Of a stretch of DNA of 64,000 bases, positions 1-64,000 are shown one piece after another. The DNA is from Cohnella sp. AR92. Its GTDB lineage: Bacteria; Bacillota; Bacilli; Paenibacillales; Paenibacillaceae. The notes beneath the pieces were generated by a model. The model was given only the letters and a program-made list of their open reading frames with translations. It was not told the origin of the DNA and ran no database searches. Made by a program: the position numbers and the translations under genes. Location of the stretch: positions 1 through 64,000 of the forward strand of contig NZ_RZJR01000010.1 in assembly GCF_003990975.1 (NCBI RefSeq), written 5' to 3'. The stretch's first letter is position 1. Each line of letters starts with the position of its first letter.

Positions 1-256
<256 letters not shown>

Positions 257-372
257 TAATAAGCCACACACAGGCAAGAAGATTCTAATGAACGCTAATT
301 CGTTTCGTATCCGGTTATCAAGGCGCAAGGTCTTGATGTCCGTTCAAGTTTTCTTGGACAAGCAAGCATTAT

Positions 373-449
373 GGCGGCGTAGCTCAGCTGGCTAGAGCGT
401 TCGGTTCATACCCGAAAGGTCGGGGGTTCGATCCCCTCCGCCGCTACCA
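373..449 (+). tRNA. tRNA-Met (CAT, elongator type)
   Basis: Full cloverleaf with acceptor GGCGGCG pairing to CGCCGCT, anticodon CAT, T-loop TTCGATC and encoded CCA. The body closely resembles the Bacillus elongator tRNA-Met rather than the initiator, which would begin CGCGGGG. It is the first of six tRNAs after the 23S gene and is probably co-transcribed with it. Confidence 0.95.
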
Positions 450-467
450 ATTCTTATCAAGTCCCAT

Positions 468-543
468 GGAGGCTTAGCTCAGCTGGGAGAGCATCTGCCT
501 TACAAGCAGAGGGTCGGGGGTTCGATCCCCTCAGCCTCCACCA
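468..543 (+). tRNA. tRNA-Val (TAC)
   Basis: A 76-nt cloverleaf with acceptor GGAGGCT pairing to AGCCTCC, anticodon TAC, T-loop TTCGATC and encoded CCA. It is the second gene of the post-23S tRNA cluster. Confidence 0.95.
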
Positions 544-567
544 TATAAGCAATTTTTCTCTCTTCGC

Positions 568-644
568 GGAGCCGTGGTGTAGAGGCCTAACATGCCTGCC
601 TGTCACGCAGGAGACCGCGGGTTCGAATCCCGTCGGCTCCGCCA
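568..644 (+). tRNA. tRNA-Asp (GTC)
   Basis: A 77-nt cloverleaf with acceptor GGAGCCG pairing to CGGCTCC, anticodon GTC in CCTGTCACG, and encoded CCA. The start is fixed at 568 because only this frame gives a seven-pair acceptor stem plus a discriminator base. Confidence 0.95.
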
Positions 645-664
645 TTTCTCACAAATGAATATGA

Positions 665-740
<76 letters not shown>

Positions 741-797
741 TTGTAATTCTCCGGTATAAGCTGCTCTATAGCTGCACAACCTACCGGCGGGGCGCAT

Positions 798-881
798 GGA
801 GGGTTAGCGAAGTGGCCAAACGCGGGAGACTGTAAATCTCTTCCTCACGGTTCGGTGGTTCGAATCCATCACCCTCCACCA
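798..881 (+). tRNA. tRNA-Tyr (GTA)
   Basis: An 84-nt class II tRNA with the long variable arm expected for tyrosine. Acceptor GGAGGGT pairs with ACCCTCC; the anticodon is GTA in ACTGTAAAT, and CCA is encoded. Confidence 0.95.
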
Positions 882-954
882 CTAACTCACCCCAAAAGTG
901 AGCGAAAGCTTTGAAGTGAATTCCGATTACTTTTTCGGTGACACCCGTGCTTTC

Positions 955-1030
955 GAGCCATTAGCTCAGTTGGTAGAGCACCTGACTTTTAATCAGGGTG
1001 TCGAAGGTTCGAGTCCTTCATGGCTCACCA
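955..1030 (+). tRNA. tRNA-Lys (TTT)
   Basis: A 76-nt cloverleaf with acceptor GAGCCAT pairing to ATGGCTC, anticodon TTT in ACTTTTAAT, and encoded CCA. It is the last tRNA before the cluster terminator. Confidence 0.95.
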
Positions 1031-1043
1031 GTTTAACCATCAG

Positions 1044-1067
1044 CAGACGCGAAAGCGTCTGTTTTTT
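1044..1067 (+). terminator. Rho-independent terminator of the rRNA/tRNA unit
   Basis: A perfect stem CAGACGC-GAAA-GCGTCTG with a stable tetraloop, followed by six T. It lies 14 nt after tRNA-Lys. Confidence 0.9.
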
Positions 1068-1139
1068 ATTTTGCGCGCATGAGGCTTCCGTTGTCTGGAA
1101 AGGTTAACAGCAAAAAGGCTGTATCCAGGGGGCCGGATC

Positions 1140-2087
1140 ATGATCTATATCTATACGTTAGGAAGCGCGTTTTTGCTTGTCTTTTTCCTGGTGCCGATCG
1201 TCCGTGAAGCGGCGCGACGTCTTGGCTTCGTGGATCGTCCGACGATGCGCAAAGTACATAAGATTCCGGTTCCTCTGAGCGGAGGGCTGGCCATCTATAT
1301 CGGAGTTATCTCCATGGCATGGATATTCGTCGGCGACACCGCGATCGTAAGGGCGCTCACCTTGGGAGGCGGCCTGCTCGTTGCGATCGGCCTCGTGGAC
1401 GACGGGTTTAAGGCCTACGGCAAGGAGTTCCCCGTCTGGCCCCGATTGATTGTGTACATTGGCGTCGCGATGCTGCCCGTTCCCTTCGGTATCGCCATTC
1501 ATGGAATCTCCGCCCCTTCTCATTCCGCGATGCTGATCTTCTCCGACGGCTGGTCCATTTTCTTCACGGCTCTGTGGATTTTTTCCCTCATTAATATGAT
1601 GAACTTTATCGACGGCGTGGACGGACTCGCCTCCGGAGTCTGCGTGATCTCTTCCTTTACCCTGTTCATCGCCTCCCTGCTGGGAAGTCAGGGCGTGATA
1701 GCGATTCTGGCGATCGCTCTAGCCGGCTCCTGCCTCGCTTTTCTAACCTACAACTTCCATCCGGCCAAAATATTCATGGGAGACGCGGGAGCTACCTTTC
1801 TCGGATATACGCTGGCGGTTCTCGCGATCGAAGGCACTTTGAAGGGAGCCACCTTCCTGTCCGTCTTGGTTCCGCTGCTCGCCTTGGGCGTTCCGATTCT
1901 GGATACGGTAATCGTGTTTACCAGAAGGCTCATCGAAGGCAAAGGCCTTCATCGGGCCGACAAGCTGCACACTCACCATACCTTGATGAGATGGGGACTT
2001 ACTCAGGTTCAAACCGTATCCTTCCTGTACCTGATAGCGGCCGTTTTCTCCCTGATGTCGATAGTGATCCTGCTTATCTTAAGATAA
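1140..2087 (+). CDS. tagO: Undecaprenyl-phosphate N-acetylaminosugar-1-phosphate transferase (TagO/WecA/MraY family)
   Basis: A 315-residue polytopic membrane enzyme that moves a UDP-linked aminosugar phosphate onto undecaprenyl phosphate, the first step for teichoic acid or other wall polymers. Family motifs are visible: VHKIPVPLSGG near residue 40, GLVDDGFKAYGK near 83, NMMNFIDGVDGLASG near 153, FMGDAGATFLGY near 210 and the C-terminal HTHH. These include the two metal-binding aspartate pairs. The ATG at 1140 follows an AGGGGG-type ribosome site. MraY itself is less likely because no peptidoglycan genes are nearby; the sugar substrate cannot be read from sequence. It appears to be monocistronic. 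Confidence 0.85.
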   Translation: MIYIYTLGSAFLLVFFLVPIVREAARRLGFVDRPTMRKVHKIPVPLSGGLAIYIGVISMAWIFVGDTAIVRALTLGGGLLVAIGLVDDGFKAYGKEFPVWPRLIVYIGVAMLPVPFGIAIHGISAPSHSAMLIFSDGWSIFFTALWIFSLINMMNFIDGVDGLASGVCVISSFTLFIASLLGSQGVIAILAIALAGSCLAFLTYNFHPAKIFMGDAGATFLGYTLAVLAIEGTLKGATFLSVLVPLLALGVPILDTVIVFTRRLIEGKGLHRADKLHTHHTLMRWGLTQVQTVSFLYLIAAVFSLMSIVILLILR

Positions 2088-2111
2088 AGCCGGGAGAGAC
2101 CGGCGCGCGGG

Positions 2112-2143
2112 TTGCCCTTTAAGCCCATTAATTATGCTACAAT
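2112..2143 (+). promoter_or_regulatory. Predicted sigma-A promoter of the PucR-like gene
   Basis: An extended -10 element TGCTACAAT is at 2135-2143. A weak -35 TTGCCC lies at 2112-2117 with a long 20-nt spacer, so the extended -10 probably carries the promoter. It lies upstream of the ATG at 2178 and argues against the TTG at 2112 as a start codon. Confidence 0.5.
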
Positions 2144-2177
2144 GTGGGTATCGACTACGGACGAGGGGCATGCAGCG

Positions 2178-3269
2178 ATGAACAAAACCAGATTGCAGCA
2201 GCTTCAACAGGTGGCGGGGACGGAAGTAGAGGTCGTCGTTCTCCAGGCGAAGGATTGGGAGCAAGCAGGAGGCAGCAAGCAGCCGGATGTCGGCGATAGC
2301 ATTCAGAACGAGGGCAGCTTGATCGTCGTCAAGGTAGACGGAGAGGAACTGGAGGCTCTTAAGTTCTCGTCCGTCTTAACACCGCTGGAGGTCGAATTGT
2401 TCAAGTGGGTGCTGCAGCCTGCATCCTTGCGTGCGGCAGCGAATGGCTTCAACGATTCCGAACGAAGCGCGAGAAGGCTTGGCGAATGGATTGAACAGAG
2501 CATCGGAAGCGGAGACTTGAGGGCCGAGATCCCCGACCGATTCGAGCTTCGCAATCGGCTGTTCGACGGAATGATCCCGTTCCTGTTGATCAGCGAGCAG
2601 GCGGACGACCGGGAACCCTCCTATAGCGAGCTTGAGAAAGTATTCAAGTCCTTCATCTCGGAAGAGATCCTACTGCTTCCTATCCGCGAGAGGGAGTGGC
2701 TGGTGCTGGGGCCGGACCGTCTGCTGGCTGAGGTCGAATCCGCCGACGAGGAGATTCTCGAGATGGACGAGACGAAGGAAGCTCTATTCTCTTTGGCCAC
2801 CGGGCTCCACCAGATGTTCACGGAGGAATGGGGAGGGGAATGCCACGTGGCGGTCGGCTTGCCGATCATTCCGACGGAGAGCCTCGTTCAGACGGTCGCT
2901 TCCTTGCGGGAGACGATCTATCTCGGGCGCAAGTTCCATGTCGGCATGCAGGTTCATCTTCCCTGGATGGTTCATCTGGAGCGGCTGCTCAACGGCATCC
3001 CGGAGGCAACCCGGATACGGTTCATGGAGGAGATGGTCGGTCGGCCGGACCTGTTCACCGAGCCGGAGACGATCTCGACGCTGGACGCGTTCTTCGCCAT
3101 GGATTGCAATGTAAGCGAGACGGCGAAGCGCTTATTTATTCATCGGAATACGCTATTATACCGTCTGGATAAGCTCAAACAGGAGACAGGACTTGACGTT
3201 CGTTCCTTTAATGACGCGGTTCTTGTCCGAATCATGCTGCTATTGTACAAAGTTACGAAAAGGAAATGA
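2178..3269 (+). CDS. PucR/CdaR-type helix-turn-helix regulator
   Basis: A 363-residue protein whose C-terminal 55 residues match the PucR C-terminal helix-turn-helix: CNVSETAKRLFIHRNTLLYRLDKL, seen here as NVSETAKRLFIHRN then TLLYRLDKLKQETGLD. The N-terminal 300 residues show no domain I can name. The ATG at 2178 is chosen because GAGGGG lies at 2163-2168 and the promoter -10 sits at 2138-2143; an upstream in-frame TTG at 2112 is inside the promoter. It is followed 91 nt later by msmX in the same direction. Control of sugar uptake is possible from this position but is only inference. Confidence 0.75.
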   Translation: MNKTRLQQLQQVAGTEVEVVVLQAKDWEQAGGSKQPDVGDSIQNEGSLIVVKVDGEELEALKFSSVLTPLEVELFKWVLQPASLRAAANGFNDSERSARRLGEWIEQSIGSGDLRAEIPDRFELRNRLFDGMIPFLLISEQADDREPSYSELEKVFKSFISEEILLLPIREREWLVLGPDRLLAEVESADEEILEMDETKEALFSLATGLHQMFTEEWGGECHVAVGLPIIPTESLVQTVASLRETIYLGRKFHVGMQVHLPWMVHLERLLNGIPEATRIRFMEEMVGRPDLFTEPETISTLDAFFAMDCNVSETAKRLFIHRNTLLYRLDKLKQETGLDVRSFNDAVLVRIMLLLYKVTKRK

Positions 3270-3360
3270 ATTTTTTGTACGCTTTGTGCATAGTCATTCG
3301 ACACTGCTCTGGGTTAAGATAGCTATGTACCTTAAACGAGTAGTTAGGGGGAACTTATAA

Positions 3361-4485
3361 ATGGCAGGCGTACGTTTAGAGCATGTTTATAAAAAATATC
3401 CAGGTTCCGACAAGGCTTCGGTAACTGACTTTAACCTCGACATTCAAGACAAAGAATTCCTCGTGCTGGTAGGCCCATCGGGTTGCGGCAAGTCCACAAC
3501 GCTGCGTATGATCGCAGGTCTCGAAGAAATCTCCGAAGGCAAGCTGTATATCGGCGACCGCGTCGTAAACGACGTTGCTCCGAAGGACCGCGACATCGCG
3601 ATGGTATTCCAATCCTACGCGCTGTACCCGCACATGAACGTATATCAGAACATGGCATTCGGTCTGAAGCTCCGCAAGTTCCGCAAGGACGAAATCGACC
3701 GTCGCGTTCGCGAAGCCGCTCGCACACTCGAAATCGAACACCTACTGGATCGCAAGCCTAAGGCTCTGTCCGGCGGTCAGCGCCAACGCGTTGCCCTGGG
3801 CCGCGCTATCGTCCGCGAACCTCAAGTGTTCCTGATGGACGAACCGCTCTCCAACTTGGACGCTAAGCTCCGTACTCAAATGCGCGCTAACATCTCCAAG
3901 CTGATGAAGCGTCTTGAGACGACTTGCATCTACGTAACGCATGACCAAACGGAAGCTATGACGATGGGCGACCGCATCGTCGTCATGAAGGACGGCTTCA
4001 TTCAACAAGCCGCTACTCCTGAAGAGCTCTACAACCACCCGATCAACCTGTTCGTTGCCGGCTTCATCGGCGCTCCTGCGATGAACTTCATCGAAGGCCA
4101 ACTGGTTGAAGAAGGCGGAAGCGTTCACTTCAAGGCTACCGGCGTGAATGTTGAAGTTCCGGAAGGCAAGGCGAAGGCGCTTCGCGCGAAGGGCTACATC
4201 GGCAAGGAAGTTATCGTAGGCATTCGTCCGGAAGACCTCCACGAAGAGCCAGTCTTCATCGAAGCTTCTCCGAAGTCCATCATCAACGCAAGCATCGAAG
4301 TGTCCGAGAACCTCGGTCACGAGATGTACCTGTACCTGAACGGTCTTGGCAAGGATAACGTTATCGCTCGTATCGACGGACGTTCCGGCTTCCAAGAAGG
4401 CCAGAACGTGAAGCTTGCGATCGACATGAACAAGATCCATGTCTTCGACAAGGAAACCGAGCTGAATATCCTCGAGAACAACTAA
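3361..4485 (+). CDS. msmX: Sugar-importer ATP-binding protein MsmX/UgpC
   Basis: A 374-residue ABC ATPase of the carbohydrate-uptake-1 class. Visible motifs are Walker A GPSGCGKST (about residues 38-46), Q-loop, signature LSGGQRQRVALGRA (about 137), Walker B VFLMDEPLSNLDA (about 156), H-loop THDQTEAMTMGD and a C-terminal TOBE-like regulatory domain. It is encoded alone, without permeases or a binding protein, as for Bacillus MsmX, the ATPase shared by many sugar importers. The importer at 29526-33154 has no ATPase gene, so it is a natural client. The ATG at 3361 has AGGGGG eight bases upstream. Confidence 0.92.
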   Translation: MAGVRLEHVYKKYPGSDKASVTDFNLDIQDKEFLVLVGPSGCGKSTTLRMIAGLEEISEGKLYIGDRVVNDVAPKDRDIAMVFQSYALYPHMNVYQNMAFGLKLRKFRKDEIDRRVREAARTLEIEHLLDRKPKALSGGQRQRVALGRAIVREPQVFLMDEPLSNLDAKLRTQMRANISKLMKRLETTCIYVTHDQTEAMTMGDRIVVMKDGFIQQAATPEELYNHPINLFVAGFIGAPAMNFIEGQLVEEGGSVHFKATGVNVEVPEGKAKALRAKGYIGKEVIVGIRPEDLHEEPVFIEASPKSIINASIEVSENLGHEMYLYLNGLGKDNVIARIDGRSGFQEGQNVKLAIDMNKIHVFDKETELNILENN

Positions 4486-4500
4486 TCCTGTTATCCCCAA

Positions 4501-4530
4501 GCGCTCGGCCAGACGGCCGGGCGCTTTTTT
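4501..4530 (+). terminator. Terminator of msmX
   Basis: The stem GCGCTCGGCC-AGAC-GGCCGGGCGC (one G-T pair) is followed by six T, directly after the msmX stop. Confidence 0.9.
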
Positions 4531-4549
4531 ACTAACGGGGGCTTTTACA

Positions 4550-4578
4550 TTGATTTCCGCCCTTTTTTTAGATACGAT
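4550..4578 (+). promoter_or_regulatory. Predicted promoter of the hprK operon
   Basis: A -35 TTGATT (4550-4555) and a -10 TACGAT (4573-4578) are spaced by 17 nt and lie just after the msmX terminator. hprK begins 30 nt downstream. Confidence 0.5.
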
Positions 4579-4608
4579 GAAAAGGACAAGTGGAAGGGAG
4601 ACCGCGCG

Positions 4609-5541
4609 ATGGCTAAGAAAGTTAAGGTATCCGAACTGGTACAACAGTTTCAGCTTGAAGTCGTTGCCGGGTCGGAAGGCCTGAGACGTACGATAAAGAC
4701 GGACGACTTGAATCGTCCGGGTCTCGAGGTCGCCGGTTACTTCGAATATTATCCGGTAGACCGCATTCAGATATTGGGCAAGACGGAGCTGGCGTTCCTG
4801 GAGACGTTAACCTCCGAGGAACGGTCGGAGAGACTAAAGAAAGTGTGCACGGAAGACACGCCTTGCATTATCGTTACCCGCGGGTTGGCCGTTCCGGCCG
4901 AGTTGGCGGAAGTCGCGAACGAGAGCAAGTTCCCGATTCTGCGGAGCGGCCTTGCGACAACGATTCTTTTCAGCCGGATCACGAACTTCCTGGAGAAGAA
5001 GCTGGCCCCGACCGCGACGATTCACGGGGTTCTTGTCGACGTTTACGGCGTCGGGATGCTGATTACCGGGGGAAGCGGAATCGGCAAGAGCGAGACGGCG
5101 TTGGAGCTGGTCAAGCGCGGACACCGCCTCGTCGCGGACGATGCGGTCGAGATTCGCCAGACGGCGGACAACCTCCTGTACGGCAGCGCGCCTGAGCTCA
5201 TCCAGCATCTGCTCGAGATTCGCGGCCTTGGCATCCTGAACGTGATGACCTTGTTCGGTGCCGGCGCCGTGCGGACGTCGAAGCAGATCAGCTTGGTCAT
5301 CAAGCTGGAGAACTGGCAGCCGGAGAAGCAGTACGACCGGCTGGGATTGGACGAAGAGACGACGAAGCTGATCGAAGCCGAGGTGCCGCTCGTTACGGTG
5401 CCGGTAAGGCCGGGACGAAACCTTGCGGTTATTCTCGAGGTCGCGGCGATGAACTTCCGTCTGAAGAGAATGGGCTACAATGCGGCCCTTCAATTCACGA
5501 ACAAGCTGACGGAAGCGATTGCGGACGAAGATTACGAATAA
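4609..5541 (+). CDS. hprK: HPr kinase/phosphorylase
   Basis: A 310-residue bifunctional sensor that phosphorylates and dephosphorylates Ser46 of HPr and Crh, setting carbon catabolite control. It shows the usual DRTGG-like N-terminal domain, [11 protein letters not shown] with the catalytic histidine near residue 139, P-loop [12 protein letters not shown] near 153, and the family signature EIRGLGILN near 204. Length is normal. It heads hprK-lgt-ppaX-yvoF, the same order as in B. subtilis. An HPr-family target with Ser46 is encoded at 23299. GGAAGGGAG lies upstream of the ATG. Confidence 0.97.
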
Positions 5542-5589
5542 CAGAACTTACTTCGGCATGCCGCCGAAAGATAAGGATGGAGGATACGG

Positions 5590-6804
5590 ATGTTGCCGCT
5601 CAAATTAGACCCCATTGCCTTCTCGTTGGGATCGCTTGAAGTGCATTGGTACGGTATTATTCTAGGATCGGCCGCTTTGGTCGGGCTGCTTCTGGCGATA
5701 TGGGAGGGCAAGCGCTTCGGGCTCTCTCCAGACTTCTTCCTGGATCTGATGCTTTACGGAGTTCCATCTGCCATTATCGCCGCGCGATTGTACTATGTTA
5801 TTTTCACTTGGGATTACTACGGCCAGCATCCCGGAGAGATCATTCAGATCTGGAACGGGGGCATTGCCATCTATGGTGCCTTGATCGGCGCCTTGATCTG
5901 CGGTTATCTGTACTTCCGCTCCAAAGGCTATTCCTTCTGGCGGGTAGTCGACATCTGCGCCCCTTCCTTGCTGGCTGGACAGATGATCGGCCGCTGGGGC
6001 AACTTCGTCAACCAGGAAGCGTACGGTTCTCCCGTTGAAGAGTCGTTCCTTCGGGACACGCTTCACCTTCCGAACTTCATCGTGAATCAGATGAACGTGG
6101 AAGGAACCTTCCATCATCCTACGTTCCTATATGAATCGTTATGGAGCTTGCTCGGCATCATTGTCCTATTCGTGTTGCGCAGACAGAACTTCATGAGAGC
6201 CGGCGAGCTGTTCATGTCCTACTTCATCTGGTATTCGATCGGGCGCTTCTATATCGAAGCGATCCGCACGGACAGCCTGGCCTTCGCAGGTCCGAGCTGG
6301 CTGGCTTCCTTCCTGAAGGGGCTCTGGACGCCGATGGAATGGTTCGGCTTCGAACAAGGCTACCTGGATCCGCAATACGGGAATGTTCGCAGCTCCCAGC
6401 TGCTCGCTCTTCTTATTATCATCGGGTGTATCATCCTTATTATCGTACGCAGGAGAATGGGCTACGCCAAGGAGAGATACGTCGATCCGCTGACCAGCAC
6501 GAAACAGCCTGCTGAGACGACGGCAACGGCAGGCGCAAGCGCTGCGGCCTCCGATTCCGCGGCACTGGCCGGCGTTACGGCTCCTGCGGCAACGGCGGAC
6601 AAGCATCGGACTTCCGAGCACGAGCCGTCGAAGGCTTCCGGGGAGAAGAAAGACGCGGATTCCGGAGATGCCAAGTCCAACGGTTCTCCGACAGGAGAGA
6701 ACGAATCCGGCGATACCGGTTCTAACGGGACCGATAGCGGAAGCTCCGATTCCGGCGCTGGGGATTCCGGAAGCGCGGGCTCCGACAGCTCTAGCAGCGA
6801 TTAG
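5590..6804 (+). CDS. lgt: Prolipoprotein diacylglyceryl transferase with long low-complexity tail
   Basis: This membrane enzyme attaches diacylglycerol to the lipobox cysteine of prolipoproteins. About the first 285 residues are a normal Lgt with several membrane segments and the Lgt signature GRWGNFVNQEAYGSPV near residue 136. The protein is 404 residues against about 270 in Bacillus. The extra C-terminal 115 residues are Ala/Thr- then Ser/Gly/Asp-rich with no predicted fold, ending in serines and aspartate. The tail follows the last membrane segment (LLALLIIIGCIILIIVR), so its side of the membrane depends on topology. Its 3' end is 32 nt before ppaX. A client lipoprotein is encoded at 31508. 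Confidence 0.95.
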   Translation: MLPLKLDPIAFSLGSLEVHWYGIILGSAALVGLLLAIWEGKRFGLSPDFFLDLMLYGVPSAIIAARLYYVIFTWDYYGQHPGEIIQIWNGGIAIYGALIGALICGYLYFRSKGYSFWRVVDICAPSLLAGQMIGRWGNFVNQEAYGSPVEESFLRDTLHLPNFIVNQMNVEGTFHHPTFLYESLWSLLGIIVLFVLRRQNFMRAGELFMSYFIWYSIGRFYIEAIRTDSLAFAGPSWLASFLKGLWTPMEWFGFEQGYLDPQYGNVRSSQLLALLIIIGCIILIIVRRRMGYAKERYVDPLTSTKQPAETTATAGASAAASDSAALAGVTAPAATADKHRTSEHEPSKASGEKKDADSGDAKSNGSPTGENESGDTGSNGTDSGSSDSGAGDSGSAGSDSSSSD

Positions 6805-6836
6805 GCAGGAATTACGGAAAAGAGGCTAAGCAACGA

Positions 6837-7490
6837 ATGACAGCTAAGATTACAACGGTTCTATTTGACTTGGACGGCACGATCATCGACACGAACGAGC
6901 TGATTATCGAATCGTTCCTGCACGCGCTTAAGGGAATCGTTCCGGAAGGCTTCGGACGCGAGCACATCATTCCCAGCATGGGAATGCCGCTCGTGACGCA
7001 GCTTCAGCAGTTCTCGGGGCGAGAAGAAGTCGACGATCTGGCCCGTTCCTATCGCGAATACAATCTTCTTCGCCACGATGAGATGGTGACCTTGTTCCCC
7101 GGCGTGAAGGAGGTCATCCCTCGCCTTCATGCGGCGGGATTGAAGCTCGGGATCGTGACGACGAAGATGAAGCCTTCGACGGAGAGAGCCTTGAAGCTTC
7201 TGGGCATCTACGATTATATGGGAGCGATCGTGACGCTGGACGACGTCGAGCACGCGAAGCCTCATCCGCAGCCGGTGCAGATGGCAATCGAGGCGCTTGG
7301 CGCCCTTCCGAACGAGACGATCATGGTCGGAGACAGCGCCGTCGACATCGAGTCGGCGAGAAGAGCGGGAGCGATTCCCGTCGGGGTCGCCTGGTCGCTC
7401 AAGGGAGAAGGAATCCTGAAGGATGCGGGAGCCGCGCACATCATCCAGAACATGGAGCAGCTTCTGACGATTAGCGGATTGGAGCGATGA
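6837..7490 (+). CDS. ppaX: Pyrophosphatase PpaX (HAD family)
   Basis: A 217-residue haloacid-dehalogenase phosphatase. Motif I is FDLDGTIIDTNELI at residues 8-21, motif II includes GIVTTK, and motif IV is MVGDSAVDIESA near 162. In Bacillus PpaX hydrolyses the pyrophosphate released by HprK when it dephosphorylates HPr-Ser-P, which fits its place two genes after hprK. The B. subtilis gene yvoD between lgt and ppaX, as I recall that locus, is absent here. The start ATG at 6837 is 32 nt after lgt. Confidence 0.92.
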   Translation: MTAKITTVLFDLDGTIIDTNELIIESFLHALKGIVPEGFGREHIIPSMGMPLVTQLQQFSGREEVDDLARSYREYNLLRHDEMVTLFPGVKEVIPRLHAAGLKLGIVTTKMKPSTERALKLLGIYDYMGAIVTLDDVEHAKPHPQPVQMAIEALGALPNETIMVGDSAVDIESARRAGAIPVGVAWSLKGEGILKDAGAAHIIQNMEQLLTISGLER

Positions 7491-7494
7491 ACGG

Positions 7495-8022
7495 TTGAGA
7501 CGAGTCGAACGGTATCCGGTGGAGGGCCCGAATTCGCTATGGCAAGTTTATCGAACGGTTCCCCGCTGGAAGGCGGTTCGGAACTTCGCCTTCATCCAGC
7601 TGGCCCGTTACTGTCCGTCTCTTCCGGTCAAGAATTGGATCTACCGCCGCGTATTGGGGATGAAGGTCGGCGAGAAGACATCCTTTGCGCTCATGGTGAT
7701 GGTCGATGTGTTCTTCCCCGAACGCATACAGGTCGGCAATAACAGCATCATCGGATACAATTCCACGCTGCTGACCCATGAGTACCTCATCGATGAATAC
7801 CGGATCGGCCCGATCCTGATCGGCTCCAACGTGATGATCGGAGCGAACGTCACCATTCTTCCCGGAGTGACCATCGGCGACGGAGCCGTCGTTGCGGCAG
7901 GGGCCGTCGTTCACCGGGATGTGCCCGCTTATACCCGGGTCGGAGGCAATCCGCTTCGGGAGCTGGTTTCCCGCAGGGATGAGGATAACCTGTTCGAAGA
8001 ACGGTCGACGAGGGTTCACTAA
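7495..8022 (+). CDS. yvoF: YvoF-like left-handed beta-helix acyltransferase
   Basis: A 175-residue protein with hexapeptide repeats in the second half (IQVGNN, IIGYNS, IGPILI, VMIGANVTILPGVTIGDGAVVAAGAVV), typical of trimeric acetyltransferases. The first 20 residues align by eye with B. subtilis YvoF, supporting the TTG start at 7495, which has GGAG ten bases upstream. It sits at the same place as yvoF, between ppaX and hisZ. The acyl acceptor is unknown. Confidence 0.85.
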   Translation: MRRVERYPVEGPNSLWQVYRTVPRWKAVRNFAFIQLARYCPSLPVKNWIYRRVLGMKVGEKTSFALMVMVDVFFPERIQVGNNSIIGYNSTLLTHEYLIDEYRIGPILIGSNVMIGANVTILPGVTIGDGAVVAAGAVVHRDVPAYTRVGGNPLRELVSRRDEDNLFEERSTRVH

Positions 8023-8047
8023 GTATCTGCCGAGAAGTAGGATCAGA

Positions 8048-8093
8048 CCCATACGCGAAGAGCCGATACGAGCTCCTTGCGTGTGGGCTTTTT
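8048..8093 (+). terminator. Terminator of the hprK operon
   Basis: A 15-bp stem with a single mismatch joins CCCATACGCGAAGAG to CTCCTTGCGTGTGGG around a 10-nt loop, followed by CTTTTT. It separates yvoF from the his operon. Confidence 0.85.
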
Positions 8094-8187
8094 CGTTGGG
8101 GCAGGCAGCGTATTATCTACAGACGAAAAACCGGCTGGTTGTTGAATGGCTACTATGGCCACGATGGCTACGAGGGGCGTTCCGTTC

Positions 8188-8216
8188 TTGACGGAGAGGA
8201 TCGCTCGTGATAAAGT
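8188..8216 (+). promoter_or_regulatory. Possible upstream promoter of the his operon
   Basis: TTGACG (8188-8193) and TAAAGT (8211-8216) have ideal 17-nt spacing. The stretch 8094-8187 before it shows no gene or clear structure. A second promoter with an operator lies about 30 bp downstream. Confidence 0.45.
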
Positions 8217-8241
8217 ACAAGAAGCCTTTATTTTGGCAGTA

Positions 8242-8274
8242 TGGTAGAATGGTAGAACTTTAACGCGTTAAAGT
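8242..8274 (+). promoter_or_regulatory. his operon promoter with 18-bp palindromic operator
   Basis: An extended -10 TGGTAGAAT is at 8242-8250. The perfect palindrome ACTTTAACGCGTTAAAGT occupies 8257-8274, over the predicted transcription start, a position suited to a repressor. hisZ starts 106 nt later. No T-box features (such as TGGNACCGCG) are present in the leader. A TrpR-like HisR/YerC repressor has been proposed for some Firmicute his operons; assigning this site to it is inference. Confidence 0.6.
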
Positions 8275-8379
8275 ATGGCGAGAGCCTACATATAGAAAAC
8301 GTCATTCGAAGATGAGCTATTCAAAGAAGAGCAGTTCATTAGAAGCACAATACGAAGAAGCAGAGAAGAGGGAAAAGCG

Positions 8380-9594
8380 TTGTCTAAGCCAAAGGTGTTC
8401 GAGAAGCCGACGGGAGTGAAGGATTATCTGCCGAATGCGGTCGCGAAGCTTCGCCGCATCGAGCGGGACGTGCTGGAGTGCATGCGCCGCTGGGGGTACG
8501 AGCAGATCATGACGCCGACGATGGAATATTACGACACGGTCGGGGTCGCGAGCGCCACTTCGGATCAGAAGCTGTTCAAGCTGCTGAACCAGAAGGGGAC
8601 GACGATCGTGCTGCGTCCGGAGATGACGTCTCCTATCGCGCGGGTCGTCTCTTCGCTGCTTAAGGAGGTTCCTTTCCCGCTGCGGCTTAGCTATCACTCG
8701 AACGTGTTCCGCGCCTTCGAGGAAGAAGCCGGACGGGACGCGGAGTTCTTCCAGACCGGCGTCGAGCTCGTCGGGGATTCTTCGTCTGAAGCGGATGCGG
8801 AGGTCATCGCGCTCGCCATTGCTTCGCTTAAGGCGGCCGGAGTTCCTTCGTTCAAGATCGCCGTCGGGCATGTCGGCTTCCTGAACGGGCTGTTCAAGGA
8901 AGCCCTTCCGGGGCGTCCGGAGGAGCAGGAGCTCCTGAAGACGCATCTGCTGCAGCGCGATCACGTCGGCTATCGCGATGCCTTGAAGAAGCTCACGCTC
9001 GAAGAGAGCGTTCGTTCCGAGTTGGAAGGAATCCTTCGCCTGCGCGGCGGCGTCGAGGTGTGCGACCAGGCGCTGCGCCTGAGCGGCAGCCCGGACGCCC
9101 AAGCGGCCATCCGCCAGCTGTGCGAGGTATGGGAAGTGCTCGTTGCGTATGGCGTGCAGGAGCATGTTCTGATCGACCTGACGATGATCGGCGACTTCTC
9201 TTACTACACGGGGATGACTTTCGAAGGGTATGCTTCTCATCTGGGCTTCCCGGTGTGCAGCGGAGGCCGTTACGACAACCTGCTGTCCCAATTCGGACGG
9301 CCTGCGGCGGCAACGGGCTTCGCGCTCAAGACGAACCGCATCCTGGAAGTCGTGGCGGATGACGAGGACGAAGAGACTCGCGTGCTGATCGTCTATGCGA
9401 AGGAATCGCGGCGGGAAGCGCTGCTCGAAGCGGAGAGGATTCGCGAAGAGGGCTTGGCCGCGGTGACGGAGAAAGCGGAAGCTCTCGCAGACGTGCTGCC
9501 AATGCTGCGCGCCGAAGCGAAGCATGGCGCTTTCGCCCATCTGGGGATGACCTTCGCCAGCTTGATCGTCTATGGGGAGGAGGAGCAAGAATGA
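8380..9594 (+). CDS. hisZ: ATP phosphoribosyltransferase regulatory subunit HisZ
   Basis: A 404-residue histidyl-tRNA-synthetase-like protein that binds the short HisG to form active ATP phosphoribosyltransferase, the first histidine-biosynthetic enzyme. Class II synthetase-type motifs are seen: [10 protein letters not shown] near 46, [14 protein letters not shown] near 76, [11 protein letters not shown] near 118 and [12 protein letters not shown] near 294. The TTG at 8380 is preceded by AGAGGG. The 3' end overlaps hisG by 4 nt. It is the first gene of an eight-gene his operon. Confidence 0.95.
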
Positions 9595-10229
9595 CCGACA
9601 ACGGAGTCCTGAAGGTAGCGATGCCGAAGGGAAGAATCTATAAGCAAGCGAGCAAGCTGTTCCGGGAAGCGGGATTGACGATTCCCGAGGACTTCGACGA
9701 TTCCCGCAAGCTGATCATTCCGGTTCCCGAAGCGAACATGGAGTTCATCATGGCGAAGCCGGTCGACGTGCCGACTTACGTGGAATACGGCGTGGCCGAT
9801 ATCGGCATCGTCGGCAAGGACGTGCTGATGGAAGAGAACAAGGACGTCTACGAGCTCCTCGATCTGGCTATCGCGAAGTGCCGCATGTCGGTGATCGGGC
9901 TTCCGGGCTGGAAGCCGGTCATGAATCCGCGGGTGGCGACGAAGTATCCGAATGTCGCTTCCCAGTACTTCCGCGAGCAAGGCCAACAGGTCGAGGTCAT
10001 CAAGCTTAACGGCTCCATCGAGCTGGCTCCGCTCATCGGCCTGGCCGACCGGATCGTCGACATGGTGGAGACGGGACAGACGCTGAAGGAGAACGGGCTC
10101 GTGGAGATGGAGACGCTGTTCTCCGTGACGAGCCGTCTCATCGCGAACCGGGTAAGCTACCGATTGAAGAACAATGCCATTCAAGCCTTATGCGACCGCT
10201 TGAGCCAGAGGATCGCGATTCGCAGCTAA
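9591..10229 (+). CDS. hisG: ATP phosphoribosyltransferase catalytic subunit, short form
   Basis: A 212-residue HisG of the short class, lacking the C-terminal regulatory domain and needing HisZ, which is encoded immediately upstream with ATGA overlap. It condenses ATP with PRPP. Visible features are [12 protein letters not shown] near the N-terminus, [16 protein letters not shown] near 68 and a PRPP-binding segment [19 protein letters not shown] near 150. PRPP synthase is encoded just after the operon at 15163. Confidence 0.96.
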
Positions 10230-10268
10230 GGCTACGATACAGGATTGAGGAGAAGGAGGGTGTCGAAA

Positions 10269-11558
10269 ATGTATATCGGATCCGCTGACGGCTTCCGTCT
10301 GGAACGCCAGACCGAATACGGAACGCCCGAGCAGAACGCCGCGGCGAAGGAGATCGTCGAGGCGGTGAAGCTCGAAGGAGACGCGGCTCTCCTGCGGTAC
10401 ACGGAGAAGCTGGATAAGGTGAAGCTTCGGCCGGAAGAGCTAAGAGTTACGCAAGAGGAGATAACGGCTGCCTACGACAAGGTCGAGCCGGAGTTCCTCG
10501 CCGCGCTGCGCCAGGCGGCGGCGAACATCACCGCCTTCCACGAGAAGCAGAAGCGCACGACCTGGATCGACGCGCAGCCGGATGGCACGCTGCTCGGGAT
10601 GGTGCTGCGGCCGCTTCGCCGCGTCGGCCTGTACGTGCCCGGAGGCAAGGCGGCGTATCCGTCGTCGGTGCTGATGAACGTGCTTCCCGCCAAGGTAGCC
10701 GGCGTGCCGGAGATCGTCATGGTGACGCCGCCGGCGACCGGCGGGCGCGAAGGCATCGACCCGTACATCTTAGTGGCGGCCGCGGAAGCGGGCGTGACGG
10801 AGATGTACCGGATCGGAGGAGCGCAGGCGGTTGCCGCGCTCGCCTATGGGACGGCGAGCATTCCCGCCGTCGACAAGATCTGCGGGCCCGGCAACATCTA
10901 CGTGGCGCTGGCGAAACGCGCCGTGTTCGGCGCGGTCGACATCGACAGCATCGCCGGGCCTAGCGAGATCGCGGTGCTGGCGGACGACACCGCCGACGCC
11001 GGATACATCGCCGCCGACATGCTGTCGCAGGCGGAGCATGACGAGATGGCGTCCGCGGTGCTCGTGACGCCGTCGGAGAAGCTCGCCGCTGCAGTTGCGG
11101 CAGAGCTCAAGCGCCAGGTGGCGACGCTGCCGCGGCGCGAGATCGCGGAGAAGTCGCTGGAGCAATACGGCGCCATCCTGACGGTGGCGACGATGGCTGA
11201 AGGCGTGCAGGTCATCAACAAGCTCGCTCCCGAGCATCTGGAAGTGATGACCGAGGATCCGCTGGAGCTTCTCGGAGGCATCGAGAACGCGGGCGCGATC
11301 TTCCTCGGCCCGTACAGCTCGGAGCCGGTCGGCGACTACTTCGCGGGACCGAACCACATTCTGCCGACGAACGGAACGGCGCGGTTCTCCTCGCCGCTGA
11401 ACGTCGATCACTTCCTTAAGAAATCAAGCTTGATCCGATACAGCCGCCAAGCTCTCCTGAGAGACGCGGCAGGCATTGCGACGCTGGCCAGGCATGAAGG
11501 GCTCGAAGCCCATGCCCGCGCGGTCGAAATTCGATTAGAAGGTGGAGATTCTAAATGA
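10269..11558 (+). CDS. hisD: Histidinol dehydrogenase
   Basis: A zinc enzyme of 429 residues that oxidises histidinol to histidine in two NAD-dependent steps. Visible family segments are [61 protein letters not shown] and the [21 protein letters not shown] region. The ATG at 10269 is chosen because AAGGAGG lies at 10253-10259 with 9-nt spacing; an in-frame TTG at 10245 and a GTG at 10260 are worse placed. Its end overlaps hisB by 4 nt. Confidence 0.95.
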
Positions 11559-12157
11559 CGGTACCTGCTGGCACGCGCGCCGCCGAAGTGGCGCGCAAGA
11601 CGAACGAGACCGATATCAAGCTGTCCCTTGGCGTGGACGGAACGGGCGCGGTTCAGCTCGAGACGGACGTTCCCTTCCTGAATCACATGCTGGACCTGTT
11701 CGCCAAGCACGGCCAATTCGACCTGAACGTTGAAGCGAAAGGCGACATCGACATCGACGATCACCATACGGTCGAAGACATCGGCATCTGCCTCGGTCTG
11801 GCGCTGCGCGAGGCGCTCGGGGATAAAACCGGCATCAAGCGCTACGCGAGCGTGTTCGTGCCGATGGACGAGGCGCTGGCTCAAGTTATCATCGACTTGA
11901 GCAATCGACCGCACTTCGAGTACCGCGCCGAATACCCGTCGACTCAAGTCGGCAGCTTCACGACGGAGCTCGTTGAAGAGTTCCTGTGGAAGTTCGCTCT
12001 CGAAGCCCGCGTCACGCTGCATGTCATCGTGCATTACGGCCGCAATACGCATCACATGATCGAGGCGGTGTTCAAGGCGCTCGGACGCGCGCTGGACGAA
12101 GCGACTACGATCGATCCTCGGGTGAAAGGCGTGCCTTCGACGAAGGGAGTGCTGTAA
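11555..12157 (+). CDS. hisB: Imidazoleglycerol-phosphate dehydratase
   Basis: A monofunctional HisB of 200 residues without the N-terminal phosphatase domain of enterobacteria. Its manganese-binding histidine motifs are [25 protein letters not shown] and the C-terminal [18 protein letters not shown]. It overlaps hisD by 4 nt and is followed by hisH one base after its stop. Confidence 0.96.
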
Positions 12158-12158
12158 G

Positions 12159-12779
12159 TTGATCGCCATCATCGATTACGGCATGGGCAATCTGCACAGC
12201 GTCAGCAAGGCCATCGAGCGGCTTGGAGCCGAAGCCGTCGTCACCTCGAAGCCGGAGGAGATCCTGGCGGCGGACGGAGCGATTCTGCCCGGCGTCGGGG
12301 CGTTCGGAGACGCGATGAGCAATCTTCGCGAGACCGGCCTCGAGAGCGTCGTGAAGGAATATGCGGCCTCCGGCAAGCCGCTGCTCGGCATCTGCCTCGG
12401 CATGCAGCTTCTGTTCGACGAGAGCGAGGAGCACGGGACTCACGCCGGACTGGGCCTTCTTCCAGGCAAGGTCGTGCGCTTTCGGGGAGATTACAAGGTG
12501 CCGCACATGGGCTGGAACGAGCTGTCGTTCTCGCAAGCGAGCCCGCTCTTCAAGGGGCTCGCTCCAGGCCATGTCTACTTCGTGCATTCCTATCACGCGC
12601 TCCCCGAGCGCATAGAGGATCTCCTGGCGACGACCGACTACCACCAGGCGGTAACGGCGATCGTCGGCCGCGGGTCGGTATACGGCATGCAGTTCCATCC
12701 GGAGAAGAGCGGCGAGCTGGGCATGGCGCTGCTGAATAACTTCATCATGTTGACTTCTAACGGGACTAATAATTTATAA
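12159..12779 (+). CDS. hisH: Imidazole glycerol phosphate synthase, glutaminase subunit
   Basis: A class I glutamine amidotransferase of 206 residues that feeds ammonia to HisF. It shows IIDYGMGNLHSV at the start, the nucleophile loop LGICLGMQLLFD with the catalytic cysteine near residue 80, and FHPEKSGE with the catalytic His/Glu near 180. The start is TTG at 12159 with AAGGGA nine bases upstream. Confidence 0.95.
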   Translation: MIAIIDYGMGNLHSVSKAIERLGAEAVVTSKPEEILAADGAILPGVGAFGDAMSNLRETGLESVVKEYAASGKPLLGICLGMQLLFDESEEHGTHAGLGLLPGKVVRFRGDYKVPHMGWNELSFSQASPLFKGLAPGHVYFVHSYHALPERIEDLLATTDYHQAVTAIVGRGSVYGMQFHPEKSGELGMALLNNFIMLTSNGTNNL

Positions 12780-12797
12780 ACCGAAGGATTGAGTGCT

Positions 12798-13553
12798 TTG
12801 CGCTTCAGGCCCTGTATCGATATCCACCAAGGCAAGGTCAAGCAGATCGTCGGCGAGACGCTGCAGGAAGACGCCGCGAAGGTCGTGGAGAACTTCGTGT
12901 CCGAGCGGGACTCCGCCTATTATGCCGCGATGTACAAGGAAGACGGGTTGGCCGGCGGCCACATCATCATGCTGGGCGGCGGGAACGAGGAGGCTGCTTC
13001 GAAGGCGCTTCGCGCCTACCCTCAAGGCCTGCAGATCGGCGGCGGCATCAACGCCGAGAACGCGGCGGGCTACCTGGAAGACGGGGCGTCGCACGTCATC
13101 GTGACCTCCTACGTCTTCCGGGACGGCCGGCTTCAGATGGACAATCTTCGCAAGATCGTCTCGGAGGTCGGCAGGGAGAAGCTCGTGCTGGACTTAAGCT
13201 GCAAGGAACGCGAAGGCCGGTGGTTCGTGGTGACGAACCAATGGACGAGGTTCAGCGACGTGGAGCTGAACGAAGCTTCGATCCGCGAGCTGGAGAGCTA
13301 TTGCAGCGAATTTCTCGTGCATGCCGTGGATGTGGAAGGCAAGAGAGAAGGCGTTCAAGAGAAGCTGGCGAGGCAGCTGTCCGAGTGGGTCCGGATACCG
13401 ACGACTTATGCCGGAGGAGCCCGTTCGCTTGCCGATCTCGAGCATTTCCGGTCGTTGACCGGCGGCAAGCTGGACATTACGATCGGCAGCGCGCTGGACA
13501 TCTTCGGAGGATCGCTTCCCTATCGGGAAGTGGTGGACTATTGCCGGCGTTAA
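12798..13553 (+). CDS. hisA: Eukaryotic-type ProFAR isomerase (HIS6-like HisA)
   Basis: A TIM-barrel isomerase of about 251 residues in the slot where bacterial hisA normally sits. The sequence is not the usual bacterial HisA: it reads FRPCIDIHQGKVKQIVG at the N-terminus, then SYVFRDG, LVLDLSC, EFLVHAVDVEGK, TTYAGGARSLADL and TIGSALDIFGG. From memory these match yeast His6 blocks (CIDLHNG, KQIVGGTL, VDLSC, HAADVEG, YAGGAKS, GSSLDIFGG) far better than the bacterial PAIDL type. Catalytic aspartates are retained (CID near residue 6, LDLS near 133). TTG 12798 is preferred because GAAGGA ends at 12788; TTG 12789 touches that site. Confidence 0.9.
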   Translation: MRFRPCIDIHQGKVKQIVGETLQEDAAKVVENFVSERDSAYYAAMYKEDGLAGGHIIMLGGGNEEAASKALRAYPQGLQIGGGINAENAAGYLEDGASHVIVTSYVFRDGRLQMDNLRKIVSEVGREKLVLDLSCKEREGRWFVVTNQWTRFSDVELNEASIRELESYCSEFLVHAVDVEGKREGVQEKLARQLSEWVRIPTTYAGGARSLADLEHFRSLTGGKLDITIGSALDIFGGSLPYREVVDYCRR

Positions 13554-13568
13554 GAAGGAGGCCATAAC

Positions 13569-14327
13569 ATGCTAGCCAAGAGAATTATCCCTTGCCTCGA
13601 CGTGAAGGACGGACGCGTCGTGAAGGGCGTTAACTTCGTCAATCTGAGGGACGCCGGCGATCCGGTGGAGCTCGCGGCGATCTACGACCGCGAAGGCGCC
13701 GACGAACTCGTGTTCCTGGATATCTCCGCCTCGGTCGAAGGCCGGGCGACGATGATCGAGGTCGTGCGTCGCACGGCGGGAGAGATCACGATCCCGTTCA
13801 CGGTGGGCGGAGGCATCTCGTCGACGGACGACATGAAGCGGCTGCTTCGCGCGGGAGCCGATAAGATCGGCATCAACACGGCGGCGATTCGCCACCCGGA
13901 TCTGATCAGCGAAGGCTCGAAGATCTTCGGAGCGCAATGCATCGTCGTCGCGATCGACGCGAAGTTCAACTCCGAATGGGGAGAATGGGAAGTGTTCACG
14001 CATGGCGGCCGCAACCCGACCGGCATCCGGGCGTTGGAATGGGCGAAGGAAGCGGAGCGCAGAGGAGCGGGAGAACTGCTGCTGACCAGCATGGACGCGG
14101 ACGGAACGAAGGACGGCTTCGACCTGAAGCTCACTTCGGCGGTATCCGGCAGCGTAGGCATACCGGTCATCGCCTCCGGAGGGGCGGGCAATGCCGGACA
14201 TTTCGTCGACGTCTTCGCGCAAGGGCAGGCGGATGCCGGGCTTGCCGCAAGCATTTTCCACTACAAGGAAGTAACCGTCCGGGAGGTCAAGGATACTCTT
14301 CGGGCACAAGGAGTGAATGTCAGATGA
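13569..14327 (+). CDS. hisF: Imidazole glycerol phosphate synthase, cyclase subunit
   Basis: A HisF TIM barrel of 252 residues that closes the imidazole ring with ammonia from HisH. The conserved [19 protein letters not shown] opens the protein (CLD with catalytic Asp11), followed by [27 protein letters not shown] with Asp130, [11 protein letters not shown] and [16 protein letters not shown] lies 7 nt before the ATG. It overlaps hisI by 4 nt. Confidence 0.97.
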
Positions 14328-14983
14328 CAACGAAGCTTATCGATGAGATCAAGTGGAGCGCGGAAGGGCTCGTTCCGGCTATCGTTCAGGACGCCGTAAG
14401 CAAGGAAGTCTTGATGCTGGCTTACATGAACCAGGAGTCGCTGAAGCTGTCCCTCGACAGCGGGGAGACCTGGTTCTGGAGCCGTTCTCGCAGCGAGCTG
14501 TGGCATAAGGGCGGAACCAGCGGCAACACGCAGAAGATCGTCTCCCTGCGCTACGATTGCGACGGAGACACGCTGCTCGTCCAAGTCGTTCCGAACGGTC
14601 CGGCCTGCCACACGGGAGCTTATACCTGCTTCTATCGCGACGCGAACGGGGAGCTTCCGGAGGAGAAGCTTCCAACTGCGGACCGTTTCGCGCCGCTCAG
14701 CGGGCTGGAAGAGACGATCGCGAAGCGGGAAGCCGAGCGTCCGGAAGGCTCCTACACGACATACCTGTTCGAGAAAGGCCTCGACAAGATCCTGAAGAAG
14801 ATCGGGGAAGAGACGGCCGAGGTCATCATCGGCGGCAAGAACGAGGACAAGCAGGAGATCCGCAGCGAAGCGGCGGACCTGATCTTCCATCTGATGGTGC
14901 TTCTGCGCCAGCAGAGAATTCCGTTCGACGACGTGCTGGCGGAGCTCGAATTCCGTCACCGCAAGCCGACGAAGAAAAATTGA
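14324..14983 (+). CDS. hisIE: Bifunctional phosphoribosyl-AMP cyclohydrolase / phosphoribosyl-ATP diphosphatase
   Basis: A two-domain enzyme of 219 residues for steps 2 and 3 of the pathway. The cyclohydrolase domain (about 1-115) has [20 protein letters not shown] and the metal-binding [11 protein letters not shown] and CHTGAYTCF segments. The diphosphatase domain (about 125-215) has [16 protein letters not shown] and [13 protein letters not shown]. The ATG at 14324 overlaps the hisF stop; a much longer reading frame open back to 13937 is only the unused frame over hisF. Last gene of the operon. Confidence 0.96.
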
Positions 14984-14995
14984 AGCATTCGAGTG

Positions 14996-15032
14996 AATTC
15001 GGCGCCGCTTGGCGTCGAATTTTCGCGTTTTT
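14996..15032 (+). terminator. Terminator of the his operon
   Basis: An 11-bp stem joins AATTCGGCGCC to GGCGTCGAATT around GCTT, followed by a broken T-rich tract ending TTTTT. Confidence 0.75.
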
Positions 15033-15074
15033 GCCAATAATTGACCAGCTTTCGGGCAAGATGCGCTTTTTAAG

Positions 15075-15102
15075 TTGCATGTCGACTGTTGTATAATATA
15101 AT
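15075..15102 (+). promoter_or_regulatory. Promoter of prs
   Basis: TTGCAT (15075-15080) and a consensus TATAAT (15097-15102) are spaced by 16 nt. A second overlapping TATAAT starts at 15092. Confidence 0.7.
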
Positions 15103-15162
15103 CTGATTGTGATAAATATCGCATTTATTTGTACTTAATTGATTGAACTTTTGGAGGGGCTC

Positions 15163-16116
15163 ATGTACAGCAGCAGCAAGCTTCGTATTTTCTCGGGAAG
15201 TTCCAACCCGATTCTGGCGGAGAACATCGCGCATCAATTGGGTTTGCCGCTTGGGAAAATCAAGCTTTCCCGTTTCAAGAGCGGGGAAGTGTATGTTCAC
15301 TACGAAGAGACGATCCGCAACTGCGACGTCTTCCTCGTACAATCCTTGTCTCATCCGATCAACGAATTTTTCGTGGAGCTGCTGGTCATGATCGATGCCG
15401 CCAAGCGGGCGTCGGCCAGAACGATCAACATCGTTCTGCCTTACTACGGCTACGCCAGGCAGGAACGCAAGGCCGCGCCGCGCGAGCCGATCTCGGCCAA
15501 GATGGTGGCGGACGTTCTGACGACGGTGGGCGCGAATCGGATCGTGACGATCGATCTGCATGCAGCCGCCATTCAAGGGTTCTTTAATATACCGGTGGAC
15601 CACTTGACCGCGCTGGATCTTCTAAGCGATTACTTGAAGGCGAAGAATATCACCCATCCGGTTATCGTCTCGCCGGATGCCGGCCGCGCGTCTACCGCGG
15701 AGAAGCTGGCGAACCATCTGGATTCTCCGTTCGCCATTATGATCAAGAAGCGTCCGGCGCATAACGAGTCCGTCATCACCCACGTTATCGGGGATGTAGC
15801 GGGCCGTACGCCGATCATTATCGAAGACTTGATCGACACCGGCACGACGATCGTGAACGTAGTCGAAGGCTTGAAGGAGCGGGGAGCCGAGGACGTCTTC
15901 GTCTGCGCGACCCATCCCCTGTTCTCGGGCGACGCTATCAAGAAGCTGGATCACCCGAACATTCGGGAAGTCGTCGTGACGGATTCCATCGCGGTGCCAT
16001 CCTCTTGCTCTTCCCGATTCAAGACGCTGTCCGTTGCGCCGATGCTGGCCGAAGCCATCCGCATCATCATGGAAGGCGGCTCCATCAGCACCCTTTTCAA
16101 GGACAACGGCGTTTAA
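15163..16116 (+). CDS. prs: Ribose-phosphate pyrophosphokinase
   Basis: A PRPP synthase of 317 residues. Family segments are LRIFSGSSNPILAENIA at the start, GYARQERKAAPREPISAK near 99, the divalent-cation loop TIDLHAAAIQGFF near 127, and the PRPP-binding loop IIIEDLIDTGTTI near 216. The ATG at 15163 has TTGGAGGGG upstream; the earlier TTG at 15139 has none. PRPP feeds HisG as well as purine, pyrimidine and NAD synthesis. Bacillus keeps prs elsewhere (near glmU), so its place next to the his operon is a local feature. Confidence 0.95.
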   Translation: MYSSSKLRIFSGSSNPILAENIAHQLGLPLGKIKLSRFKSGEVYVHYEETIRNCDVFLVQSLSHPINEFFVELLVMIDAAKRASARTINIVLPYYGYARQERKAAPREPISAKMVADVLTTVGANRIVTIDLHAAAIQGFFNIPVDHLTALDLLSDYLKAKNITHPVIVSPDAGRASTAEKLANHLDSPFAIMIKKRPAHNESVITHVIGDVAGRTPIIIEDLIDTGTTIVNVVEGLKERGAEDVFVCATHPLFSGDAIKKLDHPNIREVVVTDSIAVPSSCSSRFKTLSVAPMLAEAIRIIMEGGSISTLFKDNGV

Positions 16117-16146
16117 GAAGCTCGAGACGGTTGCGGCGGCGACCCC

Positions 16147-16192
16147 GCCCTCGGGTCCTCTTCCCGAAGCGAAGAGGCACCGGGGGCTTTTT
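16147..16192 (+). terminator. Terminator of prs
   Basis: A long G+C-rich hairpin pairs GCCCTCGGGTCCTCTTC with GAAGAGGCACCGGGGGC, followed by TTTTT. Confidence 0.85.
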
Positions 16193-16258
16193 GCGTGCCG
16201 CCGCCGAGACGGGGCTGGGACGGATATGGGGATTTTGTTTTATGGATGGAGAACGCTG

Positions 16259-16267
16259 TGTTATAAT
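16259..16267 (+). promoter_or_regulatory. Extended -10 of the TPR gene
   Basis: TGTTATAAT at 16259-16267 is a full extended -10 element, with no convincing -35. The coding start is about 70 nt downstream. Confidence 0.55.
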
Positions 16268-16338
16268 CGGGTTGACGCATCCGGCGAAGCCGGAGCCTGA
16301 ACAGATCGGATACCATTCACTACAACCGGGGAGGTGCC

Positions 16339-18078
16339 TTGCGGGTGAACCAACGTAAGCACGCGGTCAAGAATCGGCGCAAGAAAGTCATTCCCTTCTC
16401 TCTGGATGCCACGTTCTTCTTCGAACGGGCGGTTCAATCGCTGGATCGGTTTCATTACGACAAGGCACTGAAGTACTTCCGCCGCGCGGTCGAGTACGAG
16501 CCGAACAACCCCGTCAACCACTGCAACATGGCGGGCATTCTCTCGGAGATGGGGCGCTACGAGGAATCGAATGACGTTCTGAAGACCGTTCTCGAACGAG
16601 TCGATCCTTCGATGACCGAATGCTACTACTATCTCGCGAACAACTTCGCCAACATGGAGAAGTACGAGGATGCGGAGAAAGCCCTCGTTCACTACCTGGA
16701 GAAGGACGAAGAAGGCCAATTCCTCGACGAGGCCGACGAGCTTCTCGAGCTTTTTCGGTATGAGCTGCATCGGCCGACCAAGCTGACGACGATCAAGTCC
16801 AAAGAGAATATCTACGCTCACGATAAGGCTCGCGAGCTGCTCGAAGCGGGACACTTCGCGGAAGCGGTCCGCCTATTGGAAGAAATTATCGAGCGCCAGC
16901 CCGATTTTCTGGCCGCACGTAATAATCTGGGATTGGCATACTACTATATGGGGTTGTTCGACAAGTCGATCCATACGATCCGCGAGGTGCTGGAGGTCGA
17001 GCCGGGCAACCTGCACGCCTTGTGCAACCTGGCGATTTTCTATCAGCATTCGAACATGCAGGAGGAGCTTCGCTCGCTGCTGGGGCTTCTGCTCAAGACG
17101 GTTCCTTTCCATCCGGAGCACGTCTTCAAGCTGTCCACGACGCTCGGCATCGTTGGCGAACACGGGCATGCTTATCGGCACTTCCGCCGGCTTCTGCGCT
17201 CGGGAGAGCTGACCGGCGAGCCCAGCCTGCATCACTTCGCTGCCGTGGCCGCGGCGAACATCGGGCGGTTCGACGATGCGGAGCGGCACTGGCAGCAGGC
17301 GGAACGCCTGGATCGCGAATCGGAAGTGCCGGCCTTCTATCTGCAGAAGCTGCAGAAGATGAGAACCCTCGAAGAGTCGCCGCCAACGCATTACCACTAT
17401 CATCTTCCCTTCGACGAGCAGTTCCGGAAGTGGGCGAACGCTCCGGAGCTGGTGCCTGGAGCGCTCAAGCAGGATCCGCTGATTCGTTCCTCTTTCTTCT
17501 GGGCGCTTCGTCATGGGGACAACCGGACGAAGGCTCAAGTCATCCAAGCGCTCGGTCTCGTGGCGGACCAAGAGGTCATCGAAGCGCTCAAGGCCTTCCT
17601 GATCGATCCGAAGGAGGAAGACGAGCTGAAGCGCGTCGCCGTTCTCGTTCTGAGGTCGATCGGCTTGAACGAGGCCCTCCACGTTCAGTTCGGCGGTCGC
17701 ATGGTGACGCTGGAAGCGAAGCGCAAGGCTCCCAGGCTGCCCGTCTGGGACAGCACCTGGCAGGCGGTTCTGGAGAAAGCGATGGAGCAGATGGCGGGGC
17801 GTTACGACGTCGTCCAGCAGCACGACATGATGACGCTGTGGGTGGACTACCTCTCGCGGGTCTATCCGGACGTTCCGAAGCTGAACAAGTCGTCCGGCTG
17901 GGCGGCCGCGTTGGAATATTGGACGGCGAAGATGCATCGGCAGGCGATCACGTACACCGATCTGGTTGCCCGCTACGAAGCTTCGCAAGCGAGCATCAGC
18001 CGCTATGTGAATCGAATCGACGAGGCTTGCGGCATTCGGGAGAAGATGAAGCAGTCCCTGACGATTCCCCAGCTATAA
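16339..18078 (+). CDS. Tetratricopeptide-repeat protein (YvcD position)
   Basis: A protein of about 579 residues. Residues 25-290 hold TPR units, for example YDKALKYFRRAVEYEPNNP, YEDAEKALVHYLEKDEE, HFAEAVRLLEEIIERQPDF and FDKSIHTIREVLEVEPGN. The last 250 residues are helical, with a HEAT-like stretch near 390-440 and no catalytic motif. It lies between the his genes and trxB, where B. subtilis has the TPR gene yvcD. The TTG at 16339 and the GTG at 16345 are both possible starts after GGGGAGG (16328-16334). A role as a protein-interaction scaffold is inferred from the repeats only. Confidence 0.8.
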   Translation: MRVNQRKHAVKNRRKKVIPFSLDATFFFERAVQSLDRFHYDKALKYFRRAVEYEPNNPVNHCNMAGILSEMGRYEESNDVLKTVLERVDPSMTECYYYLANNFANMEKYEDAEKALVHYLEKDEEGQFLDEADELLELFRYELHRPTKLTTIKSKENIYAHDKARELLEAGHFAEAVRLLEEIIERQPDFLAARNNLGLAYYYMGLFDKSIHTIREVLEVEPGNLHALCNLAIFYQHSNMQEELRSLLGLLLKTVPFHPEHVFKLSTTLGIVGEHGHAYRHFRRLLRSGELTGEPSLHHFAAVAAANIGRFDDAERHWQQAERLDRESEVPAFYLQKLQKMRTLEESPPTHYHYHLPFDEQFRKWANAPELVPGALKQDPLIRSSFFWALRHGDNRTKAQVIQALGLVADQEVIEALKAFLIDPKEEDELKRVAVLVLRSIGLNEALHVQFGGRMVTLEAKRKAPRLPVWDSTWQAVLEKAMEQMAGRYDVVQQHDMMTLWVDYLSRVYPDVPKLNKSSGWAAALEYWTAKMHRQAITYTDLVARYEASQASISRYVNRIDEACGIREKMKQSLTIPQL

Positions 18079-18098
18079 GAAGCGGGATGGAACCTAGC

Positions 18099-18127
18099 TT
18101 GTCGATATTCGTATATACTGTTAGAAT
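18099..18127 (+). promoter_or_regulatory. Promoter of trxB
   Basis: TTGTCG (18099-18104) lies 17 nt before TAGAAT (18122-18127), with an upstream TG giving an extended -10. It predicts a leader of about 160 nt before trxB that contains the 9-bp tandem repeat. Confidence 0.65.
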
Positions 18128-18166
18128 AATGATTACAGTTCAAGCGCCGTTGAGTTCGGCTCGACT

Positions 18167-18204
18167 GGCGTAATAGGCGTAATAGGCGTAATAGGCGGCA
18201 TAGG
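18167..18204 (+). repeat. 9-bp tandem repeat in the trxB leader
   Basis: Three exact copies of GGCGTAATA (18167-18193) are followed by a variant copy GGCGGCATA and GG. It lies in the predicted trxB 5' untranslated region and is of a kind that can change length by slippage. Confidence 0.9.
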
Positions 18205-18294
18205 CAAGAAGAAAGGCCATTCAAGAATCACGGCAACGCGAGATAAACGTCCAAAGCGGCGTTTAAGCGGCCTACCCAGAAGGAGAGAGACCCC

Positions 18295-19245
18295 ATGTTC
18301 AAAAGCATTGTAATCGGAACGGGACCTGCCGGACTTACGGCAGCCATCTACTTGGCTCGAGCCAATCTGAATCCGCTCGTCATCGAAGGACCGGAACCGG
18401 GCGGCCAATTGACGACGACGACGGAAGTCGAGAATTTCCCGGGCTTCCCGGAAGGCATCATGGGTCCGGACCTGATGGCGAATATGCGCAAGCAAGCGGA
18501 ACGATTCGGCGCCGAGTTCCGCACGGGCTGGATCAACTCGGTGGATCTGTCGAAGAGACCGTTCACCTTGGATCTGGAAGGCGGAGAGAAGCTGCAGGCG
18601 GAGACGCTTATCATCTCGACAGGCGCTTCGGCTAAATACCTTGGCATTCCCGGCGAGAAGGACAACGTGGGACGAGGCGTCAGCACCTGCGCGACCTGCG
18701 ACGGCTTCTTCTTCCGCAACAAGAAGATCGTCGTCGTCGGCGGCGGCGATTCCGCGATGGAGGAAGCGAACTTCCTGACTCGCTTCGCCTCCGACCTGAC
18801 TCTCGTTCATCGCCGCGACGAGCTTCGCGCGTCGAAGATCATGCAGGACCGCGTGAAGGAGAACCCGAAGGTAAGCTTGGGGCTCAATCGCACGCCGCTC
18901 GAAGTCGTCGCGAACGATCAAGGCGTTACCGGCCTCAAGGTGTTTAACAACGCAACCGGTCAAGAGGAAGTCATCGAAGCCCATGGCGTATTCGTCGCCA
19001 TCGGCCATACGCCGAACACGAAGTTCCTGGGCGGCCAGGTCGAGACCGATGAGCATGGCTACATCGTCACGAAGCCGGGCTCTTCCGAGACGAGCATCGA
19101 AGGAGTATTCGCTTGCGGAGACGTGCAGGACACGAAGTACCGTCAGGCGATTACCGCTGCGGGCAGCGGCTGCATGGCGGCCCTCGATTGCGAGAGGTTC
19201 CTGGAGAGCTCTGCCGTTCACGACTGGAGCCAGACGCTCGGCTAA
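18295..19245 (+). CDS. trxB: Thioredoxin reductase
   Basis: A 316-residue FAD/NADPH enzyme that reduces thioredoxin. FAD-binding GTGPAGLTAAIYLARA is at the N-terminus, the redox motif CATCDG near 132-137, the NADPH-binding GGGDSAMEEANFL near 148, and the C-terminal FAD segment GVFACGDVQDTKYRQAITAAGSG. AGAAGGAGAGA lies before the ATG. Placement after the TPR gene and before rapZ follows the Bacillus order. Confidence 0.96.
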   Translation: MFKSIVIGTGPAGLTAAIYLARANLNPLVIEGPEPGGQLTTTTEVENFPGFPEGIMGPDLMANMRKQAERFGAEFRTGWINSVDLSKRPFTLDLEGGEKLQAETLIISTGASAKYLGIPGEKDNVGRGVSTCATCDGFFFRNKKIVVVGGGDSAMEEANFLTRFASDLTLVHRRDELRASKIMQDRVKENPKVSLGLNRTPLEVVANDQGVTGLKVFNNATGQEEVIEAHGVFVAIGHTPNTKFLGGQVETDEHGYIVTKPGSSETSIEGVFACGDVQDTKYRQAITAAGSGCMAALDCERFLESSAVHDWSQTLG

Positions 19246-19312
19246 GCGCCGAAGCGAATGACGTTCGCAGCTGCTGTACCGATATCATTATCTATCCGAG
19301 GTGTCTACAATT

Positions 19313-20263
19313 ATGTCTCAAGCTTTGTATGTTGGCGTCGATCTGGGCGGTACCGCCATCAAGATCGGTTTGTGCAATGCCGAAGGGGAGCTGCTTCGCA
19401 CCTTCGAAGGTCCGACCCATGCGGACCAAGGAGCGGATGCCGTACTTAATAACATCGCGGCCTATGTGAAGGAGCTCGTTTCTCAGGGTTCCGACGAATG
19501 GGAAGCCATTCAGGGTGTCGGTATCGGCATTCCCGGCTTCTTGGACATCCCGAACGGGATCATCGACTTCTCCCCGAACCTTCCTTTCCGGAACGTGCCG
19601 GTCAAGATGATCATGGAGGAGAAGCTCGGCAAGCCGATCAAGATCAGCAACGACGCCAACGTGGCAGCGCTGGGAGAAGTATGGGGAGGAGCCGGCCGAG
19701 GCGTCGATCATTGCGTCTGCTACACGCTCGGAACGGGCGTCGGCGGCGGCATTATCGTGAACGGCCGACTGCTCGAGGGCTTCAGCGGCATGGCGGGCGA
19801 ACTGGGCCACATGTCCGTCGTTCCCGATCTGGAAGCGATCCAGTGCGGCTGCGGCCGCATGGGATGCCTCGAGACCGTCTCTTCCGCTACGGGAATCATC
19901 CGGATGGCTAAGGATGCGGTAGAACGCGGCGATCGGACGTCGCTCTCGCTTGTCCCGGACATCGCGGCGAAGGAAGTATTCGACGCGGCGAAGGCAGGGG
20001 ACGAGGCGGCGCAGCGCATCATCAGCCGCGCGGCCTTCTACCTCGGCAAGTCGATGGCGGCCGTCGCGGTCGTCACGAACCCGCAGCGCTTCATTATCGG
20101 AGGCGGAGTGAGCAAGGCCGGAGAGTACTTGTTCGAGCAGATCCGCGCCGTCTTCGTCAAGCTGGCGCCGGAATCGGCCTCGGCGGGCGTGGATATCGTC
20201 GCAGCGGAGCTTGGGAATAACGCCGGCATCGTAGGAGCGGCGGGATTGTTCCTTCGGGCATAA
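19313..20263 (+). CDS. glcK: ROK-family glucokinase
   Basis: A 316-residue sugar kinase. The phosphate-binding segment GVDLGGTAIKIGL is at residues 8-20, the sugar-binding NDANVAALGEVWGGAG near 113-128, and the zinc motif CGCGRMGCLE near 180. The ROK signature around GVGGGIIVNGRLLEGFSGMAGELGH is intact. The ATG at 19313 follows GAGGTG; an in-frame GTG at 19301 overlaps that site. B. subtilis has no glucokinase between trxB and rapZ, so it is an addition to the conserved order. Glucose is the likely substrate, by family. Confidence 0.9.
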   Translation: MSQALYVGVDLGGTAIKIGLCNAEGELLRTFEGPTHADQGADAVLNNIAAYVKELVSQGSDEWEAIQGVGIGIPGFLDIPNGIIDFSPNLPFRNVPVKMIMEEKLGKPIKISNDANVAALGEVWGGAGRGVDHCVCYTLGTGVGGGIIVNGRLLEGFSGMAGELGHMSVVPDLEAIQCGCGRMGCLETVSSATGIIRMAKDAVERGDRTSLSLVPDIAAKEVFDAAKAGDEAAQRIISRAAFYLGKSMAAVAVVTNPQRFIIGGGVSKAGEYLFEQIRAVFVKLAPESASAGVDIVAAELGNNAGIVGAAGLFLRA

Positions 20264-20269
20264 TGGAGA

Positions 20270-20308
20270 GCGCCTGCTTCGTCGGCCTTCCGACGGACAG
20301 GCGCTTTT
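20270..20308 (+). terminator. Terminator of glcK
   Basis: The hairpin pairs GCGCCTG...CGTCGG with CGACG...CAGGCGC and is followed by TTTT, seven bases after the glcK stop. Confidence 0.75.
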
Positions 20309-20377
20309 GACATGACGCAACCGAATGGATAAGGCTTAACATTATTTATCTCATTGCTTGTAATTGGAGGAGACAGA

Positions 20378-21268
20378 ATGGACTCGATCGCATCCAAGCC
20401 GACGCTGGTCATCATCACGGGGATGTCCGGCGCAGGCAAGACCATAGCGGTGCAGAGCATGGAGGACCTGGGCTACTTCTGCGTCGACAATCTGCCCCCC
20501 GTTCTTATTCCTAAATTCGCCGAATTGATCGACCAGTCGCAGGGAAGGATCGGCAAGGTTGCTCTCGTGATCGACCTGCGCGGCCGGGAATTCTTCACCG
20601 CCTTGTCGGAGTCGCTTAATTATATTCGCGAGCACTTCACGATTCATAACGAGATTCTGTTCCTGGACGCGACCGACTCGGTGCTTGTTCAACGATATAA
20701 GGAGAGCAGGCGCCGCCATCCGCTGGCTCTGGAGGGCATGCCGCTGGAAGGGATCCAGAACGAGCGGAAGCTGCTTGAGGATCTGAAGGGATGGGCGACT
20801 CAGGTTATCGATACGAGCAACCTGAAGCCGGCGCAGCTGAAGGAGAGAATCGTCTCCCGGTTCTCCAACATGGATCGGAGCTCGATCTCGATCAACATCA
20901 CTTCCTTCGGATTCAAGTACGGCATTCCGATCGATGCCGACCTGATCTTCGACGTGCGGTTCCTGCCGAATCCGCATTACGTGGAGACGCTGCGTCCGAA
21001 GACGGGGCAGAACGCGGAGGTTTACGATTATGTCATGAAGTGGCCGGAGACGCAGACGTTCCTCTCCAAGCTTCTCGACATGCTCCAATATCTCATTCCG
21101 CTGTACCACAAGGAAGGCAAAAGCCAGGTCGTCATCGGCATCGGCTGTACCGGAGGCAAGCATCGCTCGGTCGCCATCGCCGAGTATCTGGGAAGAATGC
21201 TGGGCTCCAGCGAGACGGAGAAGGTGCGCGTCAGCCACCGGGATTCCGACCGCGAACTTCATGGGTGA
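20378..21268 (+). CDS. rapZ: RNase adapter / nucleotide-binding protein RapZ (YvcJ)
   Basis: A 296-residue protein. The P-loop GMSGAGKT is at residues 14-21, then [10 protein letters not shown], and the C-terminal [16 protein letters not shown] block, which in E. coli RapZ binds GlcN6P and regulatory RNA. The ATG at 20378 follows TTGGAGGAGA; the in-frame TTG at 20354 has no site. It is the first gene of rapZ-glmR-whiA, which are spaced by under 10 nt and likely co-transcribed. The RNA-decay role is shown for enterobacteria; in Bacillus the role is less clear. Confidence 0.93.
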
Positions 21269-21277
21269 GGTGAGGCA

Positions 21278-22273
21278 ATGACTCCGAAACCATCCGGGAC
21301 TTCCCAGGCGGAGACGCCGCGCATTGTCGTCATCGGAGGAGGAACGGGGCTGTCGGTCATGCTCCGGGGCTTAAAGCAGAAGGCGCTGGACATCACAGCC
21401 GTCGTAACGGTGGCCGATGATGGCGGCAGCTCCGGCATTCTGAGAGAAGAGCTGCAGATGCCCCCTCCGGGAGATATTCGCAACGTGATCACGGCGCTGG
21501 CCGATGCGGAGCCGCTGCTGGCGGACATGTTGAGCTACCGGTTCAACAACGGCACGGGTCTGGCCGGCCATAGCCTGGGCAATCTGATTCTGGCCGCGAT
21601 GACCGACATCTCCGGCGATTTCGTGACCGGGATTCGCGAGCTTAGCCGCGTTCTGGCCGTGCGAGGAAGGGTTCTTCCCGCGGCGAACCAGGCGATCTTG
21701 TTAAAAGCGGAGATGGCCGACGGCAGCATCGTAGTCGGAGAATCGTCCATTCCGAAGGCGGGGGTCGCCATTAAGCGGGTGTTCATCGAGCCCGAGCACG
21801 TCGAGCCTCTCCCGGAAGCGATCGAGGCCATCCAGCAGGCGGACGCCATTCTTATGGGGCCGGGTTCCCTTTATACAAGCATTATCCCGAACCTGCTCGT
21901 TCCCAAGCTTGCCGATGCGATCTTGAAGTCCAACGCGGTGAAAATATTCGTGTGCAACGTCATGACGCAGCCGGGAGAAACGGACAATTACTCGGTTACC
22001 GATCATGTCGACGCGGTTCATGCCCATATCGGCCATCAGTTGTTCGACTACGTGATCGTGAACGACGGCGAGATTCCGGCCCAGGTTCATCAGATGTATG
22101 CGGAGCAAGGCTCTACGGCGGTTCATCTGGATATGGACGAGGTCGCTCGCAGAAGCTATCAGGTAATCGCGGACAATCTGGTGCTGTTCCGAACCTACCT
22201 GCGCCACGACGCCGCGAAGCTAAGCAATCATATTTATCAATTGGTGGTCGATTGGAAGAAGAGAAAGGGGTGA
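21278..22273 (+). CDS. glmR: GlmR/YvcK gluconeogenesis factor
   Basis: A 331-residue UDP-GlcNAc-binding regulator of the CofD-like fold. Conserved segments are VIGGGTGLSVMLRGLK near 20, TVADDGGSSGILREEL near 46, PPGDIRNVITAL near 65, NNGTGLAGHSLGNLIL near 91 and MGPGSLYTSIIPNLLVP near 193. In B. subtilis it stimulates GlmS and shifts carbon to the wall on gluconeogenic media. Ten bases separate it from rapZ, and the start has GGTGAGG upstream. Confidence 0.93.
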   Translation: MTPKPSGTSQAETPRIVVIGGGTGLSVMLRGLKQKALDITAVVTVADDGGSSGILREELQMPPPGDIRNVITALADAEPLLADMLSYRFNNGTGLAGHSLGNLILAAMTDISGDFVTGIRELSRVLAVRGRVLPAANQAILLKAEMADGSIVVGESSIPKAGVAIKRVFIEPEHVEPLPEAIEAIQQADAILMGPGSLYTSIIPNLLVPKLADAILKSNAVKIFVCNVMTQPGETDNYSVTDHVDAVHAHIGHQLFDYVIVNDGEIPAQVHQMYAEQGSTAVHLDMDEVARRSYQVIADNLVLFRTYLRHDAAKLSNHIYQLVVDWKKRKG

Positions 22274-22279
22274 GGGCGG

Positions 22280-23215
22280 ATGTCCTTCGCAGCTCATACC
22301 AAGAAAGAGTTAACCATGATCGAGGCGGAGCCGTGCTGCGAGAAGGCAGAGCTATCCGCTCTCATCCGGATGAACGGCTCCGTGCAGTTGACGAATAAGC
22401 GGATCGTCCTGGACATCTCGACAGAGAACGCGGCGATCGCAAGGCGGATGTACACGCTTCTGAAGTGCCATTATCCCGTTCCTACCGAGCTTCTGGTGCG
22501 GAAGAAGATGCGTCTCAAGAAGAACAACGTCTACATCGTGCGGGTTCCCGTCGGCGTCGAGATGCTCCTTAAGGAATTGGCCATTACGAGCGAGGGCTTC
22601 CAGTTCCAATCGTCAATCGACAAGGAGCTGGTCCGCAAGCCGTGCTGCAAGCGGGCTTATCTGAGGGGAGCCTTCCTTGCCGGGGGTTCGGTCAACAATC
22701 CCGAGGGCTCGTCCTACCATCTGGAGATCGCTTCGATGTACGAGGAGCATTGCCAAGCGCTGGTGGAGCTGGCCAACAAGTTCAATTTGAACGCCCGATT
22801 CATCGAGCGGAAGAAGGGCTTTATCCTCTACATCAAGGAAGGCGAGAAGATCATCGAATTCCTCAGCATTATCGGAGCTCACCAGGCCTTGTTCAAGTTC
22901 GAGGACGTTCGAATCATGCGGGACATGCGCAACTCCGTGAACCGCATCGTCAACTGCGAGACCGCCAACCTGAACAAGACGATCGGAGCCGCCGTCCGGC
23001 AGATCGATAATATCAAGCTTCTGGAGAAGGAAGTCGGGCTGGAGAACCTTCCCGACAAGCTGCGGGAAGTCGCGGAGGTTCGCCTCAAGCATCCCGACCT
23101 GAATCTGAAGGAAGTCGGCGACATGCTCAAGGGGCAGGTCAGCAAGTCCGGGGTAAACCACCGTCTCCGCAAAATCGACGAATGGGCTGAAAAAATCCGG
23201 AACGGCGGAGCATAA
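22280..23215 (+). CDS. whiA: DNA-binding protein WhiA
   Basis: A 311-residue protein with an N-terminal degenerate homing-endonuclease (LAGLIDADG-like) fold, seen in the [22 protein letters not shown] block near 125, and a C-terminal helix-turn-helix ([20 protein letters not shown] then [18 protein letters not shown]). In Bacillus it affects chromosome segregation, cell division and membrane composition. It closes the rapZ-glmR-whiA unit with a normal length. Confidence 0.95.
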
Positions 23216-23220
23216 GCGTA

Positions 23221-23249
23221 TGGCGTTACACCATTTAACAATGTATAAT
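23221..23249 (+). promoter_or_regulatory. Possible promoter of the HPr/Crh-like gene
   Basis: A consensus TATAAT is at 23244-23249, with a poor -35 (TGGCGT). It lies between whiA and the HPr-family gene, which begins 50 nt downstream, so that gene may be transcribed both from here and from the rapZ unit. Confidence 0.4.
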
Positions 23250-23298
23250 AGACGATAGACCAAACACGTGATGAACAAAGATTGGGGGTATCCGTTCC

Positions 23299-23568
23299 AT
23301 GACGAAACAGCCGGTGGTTGTTCGGCTTAAGACGGGGCTTCACGCCAGACCGGCGGCTTTATTCGTTCAAGAAGCCAATAAATTCTCCTCCGATGTCTTC
23401 GTGGAGAAGGACGACAAGAAGGTTAACGCCAAGAGCATCATGGGAATCATGAGCCTAGCGATCAGCTCGGGTACCGAGGTAAACATTAGCGCCGAAGGTT
23501 CGGATGCAGAGCAAGCTGTAACCGCTTTAGTCCAACTAGTCAGCAAAGAAGAGCTCGAGAACCAATAA
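23299..23568 (+). CDS. HPr-family phosphocarrier at the crh locus, with His15 and Ser46
   Basis: An 89-residue HPr-fold protein directly downstream of whiA, the position of crh in Bacillus. The sequence resembles Crh throughout (LKTGL, ARPAALFVQEANKF, KKVNAKSIMGIMSL), but residue 15 is histidine (TGLHARP) where B. subtilis Crh has glutamine. His15 is the site phosphorylated by PTS Enzyme I and Ser46 is the HprK site; both are present. It may act as HPr, Crh or both. No PTS Enzyme I gene (ptsI) is adjacent. The ATG at 23299 follows TTGGGGG. A terminator ends the unit. Confidence 0.92.
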   Translation: MTKQPVVVRLKTGLHARPAALFVQEANKFSSDVFVEKDDKKVNAKSIMGIMSLAISSGTEVNISAEGSDAEQAVTALVQLVSKEELENQ

Positions 23569-23583
23569 AGCAGCCAACGGCTT

Positions 23584-23607
23584 AAAGCTCCCGGAAGGGG
23601 GCTTTTT
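23584..23607 (+). terminator. Terminator after the HPr/Crh-like gene
   Basis: AAGCTCCC-GGAAG-GGGGGCTT hairpin with one G-T pair, followed by TTTTT. Confidence 0.8.
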
Positions 23608-23753
23608 GCATTTCTGCTTAAGCTTATGACTTACGAATAGGAGTAGGGAAAGTCCGTCCAGCCATCTTCTTGTGGAAGATTTTTGCTCCTCGCCCGAATA
23701 ACTTGCAACTTTCCGGGAACCCTCTGCGTCGAGTAGACAAACAGGAGAAAGGT

Positions 23754-24515
23754 GTGTGGGCAATGGGCAAAAAGGGGTTGCAGGCAGCTGCCGTCGCGGT
23801 AGCGATTATGCTTGTCGGCTGGATCGGATTCGGAGGGCGCGGAGAGGTGAAGCCAGTGTCTGCAGAGACGACGTCGGTTCAGAACACGATTACGGTGGGA
23901 GCGGAAGGCTCGATCAAGGTAGAGCCGGATATCGCTTACGTGAACGTCGCGGTAGAGACGAGAGGGGCGGACGCGAAGACTGCCCAGCAAGCGAACGCGA
24001 CGAAGTTCGCAGCGGTAGAGAAAGTGCTGTATACGACGTACGGACTGAGCAAGCAGGACGTACAGACGGTCAGCTTCGATGTGCAGCCGGAATACAACTA
24101 TACGCAGAATGAAGGCCAGGTGCTTAAGGGTTATATCGCGAATCATTCCCTCAGAATCTCGTACCGCAAGCTGGCGGATATCGGCTCGCTGCTGGACGCT
24201 CTGACCGCAGCCGGTGCGAACCGCATGAACGGCGTTCAATTCGGGACGGAGAAGCAGGATCAATATGAGCTCGAAGCCCTGAAGAAGGCGATGGCGAACG
24301 CCGACGCGAAGGCGTCCGTCCTGGCGAGCTCCGCCAAGAAGCAGGTGGGCGAAGTACTGAACATCGTTCAAGGAAACGCCGCGCCGATTCCGGTTATCGA
24401 GACGAGCTTCGCGAACGCGAAGATGATGGCGAGCGACGCCGCGGCATCGACTTCGATCCAGAGCGGCCAGATCGAGGTCAACGCCAGCGTGACGGTCCAA
24501 TATGCGATGAAATAA
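23754..24515 (+). CDS. Secreted SIMPL (DUF541) domain protein
   Basis: A protein of about 253 residues with an N-terminal signal sequence or membrane anchor (AAAVAVAIMLVGWIGFGG), then a SIMPL/DUF541 domain: ITVGAEGSIKVEPDIAYVNVAVETRGADA and further on LRISYRKLADIGSLLDAL. The family is periplasmic or extracellular and of unclear function. GTG 23754 is preferred because AGGAG (23743-23747) is six bases upstream; ATG 23763 is the alternative. It is single, ending in a terminator shared with the convergent MFS gene. Confidence 0.85.
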   Translation: MWAMGKKGLQAAAVAVAIMLVGWIGFGGRGEVKPVSAETTSVQNTITVGAEGSIKVEPDIAYVNVAVETRGADAKTAQQANATKFAAVEKVLYTTYGLSKQDVQTVSFDVQPEYNYTQNEGQVLKGYIANHSLRISYRKLADIGSLLDALTAAGANRMNGVQFGTEKQDQYELEALKKAMANADAKASVLASSAKKQVGEVLNIVQGNAAPIPVIETSFANAKMMASDAAASTSIQSGQIEVNASVTVQYAMK

Positions 24516-24519
24516 GCGA

Positions 24520-24568
24520 ACAAACAAGAGGGGTACCGGATTCAATATCCGATACCCCTCTTGTTTGT
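24520..24568. terminator. Bidirectional terminator between SIMPL and MFS genes
   Basis: A 21-bp stem with one mismatch joins ACAAACAAGAGGGGTACCGGA to its complement around a 6-nt loop. It sits between convergent stops and has T-rich flanks in both directions. Confidence 0.85.
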
Positions 24569-24570
24569 GT

Positions 24571-25824
24571 TCAGAGGCTCTTCTCGTATTGTTCGAACAT
24601 CCAGTAATAGATGGCGGCGGCGAATAGGGACAGCGCCGTCAGAATGCCGAACGTCCAGGGGTAGCCGATCGCCGCGCTAAGCGGGACGGACAGCGGAGCG
24701 ATCGTCCTCCCGAGCGTAAACTTCAGGCTGGAGGCCGCGAAGTACTGGCCTCTCATGTCGTCCGGGGCAAGCCGGGCGACGAACGCCTGCTGAGGACCGG
24801 TAGCCATCAACTCGGCGAAGGTGAAGAGCGCCATGACGAGGACGAGGCCGACTACCGAGTTCACCTGGCCGAAGAGGAAGATGCTCGCGGCATAAACGAT
24901 GGCGGTCCCCATGAAGACGTAACGGTCCTTGTACTTATCCATCCACTTCGTCACGAGCACGGTGAACAGCACCACGAGCAGGCCGTTCTCGGAGACGAGC
25001 ACCCCGAACAGCTTCTCGCCGGTAAATGCTTCTTGCCAGCCGCCGATATGCATGCTGACGGTGTCGATGGTCTCGTTTAAGTATACCGGGAACAGCAGAT
25101 CCAGCTGCATGAACGTCTGGGCGACCAACACCCCCGCGATGATGAAGAGCATGAAGACGCGGTCGGTAACGATGACGCGGTAGTCTTTGATCTGAGACTT
25201 GATCGCCTTCAGGACGGAATTGTCTTTGCGCTTCGTCTCTTGCTGTTCCGGAGAGAGAGTCTCCGTCAGCCGGATCGCCAGCACCGCCGATAAGGAGAAG
25301 CAGAGCAAGCTTGTCGTCAGCAGCACCGCAGACGGGTGCTCCATGAAGAGGATGGAGCCGATCAACGGGCCGACGACGACCGAGAAGTTCTGCACGGCGT
25401 AGAAGGTGGCGAACACCTGATTCTGATGCTTCTCTTCGACGACGTCCGCGACCATCGCTTGGCTGGCGGGCCAGTACATGGAACTGGATATGCTGGCGAA
25501 GGAGAAGCCGGCGAACCCCAGAAGCGGAAGGTCGATCCAAGGGGCGGCCGCCAAGGCGAACGCCCCGTATCCGATTCCTTGGCCGATCGCGGAAACGATC
25601 ATCATTCTCTTGCGGCCAAAGCGATCGGCGCAATAGCCTCCGAGAAGATTGGCGAAGACGGAGATGATCTGGGAGCAGACGAGCAGCAGGCCGGCCGTTC
25701 CTTTGCCCAGGGCTTCGGAGAAATAAATGGTTAGATAAGGAAAGAAGATCCAGAAGCTTATATTCGTGGCGGATTCGCCGACAAGTCGAATTCTCAGGTT
25801 AAGATCCCAATCTCGTATTCTCAT
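24571..25824 (-). CDS. MFS transporter, drug-efflux type
   Basis: A 417-residue major facilitator with about twelve membrane segments. The loop 2-3 motif appears as GGYCADRFGRKRMM near residue 57, and the central loop near 190-210 is charged. The start is taken at 25824 (MRIRDWDLNLRI) because GGAG lies eleven bases upstream; an upstream ATG at 25863 lacks a site. The substrate cannot be told from sequence. It is monocistronic and convergent with the SIMPL gene. Confidence 0.85.
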   Translation of the reverse strand: MRIRDWDLNLRIRLVGESATNISFWIFFPYLTIYFSEALGKGTAGLLLVCSQIISVFANLLGGYCADRFGRKRMMIVSAIGQGIGYGAFALAAAPWIDLPLLGFAGFSFASISSSMYWPASQAMVADVVEEKHQNQVFATFYAVQNFSVVVGPLIGSILFMEHPSAVLLTTSLLCFSLSAVLAIRLTETLSPEQQETKRKDNSVLKAIKSQIKDYRVIVTDRVFMLFIIAGVLVAQTFMQLDLLFPVYLNETIDTVSMHIGGWQEAFTGEKLFGVLVSENGLLVVLFTVLVTKWMDKYKDRYVFMGTAIVYAASIFLFGQVNSVVGLVLVMALFTFAELMATGPQQAFVARLAPDDMRGQYFAASSLKFTLGRTIAPLSVPLSAAIGYPWTFGILTALSLFAAAIYYWMFEQYEKSL

Positions 25825-25890
25825 AGCTGTAATGTCTCCAGTGGGTAAATATCCATCCATCATAGCTTACGGGGAGGCGTTAACACAAGC

Positions 25891-25918
25891 TTGAAAATAT
25901 GCGGGGCCATGAGATAAT
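25891..25918 (+). promoter_or_regulatory. Predicted promoter of the two-component operon
   Basis: TTGAAA (25891-25896) and GATAAT (25913-25918) with a 16-nt spacer lie about 90 nt before the response-regulator start. Confidence 0.5.
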
Positions 25919-26006
25919 AGGACATACTCCCGAGATTGGAAATTCACGATGCTAGACTTGATTCGTTCGAATTGACTATTTGACTTGAGGTTCAAGGAGG
26001 CTTCCT

Positions 26007-27605
26007 ATGAAGCTGCTAATCGTGGATGACGAAGTGAGAACGAGAGAGCTGCTATCCGGCTTCATTCCTTGGGAGGAGCTGGAGATTGACGAGGTGAAGA
26101 CGGCCCGCAACGGCATCGCCGCATTGGAACTGGCGCGGGAATGGATCCCCGACGTCGTGCTCTGCGACGTCCGCATGCCGAAGATGAACGGGATCGAGTT
26201 CGCCACTCACTACCGGGAGCTGGCGCCAGCCAGCCAGATCATCTTCCTGAGCGGGTTCTCGGACAAAGAGTATCTAAAATCCGCGATAAATTTGAAGGCG
26301 CTTACATATATCGAAAAGCCGATCAATCTCGAAGAGGTTCGGGAAGCCGTCGCCAGCGCGGTAAAGCTCGTTCAGGAGGATCGGAAGAAGCGTGCCGAAG
26401 AGCAGCGTCTGCAGGCCGGCTTCGACAGCAGTCTTCCCTTCCTTCGGCAGGAGATGGTTCGCAAGCTCATCACCGTCCCGGACTCGCCGCATGTCCTTCC
26501 GGCCCTTCAGAGCCGGGAGACATTCCTGCTTCCGCAGGAGGGACCCTATACGACGCTATGCGCCGCGCTGTTTTGGAACGATTCGGAGCTCCCGGACGAC
26601 CCGACATCCGTCCAAGAGCGGCTGCTGCTCCAGCTGAATGCCGACCCGCTCCTGCTGTCGCGGAAGGGACTGTGCGGCTTCGACTCGTTCAACTGGCTCG
26701 TGCTAATCGTTCCCGGCGCCTACGGCAGCAGCTATAGGGAAGGGCGGGAGGCGATCGATCAACTGATCGACCGGGTGCGCGAGCTGGCGGGAAGCAAGAT
26801 CCAAATCCCGTTCGGCATCGGCGTCGCCGCCAAGAATCTGGAGGATCTTCCGCAAGCCTATAAATCGGCGTTCCAGGCCGGACAGATGCAGTATTACACG
26901 AACGGCCAAGTCCCGATCTTCGCCGAGACCCTCTCGCCGACGGCCGCCTTGGACATCGACTGGGAAGCGAACCGCCGGCTTCGCGAGCACCTGAAGCGAG
27001 GAGAGCTTCAAGAGGCTCGCTCCATTATTCAGAATTGGACCTTGCATGCTTACCGCCATCCGGATTCGGATCTCATGCGGCTCATCAATACGTACTTCCA
27101 ATACCTTCTCACGATCATGGACGCGGCCGCGCAGGAGGGGATTACGGAGCAATCCGGAGATGCCGAGCGCCGCTATATCTGGCGGGAGATCCACCGCCGT
27201 CCCAACCTGAAGGCGCTGGAGGAGTACGTACTGTCCTTCCTGGAGCCCTTCTCCGATCTGCGGCAGGGCGGGGAGGAATCGACGGGCAAGCTTCGGGAGA
27301 TCGTGCGCTACATTCATGCCCACTTCCCGGAGAAAGGCTTCACGATCCGGTCCATCGCCGACAACGTCGGGCTTAGCGAGACTTACCTGTGCTCGTACTT
27401 CAAGAAGCAACGGGGCACGACGATCAAGGAATACATCACGGAGGTCCGGCTGGAGCGGGCCAAGGAGCTGCTTCGCGAGAAGGAGCTGAAGCTGTTCGAG
27501 GTGGCGGTTCGATTGGGCTTCGCCGACGCGAATTACTTCACGACCTTCTTCAAGCGCGCGTCCGGCATGACTCCAACCGAGTACAGGGAGAAGATGGCCC
27601 GATGA
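26007..27605 (+). CDS. YesN-type response regulator (REC + AraC HTH)
   Basis: A 532-residue regulator. The receiver domain (1-120) has the acidic pocket VDDE and phospho-acceptor Asp in VVLCDVRMPKMNG near residue 54, and YIEKPI with the conserved lysine near 105. A middle region of about 300 residues is of the YesN linker type. The C-terminal AraC domain has two helix-turn-helix units (VGLSETYLCSYFKKQRGTT and VAVRLGFADANYFTTFFKRA). AAGGAGG precedes the ATG. It overlaps the kinase gene by 4 nt and probably activates the importer genes downstream. Confidence 0.92.
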   Translation: MKLLIVDDEVRTRELLSGFIPWEELEIDEVKTARNGIAALELAREWIPDVVLCDVRMPKMNGIEFATHYRELAPASQIIFLSGFSDKEYLKSAINLKALTYIEKPINLEEVREAVASAVKLVQEDRKKRAEEQRLQAGFDSSLPFLRQEMVRKLITVPDSPHVLPALQSRETFLLPQEGPYTTLCAALFWNDSELPDDPTSVQERLLLQLNADPLLLSRKGLCGFDSFNWLVLIVPGAYGSSYREGREAIDQLIDRVRELAGSKIQIPFGIGVAAKNLEDLPQAYKSAFQAGQMQYYTNGQVPIFAETLSPTAALDIDWEANRRLREHLKRGELQEARSIIQNWTLHAYRHPDSDLMRLINTYFQYLLTIMDAAAQEGITEQSGDAERRYIWREIHRRPNLKALEEYVLSFLEPFSDLRQGGEESTGKLREIVRYIHAHFPEKGFTIRSIADNVGLSETYLCSYFKKQRGTTIKEYITEVRLERAKELLREKELKLFEVAVRLGFADANYFTTFFKRASGMTPTEYREKMAR

Positions 27606-29413
27606 TCAAGAGATTCTTCCGACGGCTGGATAACCTCGGCATTCGCCATAAGCTGTTCGCTTCGTACCTTCTCGTCATCTGCATTCCTTTTCTGCTGCTG
27701 CTATTTATTCATATCAACCTGACGCAGAGAGAGAACAAGGATCAGATGCTCTACTCCTCTCACAAGATGCTGGACGAGACGAAGTCCTATCTGGAATTCA
27801 AAGCGCAGGCGATCATGGAAGTGGTCAACTTCATCGCGTTCAACGACCTGGTTCAAGCGAATGTCAGCGAGGACCCGCGGAAGTACGAGGACGTGAACCT
27901 CTGGGGTACCGACGCGAATTCTCTGGCGAAGCTGCTGAACCGGTACCGCAACAACGACGATATCGCCACGATCCAGCTGTACATGAAAGCCGGACTCGCC
28001 TCGGCGGCGGAGAATCCGGACTACCTGAACATGGGCAACGTCGAGGAGACGGATTGGTTCAAGAAGTTCGCGGCTTCCCATTCCGCATACGTCTGGATTC
28101 CTTCCTCATCTTTGGATAACGGGATTGCCTCCGAGAGCAGCCAGGTAAATATTCTTCGCAAGATACCGAACGCCCACAACATCCAGGAGTTCGACGGCAT
28201 CGTCCGCGCCCAGGTGAAGCAGAGCGCCATGCAGTCCGTGCTGGATCATGCGATTCTTACGGTCAACGCGTCCGCCGTGCTCTTTAACGATCAAGGACAG
28301 ATTCTGAGTCATTCGAGCGGCTTCCCCTATTCCAAGGAGGAGCTCTTCGACATGCTGAACCATCACCCGGCGACCTATGACGAGGATAACTACTGGAACG
28401 ATAACTTAAGCCTCGGGGCGAAGCGCTTCTTGTTCGGCGTGCAGGCGATTCCCCATACCGACATGAAGGTCGCTCTCATCGTCCCCTATACCGACGTTCT
28501 GCATGCGACGGACAAAGCGCGCAACCGGCTCATCTCGATTTTCCTCATGGTCGTTCCGCTCGTATTCCCGGTATCCTATCTGGTCGCCGCGTCGGCAACC
28601 AAGCGTATTCGCAGGCTGATCGTACATGTCAGAAAGGTGAGAAAAGGCAACTTCAACCTGGAGCCGCTGCCCGCCAACGAGGATGAGATCGGGGAGCTGA
28701 CGCACAGCATCAACGTGATGGTCAAGGATATCTCCGGCCTGATGGAGGAGACCTACACGCTCGGCCGCGAGGTCAAGAACAAGGAGCTGAAGGCGCTCCA
28801 GTCACAGATCAATCCGCATTTTCTATACAATACGCTGGATCTCATCAACATCATGGCGATCGAGAGCGGCGCGAAGGACATCTCCAAGGTGGTCGAGGAG
28901 CTTGCGATCTTCTACAAGCTCAGCCTGTCCAACGGCCGGGAGATCGTCCCGCTGGAGAACGAGCTGATGCATATTCAGGCTTATGTGCGAATCCAGAACA
29001 TGAGGTTCGGCGGAGGGGTGCGGCTGGACGTCGAGGTGCCGAGCGAGCTTTACGACCTTGAGGTGCCCAAGATCATTCTGCAGCCGATCGTCGAGAATGC
29101 CATTCTGCATGGAATCATGGAGAAAGACGAGGAAGCGGGAACGATTCGCATCTCGGCGTTCTCCGATCATACCGGAACGTTCCTTGTCGTGGAGGACGAC
29201 GGGGTCGGCATGAGCCCGGAACGAATGGATCGGATCTTGGCGGGAGGAAGCGACCATGCCTCGGGCGGCTACGGTCTTCGCAATATTCAGGAGCGGCTGC
29301 AGCTGGCGTACGGAATGCAGTACGGCGTCGGCTTCGAGAGCGAGCCGGGGGGAGGGACAAGCGTGCGCCTGCGGCTCCCGCCAACTGCTGCGCTGAAGAA
29401 AGCGGTACCATAA
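27602..29413 (+). CDS. YesM-type sensor histidine kinase
   Basis: A 603-residue membrane kinase with a membrane segment at about 19-38, an extracellular sensor region of about 270 residues, a second membrane segment (LISIFLMVVPLVFPVSYLVA) near 310, a HAMP domain, the His_kinase block QSQINPHFLYNTLDLIN with the phospho-accepting histidine, and an HATPase domain (VENAILHG, DDGVGM, GGYGLRNI). The ATG at 27602 overlaps the regulator stop; the frame is open further upstream only by chance. It likely senses an extracellular sugar or its binding protein, from the operon context. Confidence 0.92.
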   Translation: MIKRFFRRLDNLGIRHKLFASYLLVICIPFLLLLFIHINLTQRENKDQMLYSSHKMLDETKSYLEFKAQAIMEVVNFIAFNDLVQANVSEDPRKYEDVNLWGTDANSLAKLLNRYRNNDDIATIQLYMKAGLASAAENPDYLNMGNVEETDWFKKFAASHSAYVWIPSSSLDNGIASESSQVNILRKIPNAHNIQEFDGIVRAQVKQSAMQSVLDHAILTVNASAVLFNDQGQILSHSSGFPYSKEELFDMLNHHPATYDEDNYWNDNLSLGAKRFLFGVQAIPHTDMKVALIVPYTDVLHATDKARNRLISIFLMVVPLVFPVSYLVAASATKRIRRLIVHVRKVRKGNFNLEPLPANEDEIGELTHSINVMVKDISGLMEETYTLGREVKNKELKALQSQINPHFLYNTLDLINIMAIESGAKDISKVVEELAIFYKLSLSNGREIVPLENELMHIQAYVRIQNMRFGGGVRLDVEVPSELYDLEVPKIILQPIVENAILHGIMEKDEEAGTIRISAFSDHTGTFLVVEDDGVGMSPERMDRILAGGSDHASGGYGLRNIQERLQLAYGMQYGVGFESEPGGGTSVRLRLPPTAALKKAVP

Positions 29414-29525
29414 GAAAACGAAGAAGATCGTAACTTTTCCCCATATGTCGCTGAATCCGCTTTCTCTATGATGGAAATAGAGAGAGTTCAGATCGCTGGA
29501 TAGCGGCATAAGGAAGGTGAGAAGG

Positions 29526-30500
29526 TTGCAAACGAACACGGAAGCAACGGCTGCGGCAACGGCGGCGAATATCGGGAGAAAGAAGCGGAACGGCTTCTTA
29601 AGAGACCTCGCTACGAACAAGGTTCTCTATCTCATGTTCGCGCCGATTGCCATCTATTATATTTTCTTCTCGTACATCCCGATGGCGGGCATCGTCATGG
29701 CCTTCAAGGAATTCAACTATCGCGAAGGCATCTTCGGAAGCCCCTGGAACGGCTTTGACAACTTCGATTATTTCTTCTCGTCGGGCAAAGCCTGGCTCGT
29801 TACCCGCAACACCATCATCTACAACGTTATTTTCCTGGGGTGCTACACGTTCTTCTCCATCGTCGCGGCGGTCTTCATCTCGGAGATTACGAAGAAGTGG
29901 TTCAAGAAGATGTCGCAGACGCTCATGTTCCTCCCTTACTTCATCTCCTGGGTCACCGTTTCGGCCTTCGTCTACAACTTCCTCAATTACGAGTACGGAA
30001 TCGTCAATCGGATTCTGGACAGCATCGGCATCGCGGCGCTCGATATTTATTCGACGACGAGCTACTGGTACTTCCTCCTTCCTTTCCTGTATGTGTGGAA
30101 ATGGGTCGGCTACGGCAGCGTGCTCTACCTGGCCGCTATCGTCGGGATCGATCAAGAGATTTACGAAGCCGCTACCATCGACGGGGCTTCTCGTTTCCAG
30201 AGGATTACCCGCATAACGCTGCCGCTCCTCAAGCCGACCATGGTTATCTTGATTCTGCTGGGCTTAGGCCGAATCATGCGCGGGGAATTCGATATGTTCT
30301 ACCAGCTCATCGGCAACAACGGCCTCCTGATGGACGCGACGGACATCATCGATACGCTGGCGTTCCGCTCCCTGATGGGTTCCGCCGACTTCGGAATGTC
30401 TTCGTCCGTGGGGGTCTACCAATCGGTGCTCACTCTCGTGATCATTCTGACGGCGAACTGGCTGGTGCGCAGATACGACAAGGAACAGGCGCTGTTCTAA
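29526..30500 (+). CDS. LplB-type sugar ABC permease
   Basis: A 324-residue inner-membrane permease with six membrane segments and the EAA loop EAATIDGASRFQRITRITLPLL near 220, which contacts the ATPase. It belongs to the LplB/YteP group that moves oligosaccharides or polysaccharide fragments. TTG 29526 is preferred, with AGGAAGG eight bases upstream; an in-frame GTG at 29517 overlaps that site. It is followed 32 nt later by the partner permease. No ATPase gene is in the cluster. Confidence 0.9.
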   Translation: MQTNTEATAAATAANIGRKKRNGFLRDLATNKVLYLMFAPIAIYYIFFSYIPMAGIVMAFKEFNYREGIFGSPWNGFDNFDYFFSSGKAWLVTRNTIIYNVIFLGCYTFFSIVAAVFISEITKKWFKKMSQTLMFLPYFISWVTVSAFVYNFLNYEYGIVNRILDSIGIAALDIYSTTSYWYFLLPFLYVWKWVGYGSVLYLAAIVGIDQEIYEAATIDGASRFQRITRITLPLLKPTMVILILLGLGRIMRGEFDMFYQLIGNNGLLMDATDIIDTLAFRSLMGSADFGMSSSVGVYQSVLTLVIILTANWLVRRYDKEQALF

Positions 30501-30532
30501 TTCCCCAATCTTGAGAAAAAGCAGGTGAGCCC

Positions 30533-31429
30533 ATGAGCGACATCGCGGTAAAAAGCAAATTGAAGTCTTCTCCGGCCTTCACGGCGGTCTCCTATACGAT
30601 CGTCTCGATTATTGCCTTCGTCTGTCTGCTGCCTTTTATCGTCCTGTTGGCCGGCTCCTTCTCCTCCGAAGGCTCCGTCCTGAAGGAAGGCTTCTGGTTC
30701 TGGCCCAAGGAATTCTCGGTGGAGGCGTACCGGTACATCTTCCGTTACCCGGACGATGTGCTGAACGGCTACAAGGTCTCCATCCTGATCACGGTCATCG
30801 GGACGGTCATCTCCTTGTTCGTCTCGACGATGGCCGCTTACGTGATCGGACGCAAGGAGCTCAAGTACCGCAACGTGCTGTCCTTCTTCCTGTTCTTCAC
30901 GACGCTCTTCAGCGGAGGACTCGCTCCTTACTACATCTGGCTCAGTCGCAATCTTCACCTGTCCAACACGTATTACGTGCTGATCCTGGTGCCGATGTTT
31001 AACGTCATGTATATTCTCATTCTTCGCAGCTTCATCAAGGGGGCCGTGCCGGAGCCGCTCATCGAATCCGCCAAGATCGACGGCGCGGGGGACATGAGGA
31101 TTTTCCTCCAGATGATCCTGCCCTTGTCGAAGCCGGCGCTCGCATCCATCGGGTTGTTCACGGCGCTCGCTTACTGGAACGATTGGTGGACGGCGATGAT
31201 GTTCACGAATAAAGACTACCTCATTCCGCTGCAGTACCTCTTGTACAAGATGCTGTCGTCCATCAACCTCTCCTCGCAGATGTCTCAGTACGTCACGAAC
31301 CTGGATGCGCCGAAGGAGACGTTCAAGCTGGCGATGACGGTTATCGCGACCGGGCCGATGGTGCTGATCTTCCCGTTCGTCCAGAAGTACTTCGTCAGCG
31401 GCATTACGATAGGGGCCGTCAAGGGCTGA
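30533..31429 (+). CDS. LplC/YtcP-type sugar ABC permease
   Basis: A 298-residue second permease, with six membrane segments and the EAA loop ESAKIDGAGDMRIFLQMILPLSKPAL near 190. Its C-terminal VQKYFVSGITIGAVKG is typical of the family. AGCAGGTGAG lies before the ATG. It pairs with the upstream permease to form the channel. Confidence 0.92.
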   Translation: MSDIAVKSKLKSSPAFTAVSYTIVSIIAFVCLLPFIVLLAGSFSSEGSVLKEGFWFWPKEFSVEAYRYIFRYPDDVLNGYKVSILITVIGTVISLFVSTMAAYVIGRKELKYRNVLSFFLFFTTLFSGGLAPYYIWLSRNLHLSNTYYVLILVPMFNVMYILILRSFIKGAVPEPLIESAKIDGAGDMRIFLQMILPLSKPALASIGLFTALAYWNDWWTAMMFTNKDYLIPLQYLLYKMLSSINLSSQMSQYVTNLDAPKETFKLAMTVIATGPMVLIFPFVQKYFVSGITIGAVKG

Positions 31430-31507
31430 TATGGATTCCGGCCCGTCCGGAATTTATATAGAAGTTTGCAATCATTAAGCTATTAAACAAATAGGGAGGT
31501 TAAGCAA

Positions 31508-33154
31508 TTGAAAGCCATGAGAAAAAGCATGCTTTCCGTATTCGCTCTCGTTCTGTTGTTCGCGATGGTCCTGACCGCTTGCGGCAACAACGACAACAGC
31601 AGCTCCAGCCCGTCCGCCAGCAGCGCGGCCCCTTCCGAGAAGGCGTCGGAGTCTGCCTCGGCATCGCCGTCGGCATCGGCATCGGCTTCGGAAGCATCCA
31701 AGATCGACAACTCCAAGGAAGTTAAGCTCGTCATGTACCTGCTCGGCGAAGCTCCTAAGGGAATGCCGGAAGTTCTGACCAAGCTGAACGAGAAGCTGAA
31801 GAAGGACATCAACGCCACGATCGAGCTGAACTACATCGGCTGGGGCGACGTCGCTTCCAAGTATCCGCTGGTGCTCGCATCGGGCGAAGACGTCGACATC
31901 GTCTATGCGGCAGACTGGAACTACTACGTCTCCGAAGCGACGAAGGGCGCGTTCTATCCGATCACGGAAGACCTCTTGAAGACTTACATGCCGAAATACT
32001 TCGAGAAGCAGGACCCCGCCGCATATGAAGCGGCCAAGGTAAACGGCCAGCAATACATGCTGCCGACGGTTACGCCGGACCGCAAGGTCAACGTTGCCGT
32101 GCTGCGCAAGGACATCATGGATAAGGCCGGAATCACGAGCATCTCCAAGTTCTCCGACATCGAGCCGTACCTGGCGGAGATCAAGAAGGATTACAAGGAC
32201 ATGATCCCGCTGAACCTGGATTCCCAATACGACCTGCCGACTCCGTTCGACAACCTGGTCAACGAGAAGTTCTCCTACAAGGCGGCTCCGCTGGATTCGG
32301 GCGACCCGCTCTCCGTCGGCGTATTCACCGATTGGGAAGACCCTTCGGGCAAGACGTTCAACGTCTGGGATGAGCCGGCTCAAAGCGCATTCAAGTATGC
32401 CGCAGGCATCATGAAGAAGTGGTATGACGCCGGTTACGTCAACAAGAACCCGTACTCCAACAAGGTCCGCTCCAAGGACAACTTCTGCGAAGGCAAGTCC
32501 GGCGTGGCGTTCGGCAACTCGAACGACATCCAAGCGACGCTCGCAGCATGTAAGGAGAAGGGCATCGATACGTACATCTTCGCGGAGAACGGACCGCAAG
32601 GTCACTCGCCTGCGAACGGCTGGCTGAACAACGGCCTTGCGATCGCCGCCAACTCCAAGAATCCGGAGCGCGCTCTGCAAGCGATCGACCTGATCATGAG
32701 AGACGAATCCTACGTCAACCTCGTTTACTACGGAATCGAAGGCAAGAACTACGTCTTCACCGCGGACGGCAAGCTGTCGCTGCCGGAAGGAGTCACGTCG
32801 GATTCCAACACGTATCCTCCGGATGCAGCCGGCTTCTGGTTCGTCGACAAGGACTACTTCAAGCCGAACGCTGCGTGGACGGATAACTACGTCGATCTGT
32901 ACAACAACATGAAGAGCTTCCTGGCTCCGGACACCTATGTCGCCTTCTCGTTCAACTCCGAGAAGGTCCGGTCCGAAGTCGCCAACCTGAAGAACGTGGC
33001 TTCGCAATACTTCCTGCCGCTGACGATCGGAGCCGTGAAGGACGTCGATAAGTCGTTCGACACCCTGGTCTCCAAGATGAAGGCTGCAGGCGTAGAGAAA
33101 GTGAAGACGGAAGTGGATGCGCAAGCTTCCGCATACTTGGCATCGAGGAAGTAA
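31508..33154 (+). CDS. LplA-type sugar-binding lipoprotein (DUF3502)
   Basis: A 548-residue binding protein. Its lipoprotein signal ends in LTAC with Cys25 as the lipidation site, followed by a Ser/Ala/Glu-rich linker of about 40 residues, then an extracellular solute-binding domain. The C-terminal 130 residues look like DUF3502 (VAFSFNSEKVRSEVANLKNV, LPLTIGAVKD). The TTG at 31508 has GGGAGGT seven bases upstream; ATG 31517 is too far. It captures the ligand outside the cell for the permeases at 29526 and 30533. The ligand is unknown. Confidence 0.92.
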   Translation: MKAMRKSMLSVFALVLLFAMVLTACGNNDNSSSSPSASSAAPSEKASESASASPSASASASEASKIDNSKEVKLVMYLLGEAPKGMPEVLTKLNEKLKKDINATIELNYIGWGDVASKYPLVLASGEDVDIVYAADWNYYVSEATKGAFYPITEDLLKTYMPKYFEKQDPAAYEAAKVNGQQYMLPTVTPDRKVNVAVLRKDIMDKAGITSISKFSDIEPYLAEIKKDYKDMIPLNLDSQYDLPTPFDNLVNEKFSYKAAPLDSGDPLSVGVFTDWEDPSGKTFNVWDEPAQSAFKYAAGIMKKWYDAGYVNKNPYSNKVRSKDNFCEGKSGVAFGNSNDIQATLAACKEKGIDTYIFAENGPQGHSPANGWLNNGLAIAANSKNPERALQAIDLIMRDESYVNLVYYGIEGKNYVFTADGKLSLPEGVTSDSNTYPPDAAGFWFVDKDYFKPNAAWTDNYVDLYNNMKSFLAPDTYVAFSFNSEKVRSEVANLKNVASQYFLPLTIGAVKDVDKSFDTLVSKMKAAGVEKVKTEVDAQASAYLASRK

Positions 33155-33162
33155 AAAGGGGA

Positions 33163-33203
33163 GCGCCCCCGTTGGCTGAAGAGCCGGCGGGGGCGCTTGT
33201 TGT
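33163..33203 (+). terminator. Terminator of the importer operon
   Basis: A 15-bp G+C-rich stem pairs GCGCCCCCGTTGGCT with AGCCGGCGGGGGCGC (two G-T pairs, GAAG loop), followed by TTGTTGT. Confidence 0.85.
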
Positions 33204-33319
33204 ATAAGAGTAGGCTGATCTGCCCGACCGACGCCCCCCCAGTTCGATTGGGGACTGGGGGGCAGACGGGAAAGCGGAGCTTATCGCTCGTTATGATGCT
33301 TTCGTTACATTGGAGGCGG

Positions 33320-33480
33320 TTTTCTAGGCGAAATCTGTCTTTCTAGTCGTGCTTGAATGCCAGGAGAGCCTGTCTTCTAGGCGGCAGTCGTGCTAGCTGT
33401 GTATTTTAGCCGTGCATGAATTCTATCGAGACCTGTTTTCTTGGCGAAATCTCTTCTTCAAGTCGAAACCTGTCTTCAAC
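33320..33480. repeat. Degenerate repeats in the gene-free region
   Basis: Two related segments of about 35 bp are seen, both containing a GAAT...GAG-CCTGT-TTCT-GGCG pattern (33355-33389 and 33418-33453). Further partial copies of GGCGAAATCT and CTAGTCGTGCT-like words lie around them. No open frame with coding character crosses the stretch. Confidence 0.55.
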
Positions 33481-33528
33481 CGTGCTAACTGATCTTTCTA
33501 GCCGGACTTAACATGTTTAAACCGAGTT

Positions 33529-33714
33529 CTAACGGAAATATGAGACCCTTAAAGGCGTAGATTGAGTGCTTTTGGATTTTAACGGAAATATCGGACCCTT
33601 ATATGATCAATAACCCTCTAATCGAGGCTGAAATACAAGCTAAGCGTCGCTAATATCCGTAAGAATTTAAAACCGCTCATTTCGGGTGGCTAAGGGGCTG
33701 AAATTTCCGTTAGA
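33529..33714. repeat. Three copies of a 23-bp motif TAACGGAAATNNNNGNCCCTTA
   Basis: Two direct copies occur with exactly 50-bp spacing (33530-33552 and 33580-33602). An inverted copy (CTAAGGGGCTGAAATTTCCG then TTAG) ends at 33713. From memory similar words are scattered in Paenibacillus intergenic DNA, so this may be a family of dispersed repeats; the function is unknown. Confidence 0.7.
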
Positions 33715-33739
33715 CGTAAGCAGCAAACGGCGGAATAGC

Positions 33740-33864
33740 GTTGCTGCAAGCCGCAAACAGTATGTCATAGGCCGAATACAGGATAGGCGAGACGTAAGCG
33801 CTAAGTGGAAGCCGTAAATGCACGCCGCAAACCGTATGCCGCATGCCGGTACGGAATAGGCGAG
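33740..33864. repeat. Degenerate direct repeat of about 42 bp
   Basis: Two segments beginning GCCGCAAACNGTATG and ending GGATAGGCGAG or GGAATAGGCGAG (about 33751-33792 and 33822-33864) are clearly related. Words such as GACGTAAGC and GCAAGCCGC recur around them. No coding signal is seen from 33204 to 34241. Confidence 0.6.
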
Positions 33865-34121
33865 TAACTGTCGATGTGTCGCATGCAGCGAGTAACGGGT
33901 GAGTCGATACGTTCGGGCCAGTTTAAAAGCCCTTCAAAGCCCTTCAGAGCCGGCCTGTGACAACGTGTCATTGGCGAATGTTCAGCGAGCTTCAAAGTGA
34001 CGTTCAATGCGCTTAGAGGCGCTTGCCTGTCACATACCCTCCATATAGGGCTAATGTAAACCGGCATCTAAGGCGGTTGTTATAACTGTTGCATATGGCT
34101 AGTTCGGCGAATGCGAGAAAG

Positions 34122-34167
34122 AGTAACTAAGCAACTAAGCAACTAAGCAACTGAGTAACTGAGCAAC
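34122..34167. repeat. 8-bp tandem repeat AGYAACTR, about 5.75 copies
   Basis: Units read AGTAACTA, AGCAACTA twice, AGCAACTG, AGTAACTG and AGCAAC. The array is uninterrupted and lies in gene-free sequence between the importer operon and sda. Confidence 0.9.
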
Positions 34168-34241
34168 CGACCCCGGACCGAATCTATCGGGTTACAGATC
34201 AACAGGCGTTAATCGATTGCGGTCTAATCCCATCACGCGCC

Positions 34242-34281
34242 CAAAAAAATAATAAGGTGAAGCAGGATCACCTGCTTCACC
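34242..34281 (-). terminator. Terminator of sda
   Basis: A perfect 11-bp stem pairs GGTGAAGCAGG with CCTGCTTCACC around ATCA. On the minus strand it runs into a T-rich tract (plus-strand A run 34243-34254). Confidence 0.85.
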
Positions 34282-34336
34282 GAAATTGAACGAGCCTTGC
34301 CAGCCCGCGAGTATATATATTGTCGGTACTGCTTGA

Positions 34337-34609
34337 TTATGCCTTCAGCCGGTGCTCCAGTTGGCGCATCTCGATGGCATCTTCCAGAAGCTCGATGAAT
34401 TCGTGCGACAGGTTCATTCTCTTCGCTTCCCGGTAAACTTCCAGCAGATGCTCGTCCTTAAGCGGGCGAAGCAGCGATGCTTTATCGCTCAGCTGCCTAG
34501 CGGCAACCATCTCGGGATATTCGGTTTCGGAAGCTTGCTTGGGTGCGTAAGCAGGTTGCAGTGTCTTGTTGCTAGATACCAAGCGGATCGTTTGGGATGG
34601 ACGACTCAT
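34337..34609 (-). CDS. sda: Sda-type sporulation histidine-kinase inhibitor, N-terminally extended
   Basis: A 90-residue protein. The C-terminal 45 residues (LKDEHLLEVYREAKRMNLS, then HEFIELLEDAIEMRQL) match Sda, the checkpoint peptide that blocks KinA-type sporulation kinases when DNA replication is disturbed. Bacillus Sda is only about 46-52 residues; here about 45 extra residues precede it. The ATG at 34609 has AAGGGGG ten bases upstream, and an internal ATG (residue 34) could give a shorter form. It is monocistronic on the minus strand with its own terminator. Confidence 0.8.
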   Translation of the reverse strand: MSRPSQTIRLVSSNKTLQPAYAPKQASETEYPEMVAARQLSDKASLLRPLKDEHLLEVYREAKRMNLSHEFIELLEDAIEMRQLEHRLKA

Positions 34610-34760
34610 TGGGGGTTCCCCCTTCGCGGTATTTCTAGACCACAGCTAGATATGGTTGTTTATGGTACTTTCTATTTTCTAGTGTACCATGGGTCATCCA
34701 ATTCGAAGAGGGGGGATTCAAAGTTTTGAATTTGTGTTGACAAGAATCGAATGATGTGAT

Positions 34761-34802
34761 AAAAGCTCCTCTTCCGACTCTTGCTGTCGGAGGAGGAGCT
34801 TT
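34761..34802 (-). terminator. Terminator of clpP
   Basis: A hairpin of about 16 bp pairs AAAGCTCCTCTTCCGAC with GTCGGAGGAGGAGCTTT around CTCTTGCT, just past the clpP stop. The minus-strand T run is short (TTTT). Confidence 0.75.
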
Positions 34803-34809
34803 GCGTTGG

Positions 34810-35391
34810 TTACAGCTTTTCGATGACTTTATCCACGAGTCCGTACTCGCGAGCGACTTCCGCTTCCATGAAGTTGTCGCGGTCGGTATCCTTCTCGATC
34901 TTCTCCAGCGGCTGCCCGGTGCGCTCGGACAGAATCCGGTTCAGCTTGTCGCGCATCTTCAGGATGCGGCGGGCGCGAATCTCGATATCGCTCGCTTGTC
35001 CTTCCGCGCCGCCGAGCGGCTGATGGATCATGACTTCGCTGTTCGGGAGCGCGTAACGCTTGCCCTTGGCTCCTGCCGCGAGCAGGAAGGCTCCCATGGA
35101 AGCCGCCATGCCCACGCAGATCGTGGAGACGTCCGGCTTGATGAATTGCATGGTATCGTAGATGGCCATCCCGGCCGTGATGGAGCCGCCGGGCGAGTTG
35201 ATGTAGAGGCTGATATCCTTCTCCGGATCGTCAGCGGCCAAGAATAGCATCTGGGCGATGATGGAGTTGGCGACGACATCGTTGACCCCGGTCCCGAGGA
35301 AAATGATTCGATCCTTGAGAAGACGGGAATAAATGTCGTAGGCGCGTTCTCCGCGGTTACTCTGTTCAATGACCATTGGGACAAAGCTCAT
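34810..35391 (-). CDS. clpP: ATP-dependent Clp protease proteolytic subunit
   Basis: A 193-residue serine protease that forms the tetradecameric chamber used by ClpX and ClpC. The catalytic triad is visible: Ser in [12 protein letters not shown] near residue 98, His in [13 protein letters not shown] near 123, and Asp in EKDTDRDNF near 172. The length matches the family. Its promoter carries a CtsR box, so heat-shock control is expected. It degrades tmRNA-tagged proteins; ssrA and smpB are in the same window. tRNA-Arg lies next to it, as in B. subtilis. Confidence 0.97.
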
Positions 35392-35438
35392 GCGTCAATC
35401 CCTCCTTGAATAATGAAGCAGTTGGTTATGGTTTCTCC

Positions 35439-35478
35439 ATTCTAATCCATCCCCAAACAAAAGTCAAAGAAAGTCAAA
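35439..35478 (-). promoter_or_regulatory. clpP promoter with CtsR operator
   Basis: On the minus strand TTGACT (35467-35462) lies 17 nt before TAGAAT (35444-35439). The plus strand carries AGTCAAA-GAA-AGTCAAA at 35462-35478, matching the CtsR heptad repeat (RGTCAAANANRGTCAAA). The operator covers the -35, so CtsR binding should block polymerase. Confidence 0.88.
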
Positions 35479-35631
35479 CTGTAGGCGGCAAAACGAATTC
35501 CCTTCTATAGAAGGGGTAGAGGGAGAAGGAGGAGAGGGGAGAACGGGCAACGGGGGAAAAGGGGCAGCCAAGAGTGGACGGGCGTTCGGCGCGCGGAGAA
35601 GCTAGGTAGGGGAATAGCCGATGAAGGCAAC

Positions 35632-35660
35632 AAAAAAAGCAGCCGCGAATACGGCTGCTT
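35632..35660 (-). terminator. Terminator of tRNA-Arg
   Basis: On the minus strand AAGCAGCCG-TATTCG-CGGCTGCTT is followed by seven T, 19 nt after the tRNA. The stretch 35482-35631 between it and the clpP promoter shows no gene. Confidence 0.9.
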
Positions 35661-35678
35661 TGGCTGTCGATAGTTGAA

Positions 35679-35753
35679 TGGCGCGCCCGCAGGGAATCGA
35701 ACCCCGATCTCAGGCTCCGGAGGCCTGCGTCATATCCTTTGGACCACGGGCGC
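35679..35753 (-). tRNA. tRNA-Arg (CCG)
   Basis: A 75-nt cloverleaf on the minus strand. Acceptor GCGCCCG pairs with CGGGCGC; the anticodon loop CTCCGGA gives anticodon CCG, the T-loop is TTCGATT, and CCA is encoded. Its position beside clpP parallels trnQ-Arg in B. subtilis. Confidence 0.95.
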
Positions 35754-35856
35754 ATAGTGAAGAATGAAGGAGACAGCAAAAGTTATTATAGTGGATAGAA
35801 GCGAAAGATGCAAGGGAAATCTGGGCTTAAGAATCGGCGATAATTTGAAAACTCTA

Positions 35857-35885
35857 TTGCGTGAATGCGTAAGTTCCATTAAAAT
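35857..35885 (+). promoter_or_regulatory. Promoter of the cggR-gapA operon
   Basis: TTGCGT (35857-35862) and TAAAAT (35880-35885) are spaced by 17 nt. The predicted start is about 35892, directly before the CggR operator. Confidence 0.7.
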
Positions 35886-35892
35886 AATGGTG

Positions 35893-35928
35893 TGGGACTT
35901 AATTGGATGTGGTGGGACATATTACGTC
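35893..35928 (+). promoter_or_regulatory. CggR operator
   Basis: Two TGGGAC half-sites at 35893 and 35913 are each followed six bases later by a GGAT or CGTC box, with four bases between the repeats. This is exactly the B. subtilis CggR pattern CGGGAC-N6-TGTC-N4-CGGGAC-N6-TGTC. It lies just after the promoter, where CggR acts as a roadblock until fructose-1,6-bisphosphate rises. Confidence 0.85.
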
Positions 35929-35983
35929 CAGACCTACGGCCCGCAGTTTGCCGATCGGATCGGCAATAGGGGGAAGCTAGTCG

Positions 35984-37006
35984 ATGAGCAAGATCCTGCA
36001 AGTACAGAAGAAGCTTGTCCCTGACGTGCTCCAAGTCATGAAGAAGAGATACGATATCCTTCACCGGATTCTGATCTCGGGCACGATGGGGCGCCGCACG
36101 CTTGCCGCGAATCTCGATCTTACCGAGCGAACGCTGCGAGCCGAGCTGGATCTGCTTCGGGAACAAGGCCTGCTGGAAGCGGGAACGGCCGGCATGACGC
36201 TCAGCGAAGCCGGCAAGCATCTGCTCGAAGAGATGGAGCCCCTCGTCAAAGAGCTGTTCGGTCTCTCGGAGCTTGAAGAAGCGGTTCGCGCGAAGTTCGG
36301 CTTGCGCAAGGTCGTCGTCGTTGCAGGAGACTCGGACGTCTCGGACGAGGTGAAGAGGGAGATCGGAAGAATCGGAGGGCGGGTTCTCAGCCAGTCGCTC
36401 ACGCCGGGCGACATCGTCGCCGTCATGGGCGGGACGACCATGGCCCGCATGGCCGCGCATTTCAAAGTATCCTCTCCGCTCCAGGACAATTGGTTCGTGC
36501 CGGCAAGAGGCGGACTTGGGGAGAGCGTGGATTACCAAGCCAACACGATCGCCGCCGAGCTGGCCAAGAAGACGGGAACTCGCTCCCGGATGCTTCACGT
36601 GCCGGATCACCTCAGCGAGGAAGCGTACCAGACCATCATGATGGAACCGAACGTGAGGGAAGTCGTGGATATGATCCGCCGGGCGCAGATCGTCGTTCAC
36701 GGCATCGGGGACGCTTCCGCGATGGCAAGAAGACGGAAGCTGGATGAGCAAACGATCGAAGCGCTGCTGCAGGACGGGGCTCTGGCCGAAGCTTTCGGCT
36801 ACTACTTCAATCGCGAAGGCAAGGTCATGCATCGCATGACGAATGCCGGACTGCACCTCGAGGACATCGAAGCCGCAAGAACGGTCATCGGGCTCGCCGG
36901 CGGCCGAAGCAAGGGAAGCGCCATTGCCGCGGTATTGAAGTTCGGACACGACGATATTCTCGTGACGGACGAGGCGGCGGCCGAGGAAGCTCTAAAGCAC
37001 GTCTGA
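35984..37006 (+). CDS. cggR: Central glycolytic genes regulator
   Basis: A 340-residue repressor of the SorC family. An N-terminal winged helix-turn-helix (GTMGRRTLAANLDLTERTLRAEL, near 34-57) precedes the sugar-phosphate-binding domain (VVVAGDSDVSDEVKREIG, GDIVAVMGGTTMARMA, FVPARGGLGESVDYQANTIA). In Bacillus it represses gapA-pgk-tpiA-gpmI-eno and is released by fructose-1,6-bisphosphate. Its own operator is upstream and gapA is 103 nt downstream, as expected. The ATG at 35984 follows AGGGGGAAGC. Confidence 0.95.
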   Translation: MSKILQVQKKLVPDVLQVMKKRYDILHRILISGTMGRRTLAANLDLTERTLRAELDLLREQGLLEAGTAGMTLSEAGKHLLEEMEPLVKELFGLSELEEAVRAKFGLRKVVVVAGDSDVSDEVKREIGRIGGRVLSQSLTPGDIVAVMGGTTMARMAAHFKVSSPLQDNWFVPARGGLGESVDYQANTIAAELAKKTGTRSRMLHVPDHLSEEAYQTIMMEPNVREVVDMIRRAQIVVHGIGDASAMARRRKLDEQTIEALLQDGALAEAFGYYFNREGKVMHRMTNAGLHLEDIEAARTVIGLAGGRSKGSAIAAVLKFGHDDILVTDEAAAEEALKHV

Positions 37007-37042
37007 CGGGAGCGTCAAGAAAAGAAGGAACTTACGCAGTGA

Positions 37043-38116
<1,074 letters not shown>

Positions 38117-38268
38117 GACTCGCTTCAACCCTATCTATAACCAATAACGCTTAAAGAGGAGACGAACGTTCTCCTCTTTAACGCCGTTTATAAGTTGTTC
38201 AGAATACGCTACTTACGCCTTTGTCCCTTTCTGAATAACCGAGGCAAAGCTTCTCCGGCGCCATCTTG

Positions 38269-38285
38269 ACGCCGTTGGCGTTTTT
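38269..38285 (+). terminator. Small hairpin before pgk (possible attenuator or processing site)
   Basis: The short stem ACGCC-GTT-GGCGT runs into TTTTT. A larger A+T-ended hairpin, AAAGAGGAGA...TCTCCTCTTT, lies at about 38154-38180. Together they occupy the 204-nt gapA-pgk gap and may cause partial termination or mRNA processing, as known for cggR-gapA transcripts. Confidence 0.45.
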
Positions 38286-38320
38286 GCTTGAGATACGAAC
38301 TTATAGGAGGAGAGCTTACC

Positions 38321-40268
<1,948 letters not shown>

Positions 40269-40269
40269 C

Positions 40270-41808
40270 ATGGCTGCACCGAAACCGGTAGCCCTTATTA
40301 TTCTCGACGGCTTCGGCCTTCGCGAAGAGACTCACGGCAACGCCGTCGCTCAAGCGAAGAAGCCGGTGTTCGATCGCCTGTGGGCGACTTATCCACACAC
40401 GCAGCTTACGGCGCAAGGCGAAGCGGTCGGCCTTCCGGAAGGCCAGATGGGCAACTCCGAGGTCGGACACCTGAACATCGGTGCCGGACGCGTTGTCTAT
40501 CAAGACCTGACTCGCATTACGAAGTCGATCCGCGAGGGAGATTTCTTCGAGAACACGACGCTGCTCGGCGCGGTTCGCCATGCCAAGGAGAACGGCAAGA
40601 AGCTTCACCTCTACGGTCTGCTCTCCGATGGCGGCGTGCACAGCCACATCGCGCATCTGTTTGCTCTTCTTGAGCTTGCGAAGAAGGAGTCCCTCTCCGA
40701 GGTGTACATTCACGCGTTCCTGGACGGACGCGACGTCGCTCCGGACAGCGCGGTAGGCTATCTGACGCAACTCCAAGACAAGATCAAGGAGATCGGCGTC
40801 GGCCGGATCGCGACCGTTCAAGGCCGCTACTATGCCATGGACCGCGATAAGCGCTGGGAGCGCACGGAGAAATCCTATCGCGCGATGGTTTACGGCGATG
40901 GACCGACGTATACGGATCCGATCCTTGCAGTGAAGGAATCGTACGAGAAGTCGGTCATGGACGAGTTCGTTATGCCGACGGTCATCGTCGGAGAAGACGG
41001 CAAGCCGGTCGGACTGGTGGAATCGGAAGACGCCGTCGTCTTCTTCAACTTCCGTCCGGACCGTGCGATCCAGCTGTCGAACGTCTTCACGAACGAGGAC
41101 TTCCGCGGCTTCGATCGCGGCGACAAGTTCCCGAAGAAGCTGTACTTCGTCTGCCTGACGCTGTTCGCGGAATCGGTCGGAGGCTTCGTCGCTTACAAGC
41201 CGAAGGAGCTCGACAACACCTATGGCGAGGTTCTCGTGCAACACGGCAAGACGCAGCTCCGCATCGCGGAGACGGAGAAGTACCCGCACGTGACCTTCTT
41301 CTTCAGCGGCGGCCGCGATGTTCAGCTTCCGGGCGAGACTCGCGTACTTATCAATTCGCCTAAGGTCGCTACCTATGACCTGCAGCCGGAGATGAGCGCC
41401 TATGAAGTGGCGGCGGCTGCGGTGAAGGAGATCGAATCCGACAAACATGACGCGATCGTCCTGAACTTCGCGAACCCGGACATGGTCGGCCACTCCGGCA
41501 TGCTGGAGCCGACGATCAAGGCGGTCGAAGCGACTGACGAATGCCTTGGCAAAGTCGTTGACGCGATTCTCGCGAAGGGCGGCGTGGCCGTCATCATCGC
41601 GGACCACGGCAACGCCGACATGGTCATCGACGACCAAGGCCGTCCGTTCACGGCGCACACGACGAACCCGGTTCCGTTCATCGTAACGAAGCCTGGCGTC
41701 GAGCTGCATAACGACGGCGCACTGGCCGACGTTGCCCCTACGCTGCTGAAGCTCTTGGAGCTGCCGCAGCCGAAGGAAATGACCGGCAAGTCCATGATCA
41801 AGAATTAA
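40270..41808 (+). CDS. gpmI: 2,3-bisphosphoglycerate-independent phosphoglycerate mutase
   Basis: A 512-residue manganese enzyme of the alkaline-phosphatase fold. [11 protein letters not shown] gives the first metal aspartate, [15 protein letters not shown] contains the phospho-serine near residue 61, and the second metal cluster is in [14 protein letters not shown] and HTTNPVPFI. It interconverts 3- and 2-phosphoglycerate. It lies between tpiA and eno, in the standard Bacillus glycolytic order. Confidence 0.97.
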
Positions 41809-41899
41809 TCAAGCCATCGCAAGGCAACGCTCGAGCTGAATTCCGCGGCGCCGCTGCAGAGGCGCCGCCGGGCAGAGCGGAAGACGGGGGAGCCCGCAG

Positions 41900-41928
41900 T
41901 TGCGAAGCTGCCCTCAGATGTCGATAAT
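41900..41928 (+). promoter_or_regulatory. Possible internal promoter of eno
   Basis: TTGCGA (41900-41905) and GATAAT (41923-41928) are spaced by 17 nt in the 158-nt gpmI-eno gap. eno may thus be transcribed both from here and from the upstream operon. Confidence 0.5.
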
Positions 41929-41966
41929 AGAGATGGTAAAATATAAGACGAGGAGTGTTTTCCTAA

Positions 41967-43259
<1,293 letters not shown>

Positions 43260-43277
43260 GATACAGCGAAACGACAT

Positions 43278-43317
43278 AATCCCCAAGCTCGCCGTAAGGC
43301 GGGTCTTGGGGATTTCT
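43278..43317. terminator. Bidirectional terminator between eno and the DinB gene
   Basis: AATCCCCAAGCTCGCC pairs with GGCGGGTCTTGGGGATT around GTAA. It lies between convergent genes. Confidence 0.8.
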
Positions 43318-43330
43318 GCTGTTTACGGGA

Positions 43331-43813
43331 TCAGAGGTTGGGCGAGATCAATCCTTTGCGGATGAGGTTGGCGGAGACGGGAGCTCTGCCCAGCTCGCGC
43401 GCCCAGACGGACAACTGGCCGATATGATGAATCTCGTGCGCAATGACGTGGCGAACGATCTCTCCCCAGGCATGCGCTTCGATGGTGCCGTCCTGCCGCT
43501 CAGTGTAAACAGGACGCGTCTCCATGGAGTCGTTCCAGGCATCCACGAATTCCGCGACCTCCTCGTGGAACTTGGCGTCCAGCTCCCGAACCTTTTCCAA
43601 TGTCGAAAAGTTCTCGAAGGGCTCCTCGAAGTCCGGTTTGCCGTTCATCACCCGAATCCAGCTCCACTCGACGTCGACGATATGGAAGAGCGTCTTCAGG
43701 ATGCTTCCAACGCCGCCTGTCCGCTCCTTAGTCAATTCCTCGTGAGTAAGCTCTTCGCACCACTGATACCACTGCTCTCTGACGACCCAGTTATAACGGA
43801 AAAAGGTAAGCAT
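43331..43813 (-). CDS. DinB-family four-helix-bundle protein
   Basis: A 160-residue putative metal-dependent protein of the DinB/YfiT class. The histidines expected for the metal site are seen in LKTLFHIVDVEWSW near residue 43 and HVIAHEIHHIGQL near 125-137. The family includes thiol-dependent transferases, but the substrate here is unknown. The ATG at 43813 has AGGAGG upstream (plus-strand CCTCCT at 43821). It is a single gene convergent with eno. Confidence 0.85.
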   Translation of the reverse strand: MLTFFRYNWVVREQWYQWCEELTHEELTKERTGGVGSILKTLFHIVDVEWSWIRVMNGKPDFEEPFENFSTLEKVRELDAKFHEEVAEFVDAWNDSMETRPVYTERQDGTIEAHAWGEIVRHVIAHEIHHIGQLSVWARELGRAPVSANLIRKGLISPNL

Positions 43814-43865
43814 AAGGAAACCTCCTCGACGAATGCGAATGCATGTGCCAATTGTACCCTATAAT

Positions 43866-43905
43866 AGAAAACCCGGACAGGCCATGATCGGGCGCCGTCC
43901 GGGTT
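43866..43905 (-). terminator. Terminator of the SLH-like exported protein gene
   Basis: AACCCGGAC (43870-43878) pairs with GTCCGGGTT (43897-43905). On the minus strand it ends in TTTTC. It lies 27 nt past the stop at 43932. Confidence 0.75.
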
Positions 43906-43931
43906 GATTGCAGTTCCATATGACGTTCCGA

Positions 43932-45320
43932 TTAGAGAGACTCCCCGTTCAAATACCGGTAGAACGGAGCGTCTACCCAGAAATCATAGTGCTCCACCGT
44001 GACGGACGGATCGATCGACTTGAAGCCGTCGATCACCGCTTGGGACTGTTCCTTCAGAGAGAAGGACTGCGCATAGTAGCGGCCGAGTTGGATCTTGTTG
44101 TTGCTGATCACTTGATATTCGGGAAGAGCGGTCAACGAGTAATACAGCGGCTGCCACCAGGAGCCGTAGATCAGGCCGGACGGATTCTCTTGATTCTTCT
44201 TGGCATAGGAGAGAATGATGTCATTGAAGCGCTGCTTATCGGCTGCGCTATCGAATTCGAAGGCGATGTCGTACTCCTTCGCGTATTCGATGTAGTTGCC
44301 GTTCGCGATCTGGCGAACCTCGTACAGGTCGGATTGGCCCGGATCGCCCCACTCCTTCAGGTAGACGAAGGCGGATGTCTTGGGCTCAAGCTGCACCTTG
44401 GCGTCGATGCCCTCGCTGTTCAGCAGGCCGATAAGCTGCACGGCATGCGTCAGATCGGAGTGGCCGTAGACAAGGGACAGGGAATCCACGAAGTTGGCTT
44501 CATAAGCGGAGTCTTTGAGGTTGTAGCCGGTCACCAGGTTGTTCTCCAGCGCGGTATCGACGATCTTCTGCAGCTCTTCGGACCGAATGATAACGGAGGA
44601 TCGGAAGGCGTCCGTCAGCTTCAGATAGATATCCGCGTCGCTAGCGTAGCCGATATAGTGCTTAAACTCGCCCTTGAAGCTAAGAACCTTGCCGATCAGG
44701 GTGGAGACCAGGCTGGAAGTCGCGCGCGCGTTCGGCTGAAGGTCGGAATAGTAAGCGGCAGGAAGCAGCTGGGTGTCGACGGCAGCCGCCAGCTCTTGCT
44801 TCGCCTGAAGGCTTAGAGAGCCTGCCTTTACGGGGAGCTTGCCAAGGGATTTAGCCGCTTTGGTCTCCGGGTAGGAATAAGCCAATTCCTTCAGATCGGC
44901 CGCCTTGAGAGCGATCTGCACGGCATTGACGGCGCTGAGCGGCTGGAGCGCGTTCACCGTGTCCGAGGTTAGTACGCCATGCTGATAGAGCGCTTTGGCC
45001 GCGCTATAGTAGGGACTCGTCGAAGCCAGATCGGCGAAGGCGACCGGCTCCTCCGAAGGCGCCAGGCCGAGCGCCTTGACGAGGGCGTTCAGGAATTCCC
45101 CCTTGGTGACGGAGGCGGAGAGCGTAATTCCGAATTTGTCCTGGAGGAAAATCGAATATTCCGCCGAGGAGACCGAGCTGTCTCCGGCCTTGCCGGAAGA
45201 GAACGAGGAATGGCCGCCCGCTTGCGCGGCGGAAGCGTAGCTTGGGACGACGAGGGCGGCGGATAACGCGGCAATTAGCAGAAGCTTTCTTGCGGCTGGG
45301 GCTTGCATGGCGAATCTCAT
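43932..45320 (-). CDS. Exported protein with SLH-like N-terminal region
   Basis: A 462-residue secreted protein. A signal peptide covers about residues 1-33 (KLLLIAALSAALVVPSYASAAQA). Residues 50-140 resemble S-layer homology repeats (VTKGEFLNALVKALGL, AFADLASTSPYYSAAKALYQHGVL, LSAVNAVQIALKAADL). The remaining 320 residues contain tyrosine- and aspartate-rich segments I cannot assign. The ATG at 45320 is chosen for AGGAGG (plus-strand CCTCCT at 45329-45334); upstream in-frame codons have no site. It is monocistronic. Wall attachment is inferred from the SLH-like part. Confidence 0.7.
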   Translation of the reverse strand: MRFAMQAPAARKLLLIAALSAALVVPSYASAAQAGGHSSFSSGKAGDSSVSSAEYSIFLQDKFGITLSASVTKGEFLNALVKALGLAPSEEPVAFADLASTSPYYSAAKALYQHGVLTSDTVNALQPLSAVNAVQIALKAADLKELAYSYPETKAAKSLGKLPVKAGSLSLQAKQELAAAVDTQLLPAAYYSDLQPNARATSSLVSTLIGKVLSFKGEFKHYIGYASDADIYLKLTDAFRSSVIIRSEELQKIVDTALENNLVTGYNLKDSAYEANFVDSLSLVYGHSDLTHAVQLIGLLNSEGIDAKVQLEPKTSAFVYLKEWGDPGQSDLYEVRQIANGNYIEYAKEYDIAFEFDSAADKQRFNDIILSYAKKNQENPSGLIYGSWWQPLYYSLTALPEYQVISNNKIQLGRYYAQSFSLKEQSQAVIDGFKSIDPSVTVEHYDFWVDAPFYRYLNGESL

Positions 45321-45580
45321 CGTAAAACCTCCTATGTAATTAAATCTTACCGGATTAGTAGGAATATAGTAGCACCGGATTTCCGGCTCTGTCAACGAAC
45401 TTTTCAGGCTAGAGGGCTCGCCAAATGCCATAAGAACACAGCACAATCCGCTATCTCCGGATGACAGCGGTTTCGTTATAATGAAGTCAGTTGAAACGGC
45501 ATGTACGGCGGACCCTTAGGACGGTTGCCGAATGGTTCGGACGGCTGCATGCCCTAACCAGAACAAGGCGGTGCTTACCC

Positions 45581-46339
45581 ATGGCAAAACCTCAATTCGG
45601 CATTCAAATGTATTCGGTACGCGACCTGTGCCAGCAGGATTACCTCGGAACGATTCGCAAGATCGCGGACATCGGCTACAAGAACGTTGAGCTTGCAGGC
45701 TATTACGGCGTATCGGCGAAGGAACTGAAGGCGGCGCTGGCGGATGCCGGACTCACGGCGAATTCGGCTCACATCGGCTTGAACTACAACGAATCGATCT
45801 CCGAGCAAGTAAAGCGCCAGCTCGAGTACGCTCAAGAGCTTGGCCTGAAGCGCTATATCGTTCCGTTCTACCCGCTGCAGGAAGAGACGACGGAGGACGG
45901 CTTGGCCAAGATGGCGTCGATCCTGACGGAAGCGGCGGAGATCGTGACGGCCGGCGGGCTCGAGTTCGGCTATCACAACCATGCGTTCGAATTCGCGAAG
46001 ATCGGCGGCGTCGCGGCTATCGACCTGCTCTTCGAGCGCCTGTCTCCGGAGCTTGTCTTCGCCGAGTTCGACCTGGGCTGGGTGAAGGTCGGCGGCGAGG
46101 ATCCGGCAGCTTACCTGCGCAAGTACGAAGGAAGAGTTCCGGTCGTGCACGCGAAGGACTTCAAGGCAGACGGTACCGACACCGAGATCGGCCGCGGCAC
46201 GGTAGATTGGGATTCCGCGCTGCAAGCCGCGGAAGAGACGGGCGTCGAATACGTCATTATCGAGCAGGAGCATTACGACGTCGGCTCGCTCGAGAGCGCG
46301 AAGCTGAACTATGCTTGGTTCAAGGAACGCGGCTGGTAA
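45581..46339 (+). CDS. Sugar phosphate isomerase/epimerase (xylose-isomerase-like TIM barrel)
   Basis: A 252-residue protein of the AP-endonuclease-2/IolE type barrel. FGIQMYSVRDL opens the first strand, followed by GYKNVELAGYYG, LEFGYHNHAFEF with metal-ligand residues, FDLGWVKVGGEDP, VHAKDF and YVIIEQEHYD. These His/Glu/Asp positions suit a divalent metal site. ATG 45581 is the natural start; the frame is open further upstream without a ribosome site. It has no operon partner, and the sugar is unknown. Confidence 0.88.
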   Translation: MAKPQFGIQMYSVRDLCQQDYLGTIRKIADIGYKNVELAGYYGVSAKELKAALADAGLTANSAHIGLNYNESISEQVKRQLEYAQELGLKRYIVPFYPLQEETTEDGLAKMASILTEAAEIVTAGGLEFGYHNHAFEFAKIGGVAAIDLLFERLSPELVFAEFDLGWVKVGGEDPAAYLRKYEGRVPVVHAKDFKADGTDTEIGRGTVDWDSALQAAEETGVEYVIIEQEHYDVGSLESAKLNYAWFKERGW

Positions 46340-46352
46340 GCCATATTAGCGG

Positions 46353-46406
46353 AAAAGAGAGCAGTCCTAAATCGGCGAACGGCCGATGAAGGGACTGCTC
46401 TTCTTT
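46353..46406. terminator. Bidirectional terminator between isomerase and MFS genes
   Basis: AGAGCAGTCC pairs with GGACTGCTCT, with an inner ATCGGC...GCCGAT stem, between convergent genes. T-rich ends occur on both strands. Confidence 0.8.
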
Positions 46407-46409
46407 GCA

Positions 46410-47612
46410 TTAGGAGGAAGTTGGGCTTTGCGCGGAAGAGAGCATGGGCTCGCGGACGAAGAGTCTGCCGGAGAGGAACGTCGCCAGCGAAGCGGCCAAG
46501 CAGACGGCGGCGAAGATTCCGATCGCCGAATAGCCGCCGAGATGGACGAACATCAGGCCGGCCAGCCAGGCGCCGAGCGTGTTCGCGCCGTTCATGGTCG
46601 CGTTCGCGAGGCTGGAGATCGTGCCGCGAAGCGAGGCGTTCAGCGAGGTGAGCGCCCCCATGACGAGCGGGAACACGATGCCCAGCAGCATGAAGATCGC
46701 GAAGTAGACGGCCGTTGCGGCGGAGACGACGGTCAGGCGGGGAAGCAGGGCGTACAAGGCGATGGCGCCGGTCATGGCGACAGCGACCGCTACTCCGGAG
46801 CCGAGCTTCCGGGCGGCGAGGCTGCTTAGCGTGCTTCCGAGGAGGCTGCCGAGGCCGAGGAAGATCATCGCCGTGCCGATCCGGCCGACCGAGAGGCCGA
46901 AGGAATCGGCCAGCCACTTGCCGGAGAAGGCGAAGGCGGCTCCGCTTCCGAGATGAAGCAGCAGATAAGCGGAGAAGCCTGCCCTTGCTCTTCCGCTGCG
47001 AGCGAGCGGAACATAGCGGCGCAGGATAGAGCCGACGCTCGCAGTCGATTCGGCGGAGGCGGGCATGCTCGGCAAGGCGAAGAAGGCGAAGACGGCCAGC
47101 AGCAGAGAGGCGCACCCGATCGTCCAGAACGGCACGGACCAGCCGCCGGAAGCGAGCCAGCTGCCGATCGGGACGCCGAACGCCTGGGAGGCGGCTAGGC
47201 CCGAGAAGGCGAGGCCCATCGTTCTCGCGATCCGCTGCGGCGGCATGACGGAAGGGATGGAAGCCCACACCTGCGGCGCGGTGAACGCCGCGCTGACGCC
47301 GGCAAGCAGCCGGAACAGGCACATCGTCCAGAAGCCGTTCGCGAAGCCGCACAAGAAAGTGCAGATCGAGAACGCGGTTAGTCCGCACAAGAGAACGATC
47401 CGGCGGTTCCAGCCGTCCGACAAGGGACCGGCGATCAGCGCGAAGAGTGCCGATCCGAGCGCGTAGGCGCTCAGCATCCAGCCCGCCGACTCGGTCGAGA
47501 CGCCGAATTCGGCCTGCAGGGTCGGCAGCAGCGGAGAGACAAGGAAGGTGTCCGTTCCGATCATGAACATGATCAGGAAGAACAGCGCGGGGAATTTGAA
47601 TGCGTTCATCAT
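46410..47612 (-). CDS. MFS transporter, DHA1 type
   Basis: A 400-residue major facilitator with twelve membrane segments. TDTFLVSPLLPTLQAEF in helix 1 and GPLSDGWNRRIVLL in loop 2-3 are typical of sugar-efflux or drug exporters. The ATG at 47612 has AGGAG upstream. It is divergent from the WYL regulator at 47729, with about 117 bp between the starts, so control by that regulator is a reasonable guess. The export substrate is unknown. Confidence 0.87.
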   Translation of the reverse strand: MMNAFKFPALFFLIMFMIGTDTFLVSPLLPTLQAEFGVSTESAGWMLSAYALGSALFALIAGPLSDGWNRRIVLLCGLTAFSICTFLCGFANGFWTMCLFRLLAGVSAAFTAPQVWASIPSVMPPQRIARTMGLAFSGLAASQAFGVPIGSWLASGGWSVPFWTIGCASLLLAVFAFFALPSMPASAESTASVGSILRRYVPLARSGRARAGFSAYLLLHLGSGAAFAFSGKWLADSFGLSVGRIGTAMIFLGLGSLLGSTLSSLAARKLGSGVAVAVAMTGAIALYALLPRLTVVSAATAVYFAIFMLLGIVFPLVMGALTSLNASLRGTISSLANATMNGANTLGAWLAGLMFVHLGGYSAIGIFAAVCLAASLATFLSGRLFVREPMLSSAQSPTSS

Positions 47613-47728
47613 AACCACTCCTAAGGGTATCGTTGCGTTGCGAACCCATCGTAACGCATAATGGTGACAGATTCCGTCAACGATTAACCGGAGACTTACC
47701 GTTATGAATATTAAAGGAGGAACTCGGG

Positions 47729-48709
47729 ATGCCGAAGTCCAAGCGGCTGATGGAGCTGATGATGACGGTCAATCGCAAGCGGCGCTTCAAGGTACAGGAG
47801 CTGGCCGACGAGTTCGGCGTCTCGAAGCGCACGATCCTTCGGGATCTCCAGGAGCTGAGCGAGCTGGGCGTGCCTCTCTATTCCGAGCCGGGGCCCCACG
47901 GCGGCTATCAAGTCGTAAGGGAGAGGGTGCTGCCTCCGATCGCGTTCACCGAAGGGGAGGCGGTGTCGATCTTCTTCGCGGTGGACGCCCTGCGTCACTA
48001 TGTCTCCTTGCCCTTCGAGAGCGAGTCCGCATCTGCGCTGAGCAAGTTCTATCTTCATATGCCGGGCGACGTCCGGGACCGGATCGACGCCATGAAGAAC
48101 CGCGTGGACATCGTGACCCCGAGGAGGAAGCGCGAAGCTCCTTATCTGGCCGCGCTGCTGGACGCCGCGATCCAGGGCCGGGTGCTGCGCATCGATTACG
48201 AATCCCGGGGAGAGAACAAGGAGGACGCTTCTTCCCGTCTTATTCAGCCGATCGGGATTTACGCGAACAACGGCTTGTGGTACTGCCCCGCCTATTGTTT
48301 TCTTCGGGAAGGCGTGAGGGTCTTCCGCTGCGACCGGATCCGAAGCGCGGAGCTTGACGAGTACGGACAGCCGCGTAAGGATCTGGAGGGCAGGCACCTT
48401 GGCAATCGCAAGGAATACGAACCGGGTTTCCCGATAAGTCGTGAGAACGGCACGGGGAGCCTGCGGCTCAGGGTAAGGCTGACTCGGGAAGGGGTTCGCC
48501 GATGCGAGTTGGAGCCTTGGCTGACGGACTGCTTGAGCCTGCTCCCGGACGGAGAAGGGACGTTGGAAGGCCTCATCCCTGCGGATGACCTTCCGTTCTA
48601 TGCCCGGTTCTTCTCCGGATTAGGCCGGGAGGCGCAGGCGGAAGAGCCGGCGGAGCTGCTCGAAGAGATTCGCAAGGAGCTGAAGCGGGTACTCGAACAG
48701 TATGCCTAA
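47729..48709 (+). CDS. HTH/WYL-domain transcriptional regulator (YafY type)
   Basis: A 326-residue regulator. The N-terminal DeoR-like helix-turn-helix is KVQELADEFGVSKRTILRDLQEL at about 22-44. The middle WYL domain includes RVLRIDYESRG, IQPIGIYANNGLWYCPAYC and VFRCDRIRSAEL, and a WCX extension follows. AAAGGAGGAACTC precedes the ATG. It is divergent from the MFS gene. WYL domains often sense small ligands or nucleic acid; none can be named. Confidence 0.88.
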   Translation: MPKSKRLMELMMTVNRKRRFKVQELADEFGVSKRTILRDLQELSELGVPLYSEPGPHGGYQVVRERVLPPIAFTEGEAVSIFFAVDALRHYVSLPFESESASALSKFYLHMPGDVRDRIDAMKNRVDIVTPRRKREAPYLAALLDAAIQGRVLRIDYESRGENKEDASSRLIQPIGIYANNGLWYCPAYCFLREGVRVFRCDRIRSAELDEYGQPRKDLEGRHLGNRKEYEPGFPISRENGTGSLRLRVRLTREGVRRCELEPWLTDCLSLLPDGEGTLEGLIPADDLPFYARFFSGLGREAQAEEPAELLEEIRKELKRVLEQYA

Positions 48710-48740
48710 ACTTCCCGGATGGGTTTTTTGGCCGAGCAGG

Positions 48741-48769
48741 TTGTCACGATATCATGCATATGGTATTAT
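48741..48769 (+). promoter_or_regulatory. Promoter of secG
   Basis: TTGTCA (48741-48746) and TATTAT (48764-48769) are spaced by 17 nt, about 85 nt before the secG start. Confidence 0.65.
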
Positions 48770-48854
48770 GAAAATACTGTTTTTTGTGATAATCTTCGAC
48801 TACTCATATCCGAACTCGCTTCGGTCGCTGTCTTATCTTTAGGAGGTGGATGCA

Positions 48855-49091
48855 TTGGAAATTGCTCTGAAGATCGTTCTGGTTATCTTCGCGATCGGGC
48901 TGATCGGTGTCGTCTTGCTGCAACGCGGGAAGAGCGCAGGTCTGTCGGGCGCCATCTCCGGCGGCGCTGAGCATTTGTTCGGCAAGACGAAGGCTCGCGG
49001 GATGGATTTGCTCCTGCAGCGCGCGACGGTTGTTCTGGCTGTTGGCTTCTTCGTACTGTCGCTGCTCGTAGCCTACTTCGTTTCAAAATAA
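48855..49091 (+). CDS. secG: Preprotein translocase subunit SecG
   Basis: A 78-residue membrane protein with two transmembrane helices flanking the conserved loop [18 protein letters not shown] and FGKTKARG. SecG helps SecYE and SecA translocation. TTG 48855 is chosen because AGGAGG (48841-48846) is eight bases upstream; GTG 48846 overlaps that site, and the ATG at 48850 is out of frame. Its place upstream of rnr-smpB-ssrA matches B. subtilis. Confidence 0.93.
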
Positions 49092-49110
49092 TTCCATCAT
49101 GACCAACCGA

Positions 49111-49141
49111 AAGCGGGAAGCAGGAGCTTCCCGCTTTTTTT
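49111..49141 (+). terminator. Terminator of secG
   Basis: A perfect 11-bp stem AAGCGGGAAGC-AGGA-GCTTCCCGCTT is followed by a run of T. Confidence 0.92.
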
Positions 49142-49257
49142 GCGTAGGAAGAGCCTGCGGGTAATGTTGAGAGATTTTCCAGGCAGTGGCAGGGTCGGCT
49201 CATCCGGTTGCCAAGCGGGGAAAGCGTATATACTAGTAGCAGGATGAGGTGATGCGG

Positions 49258-52200
49258 GTGCCATTGTGTACGGAGCAAGAGCTGCTGGACTTCATGCGCG
49301 AGAACGCGTATAAGCCGATGACGTACCAAGAGCTCGAGAAGTACTTCGGCATCAGCGATGCCGCGGAATTCAAAGAATTCCTGCGGATGCTGGCCGAGCT
49401 GGAACAAGACGGGAAAATCATGAGAACCCGGACGGAGCGCTACGGCGTTCCCGAGAGAATGAACCTTCTGCGCGGCAGGCTGCAAGCCCATGCCAAAGGA
49501 TTTGCTTTCCTTATACCGGAAGATACCGACCATCCGGACTTGTACATTCATGCGAACGATCTGAAGGGCGCCATGAACGGCGATATCGTGCTCGGCCGAG
49601 TCACGTCCAAGAGCGACGGCGGCAACCGGCTGGAGGGCGAGATCGTCCGAATCGTCAAGCGCGCCGTGACCCAGGTAGTCGGCGTGTTCGAGAACCACGA
49701 CAGCTACGGCTTCGTCGTTCCCGACGACAAGCGGATCAACAAGGATATCTTTATCCGCCCCGAGAGCTTCCTGGGCGCGGTAACCGGACAGAAGGTCGTC
49801 GCGAACATCATCGTCTATCCGGAAGGCCGTTCGGCCGCCGAAGGCGAGGTCGTCGAGATTCTCGGGCACAAGGATGACCCGGGGGTCGATATCCTGAGCA
49901 TCATCCGCAAGCACGGCTTGCCGGAAGCATTCCCGGACGAGGTCATGAAGGAAGCCGAAGCGGCTCCGGACTCCATTACCGAGGAAGAGATCCTCTCGCA
50001 AGGCCGCCGCGACTTGCGCGGCCGCACGATCGTGACGATCGACGGCGAGGATGCCAAGGATCTAGACGACGCGGTCAACGTGGAGCGGCTGGAGAACGGC
50101 AATTACTTGCTGGGCGTCCATATCGCCGACGTCGGCTACTACGTGCGCGAGAAGTCCAAACTGGACGAAGAGGCGTACAACCGCGGAACGAGCGTCTATC
50201 TGGTCGACCGCGTCATTCCGATGCTGCCGCACCGGCTGTCCAACGGGATCTGCTCGCTGAACCCGAAGGTGGATCGCCTGACTCTGTCCTGCGACATGGA
50301 GTTCGAGCCGGGCACGATGCGGGTCGTCCGCCACGACATCTATACGAGCGTGATTCGCACCGTGGAGCGCATGACGTATACGAACGTGCGCAAGATTCTA
50401 GTGGCTCAGGACCCCGAGCTGATGGAGAGGTATGCTTCTCTCGTCGATACGTTCAAGACAATGGAGGAGCTCGCGATGGCTCTGCGCCGCAGGCGCATGA
50501 GACGCGGGGCGATCGACTTCGACTTCCAGGAGTCGAAGGTCATCGTGGATGCCGAAGGCAAACCGGTCGATATTATCAAAAGAGAGCGGTCGATCGCGGA
50601 GCAGATCATCGAGGAATTCATGCTGGCGGCCAACGAGACGGTGGCGGAGCATTTCCATTGGCTCAAAGTGCCGTTCTTGTACCGGATCCACGAGGAACCG
50701 AGCAGCGACAAGCTGATGACCTTCATGCAGTTTGCGGCTAACTTCGGCTATGCGGTGAAGGGCAAAGGCAACTCGGTTCATCCGCAGGCGCTTCAGACCT
50801 TGCTTGAAGAGATCAAGGGCAAGAAGGAAGAGACCGTGCTCAGCACGATGATGCTGCGGTCGATGAAGCAGGCGAAATACGACGCCCAGAGCCTAGGCCA
50901 CTTCGGGCTGGCTGCGGAGTTCTATTCGCACTTCACGTCGCCGATTCGCCGGTATCCCGATCTGGTCATCCACCGGATCATCCGCGAGGTCATCGAGAAC
51001 GGCGGCGCTCTTCCGGAAGCGAGAATGGAAGCGCTCGGCGTCCGCATGCCGGACATCGCGCAGCAGTCCTCCGAGCGGGAACGGCTGGCCGTGGACGCCG
51101 AGCGCGACACGGAGAAGCTGAAGAAGGCCGAATTCATGCTGGATAAGATCGGCGAGGAATTCGACGGCATCATCAGCGGCGTCACCAGCTTCGGCATGTT
51201 CGTCGAGCTGGACAACACGGTGGAAGGATTGATCCGGCTTAGCGATATGTCGGACGACTATTACCACTTCCATGAGCTGCATATGGCGCTCATCGGAGAA
51301 CGGACGAGCAAGGTGTACCGGATCGGCGACGAGGTTCGCATCCGGGTCGGCCGCGTGAACATGGCCGAGCATTCGATCGACTTCGAGCTGGTGGATATGC
51401 ATCCGCGCAGCTCGGGCAGAGTGAACTTTATCGATGCGAGAGGAGCATCCTCCGGCTTCGGGCGCGGCAAGCGCAAGAAGGGCGCGAGGGGCGGAGATCT
51501 CGCTGCTTCGTTCGGCGGCCGCGGTGGCCGAGAGGATCGGAACGATCGGAATGGACGAGGCGGAAACAGAAAGAATAGCGGTCGCGGTGACGGTCGTCGT
51601 GGGGGAAGAGGAATGGACAACGGACAAGTCTTGGGCAGTGAAGTAGTGGAAGAACGCGGCGGAGCGCCTAGCGCCGCCGGGGAGACGCGCGTAGGCGGGC
51701 GCAGCCGCAAGCGCAAGAAGGGCGGCCGGGGCGAAGCCGGCCGCAAGGAAGGCGGCAACCCGAGCGAAGCGGGGGTTGCCATCGGCATTGCCGCGCCGGA
51801 CGCAGCGAAGCGCGGCGCGGCAGCGGGCGCCGGCGAGCCGAAGGCTGCCGGCGGAGGCGAAGGCCGCCGCAAGGATGGCGGCGGCAAGAAGCGCGGCCGC
51901 GACTCCAGAGGCGGCGGGCGGTTTGACCGCGCGGCGATGGAGAAGCCGGTATTCAGCGGCGGCGAGATCATCGGCGAGGGCCGCCTGAAGCCGATCAAGG
52001 CGACGCTGGCCCGCGAAGGCGGCCCGGTCGTCAACAAGGATTCGGCGGATTACCTTCCGCCGGCCGCCCCGCGCGGCAAGAAGGTGACCCTGGACATGTG
52101 GGGTCTGCCGGTCAGCGCGAATCGTCGCCGCTTTGACGACGGCGAGTTCGGCGGACGCCGCGGCGGCGCCGGTTCCTCCGGCAACGGCAGGCGCAGAGGC

Positions 52201-52407
52201 GGCGAAGGAAGCCCGCAAGCCGGAGCTCCGGAAGCAGCCGCAGAGGGCGCAAAGCCACGCAAGCCGAAGAGAAAGAAAAAGCCCGCTGCCCCATCGCCGG
52301 TAGAAGCGGCAACGGCAGCTCCGGCGTCTTCGGAGACGGCAAGCGCGAAGAAGCCTAAGCGCAGGAAGAAGAAACCGGCTCAACCGCAACAGGAAACGCC
52401 ACAGTGA
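49258..52407 (+). CDS. rnr: Ribonuclease R with a very long basic C-terminal tail
   Basis: A 3'-5' exoribonuclease of about 1049 residues. An N-terminal winged helix (about 1-70), cold-shock domains, the RNB domain with metal aspartates in [17 protein letters not shown] near 265, and a C-terminal S1 domain ([19 protein letters not shown] near 640) follow the family order. B. subtilis RNase R is roughly 780 residues. Here about 320 extra residues after the S1 domain are Gly/Arg/Lys/Ala-rich. GTG 49258 has GAGG eight bases upstream; ATG 49252 overlaps that site. The gene precedes smpB and ssrA, and RNase R is known to degrade non-stop mRNA with them. Confidence 0.93.
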
Positions 52408-52418
52408 CATTAGAAGGG

Positions 52419-52449
52419 GTCGTTCGATCAATCGGACGGCTCTTTTTTT
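52419..52449 (+). terminator. Terminator of rnr
   Basis: GTCGTTCG-ATCAAT-CGGACGGC hairpin with two G-T pairs, followed by TCTTTTTTT. Confidence 0.8.
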
Positions 52450-52555
52450 ACCCCGGATTCCCTGTCGTCTCGGGCACGAATACGATTTACTTTTGAAGGC
52501 GTATCCGATAGGATATATCTTGGTGTGTCAAGGTTACGGAAGAGGGGGAAGGCAA

Positions 52556-53491
52556 GTGAAGTCGAATCTGTATCACGTTCTGGGAGCCAAGCAATTCAGC
52601 CGTACGGAGCTGGACGAGCTGTTCGAGGCATCCAAGGGAATGGAAGAGGTCGTTCGGACGGGCGGCAATCGCAGCCACCAAGGCAGCATCATGACGACGT
52701 TGTTCTTCGAGGCGAGCACGCGGACGCGTCTGAGCTTCGAAGCGGCGATGAACCGCCTGGGAGGCAGCGTCATCGGGACGGAGAACGCGGCTCAATTCTC
52801 GTCGGCGATCAAAGGCGAGACGCTGGAGGATACGATTCGCATCATCAGCGGCTACAGCGACGTCATCGTCATGCGCCATACCGAGATCGGAGCGGCGAAG
52901 CGGGCGGCGGCCGTAGCGGACGTGCCGGTCCTCAACGCGGGCGACGGAGCGGGAGAGCACCCGACTCAAGCCTTGCTGGACGCGTACACGATCCAGAAGG
53001 AGATCGGTCAGCTCGACGGTGTGCGAATCGCGATGGTCGGAGATCTGGCCTATGGACGTACGGTGCACTCGCTCAGCTACATTCTGGCGAACTACAAGGA
53101 CGTCATGATCCACTACATCTCCCCCGAGAATGTACGGATTCCGAACTACGTCAAGCGTTACATGGACGAGAAGGGCATCCGCTACGAGGAGACGGGCGAC
53201 CTGAACGAGGTGGCGGGCTCCATCGACGTGCTGTATCAAACCCGCATCCAGAAGGAACGCTTCCCGTCTCTGGAGGAGTACGAGAAGGCTTCCGGCCACT
53301 TCATCGTCGACGAAGAGCTGATGTCGCTCATGCGCAAAGACTCCATCGTGCTTCACCCGCTGCCTCGCGCCGGCGAGATTACGGACGCGGTCGACAGCGA
53401 CCCTCGCGCCGCCTACTTCCGCCAAGCCCGGAACGGCCTCTATATTCGGATGGCCCTGGTGGACAAGGCTCTTAGCGGAATTAATCGTTAA
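52556..53491 (+). CDS. pyrB: Aspartate carbamoyltransferase, enterobacterial catalytic type
   Basis: A 311-residue carbamoyltransferase. The carbamoyl-phosphate motif FFEASTRTRLSFEAAMNRLG is near 45-64, SAIKGETLEDTIRIISGYSD carries the partner-subunit Ser/Lys, and HPTQALLDAY, MVGDLAYGRTVHSLSYIL and LHPLPRAGEI follow. These read much closer to E. coli PyrB than to the B. subtilis enzyme. No pyrI regulatory-subunit gene or pyrR attenuator lies nearby. GTG 52556 has AGAGGGGGAAGG upstream; the frame runs back to 52493 without a site. It stands alone between rnr and smpB. Confidence 0.9.
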   Translation: MKSNLYHVLGAKQFSRTELDELFEASKGMEEVVRTGGNRSHQGSIMTTLFFEASTRTRLSFEAAMNRLGGSVIGTENAAQFSSAIKGETLEDTIRIISGYSDVIVMRHTEIGAAKRAAAVADVPVLNAGDGAGEHPTQALLDAYTIQKEIGQLDGVRIAMVGDLAYGRTVHSLSYILANYKDVMIHYISPENVRIPNYVKRYMDEKGIRYEETGDLNEVAGSIDVLYQTRIQKERFPSLEEYEKASGHFIVDEELMSLMRKDSIVLHPLPRAGEITDAVDSDPRAAYFRQARNGLYIRMALVDKALSGINR

Positions 53492-53651
53492 TCGGGCAAA
53501 TGGCAAGGGGCGCTAACGACTTCGATTTTTACGAGGTGATGCGCCTCCTCCTAGCCCTTACTTTTATGCTCGCATGATTCGGATGACATTGTGCTCTTTT
53601 TTCCAATAGGCCTCTTCTCCCGTTCGCTCAGGTTGGCCGTCCGGCCCCCTG

Positions 53652-53681
53652 TTGTTTCGGGAGAGTCCAGCGTGATATAAT
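53652..53681 (+). promoter_or_regulatory. Promoter of smpB
   Basis: TTGTTT (53652-53657), an 18-nt spacer, then TATAAT (53676-53681) preceded by TGA. The rest of the 230-nt pyrB-smpB gap shows nothing I can name. Confidence 0.65.
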
Positions 53682-53721
53682 GAGAGACCGATGACTGCGA
53701 TAGAAGGAGATGAAGCTAGGA

Positions 53722-54207
53722 ATGGGCAAGAAGGACAGCACCTTCGACAAGCCGCTCGCGCAGAACAAGAAGGCCTCCCACGACTACTTTATCGAGGATA
53801 CCTTCGAGGCGGGCATGGTGCTTACCGGTACCGAGATCAAGTCGCTGCGCAACGGTCGAGCCAACATGGGCGACGCTTTCGCGACGATTCGGAACGGCGA
53901 GATTTTCCTCCACAATATGCATATCAGTCCCTTCGAGCAGGGCAACCGCCACAACCCGACGGACCCGACTCGCGCTCGGAAGCTGCTCATGCATAAGGTG
54001 CAGATCAATAAGCTGTACGGCCTGTCCCGACAGGAAGGCTACACGATCGTTCCGCTTAAGGTTTACACGCGCAACGGTTACGCCAAGTGCCTGATCGGCC
54101 TCGGCCGAGGCAAGAAGAACTACGATAAGCGCGACGTGGCGGCCAAGAAGGACGCCCAACGCGAGATCCAGCGGGCTCTTAAGGAGAAGCAGAAGGTCAG
54201 CTATTAA
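53722..54207 (+). CDS. smpB: SsrA-binding protein SmpB
   Basis: A 161-residue tmRNA partner that carries tmRNA into stalled ribosomes. Visible segments are [38 protein letters not shown] in outline, [30 protein letters not shown] and the basic C-terminal tail starting near [11 protein letters not shown]. The start MGKKDS at 53722 matches the family; an ATG at 53710 touches the ribosome site GAAGGAG. ssrA follows 188 nt later. Confidence 0.95.
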
Positions 54208-54288
54208 CGGCTTGGCCGGATGCGTGGCAGGGCAAGCAAGGATCGCCAATGTTGGCATCAAGACGTACGGGCTATTCGGCTTCGGACG

Positions 54289-54297
54289 TGTTATAAT
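54289..54297 (+). promoter_or_regulatory. Extended -10 of ssrA
   Basis: TGTTATAAT at 54289-54297, with no clear -35. It lies about 100 nt before mature tmRNA, leaving room for a processed 5' leader. Confidence 0.55.
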
Positions 54298-54394
54298 AAA
54301 TAAGCATTCATGCAAGAACATCGCCGATAGCTGAAGAGCTTCGGTGACTAATCCAGTCTCATCCGCCTAAGACGCGGGTGGCGACCTTCTATTC

Positions 54395-54759
54395 GGGGCC
54401 GTTTATGGATTCGACGGGGATAGTTCGAGCATGGGTAGCGGGTAGTAGGGCTGCGTCTGCTTCATCAACGCGGAAAGCCAATTAACTGGCAACCAAAAAC
54501 AACAACTCGCTTTCGCAGCTTAATAACCTGTGACGCGGCTTCTACCTTCCATCGCCCATGTGGCGGGATAGGGGCTCAACTTTAGTGGGATACGCTGTCT
54601 AGTCTCCGCCTGGGGCTAGCTGAAGAAGATAATCAGGCTGACCCAACGCAGAGCCGGTTACGGGGCGCTGCTCGGGTGACATCAAAACTGTGACTACACC
54701 CGTAGAAGCCTGTGTGGCGTTGTCTTCGGACAGGGGTTCAACTCCCCTCGGCTCCACCA
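54395..54759 (+). ncRNA. ssrA: tmRNA (10Sa RNA)
   Basis: A 365-nt transfer-messenger RNA. The 5' acceptor GGGGCCG pairs with 3' CGGCTCC, followed by A and encoded CCA; TTCAACTC is the T-loop. The 5' segment TTTATGGATTCGACGGGGAT is the usual start. The tag frame most likely begins at GCG (54470) and reads 17 codons to TAA at 54521, ending in LAFAA, close to the classic LALAA/VALAA proteolysis signal. ClpP in this window would degrade tagged proteins. Its 3' end is the apparent integration point of the following island. Confidence 0.95.
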
Positions 54760-54831
54760 ACATCGAAACCATCCGCATGAGGATGGTTTTTTTGCGTGGA
54801 GATGAGAGTTGGGAGTTGCCCCGAATCCGGA
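54744..54831 (+). repeat. ssrA-end module A: left boundary of the island
   Basis: This holds the last 16 nt of ssrA (CCCCTCGGCTCCACCA), the ssrA terminator, and the flank GTGGAGATGAGAG... to CCGAATCCGGA. The terminator and flank recur at 62511-62573, with five differences over the 36-nt flank. Confidence 0.8.
54767..54793 (+). terminator. Terminator of ssrA
   Basis: AACCATCC-GCATGA-GGATGGTT with a following T run. The loop word GCATGAG recurs in the repeated modules downstream. Confidence 0.9.
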
Positions 54832-54876
54832 GGAGGACAGGGGGACAACCGCGCGCAGGGAGCGAAATGATGGGGC

Positions 54877-54927
54877 CCCCACAAAGTAATCGGAATAAGC
54901 TTAGAAGGTTAGCTTCACTTTGTGGGG
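54877..54927. repeat. Inverted repeat inside the gene-free 54832-55016 segment
   Basis: CCCCACAAAGT (54877-54887) and ACTTTGTGGGG (54917-54927) are exact inverted copies, 29 nt apart. No open frame of note is present here. It could be a structured RNA or the ends of a small element remnant. Confidence 0.65.
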
Positions 54928-55016
54928 TGTAGCAACGAGCACGGCATCTGATTCTACCTCTGCGCTCTGCTTCGTCGAATGGGCATCGTCAGCAAACTTA
55001 ATCGGGAATCATATAC

Positions 55017-55077
55017 CCCCTCGGCTCCACCATGTAAATCCACTACCGCATGAGGTAATGGATTTTTGCTTTTTTTC
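55017..55077 (+). repeat. ssrA-end module B
   Basis: The 16-nt tmRNA end CCCCTCGGCTCCACCA is duplicated exactly (55017-55032), then a terminator hairpin AATCCACTACC...GGTAATGGATT with loop GCATGA and a T run. The 52 nt from 55020 match 61672-61723 with three differences. Confidence 0.85.
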
Positions 55078-55138
55078 ATTTATAGCTAGAACCTTATGAA
55101 AGCTTTTTCAATTTAGTATAACTAAGAGAGATTTTATA

Positions 55139-55147
55139 TGGTATGAT
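55139..55147 (+). promoter_or_regulatory. Extended -10 of the acyltransferase gene
   Basis: TGGTATGAT at 55139-55147 in an A+T-rich stretch, 30 nt before the start codon. Confidence 0.45.
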
Positions 55148-55176
55148 ATGTAAAAATATAAAGGGGATTACATAAA

Positions 55177-56295
55177 TTGAATCGCCGTCTATTTTTTCTA
55201 GATAACATACGAACGTTCCTAACCATATTGCTCATAATATTCCATACGGCTATTACTTACGGAGCGTCTGGGTCTTGGTACCTTGATGACGTAGATAAAA
55301 GTGAAATCAATGCGACTATTGTTCTGTTAACGATCTTTACTGGAGTATGCCAATCTTTTTTTATGGGACTCTTTTTCTTTATTTCTTCGTATTTCTTCTC
55401 GCCATCGTATGAGAAAAAAGGAGCTTTCCGGTTTCTTAGGGGGCGTCTTGTACGTCTAGGGATTCCTCTGCTCATTTATTATTTTGTGATAGGCCCAATG
55501 ACGGTATGGTTTGCAAAATTTCGAGATCAACAGACATTGGTTCAGTTTTATAAGGATAACGTTTGGAGTTTTCGTTGGACGTTTTTTGGTCCTACTTGGT
55601 TTTTGGAAGCCTCTATCTACTTCACCTTGCTTTATATTCTGTTTCGACTCCTTTCAAAAGATAGGCTTCCGAAGAAATCGATTGTATTTCCCAACGGTAA
55701 GACGTTGGTTGTCGTGGCGATTGCTCTTGGATTAATTGCCTTTGCAGTACGTCTGGTTTATCTAACGGGCACGGGGCCTTTGGAATTGCAGTTGGGTTAC
55801 TTTCCATCCTATATCTTGCTATTCATTGCAGGCATCATCGCACAAAGACAAGGATGGTTAGAACAAATTCCGGGGAAATTACAACGGATATGGCAATGGG
55901 TCGCGATGATTGGCGTGGTTCCCGTTCTGCCACTCGGACTTATCTTAACCGGGGCATTAGATGGAGACGTTCATTTTGGCGGCGGGTTTAACAGTCAAGC
56001 ATTGTTCTATGCAATGTGGGAACCATTCATCTGTTTAGGAATAATTATTTCCCTGCTTACTTATTTCCAAAGGAGATTCAATACGAGGAATGTATTCTCA
56101 AAATGGTTATCTGATAATGCTTATACGGTCTATTTGATTCATCCACCGGTTGTTGTCGGATGGACTATCGCTTTTCATGGAGTCGGCTTGCCGGCGATCG
56201 TGAAATGGGTTATCGTCTCGGCTCTTTCTGTCGCCGTTTGTTTTATTGTCGCCAGTGCCATTCGAATGCTGCCCTACGCCAAACGGGTGCTTTAA
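55177..56295 (+). CDS. Acyltransferase-3 family membrane protein
   Basis: A 372-residue protein with about ten membrane segments. NRRLFFLDNIRTFLTILLIIFHTAI at the N-terminus carries the family's conserved His in IIFHT; FRFLRGRLVRLGIPLLIYY and NAYTVYLIHPPVVVG are also typical. The family O-acylates sugars or other cell-surface acceptors. TTG 55177 has AAGGGG ten bases upstream. The gene is visibly richer in A+T than the chromosome around it, fitting recent transfer with the ssrA island. The acceptor is unknown. Confidence 0.85.
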   Translation: MNRRLFFLDNIRTFLTILLIIFHTAITYGASGSWYLDDVDKSEINATIVLLTIFTGVCQSFFMGLFFFISSYFFSPSYEKKGAFRFLRGRLVRLGIPLLIYYFVIGPMTVWFAKFRDQQTLVQFYKDNVWSFRWTFFGPTWFLEASIYFTLLYILFRLLSKDRLPKKSIVFPNGKTLVVVAIALGLIAFAVRLVYLTGTGPLELQLGYFPSYILLFIAGIIAQRQGWLEQIPGKLQRIWQWVAMIGVVPVLPLGLILTGALDGDVHFGGGFNSQALFYAMWEPFICLGIIISLLTYFQRRFNTRNVFSKWLSDNAYTVYLIHPPVVVGWTIAFHGVGLPAIVKWVIVSALSVAVCFIVASAIRMLPYAKRVL

Positions 56296-56590
56296 TAGGT
56301 GTGAACGAAAAACATACTCCGGCGAATTGTGGTTAGCGGTGATCGAAGGGGAGTCCATGAAAATGTGGTGAAGCAGCTCAAGCGTACTCCTTCCTTCTGT
56401 CCAAGGCCGCCAGGATGCGCTGGATTCAGGCAGTCTTTAAGGATTTGATCTCCCGCAATTCGACTCCACGATAAGAACTCTGACCGAGTGAGGTTGGAGT
56501 TTTTTGTTGTCGGCCTTGTTTGAGTTCATACCTTCATCATTGCCAATGCATAAGATGGTATAGAGGCTAATGCGGAGAGGAGGATTCATT
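56296..56590 (+). other. Gene-free stretch with a possible coding remnant
   Basis: No complete gene is seen. A short open segment at about 56367-56450 reads AAQAYSFLLSKAARMRWIQA in one frame and may be the remnant of a lost gene; I cannot name it. The right part holds module F at 56458-56506. Confidence 0.4.
56458..56506 (+). repeat. ssrA-end-like module F (degenerate)
   Basis: ATTCGACTCCACGAT resembles a T-arm and acceptor end, followed by the hairpin AACTCTGACC-GAGTGA-GGTTGGAGTT (two G-T pairs) and a T run. The arrangement is the same as modules A-D, but the sequence is more diverged. Confidence 0.5.
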
Positions 56591-57340
56591 ATGGTTCGTG
56601 CACATAATGGAGGAAGTTGCTACATGATCAGAAACGACACTGCCGTATTGGATGCGAAGCGGGGGGATGTAAACGGGGATGGAACGCCAGATCAAGTTTA
56701 TTTGACAGGCAGTCCTACTGTGGGCAGCGCTTTTGTCCAGAATATACAACTGACCGTCGTTGACGGTCGCAGCGGTGCAAAATATACTAGCCAACTGAAG
56801 GACAATGCAGGTTATAACGCTCGCCTCTTCTTAGGTGATTTTACAGGAGACCGCGTGGACGATATCTTGATAAGTATCGATTCCGGCGGCAGTGGCGGCT
56901 TTACCTACAATTACATTTATTCCTTTCTACAGAATGTGTTTCACGAGCTCTATAACAATGAGTGGTTCTACGAAGCATACAGTGACGCCTCTGTTATCTA
57001 TGAGGACAACTACAAAGTTCGAATTGTAAATCGTTCCTTGCATAAACAATACCTTTTGGACATCAGCACGCGCGACCCCTCTTATTTGTCTGAATTGTAT
57101 GATTCGAACGGTAAGTTGAGAAAACCAGTTGAAGGCAGCGTGCTGGGCGTAAGCGGAGCTTATCCGATCGACCTGCAAGGGGATAGAGTATACGAAATAT
57201 GGCCCCTCCAACGTGTGATCGGTTTGTATAACGCGGATACGTTGGCGTATTTGCAAACCCCGTTAAGCTGGAGTTCAAACACTTCTAGATTTATCCCTAT
57301 GTTTCAGTGGGCTTCCGTTATCGGTAATGATACAAATTGA
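56591..57340 (+). CDS. FG-GAP/VCBS-like protein without signal peptide
   Basis: A 249-residue protein. Two calcium-loop-like repeats are seen: AKRGDVNGDGTPDQVYLTG near residue 21 and LFLGDFTGDRVDDILISID near 77, as in FG-GAP beta-propeller repeats. The C-terminal 140 residues (with GAYPIDLQGDRVYEIWPLQR) I cannot assign. No signal peptide or membrane segment is visible, which is odd for this usually extracellular repeat type. ATG 56591 has GGAGAGGAGG eight bases upstream; ATG 56570 is the alternative. Confidence 0.7.
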   Translation: MVRAHNGGSCYMIRNDTAVLDAKRGDVNGDGTPDQVYLTGSPTVGSAFVQNIQLTVVDGRSGAKYTSQLKDNAGYNARLFLGDFTGDRVDDILISIDSGGSGGFTYNYIYSFLQNVFHELYNNEWFYEAYSDASVIYEDNYKVRIVNRSLHKQYLLDISTRDPSYLSELYDSNGKLRKPVEGSVLGVSGAYPIDLQGDRVYEIWPLQRVIGLYNADTLAYLQTPLSWSSNTSRFIPMFQWASVIGNDTN

Positions 57341-57392
57341 AAAACAGGATATATTCGAATAGGAATTCAAGGGCCGGTATTCGGGGAGTGGT

Positions 57393-57440
57393 TCGGCTCC
57401 GCCAACATGAAACCCGATCGCATGAGGTCGGGTTTTTTGC
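57393..57440 (+). repeat. ssrA-end-like module C with terminator
   Basis: TTCGGCTCCGCCAACAT is close to the tmRNA end plus its next bases (CTCGGCTCCACCAACAT). The hairpin AACCCGAT-CGCATGAG-GTCGGGTT and a T run follow. It probably terminates the FG-GAP gene. Confidence 0.75.
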
Positions 57441-57597
57441 TATTCTTTGCATTGTTCTATTATTGCATGCGAATGATTGGCAAACTATGGTATGTTATAA
57501 CTACCTTAACTACCCTATTGAAATGGCTGCGATGGATCGGTGTCCTCGGTGGACTCTTATGGATTCTGTTAATGGTCAAAAGGAGTGCATGTGATTG

Positions 57598-58458
57598 ATG
57601 AACTCAATCGGAAAAGTAAACGCAGTGACGGAGCTTGATCCGCCGATTATGAATCCTGATTTTCCGCCCATGCTCCATCTTCTTCAAATCCCGTCAGGCG
57701 ACAGCCAGCTTGTTGGAAGAATGTATTCGCCTCAAGGGAGCGGATCGCATCCATTAGTCATCCTGCTGCACGGCTTTCCAGGTTCTCAATTCAATCACGA
57801 CATGGCAGCCTATCTTCAGGAGCTGGGGTATCATGCATTAGTATTTCATTACAGGGGAGCTTGGGGCAGCACGGGCGAGTTCTCGATCGTTCATGCCTTG
57901 GAGGATGTAAGAACGGTTCTTGCTTATTTACGCCAAACGGATATCATTGAAAAATATCATATCGATACTGGCCGCATTGCGCTTGTTGGTCATAGCTTTG
58001 GAGGCTTCCTCGGATTGATGACCGCAGCGAACGATCCGTCAATCGCGGCTTGCGCTTCGATCTCCGGCGCGAATTATGGAGCCATCGGCACAAAGCTGAG
58101 CGATCCTGGGATGATCAACCGGTATGAAGAGGCGTACGAATATGCTGCCCGTTTTCTTACTGGTTACACGAGTCAGAAATTGGCAAGCGAAGTGCTGGAG
58201 CACTTCGAGCAGTGGAATCTCGCCGATTGCGCTCCCAAGCTTGCGGCCTGTCCGGTATTGCTGATCGGAGCCGGTCAAGATGCCGTTCTCCCAGCCGCCG
58301 AACACCATGTGCCCCTTGTCCAAGCTTTCGAGCAACTGGACCGCGCCGAATTCCGACATCTTTTATTCGAAGAAGCCGGCCATGGGTATGAAGGCAAACG
58401 CAAATCGCTTTGTCATGCTATTGGTGAATGGCTGGCACAGGTGATTGAAACGGAATGA
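57598..58458 (+). CDS. Alpha/beta hydrolase
   Basis: A 286-residue serine hydrolase. The oxyanion segment LLHGFPGSQFNHD is near residue 60, the nucleophile elbow VGHSFGGFLGL near 131, an acid in LLIGAGQDAVLP near 226, and the histidine in FEEAGHGYEGKR near 263. No signal peptide, so it is cytoplasmic. AAAGGAG precedes either TTG 57595 or ATG 57598. The family covers esterases, peptidases and dienelactone hydrolases; the substrate is unknown. It is the third protein gene of the island. Confidence 0.85.
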   Translation: MNSIGKVNAVTELDPPIMNPDFPPMLHLLQIPSGDSQLVGRMYSPQGSGSHPLVILLHGFPGSQFNHDMAAYLQELGYHALVFHYRGAWGSTGEFSIVHALEDVRTVLAYLRQTDIIEKYHIDTGRIALVGHSFGGFLGLMTAANDPSIAACASISGANYGAIGTKLSDPGMINRYEEAYEYAARFLTGYTSQKLASEVLEHFEQWNLADCAPKLAACPVLLIGAGQDAVLPAAEHHVPLVQAFEQLDRAEFRHLLFEEAGHGYEGKRKSLCHAIGEWLAQVIETE

Positions 58459-58510
58459 GAAACAATAATGGATGCAAGCGGATCCATCCTAATCGGTAAC
58501 GATTACAAAC

Positions 58511-58547
58511 GAGCCAGCCTCCTTTTTACAGGAAGCTGGCTCTTCTT
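58511..58547 (+). terminator. Terminator of the hydrolase gene
   Basis: GAGCCAGCCTCC pairs with GGAAGCTGGCTC around a T-rich loop, followed by TTCTTT. Confidence 0.8.
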
Positions 58548-58599
58548 TGCCTAGCGCTAATATCGGTACTTCTGCCGTTGCCAAGAGTAGCTTGAATAA

Positions 58600-58794
58600 T
58601 CAACTGGGGATTCTGCATGTATTGCGGCCTAATAATTTGTTAATTCCGCATCTTTGAGTCAATCCCGTTAGCAGAAACGGAATAGCAACTAAACCTAACC
58701 ATTTCCAATGCCCGGGGAGAACAAAGAATAAAACGAGAAGAGCGATTCCAAGGACAATACGAATGGCTCGATCTGCTCCGCCTACATTTTTCAT
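58600..58794 (-). CDS. DUF2892 small membrane protein (YgaP-like)
   Basis: A 64-residue protein. The start MKNVGGADRAIRIVLGIALLVLF and the two hydrophobic helices match DUF2892. The C-terminal TQRCGINKLLGRNTC has two cysteines, as usual for the group, which is often fused to or near rhodanese domains; none is seen here. The ATG at 58794 has GAGGAGG upstream. The function is not established. Confidence 0.85.
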   Translation of the reverse strand: MKNVGGADRAIRIVLGIALLVLFFVLPGHWKWLGLVAIPFLLTGLTQRCGINKLLGRNTCRIPS

Positions 58795-58962
58795 TTACAA
58801 ATCCTCCTCTCTATTTGATTCGGCAGGATGATCTTATCAAGAGCTAAGAAGTTAAACCGTAACAAGATCACATAACCGTAAAATAAGCAAATTTATGATG
58901 TGTCTTGACTTTGTGAAGGCCAAATGGAAGGTGAATAGGGCTTTTGGAGGGCAAATAACAAA

Positions 58963-58995
58963 GAAGGAGCCCAGGTACTGGACCTGGGCTCCTTC
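58963..58995. terminator. Strong hairpin, possible bidirectional terminator
   Basis: A perfect 14-bp stem with a 5-nt loop. The flanking T tracts are weak on both sides, so terminator function is only likely. Confidence 0.55.
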
Positions 58996-59173
58996 TCTTG
59001 TAATCTCTAACATTTATCAAGGCGTTATAAGGGTAATAGGTTCGGATATACCCTCATTCGCGCCGCCGGTAACCGTTAGCCGGAACTGATGGTGTGTGAA
59101 AATGTGGGGAGAGAAGGGGGTTAATCATGACTAGTTCCAATAGCATGAATCCTGCAAAGTATTTAAATAAGTC

Positions 59174-59200
59174 GGACTGCGAAGAATAGATTCGCAGTCC
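59174..59200 (-). terminator. Terminator of the sigma/anti-sigma unit
   Basis: GGACTGCGAA...TTCGCAGTCC is a perfect 10-bp stem just beyond the anti-sigma stop at 59209. The minus-strand tail GACTTATTT is moderately T-rich. Confidence 0.65.
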
Positions 59201-59208
59201 GTTATCCT

Positions 59209-60315
59209 TTATCCGTTGGCGGAAGGCAGCTCGATCTTCGTTTCCAGTCCTTTTAAGTATTGATCGTCCTCGATATCCTCTGCAAAGTCGTCTTTAATGA
59301 CGAAGGGCTTCACAATGAAGTACTTGCTCGTTCCCGGTTGGGAAGCGTAGCGGCGGTCGAAAATAAGACGGTTCCCTTCAATAACGCCATCCCCGTTCAG
59401 GGCAGTCAGGCGACGTCCTTGATCGTCATAAACGGCAACCCCGATCTTGATCAAGCGCCGCTCTTCTTTGCTTGTCAACGTCGTCGCATCTGCCAGGGCG
59501 ATGGAAGTCGTCAGGCGTGTCGTAATCGGCGTTACCCAAACGTCGGAGACAGAGAAGGTAAGGTCGCCGCTAGTCGTGACGGTATTCGGACTTAGTTCGG
59601 CCGTTTTATCGGTTGTTTTCTTAAACGGGATGTCCACGGCAAACTCATGGTCAATCCCGTCGAGAGCGATGGTAACCGTGGAATCGAAGGAATCGGACGC
59701 AGCGCTCGGATCGACGATTGCTTCAAAGACAAGCGTATTCGGATGGCCTTCGCCGGCACTTCCGTAGTAGATCCCGCCGTTCTGCTGCTTGCCGTCTACC
59801 GTGAAAGTCATACTCGAAACGGCCTGACTCAGTCTGATCTTCTTTTTCCCATTGTTGTAGGTTCCGTTATCCAGGTTGGGTGCCGTCACATTCAGCAGAA
59901 AAGCAGCTCTTTGACCGTCATAAAGGGTTTCGGTCACTTCAAGATTTACGTCTTCATAAGAAACGGTATGATTAACGGTTGAAGTAAGACCAAGTTCACC
60001 GGCTAAACGAAGTCCCATGTCGCCTTGGATCGAGCTGAAGATACTGCCGATAACCGGGATACTCTTCAGCGAACTCGCCATGGCCGGAGATACGAAAGCG
60101 GAAGTGAACAGCCCGGCCGCCAGGATGCCAGCCGCTGATGTCGTTAAGGCCAGCCGGCGAGACCGTGAAGATTTCCTTCTGGTGGTACGCTGGACCTGGG
60201 CCTGCTGGGACAGGAACGCATAGGTTTCGTCCAGGCGTGTCCGGACGAGGGGGGACATCTCCGAATTGCTGCTATCTATCTTTTTAAATTCCTTCGCAAT
60301 GTTAAATGCTTCCAT
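59209..60315 (-). CDS. DUF4179-type membrane anti-sigma factor
   Basis: A 368-residue protein. Residues 1-55 form a cytoplasmic, basic N-terminal part, with a single membrane segment at about 55-80 (LALTTSAAGILAAGLFTSAFVS). The extracellular part has DUF4179-like VNHTVSYEDVNLEVTETLYDG near 110 and a C-terminal beta-rich domain. It overlaps the sigma gene by 14 nt, so it is probably translationally coupled. It is expected to hold the sigma factor until an envelope signal arrives; this is inferred from the pairing. Confidence 0.88.
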   Translation of the reverse strand: MEAFNIAKEFKKIDSSNSEMSPLVRTRLDETYAFLSQQAQVQRTTRRKSSRSRRLALTTSAAGILAAGLFTSAFVSPAMASSLKSIPVIGSIFSSIQGDMGLRLAGELGLTSTVNHTVSYEDVNLEVTETLYDGQRAAFLLNVTAPNLDNGTYNNGKKKIRLSQAVSSMTFTVDGKQQNGGIYYGSAGEGHPNTLVFEAIVDPSAASDSFDSTVTIALDGIDHEFAVDIPFKKTTDKTAELSPNTVTTSGDLTFSVSDVWVTPITTRLTTSIALADATTLTSKEERRLIKIGVAVYDDQGRRLTALNGDGVIEGNRLIFDRRYASQPGTSKYFIVKPFVIKDDFAEDIEDDQYLKGLETKIELPSANG

Positions 60316-60835
60316 AGTTCATCTTCCCTTCATGCCTATTGGGTAAAGATCTTTGTAGAGCGTCGCGCGCTCGGGAAAGACGCATCTTCACGGCGCTTTC
60401 CGAAATATCCAGGATCCGGGCCACCTGGCGAAGCGGAAGGTCTTCAAAATAATGAAGGATAACCGCGAGGCGCTGCGGTTCATCCAGCCGATCTACGGCC
60501 TCTCTCAGATCAACCTTCTCGTAATCGCCGGAGTAGGAGGACACCGGCGGAACCTCCGCATAGGCGATCGAACCGGAGTGCTGCGCGATAAGGTTCCGGC
60601 ATTCGTTGATCAGAATCCGGAATATCCAGGTTTTGAAGTACTTTGGTTCCCGTAAAGCAGAGACGGCTTTATAAGCCTTGAGAATGGTTTCCTGCAGGGC
60701 ATCCGCCACGTCCTCGTCTTTGGACAAGAGGGATTTGGCCATAAAATGCAGGGAGTTCTCTAGTTGCCTGATTAAAGTAATAAATGCCTCGGAATCGCCT
60801 GCCGTAGCTTTTGCTGCAAGTTTCGTGAACTCCAC
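60302..60835 (-). CDS. ECF sigma-70 family RNA polymerase sigma factor
   Basis: A 177-residue sigma factor. Region 2 includes LLSKDEDVADALQETILKAYKA and KTWIFRILINECRNLI. Region 4 has DEPQRLAVILHYFEDLPLRQVARILDIS then ESAVKMRLSRARDAL. The GTG at 60835 has AAAGGAG upstream. The next gene encodes its likely membrane anti-sigma factor. Upstream bases 60836-60960 should hold its promoter, but I see no sure ECF -35/-10 pair. Confidence 0.92.
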   Translation of the reverse strand: MEFTKLAAKATAGDSEAFITLIRQLENSLHFMAKSLLSKDEDVADALQETILKAYKAVSALREPKYFKTWIFRILINECRNLIAQHSGSIAYAEVPPVSSYSGDYEKVDLREAVDRLDEPQRLAVILHYFEDLPLRQVARILDISESAVKMRLSRARDALQRSLPNRHEGKMNYGSI

Positions 60836-61023
60836 TTGGCGCTCTCCTTTCTGTGTTTATTGTCTTTATACTAGTTAGACAGCGCGAGCCGACAAATGGT
60901 CACTAAGCCTAAAGAGATCTTGCTAATTAATTCATTCATACGCCTATGCTTGCTTCAGCGGATGAACTCCGTGCTTCATGTAAAAAATAGGCACCCATTC
61001 CCCTCGATATTAAAGACGAGATG

Positions 61024-61032
61024 TGTTATAAT
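61024..61032 (+). promoter_or_regulatory. Extended -10 of cspA
   Basis: TGTTATAAT at 61024-61032. The transcript would start near 61039 and carry a leader of about 130 nt, as is common for cold-shock mRNAs. Confidence 0.6.
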
Positions 61033-61055
61033 CAATCTCAGAGAATGCATGACCT

Positions 61056-61115
61056 AATTCACATAGCGTAGAGGGTTATTCTTGAAGGACAATAACCTTG
61101 TACGATGTGTGAATT
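61056..61115 (+). promoter_or_regulatory. Structured 5' leader of cspA
   Basis: An outer stem pairs AATTCACATA (61056-61065) with TATGTGTGAATT-like bases ending at 61115 (about ten pairs). An inner stem pairs GGTTATT with AATAACC (61074-61097) around CTTGAAGGAC. Such leaders act as cold-responsive switches in E. coli cspA; function here is inference. Confidence 0.6.
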
Positions 61116-61169
61116 TTATTTTTAAGTAAATAAGATGCTCATGTTAATACTGAGAAGGTGGTAATCCTA

Positions 61170-61370
61170 ATGGAATCGGGAACAGTCAAGTGGTTTAACG
61201 CAGAGAAGGGCTTCGGCTTTATCGAAGTGGAAGGCGGCAACGATGTATTCGTTCACTTCAGCGCGATCGTCGGCGACGGCTACAAGTCTCTGGATGAAGG
61301 CCAACGCGTAGAATTCAATATCGTTCAAGGCAACCGCGGACCGCAAGCCGAGAACGTCGTCAAAGTTTAA
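61170..61370 (+). CDS. cspA: CspA-family cold-shock protein
   Basis: A 66-residue OB-fold nucleic-acid chaperone. RNP1 is seen as KGFGFIEV and RNP2 as DVFVHFSAI; the start [17 protein letters not shown] is canonical. The ATG at 61170 has AAGGTGG upstream; a GTG at 61158 lies inside that site. It is followed after a hairpin by a YdjO-like gene, so the two may answer cold together. Confidence 0.95.
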
Positions 61371-61376
61371 GATCAA

Positions 61377-61406
61377 ATCGCCCCAGGCATATCGTTTGGG
61401 GCGTTT
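61377..61406 (+). terminator. Hairpin between cspA and ydjO-like gene
   Basis: CGCCCCA...TGGGGCG stem flanked by AAAT and GTTT. The T tract is short, so read-through into the next gene is possible. Confidence 0.6.
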
Positions 61407-61448
61407 GTAACTCTTTACATCCATTCCAAACCTGAAAGAGGGATGTAC

Positions 61449-61658
61449 ATGCATTATTCCAAGAAAAGACAGCTTGAGGAAGTACCGCAAGAGTTGACCC
61501 CCGTCTGGCTGTGTCCGACCGAGAACTGCAAAGGATGGATGCGGGAGAACTTCACGTTCTCAAGCACGCCGACATGCCCCCAATGCCAGGCCAAGATGGT
61601 TAAAGGCGAGAAAATGCTGGCGGCTGTCCCCAATACGAGTCCGATTCATACCAAATAG
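61449..61658 (+). CDS. YdjO-like cold-inducible zinc-ribbon protein
   Basis: A 69-residue protein. Two cysteine pairs, WLCPTENCKGWMRENF and PTCPQCQAKM, form a likely zinc ribbon, matching YdjO of Bacillus. ATG 61449 is preferred because AGAGGG ends near 61442; ATG 61443 touches it. It lies 78 nt after cspA. The function is unknown beyond cold induction reported for Bacillus. Confidence 0.82.
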   Translation: MHYSKKRQLEEVPQELTPVWLCPTENCKGWMRENFTFSSTPTCPQCQAKMVKGEKMLAAVPNTSPIHTK

Positions 61659-61671
61659 AGAATAGGCGAAG

Positions 61672-61725
61672 CTCGGATCCACTATGTAAATCCACTACCG
61701 CATGAGGTAGTGGATTTTTGCTTTC
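61672..61725 (+). repeat. ssrA-end-like module D with terminator
   Basis: 52 nt match module B with three differences: a changed acceptor CTCGGATCCACTA, then the hairpin AATCCACTACC-GCATGA-GGTAGTGGATT and a T run. It is 14 nt after the YdjO-like stop. Confidence 0.85.
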
Positions 61726-61766
61726 CTCGATGTTGGTTTGCGTTCAAACCCCGAAAGCCGCCGCCC

Positions 61767-62381
61767 TTAACCCCCGGCGACCGAGAATCCGTGCATGATC
61801 TCCCACCATGCTTGATCGTAGCCGCGCCAGTCATGTCCTGTCGGAATCGATATCGAAGCGATCCCCGGAAAGCCCCAGTCCTCGTGCCGGATCCGGTATT
61901 CGTCCTTGAAGTTGACGACGAGCAGCCGGAAGCCGCGGGGAGCGATCAAGGACAGCGCCCTTTGCAGCTGAAGCGATTGCGACTCGGAAGCCTCGGTCCG
62001 GACGAAGCAGAGCGGTCCGCCTGCACCGGCGGAGAGGACGGCTTGCGCTCGACGGCGCAGCTTGCTTGCGACTTCGGGGTATGCGACAGTCCAAGGCTGG
62101 AACGCCGGGAAGTCGTGATACGATTCGAGGTTGTAGCCGGTATCCCGGATAACGTGGTTCGTCTGGTCGATGCCGACCACCTGCAGCCGATTCACATTCA
62201 GCAAGCCGTCGAACCGATTGCTTACAAGGCGGGAGATATCGGAGGCATTGCGGGAGATGAACCAGTCCAACGGACCGGCGAAACGCCTGAGGCCAAGCCT
62301 GCGGAGCTGATGGGCGGTCTGACAGGTGGCACCCAAGCTGACGAATGCCTTATAGGCGCCCGCACAGTCGTACCAGCGCAT
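61767..62381 (-). CDS. DUF1796 putative papain-like cysteine peptidase
   Basis: A 204-residue protein. FVSLGATCQTAHQLRRLGLRRF at residues 10-31, followed by GPLDWFIS, is the DUF1796 signature, with the likely catalytic cysteine in GATC. NFKDEYRIRHEDWG near 170 may hold the other active-site residues. The ATG at 62381 has AGGAGGG upstream; the frame is open back to 62516 without a site. Family members occur in Bacillus and near glycosylation genes. It is unpaired here and opposite in strand to cspA and ydjO. Confidence 0.8.
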   Translation of the reverse strand: MRWYDCAGAYKAFVSLGATCQTAHQLRRLGLRRFAGPLDWFISRNASDISRLVSNRFDGLLNVNRLQVVGIDQTNHVIRDTGYNLESYHDFPAFQPWTVAYPEVASKLRRRAQAVLSAGAGGPLCFVRTEASESQSLQLQRALSLIAPRGFRLLVVNFKDEYRIRHEDWGFPGIASISIPTGHDWRGYDQAWWEIMHGFSVAGG

Positions 62382-62494
62382 TCGCACCCTCCTAGTGGGC
62401 CGCCGGTGTGGCGGCGCTAATGTGGTATCAGTATATCGGTGCCCAGGTAGGTGCGACACGGATAACAGCCCGTGGGTTGAAAGGGAGGGATAGG

Positions 62495-62573
62495 GGCTCC
62501 ATTGCACCAAAACCATCCTCGAGAGGATGGTTTTGGTGTGGAGATAAGAATGGGGAGTTGATCCGAATCCGGA
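62495..62573. repeat. ssrA-flank module E: right boundary of the island
   Basis: GGCTCCATTGCACC is a weak tmRNA-end match. The next bases AACCATCC...GGATGGTT repeat the ssrA terminator stem, and 62538-62573 match 54796-54831, the flank directly after ssrA, at 31 of 36 positions. This looks like the original ssrA downstream flank. Confidence 0.75.
62505..62538 (-). terminator. Perfect 16-bp inverted repeat, likely terminator of the SLH gene
   Basis: CACCAAAACCATCCTC and its exact complement are separated by two bases (GA). It lies 60 nt past the minus-strand SLH gene stop and within module E. Confidence 0.65.
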
Positions 62574-62598
62574 AAGGCTTGTTCGATATTCAAAGCAA

Positions 62599-64000
62599 TC
62601 AGTTTATAAGTTTTGCAGCTATAAGCAATTGGTACAACACCTTGGCGGCTGTCTCGCGCGTCGTCGCCTCGGCAGGGCGGAACGCGTAGGAGCCATTGGT
62701 TGCGACTCCATTCATCAGACCGGCATCGGTGACCGCTTGGATGTCGTCTACCGCATAAGCGCCGAATGTCACCGCATCTTCGAAGTTGATGCCGCTGCTA
62801 GCCTTGGATTTCACATCAAGCAATTGTAGCGCGCGATTCAGCATGACGGCCAATTCTTGGCGGCTGATCTCCGCATTCGGCTTAAAGCTTCCGTCGAAGC
62901 CCGTTACCAAGCCGGCCTCATACGCGGCGGCAACGTCGTCGGCGAACCAATCCTTCTCGCCCACGTCCTTGAACGGAGCCGATTTGTCCGACGATGGCAG
63001 ACCGAGCGCTCTAGATAGCATCGATGCGAATTGGGCTCGAGTGACGTTGCTCTTCGGAGCGAACGTGCCTGCGGTTGTGCCGTTCATAATGAATTTGTCG
63101 GCGAGCTTCTGGATATCGTTCTTCGCCCATGAAGCTCCGATATCGGTGAACGCAATGTCGCGCTCGGCAACCGCATATGTCGAGAAGCCAGGTCGCGTGA
63201 TGATCACGATTGTCCCGCCGTTCTTGCTTGCCGTGAAGGTTGCAGGCGCCGGATGGACGGTGCCGTGTTCCTCATACAAAGCGCCGGCTGTCGTTACGTC
63301 GACGGCTCCATCGATCAGGAAGGAGCGGGTCACCGTTTCGCTTGCGGAGAGCGGAACCGGCGTCTCCTGGTTGTCCTTCACGATGTTCGCTTCGAAGGCG
63401 ACCGGCGTGCCGATTACCTTGGCGTCCGGATAAGAGGCTTCGAAGAGCTTGGTGCTGCCTCCGTCTTCCTTCACGCGAATGACAAGGCCTGCCCCCTCCG
63501 AAACGCTGCTTAGCGCGGAGAGCGGGAGAGCGACGGAAGCGCCGTTCCAGGAGAACACGACCGAGCTTCCCGCAGGCGCGGCTTTCAAGCTTTGCACTTG
63601 CGAAGCCGTGAATTTAAGCTCAGCCTCATGGGATTCCGCGGAGGATACGCCGACGATGATTGCGCTTGGTCCCTTCGCGCCTTCGAGCGCTTTGCCCAGG
63701 TCGGCGTCGTCAACGGTAGCCGTCAAGACTCCTCCGGAATTGCTTGTCTTGGCGTCTAGCGAAGTCGGCGTCTGGGATGCCTTGACCACCGATGCCGTCA
63801 CGGCTGTACTGGTCTCGCTTGGCGCCGGGGCTGTAGTAGGCGGAGCTTCAGAACCTCCCGTATCACCGTGCTTCGGCGGGGTTTCCGGCTCCTCGACGTT
63901 GTCTACATTGATCGTTATGTTGGTGAAATGAACATCCAAAGGATGCCCGAAGACAACCAACTCTGTAGCGGCTGACAACGTATATTGCCCATCAGGCAGC
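62599..64000 (-). CDS. Large SLH-domain surface protein, C-terminal part (5' end outside window)
   Basis: At least 467 codons; the frame is open through the window edge, so the TTG at 63978 need not be the start. The N-terminal visible part is a Pro/Thr linker (EPETPPKHGDTGG), then a beta-rich region with SIIVGVSSAES-like segments. The last 190 residues are three S-layer homology repeats (FTDIGASWAKNDIQKLADKF, FKDVGEKDWFADDVAAAYEAGL and FEDAVTFGAYAVDDIQAVTDAGLM). SLH repeats bind pyruvylated wall polymer, so the protein is probably surface-anchored. The role of the missing N-terminal part is unknown. Confidence 0.9.
   Translation of the reverse strand, partial: LPDGQYTLSAATELVVFGHPLDVHFTNITINVDNVEEPETPPKHGDTGGSEAPPTTAPAPSETSTAVTASVVKASQTPTSLDAKTSNSGGVLTATVDDADLGKALEGAKGPSAIIVGVSSAESHEAELKFTASQVQSLKAAPAGSSVVFSWNGASVALPLSALSSVSEGAGLVIRVKEDGGSTKLFEASYPDAKVIGTPVAFEANIVKDNQETPVPLSASETVTRSFLIDGAVDVTTAGALYEEHGTVHPAPATFTASKNGGTIVIITRPGFSTYAVAERDIAFTDIGASWAKNDIQKLADKFIMNGTTAGTFAPKSNVTRAQFASMLSRALGLPSSDKSAPFKDVGEKDWFADDVAAAYEAGLVTGFDGSFKPNAEISRQELAVMLNRALQLLDVKSKASSGINFEDAVTFGAYAVDDIQAVTDAGLMNGVATNGSYAFRPAEATTRETAAKVLYQLLIAAKLIN

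What the first reader, a model, noticed from the sequence alone, without database searches (positions are those of the whole stretch)
54744..62573. Genomic island in ssrA with a duplicated downstream flank
The terminator and 36-nt flank directly after tmRNA (54796-54831) recur at 62538-62573 with 31 of 36 bases equal, 7.7 kb away. Between them lie A+T-richer and accessory genes (acyltransferase, FG-GAP-like, hydrolase, ECF sigma/anti-sigma, DUF1796). The 3' end of ssrA is a known target for integrases. No integrase gene is visible, so the island is old, was mobilised in trans, or has lost its recombinase.
Basis: partly seen in the sequence, partly recalled or inferred. Interest (0 to 1): 0.75.

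Follow-up and report, generated by a model that had tools for sequence, protein, structure and literature searches.

The report
RNA-like repeat copying tmRNA gene's end
The short duplicated stretch beside this bacterium's tmRNA gene is a piece of an apparently undescribed, structured, about 200-base element that sits after tmRNA and alanine-tRNA genes, usually ends in a copy of its host gene's end, and here borders a zone where foreign genes pile up.

Summary
The duplicated 36-nt flank is real (31/36). It is not an attachment-site repeat but the 5' piece of a ~200-nt structured repeat that in Cohnella and other Paenibacillales follows ssrA or tRNA-Ala(GGC). One full unit lies at 54796-55032, a fragment at 62536-62573. 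The family shows helix covariation, has no Rfam match, and occurs in 34 of 37 genus genomes and 101 of 246 order genomes. In 51 of 70 units examined the unit ends in a near-exact copy of its own host gene's 3' end, with a sharp edge in the T-loop. E. coli RtT repeats have the same layout, but the models do not match each other. One genome pair differs by a clean 203-nt unit. Beyond the unit lies an ssrA accretion zone: four further ssrA-end/terminator copies plus a weak fifth, low G+C, and two gene blocks that recur at ssrA elsewhere. No recombinase was seen. No relative with an empty 7.7-kb site was found, so one island with one duplicated flank is not shown; layered cassettes fit better. Gain versus precise loss of units is undecided.

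The parts
54395..54759 (+). ssrA (tmRNA), host gene of the unit; tag GNQKQQLAFAA
54744..54795 (+). ssrA 3' end and its terminator (reference copy of the scar type)
54796..55032 (+). complete RtT-like repeat unit, long-hairpin subtype; covariance-model match 54828-55033, 111.5 bits
54796..54831 (+).
54877..54927 (+). long hairpin CCCCACAAAGT..ACTTTGTGGGG inside the unit; seen at the same place in L158 and L150
55017..55032 (+). direct copy of the ssrA 3' end, exact over CCCCTCGGCTCCACCA
55033..55073 (+). terminator after the unit
55177..56295 (+). cargo: acyltransferase (PF01757)
56460..56511 (+). decayed ssrA-end/terminator copy, E 3e-7
56570..57340 (+). cargo: FG-GAP-like gene; 824 bp of this segment is 87% identical to a copy at ssrA of Cohnella sp. 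WQ 127256
57393..57442 (+). decayed ssrA-end/terminator copy, E 2e-9
57595..58458 (+). alpha/beta hydrolase
58600..58794 (-). YgaP-like transmembrane protein (PF11127)
59209..60315 (-). anti-sigma-like protein (DUF4179, DUF5643)
60302..60835 (-). ECF sigma factor
61158..61658 (+). cargo: cold-shock protein and YdjO pair; a like pair lies between two displaced ssrA ends in Paenibacillus prosopidis
61672..61724 (+). decayed ssrA-end/terminator copy, E 4e-8; 94% identical to 55020-55072
61767..62516 (-). DUF1796 protein
62492..62573 (+). decayed ssrA-like end, terminator and truncated 5' end of a second unit (scar E 0.06; flank 31/36 to 54796-54831)

Best explanation
Two things are superposed. 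(1) 54796-55032 is one copy of a ~200-nt element of Paenibacillales with no ORF assigned to it: inverted copy of the host gene's 3' end, conserved structured body, direct copy of the host gene's 3' end (about nt 58-76), then a terminator. It follows ssrA and tRNA-Ala(GGC). Its layout is that of the E. coli RtT repeats after tRNA-Tyr. Shown: conservation, covariation, host-matched ends, fixed orientation, one clean with/without pair. Inferred: it is read through from the host gene; the near-complementary ends form an acceptor/T-arm-like helix open to tRNA-type processing; it comes and goes by recombination in the duplicated 3'-end block, most likely by a site-specific recombinase acting in trans at the T-loop, or by slippage between the repeats. 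(2) The DNA behind it, to about 62.5 kb, is an accretion zone of several cassettes left by ssrA-specific insertions. The unit's exact ssrA-end copy at 55017-55032 is a plausible landing site for them. The 36-nt duplication is the 5' end of the intact unit plus that of a truncated second unit.
For: Unit after ssrA in relatives, in tandem in some. Covariation: 12 of 22 pairs change on both sides (shuffles 4.4; slid 2-5), 87.8% of cells paired (slid 20-35%), 28 sequences. Distribution: 34 of 37 genus genomes, 101 of 246 in the order and 31 of 46 genera, 2 of 299 in a phylum sample, both of the own family. Place: of 57 loci returned as best matches, 30 have tmRNA, 10 a tRNA, 17 neither; all 10 tRNAs are Ala(GGC); 13 of 20 further regions that I chose hold a tRNA, all 13 Ala(GGC). 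62 of 62 units within 60 kb downstream of ssrA lie on its strand; 23 of 35 genomes have one within 150 nt. Host-matched copy: 51 of 70 units match their gene's last 15 nt at 13/15 or better, 39 exactly, exact in 9 of 11 end types; in the 51, identity is 0.92 at position -15 from the discriminator and 0.02 at -16. Inverted copy fits its own host end better than the mean of other ends in 45 of 48; 0 of 2000 label shuffles reach it. With/without pair G032/G028: 203 nt by alignment columns at the same tRNA-Ala. Scars and recurring cassettes.
Against: 19 of 70 units lack a good copy of the host end. Free RNAalifold folding gave a weak consensus (-6.7 kcal/mol, 16 pairs) without the best covarying helix; that helix was drawn by me from the same sequences, and hairpin helix 2 pairs in only 69% of cells. 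Units are not recombinase-linked by any test here. The pair G032/G028 does not tell gain from loss, and both carry another unit further down. 17 of 57 and 7 of 20 loci show no tRNA or tmRNA nearby; some are displaced arrays. No expression data. The csp-ydjO block in C. lubricantis has no scar beside it, and 61725-62491 has chromosomal G+C.
Confidence: 0.55

Rival explanations
1. Stable ncRNA gene: the unit is a vertically kept sRNA gene after ssrA/tRNA-Ala, like RtT, that multiplies and is lost by unequal crossing-over; its ends match the host gene through gene conversion and pairing, not through insertion.
For: Strong structure and wide vertical-looking spread; tandem copies 92-98% alike within loci such as L192 and L193; RtT is described as released from tRNA operon transcripts (PMC4986893, passages) and varies as a 175-bp repeat in Salmonella (PMC2658671, passage).
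Against: Units at the same syntenic tRNA-Ala are present in some Cohnella and absent in others; neighbouring units in one locus can bear different terminators (L154); the copy's edge is sharp at the T-loop.
Confidence: 0.3
2. One classical genomic island 54760-62537 in ssrA that lost its integrase, with the 36-nt repeat as att duplication.
For: Low G+C; ssrA islands with a 20-bp 3'-end repeat, some without integration genes, are known in Dehalococcoides (PMC3146451, passages).
Against: The 36-nt repeat lies beyond the ssrA end and belongs to the unit family; ssrA-end copies are several; no empty site found.
Confidence: 0.1
3. The unit is a DNA element recognised as folded single strand (like a REPIN or an attC-type site), its covariation reflecting cruciform or ssDNA structure rather than RNA.
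For: Ends are inverted copies of one another around a structured spacer.
Against: Always in the host gene's orientation downstream of ssrA (62 of 62); long-range helix with a loop over 50 nt. No test of ssDNA recombination was made.
Confidence: 0.12

Closest known systems
RtT RNA (RF00391) repeats of the E. coli tyrT/tyrV locus
   Same: Units after a tRNA gene; a 19-nt copy of the tRNA 3' end starting at the T-loop A; an inverted copy of that end (GGGGAAGGAT); a GGTTCGA-like stretch before the body (sequence; four RtT hits).
   Different: Sequence and structure models do not match: R1 finds nothing in the E. coli locus, RF00391 finds nothing in 60 relatives. Host gene tRNA-Tyr there, tmRNA and tRNA-Ala(GGC) here.
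Dehalococcoides ssrA genomic islands (PMC3146451, passages seen)
   Different: There the paper names a conserved integration module with Ccr-like recombinases; here none was seen, the copies are decayed, and an RNA-like unit sits between ssrA and the cargo.
tRNA/tmRNA genomic islands in general (Islander, PMC4383910, abstract in listing only)
   Same: Displaced fragments of the target gene mark insertions.
   Different: Several scars in series, no integrase in 54.8-62.6 kb.
CIMEs / accretion elements (term as used in PMC3146451)
   Same: Cargo between target-end repeats without recombination or transfer genes.
   Different: Functional att sites and mobilisation not shown.
Mycobacteriophage Ms6 integration at tRNA-Ala T-loop (PMC1762012, abstract in listing only)
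   Same: Same target gene class and T-loop position.
   Different: A phage with its own integrase; the unit has no gene.

Membership tests
RtT (RF00391) | match to the Rfam covariance model | tested here: not met
   No RtT among matches up to E 10 in four loci; 0 of 60 genomes, E. coli control positive; model does find 4 units in E. coli
RtT (RF00391) | units after a tRNA-type gene carrying a copy of its 3' end | tested here: met
   51 of 70 units at 13/15 or better; E. coli sequence for comparison
RtT (RF00391) | RNA released from the tRNA operon transcript | not testable with these tools
   no transcript data here
integrase-mediated tRNA/tmRNA island | copies of the target gene end at the boundaries | tested here: met
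   four copies plus a weak fifth besides ssrA's own end
integrase-mediated tRNA/tmRNA island | integrase gene inside | tested here: not met
   10 proteins, no recombinase domain; none of the 4 PF07508 matches of this genome lies on contig C26; of 11 PF00589 matches the 7 listed are on other contigs, 4 not shown
integrase-mediated tRNA/tmRNA island | relative with an empty site | tested here: inconclusive
   no relative with the empty 7.7-kb site seen; loci cover about 9-20 kb
CIME / accretion element | cargo without recombination genes between att-like repeats | tested here: met
CIME / accretion element | mobilised in trans | not testable with these tools
   needs excision assays
integron cassette array | attC sites and IntI | not tested
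   considered only; no attC search was run

The most novel reading that the evidence does not exclude
The unit is a non-autonomous, RNA-structured mobile mini-element of Paenibacillales (~200 bp, gene-free) that inserts at the T-loop of alanine-acceptor RNA genes, rebuilds the gene end and leaves a spare copy of it downstream. E. coli RtT would be a second, independent or very distant case of the same kind. The spare copy serves as a landing pad where islands integrate without touching ssrA: in C. fermenti an island's left end follows the unit's copy, while in Cohnella sp. GbtcB17 the matching left end (90% over 175 nt) follows ssrA itself.
Probability: 0.35. Interest if true: 0.82.

Novelty: new variant of a known kind. 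Interest (0 to 1): 0.66.

Why it matters
RtT-like repeats have been an E. coli and Pasteurellaceae curiosity; the same layout here, tied to tmRNA and tRNA-Ala(GGC) in about two fifths of the sampled Paenibacillales genomes, says it is a recurring kind of element. It gives many natural replicates for asking how such repeats arise, whether they are RNA genes or mobile elements, and why alanine-acceptor genes are chosen. It also bears on how an essential gene (ssrA) tolerates being an insertion hot spot.

Tried and rejected
Single island with att = 36-nt flank: rejected, the flank is part of the unit. Chance repeat: rejected. Inner palindrome of the window unit as a nested insertion: the same long hairpin sits at the same place in L158 and L150, so I take it for a subtype, by eye only. 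Nearby tyrosine integrase after ssrA in relatives: a motif scan of ORFs within about 9.5 kb gave only two unconvincing hits. Serine recombinases do sit at these genes: G017 (0.7 kb after ssrA, unit array displaced 42 kb), G020 (with stops), G004 (0.65 kb after tRNA-Ala). Units on phages or plasmids: no blastn match; a first viral pattern gave 0, a looser one 6 contigs, none matching R1. Second alignment (G011 against G036, G012, G034) is not a clean empty site: G011 keeps a remnant. In one search the direct-copy test counted 0 of 48 exact because my 17-nt window began outside the copy; one search repeats it with 15 nt. Weak matches of RF04321 (permuted tmRNA; 31.5 bits against a cut-off of 47) span ssrA end and unit; not taken as membership. 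PCR-like tests, codon use and ssDNA models were not run. Literature: (zero papers) showed no description of this repeat; the library holds open-licence PMC papers only, and Bosl and Kersten 1991 and Williams 2002 were not read (recalled or seen as citations).
Full report
What was claimed. A terminator and 36-nt flank after ssrA recur 7.7 kb downstream, read as the mark of an island. The repeat is there, 31 of 36.

What the flank is. I compared the DNA after ssrA in relatives found through SmpB and through ssrA itself. In many Cohnella, ssrA is followed by its terminator and then a conserved stretch that ends in a second copy of the ssrA 3' end and another terminator. The 36 nt is the 5' end of that unit. 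In the window one unit is complete, 54796-55032 (covariance match 54828-55033, 111.5 bits), and a second is cut short at 62536-62573. Some relatives hold three units in a row (L012, L140).

Structure. On 28 units (A2) I wrote down four helices and counted pairs: 87.8% of cells pair; 12 of 22 pairs change on both sides against 4.4 in shuffles; with partners slid by 1 to 3 columns pairing falls to 20-35% and such pairs to 2-5. Against this: I chose the helices from the same sequences, shuffles do not remove relatedness, free RNAalifold folding was weak and missed the best helix, and one hairpin is kept in only 69% of cells. The long helix takes several sequences (TGATTC/GAATCA, CAATTC/GAATTG, CGATATC/GATATCG), which I find convincing.

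Distribution. A model of the core (R1) finds 117 places in 34 of 37 genus genomes, matches in 101 of 246 genomes and 31 of 46 genera of an order sample (stricter filters), and in 2 of 299 genomes of a phylum sample, this genome and one weak family member. Of the 117, 34 lie within 0.5 kb downstream of ssrA, 17 at 0.5-10 kb, 11 at 10-60 kb, 2 at about 130 kb, 4 far off on the same contig, and 49 on contigs without ssrA; the 62 within 60 kb are all on the strand of ssrA; 23 of 35 genomes with a placed ssrA have a unit within 150 nt. Units away from ssrA follow tRNA-Ala(GGC): 10 of 10 tRNAs in 57 best-match loci (30 others show tmRNA, 17 neither), 13 of 13 in 20 regions I picked (7 without), and two more. 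One of the 13 lies 4 kb upstream of its unit, next to which stands a tRNA-Ala fragment.

Ends that match the host gene. For 70 units with an upstream gene I compared the unit's end with that gene's last 15 nt before and with the discriminator. 51 match at 13 or more, 39 exactly, and exact copies occur for 9 of 11 different gene ends, including genes that encode no CCA. The 19 others do not; many are the first unit after ssrA in one Cohnella group, with another end type. In the 51, identity is 0.92-1.00 from -15 to 0 and 0.02 at -16: the copy starts at about nucleotide 58 of the T-loop (numbering recalled). The window unit scores 13 of 15; its exact part is 16 nt. The 5' end of units holds an inverted, poorer copy that fits its own host end (score 8.42) better than other ends (6.77) or shuffled spacers (5.91); own end is best or joint best in 29 of 48, and in 11 of 13 after collapsing by end; no label shuffle of 2000 reaches the mean.

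Presence and absence. The tRNA-Ala gene lies in one syntenic place in the genus, with units in some genomes and none in others. G032 and G028 agree up to and beyond the gene end except that G032 has 203 nt more: one unit between two copies of the gene end, one base apart in the part shared. This is either a precise gain or a precise loss. At ssrA, the DNA after the unit of C. fermenti matches (90%, 175 nt) the DNA directly after ssrA in Cohnella sp. GbtcB17: either the unit was added or the same kind of island landed on the unit's copy.

Known kin. E. coli tyrT/tyrV has four RtT matches after its tRNA-Tyr genes, with a 19-nt copy of the tRNA end from the T-loop, an inverted copy and a GGTTCGA-like stretch. 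The layout is the same; the models do not cross-match. Passages in PMC4986893 describe RtT as released from tRNA operons and linked to the stringent response; PMC2965389 links RtT-like sequences to BIMEs. So it works like RtT in layout; it is not a member by the model test.

The zone behind it. A profile of relatives' ssrA ends plus terminators finds, in 104 kb, ssrA's own end, four copies (55017, 56460, 57393, 61672; E 3e-13 to 3e-7), a bare terminator at 72124, and a weak copy at 62506 (E 0.06); best reversed-control hit E 0.39. The FG-GAP-like gene is 87% identical over 824 bp to one at ssrA of Cohnella sp. WQ 127256, where a displaced ssrA fragment follows at once; the ssrA stretch itself is 84% identical. 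Of 100 genomes 27 have some homologue at E 1e-10, but only that one is close (84%; next over most of its length 51%). The Csp-YdjO pair is 87% identical over 662 bp to a pair 5 kb after ssrA in C. lubricantis, without a scar beside it, and a like pair in P. prosopidis lies between two displaced ssrA ends. Other cargo genes had no close match near ssrA in the loci searched. Displaced ssrA fragments are frequent in relatives. Serine recombinases stand next to ssrA or tRNA-Ala in G017, G020 and G004, and in G017 the original ssrA end with its unit array lies 42 kb away. Published ssrA islands of Dehalococcoides show the same T-loop insertion, 20-bp end repeats and islands without integration genes (PMC3146451, passages). 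I therefore read 55033-62491 as several old insertions, some of whose genes may be resident.

Mechanism and confidence. Shown: a conserved, covarying unit with host-matched ends, one orientation, and variable presence. Inferred: transcription by read-through, an acceptor/T-arm-like closing helix, exchange at the T-loop block, and use of the copy as a landing site. I put 0.55 on the whole reading and 0.35 on true mobility with landing-pad use.

Noticed in passing
L049 10664-11511; L107 1012-1865; L110 1017-1865; L089 1024-1861: Two full-length tmRNA genes in tandem, with different tag peptides in L049, L110 and L089 and the same tag in L107; possibly a displaced complete ssrA.
   Followed up: partly
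L034 10697-18703 (G020): ssrA followed 7.3 kb later by a 323-nt ssrA fragment, with a decayed serine recombinase between.
   Followed up: partly
window 72124-72162 in contig numbering (L119): A bare terminator of the ssrA-unit type outside the zone, E 1e-4.
   Followed up: no
L029 12276-13206: A Csp-YdjO pair enclosed by two displaced ssrA 3' ends in Paenibacillus prosopidis, a cassette-like block under 1 kb.
   Followed up: partly
G028 and G032, downstream of tRNA-Ala (L284, L281): Repeated palindromes TTTGTACGAT..ATCGTACAA just after the gene; copy number differs between the two genomes.
   Followed up: no
window 62599 to contig position 66891: A very long SLH-domain ORF (1430 aa in my ORF list) begins right after the truncated unit.
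   Followed up: no
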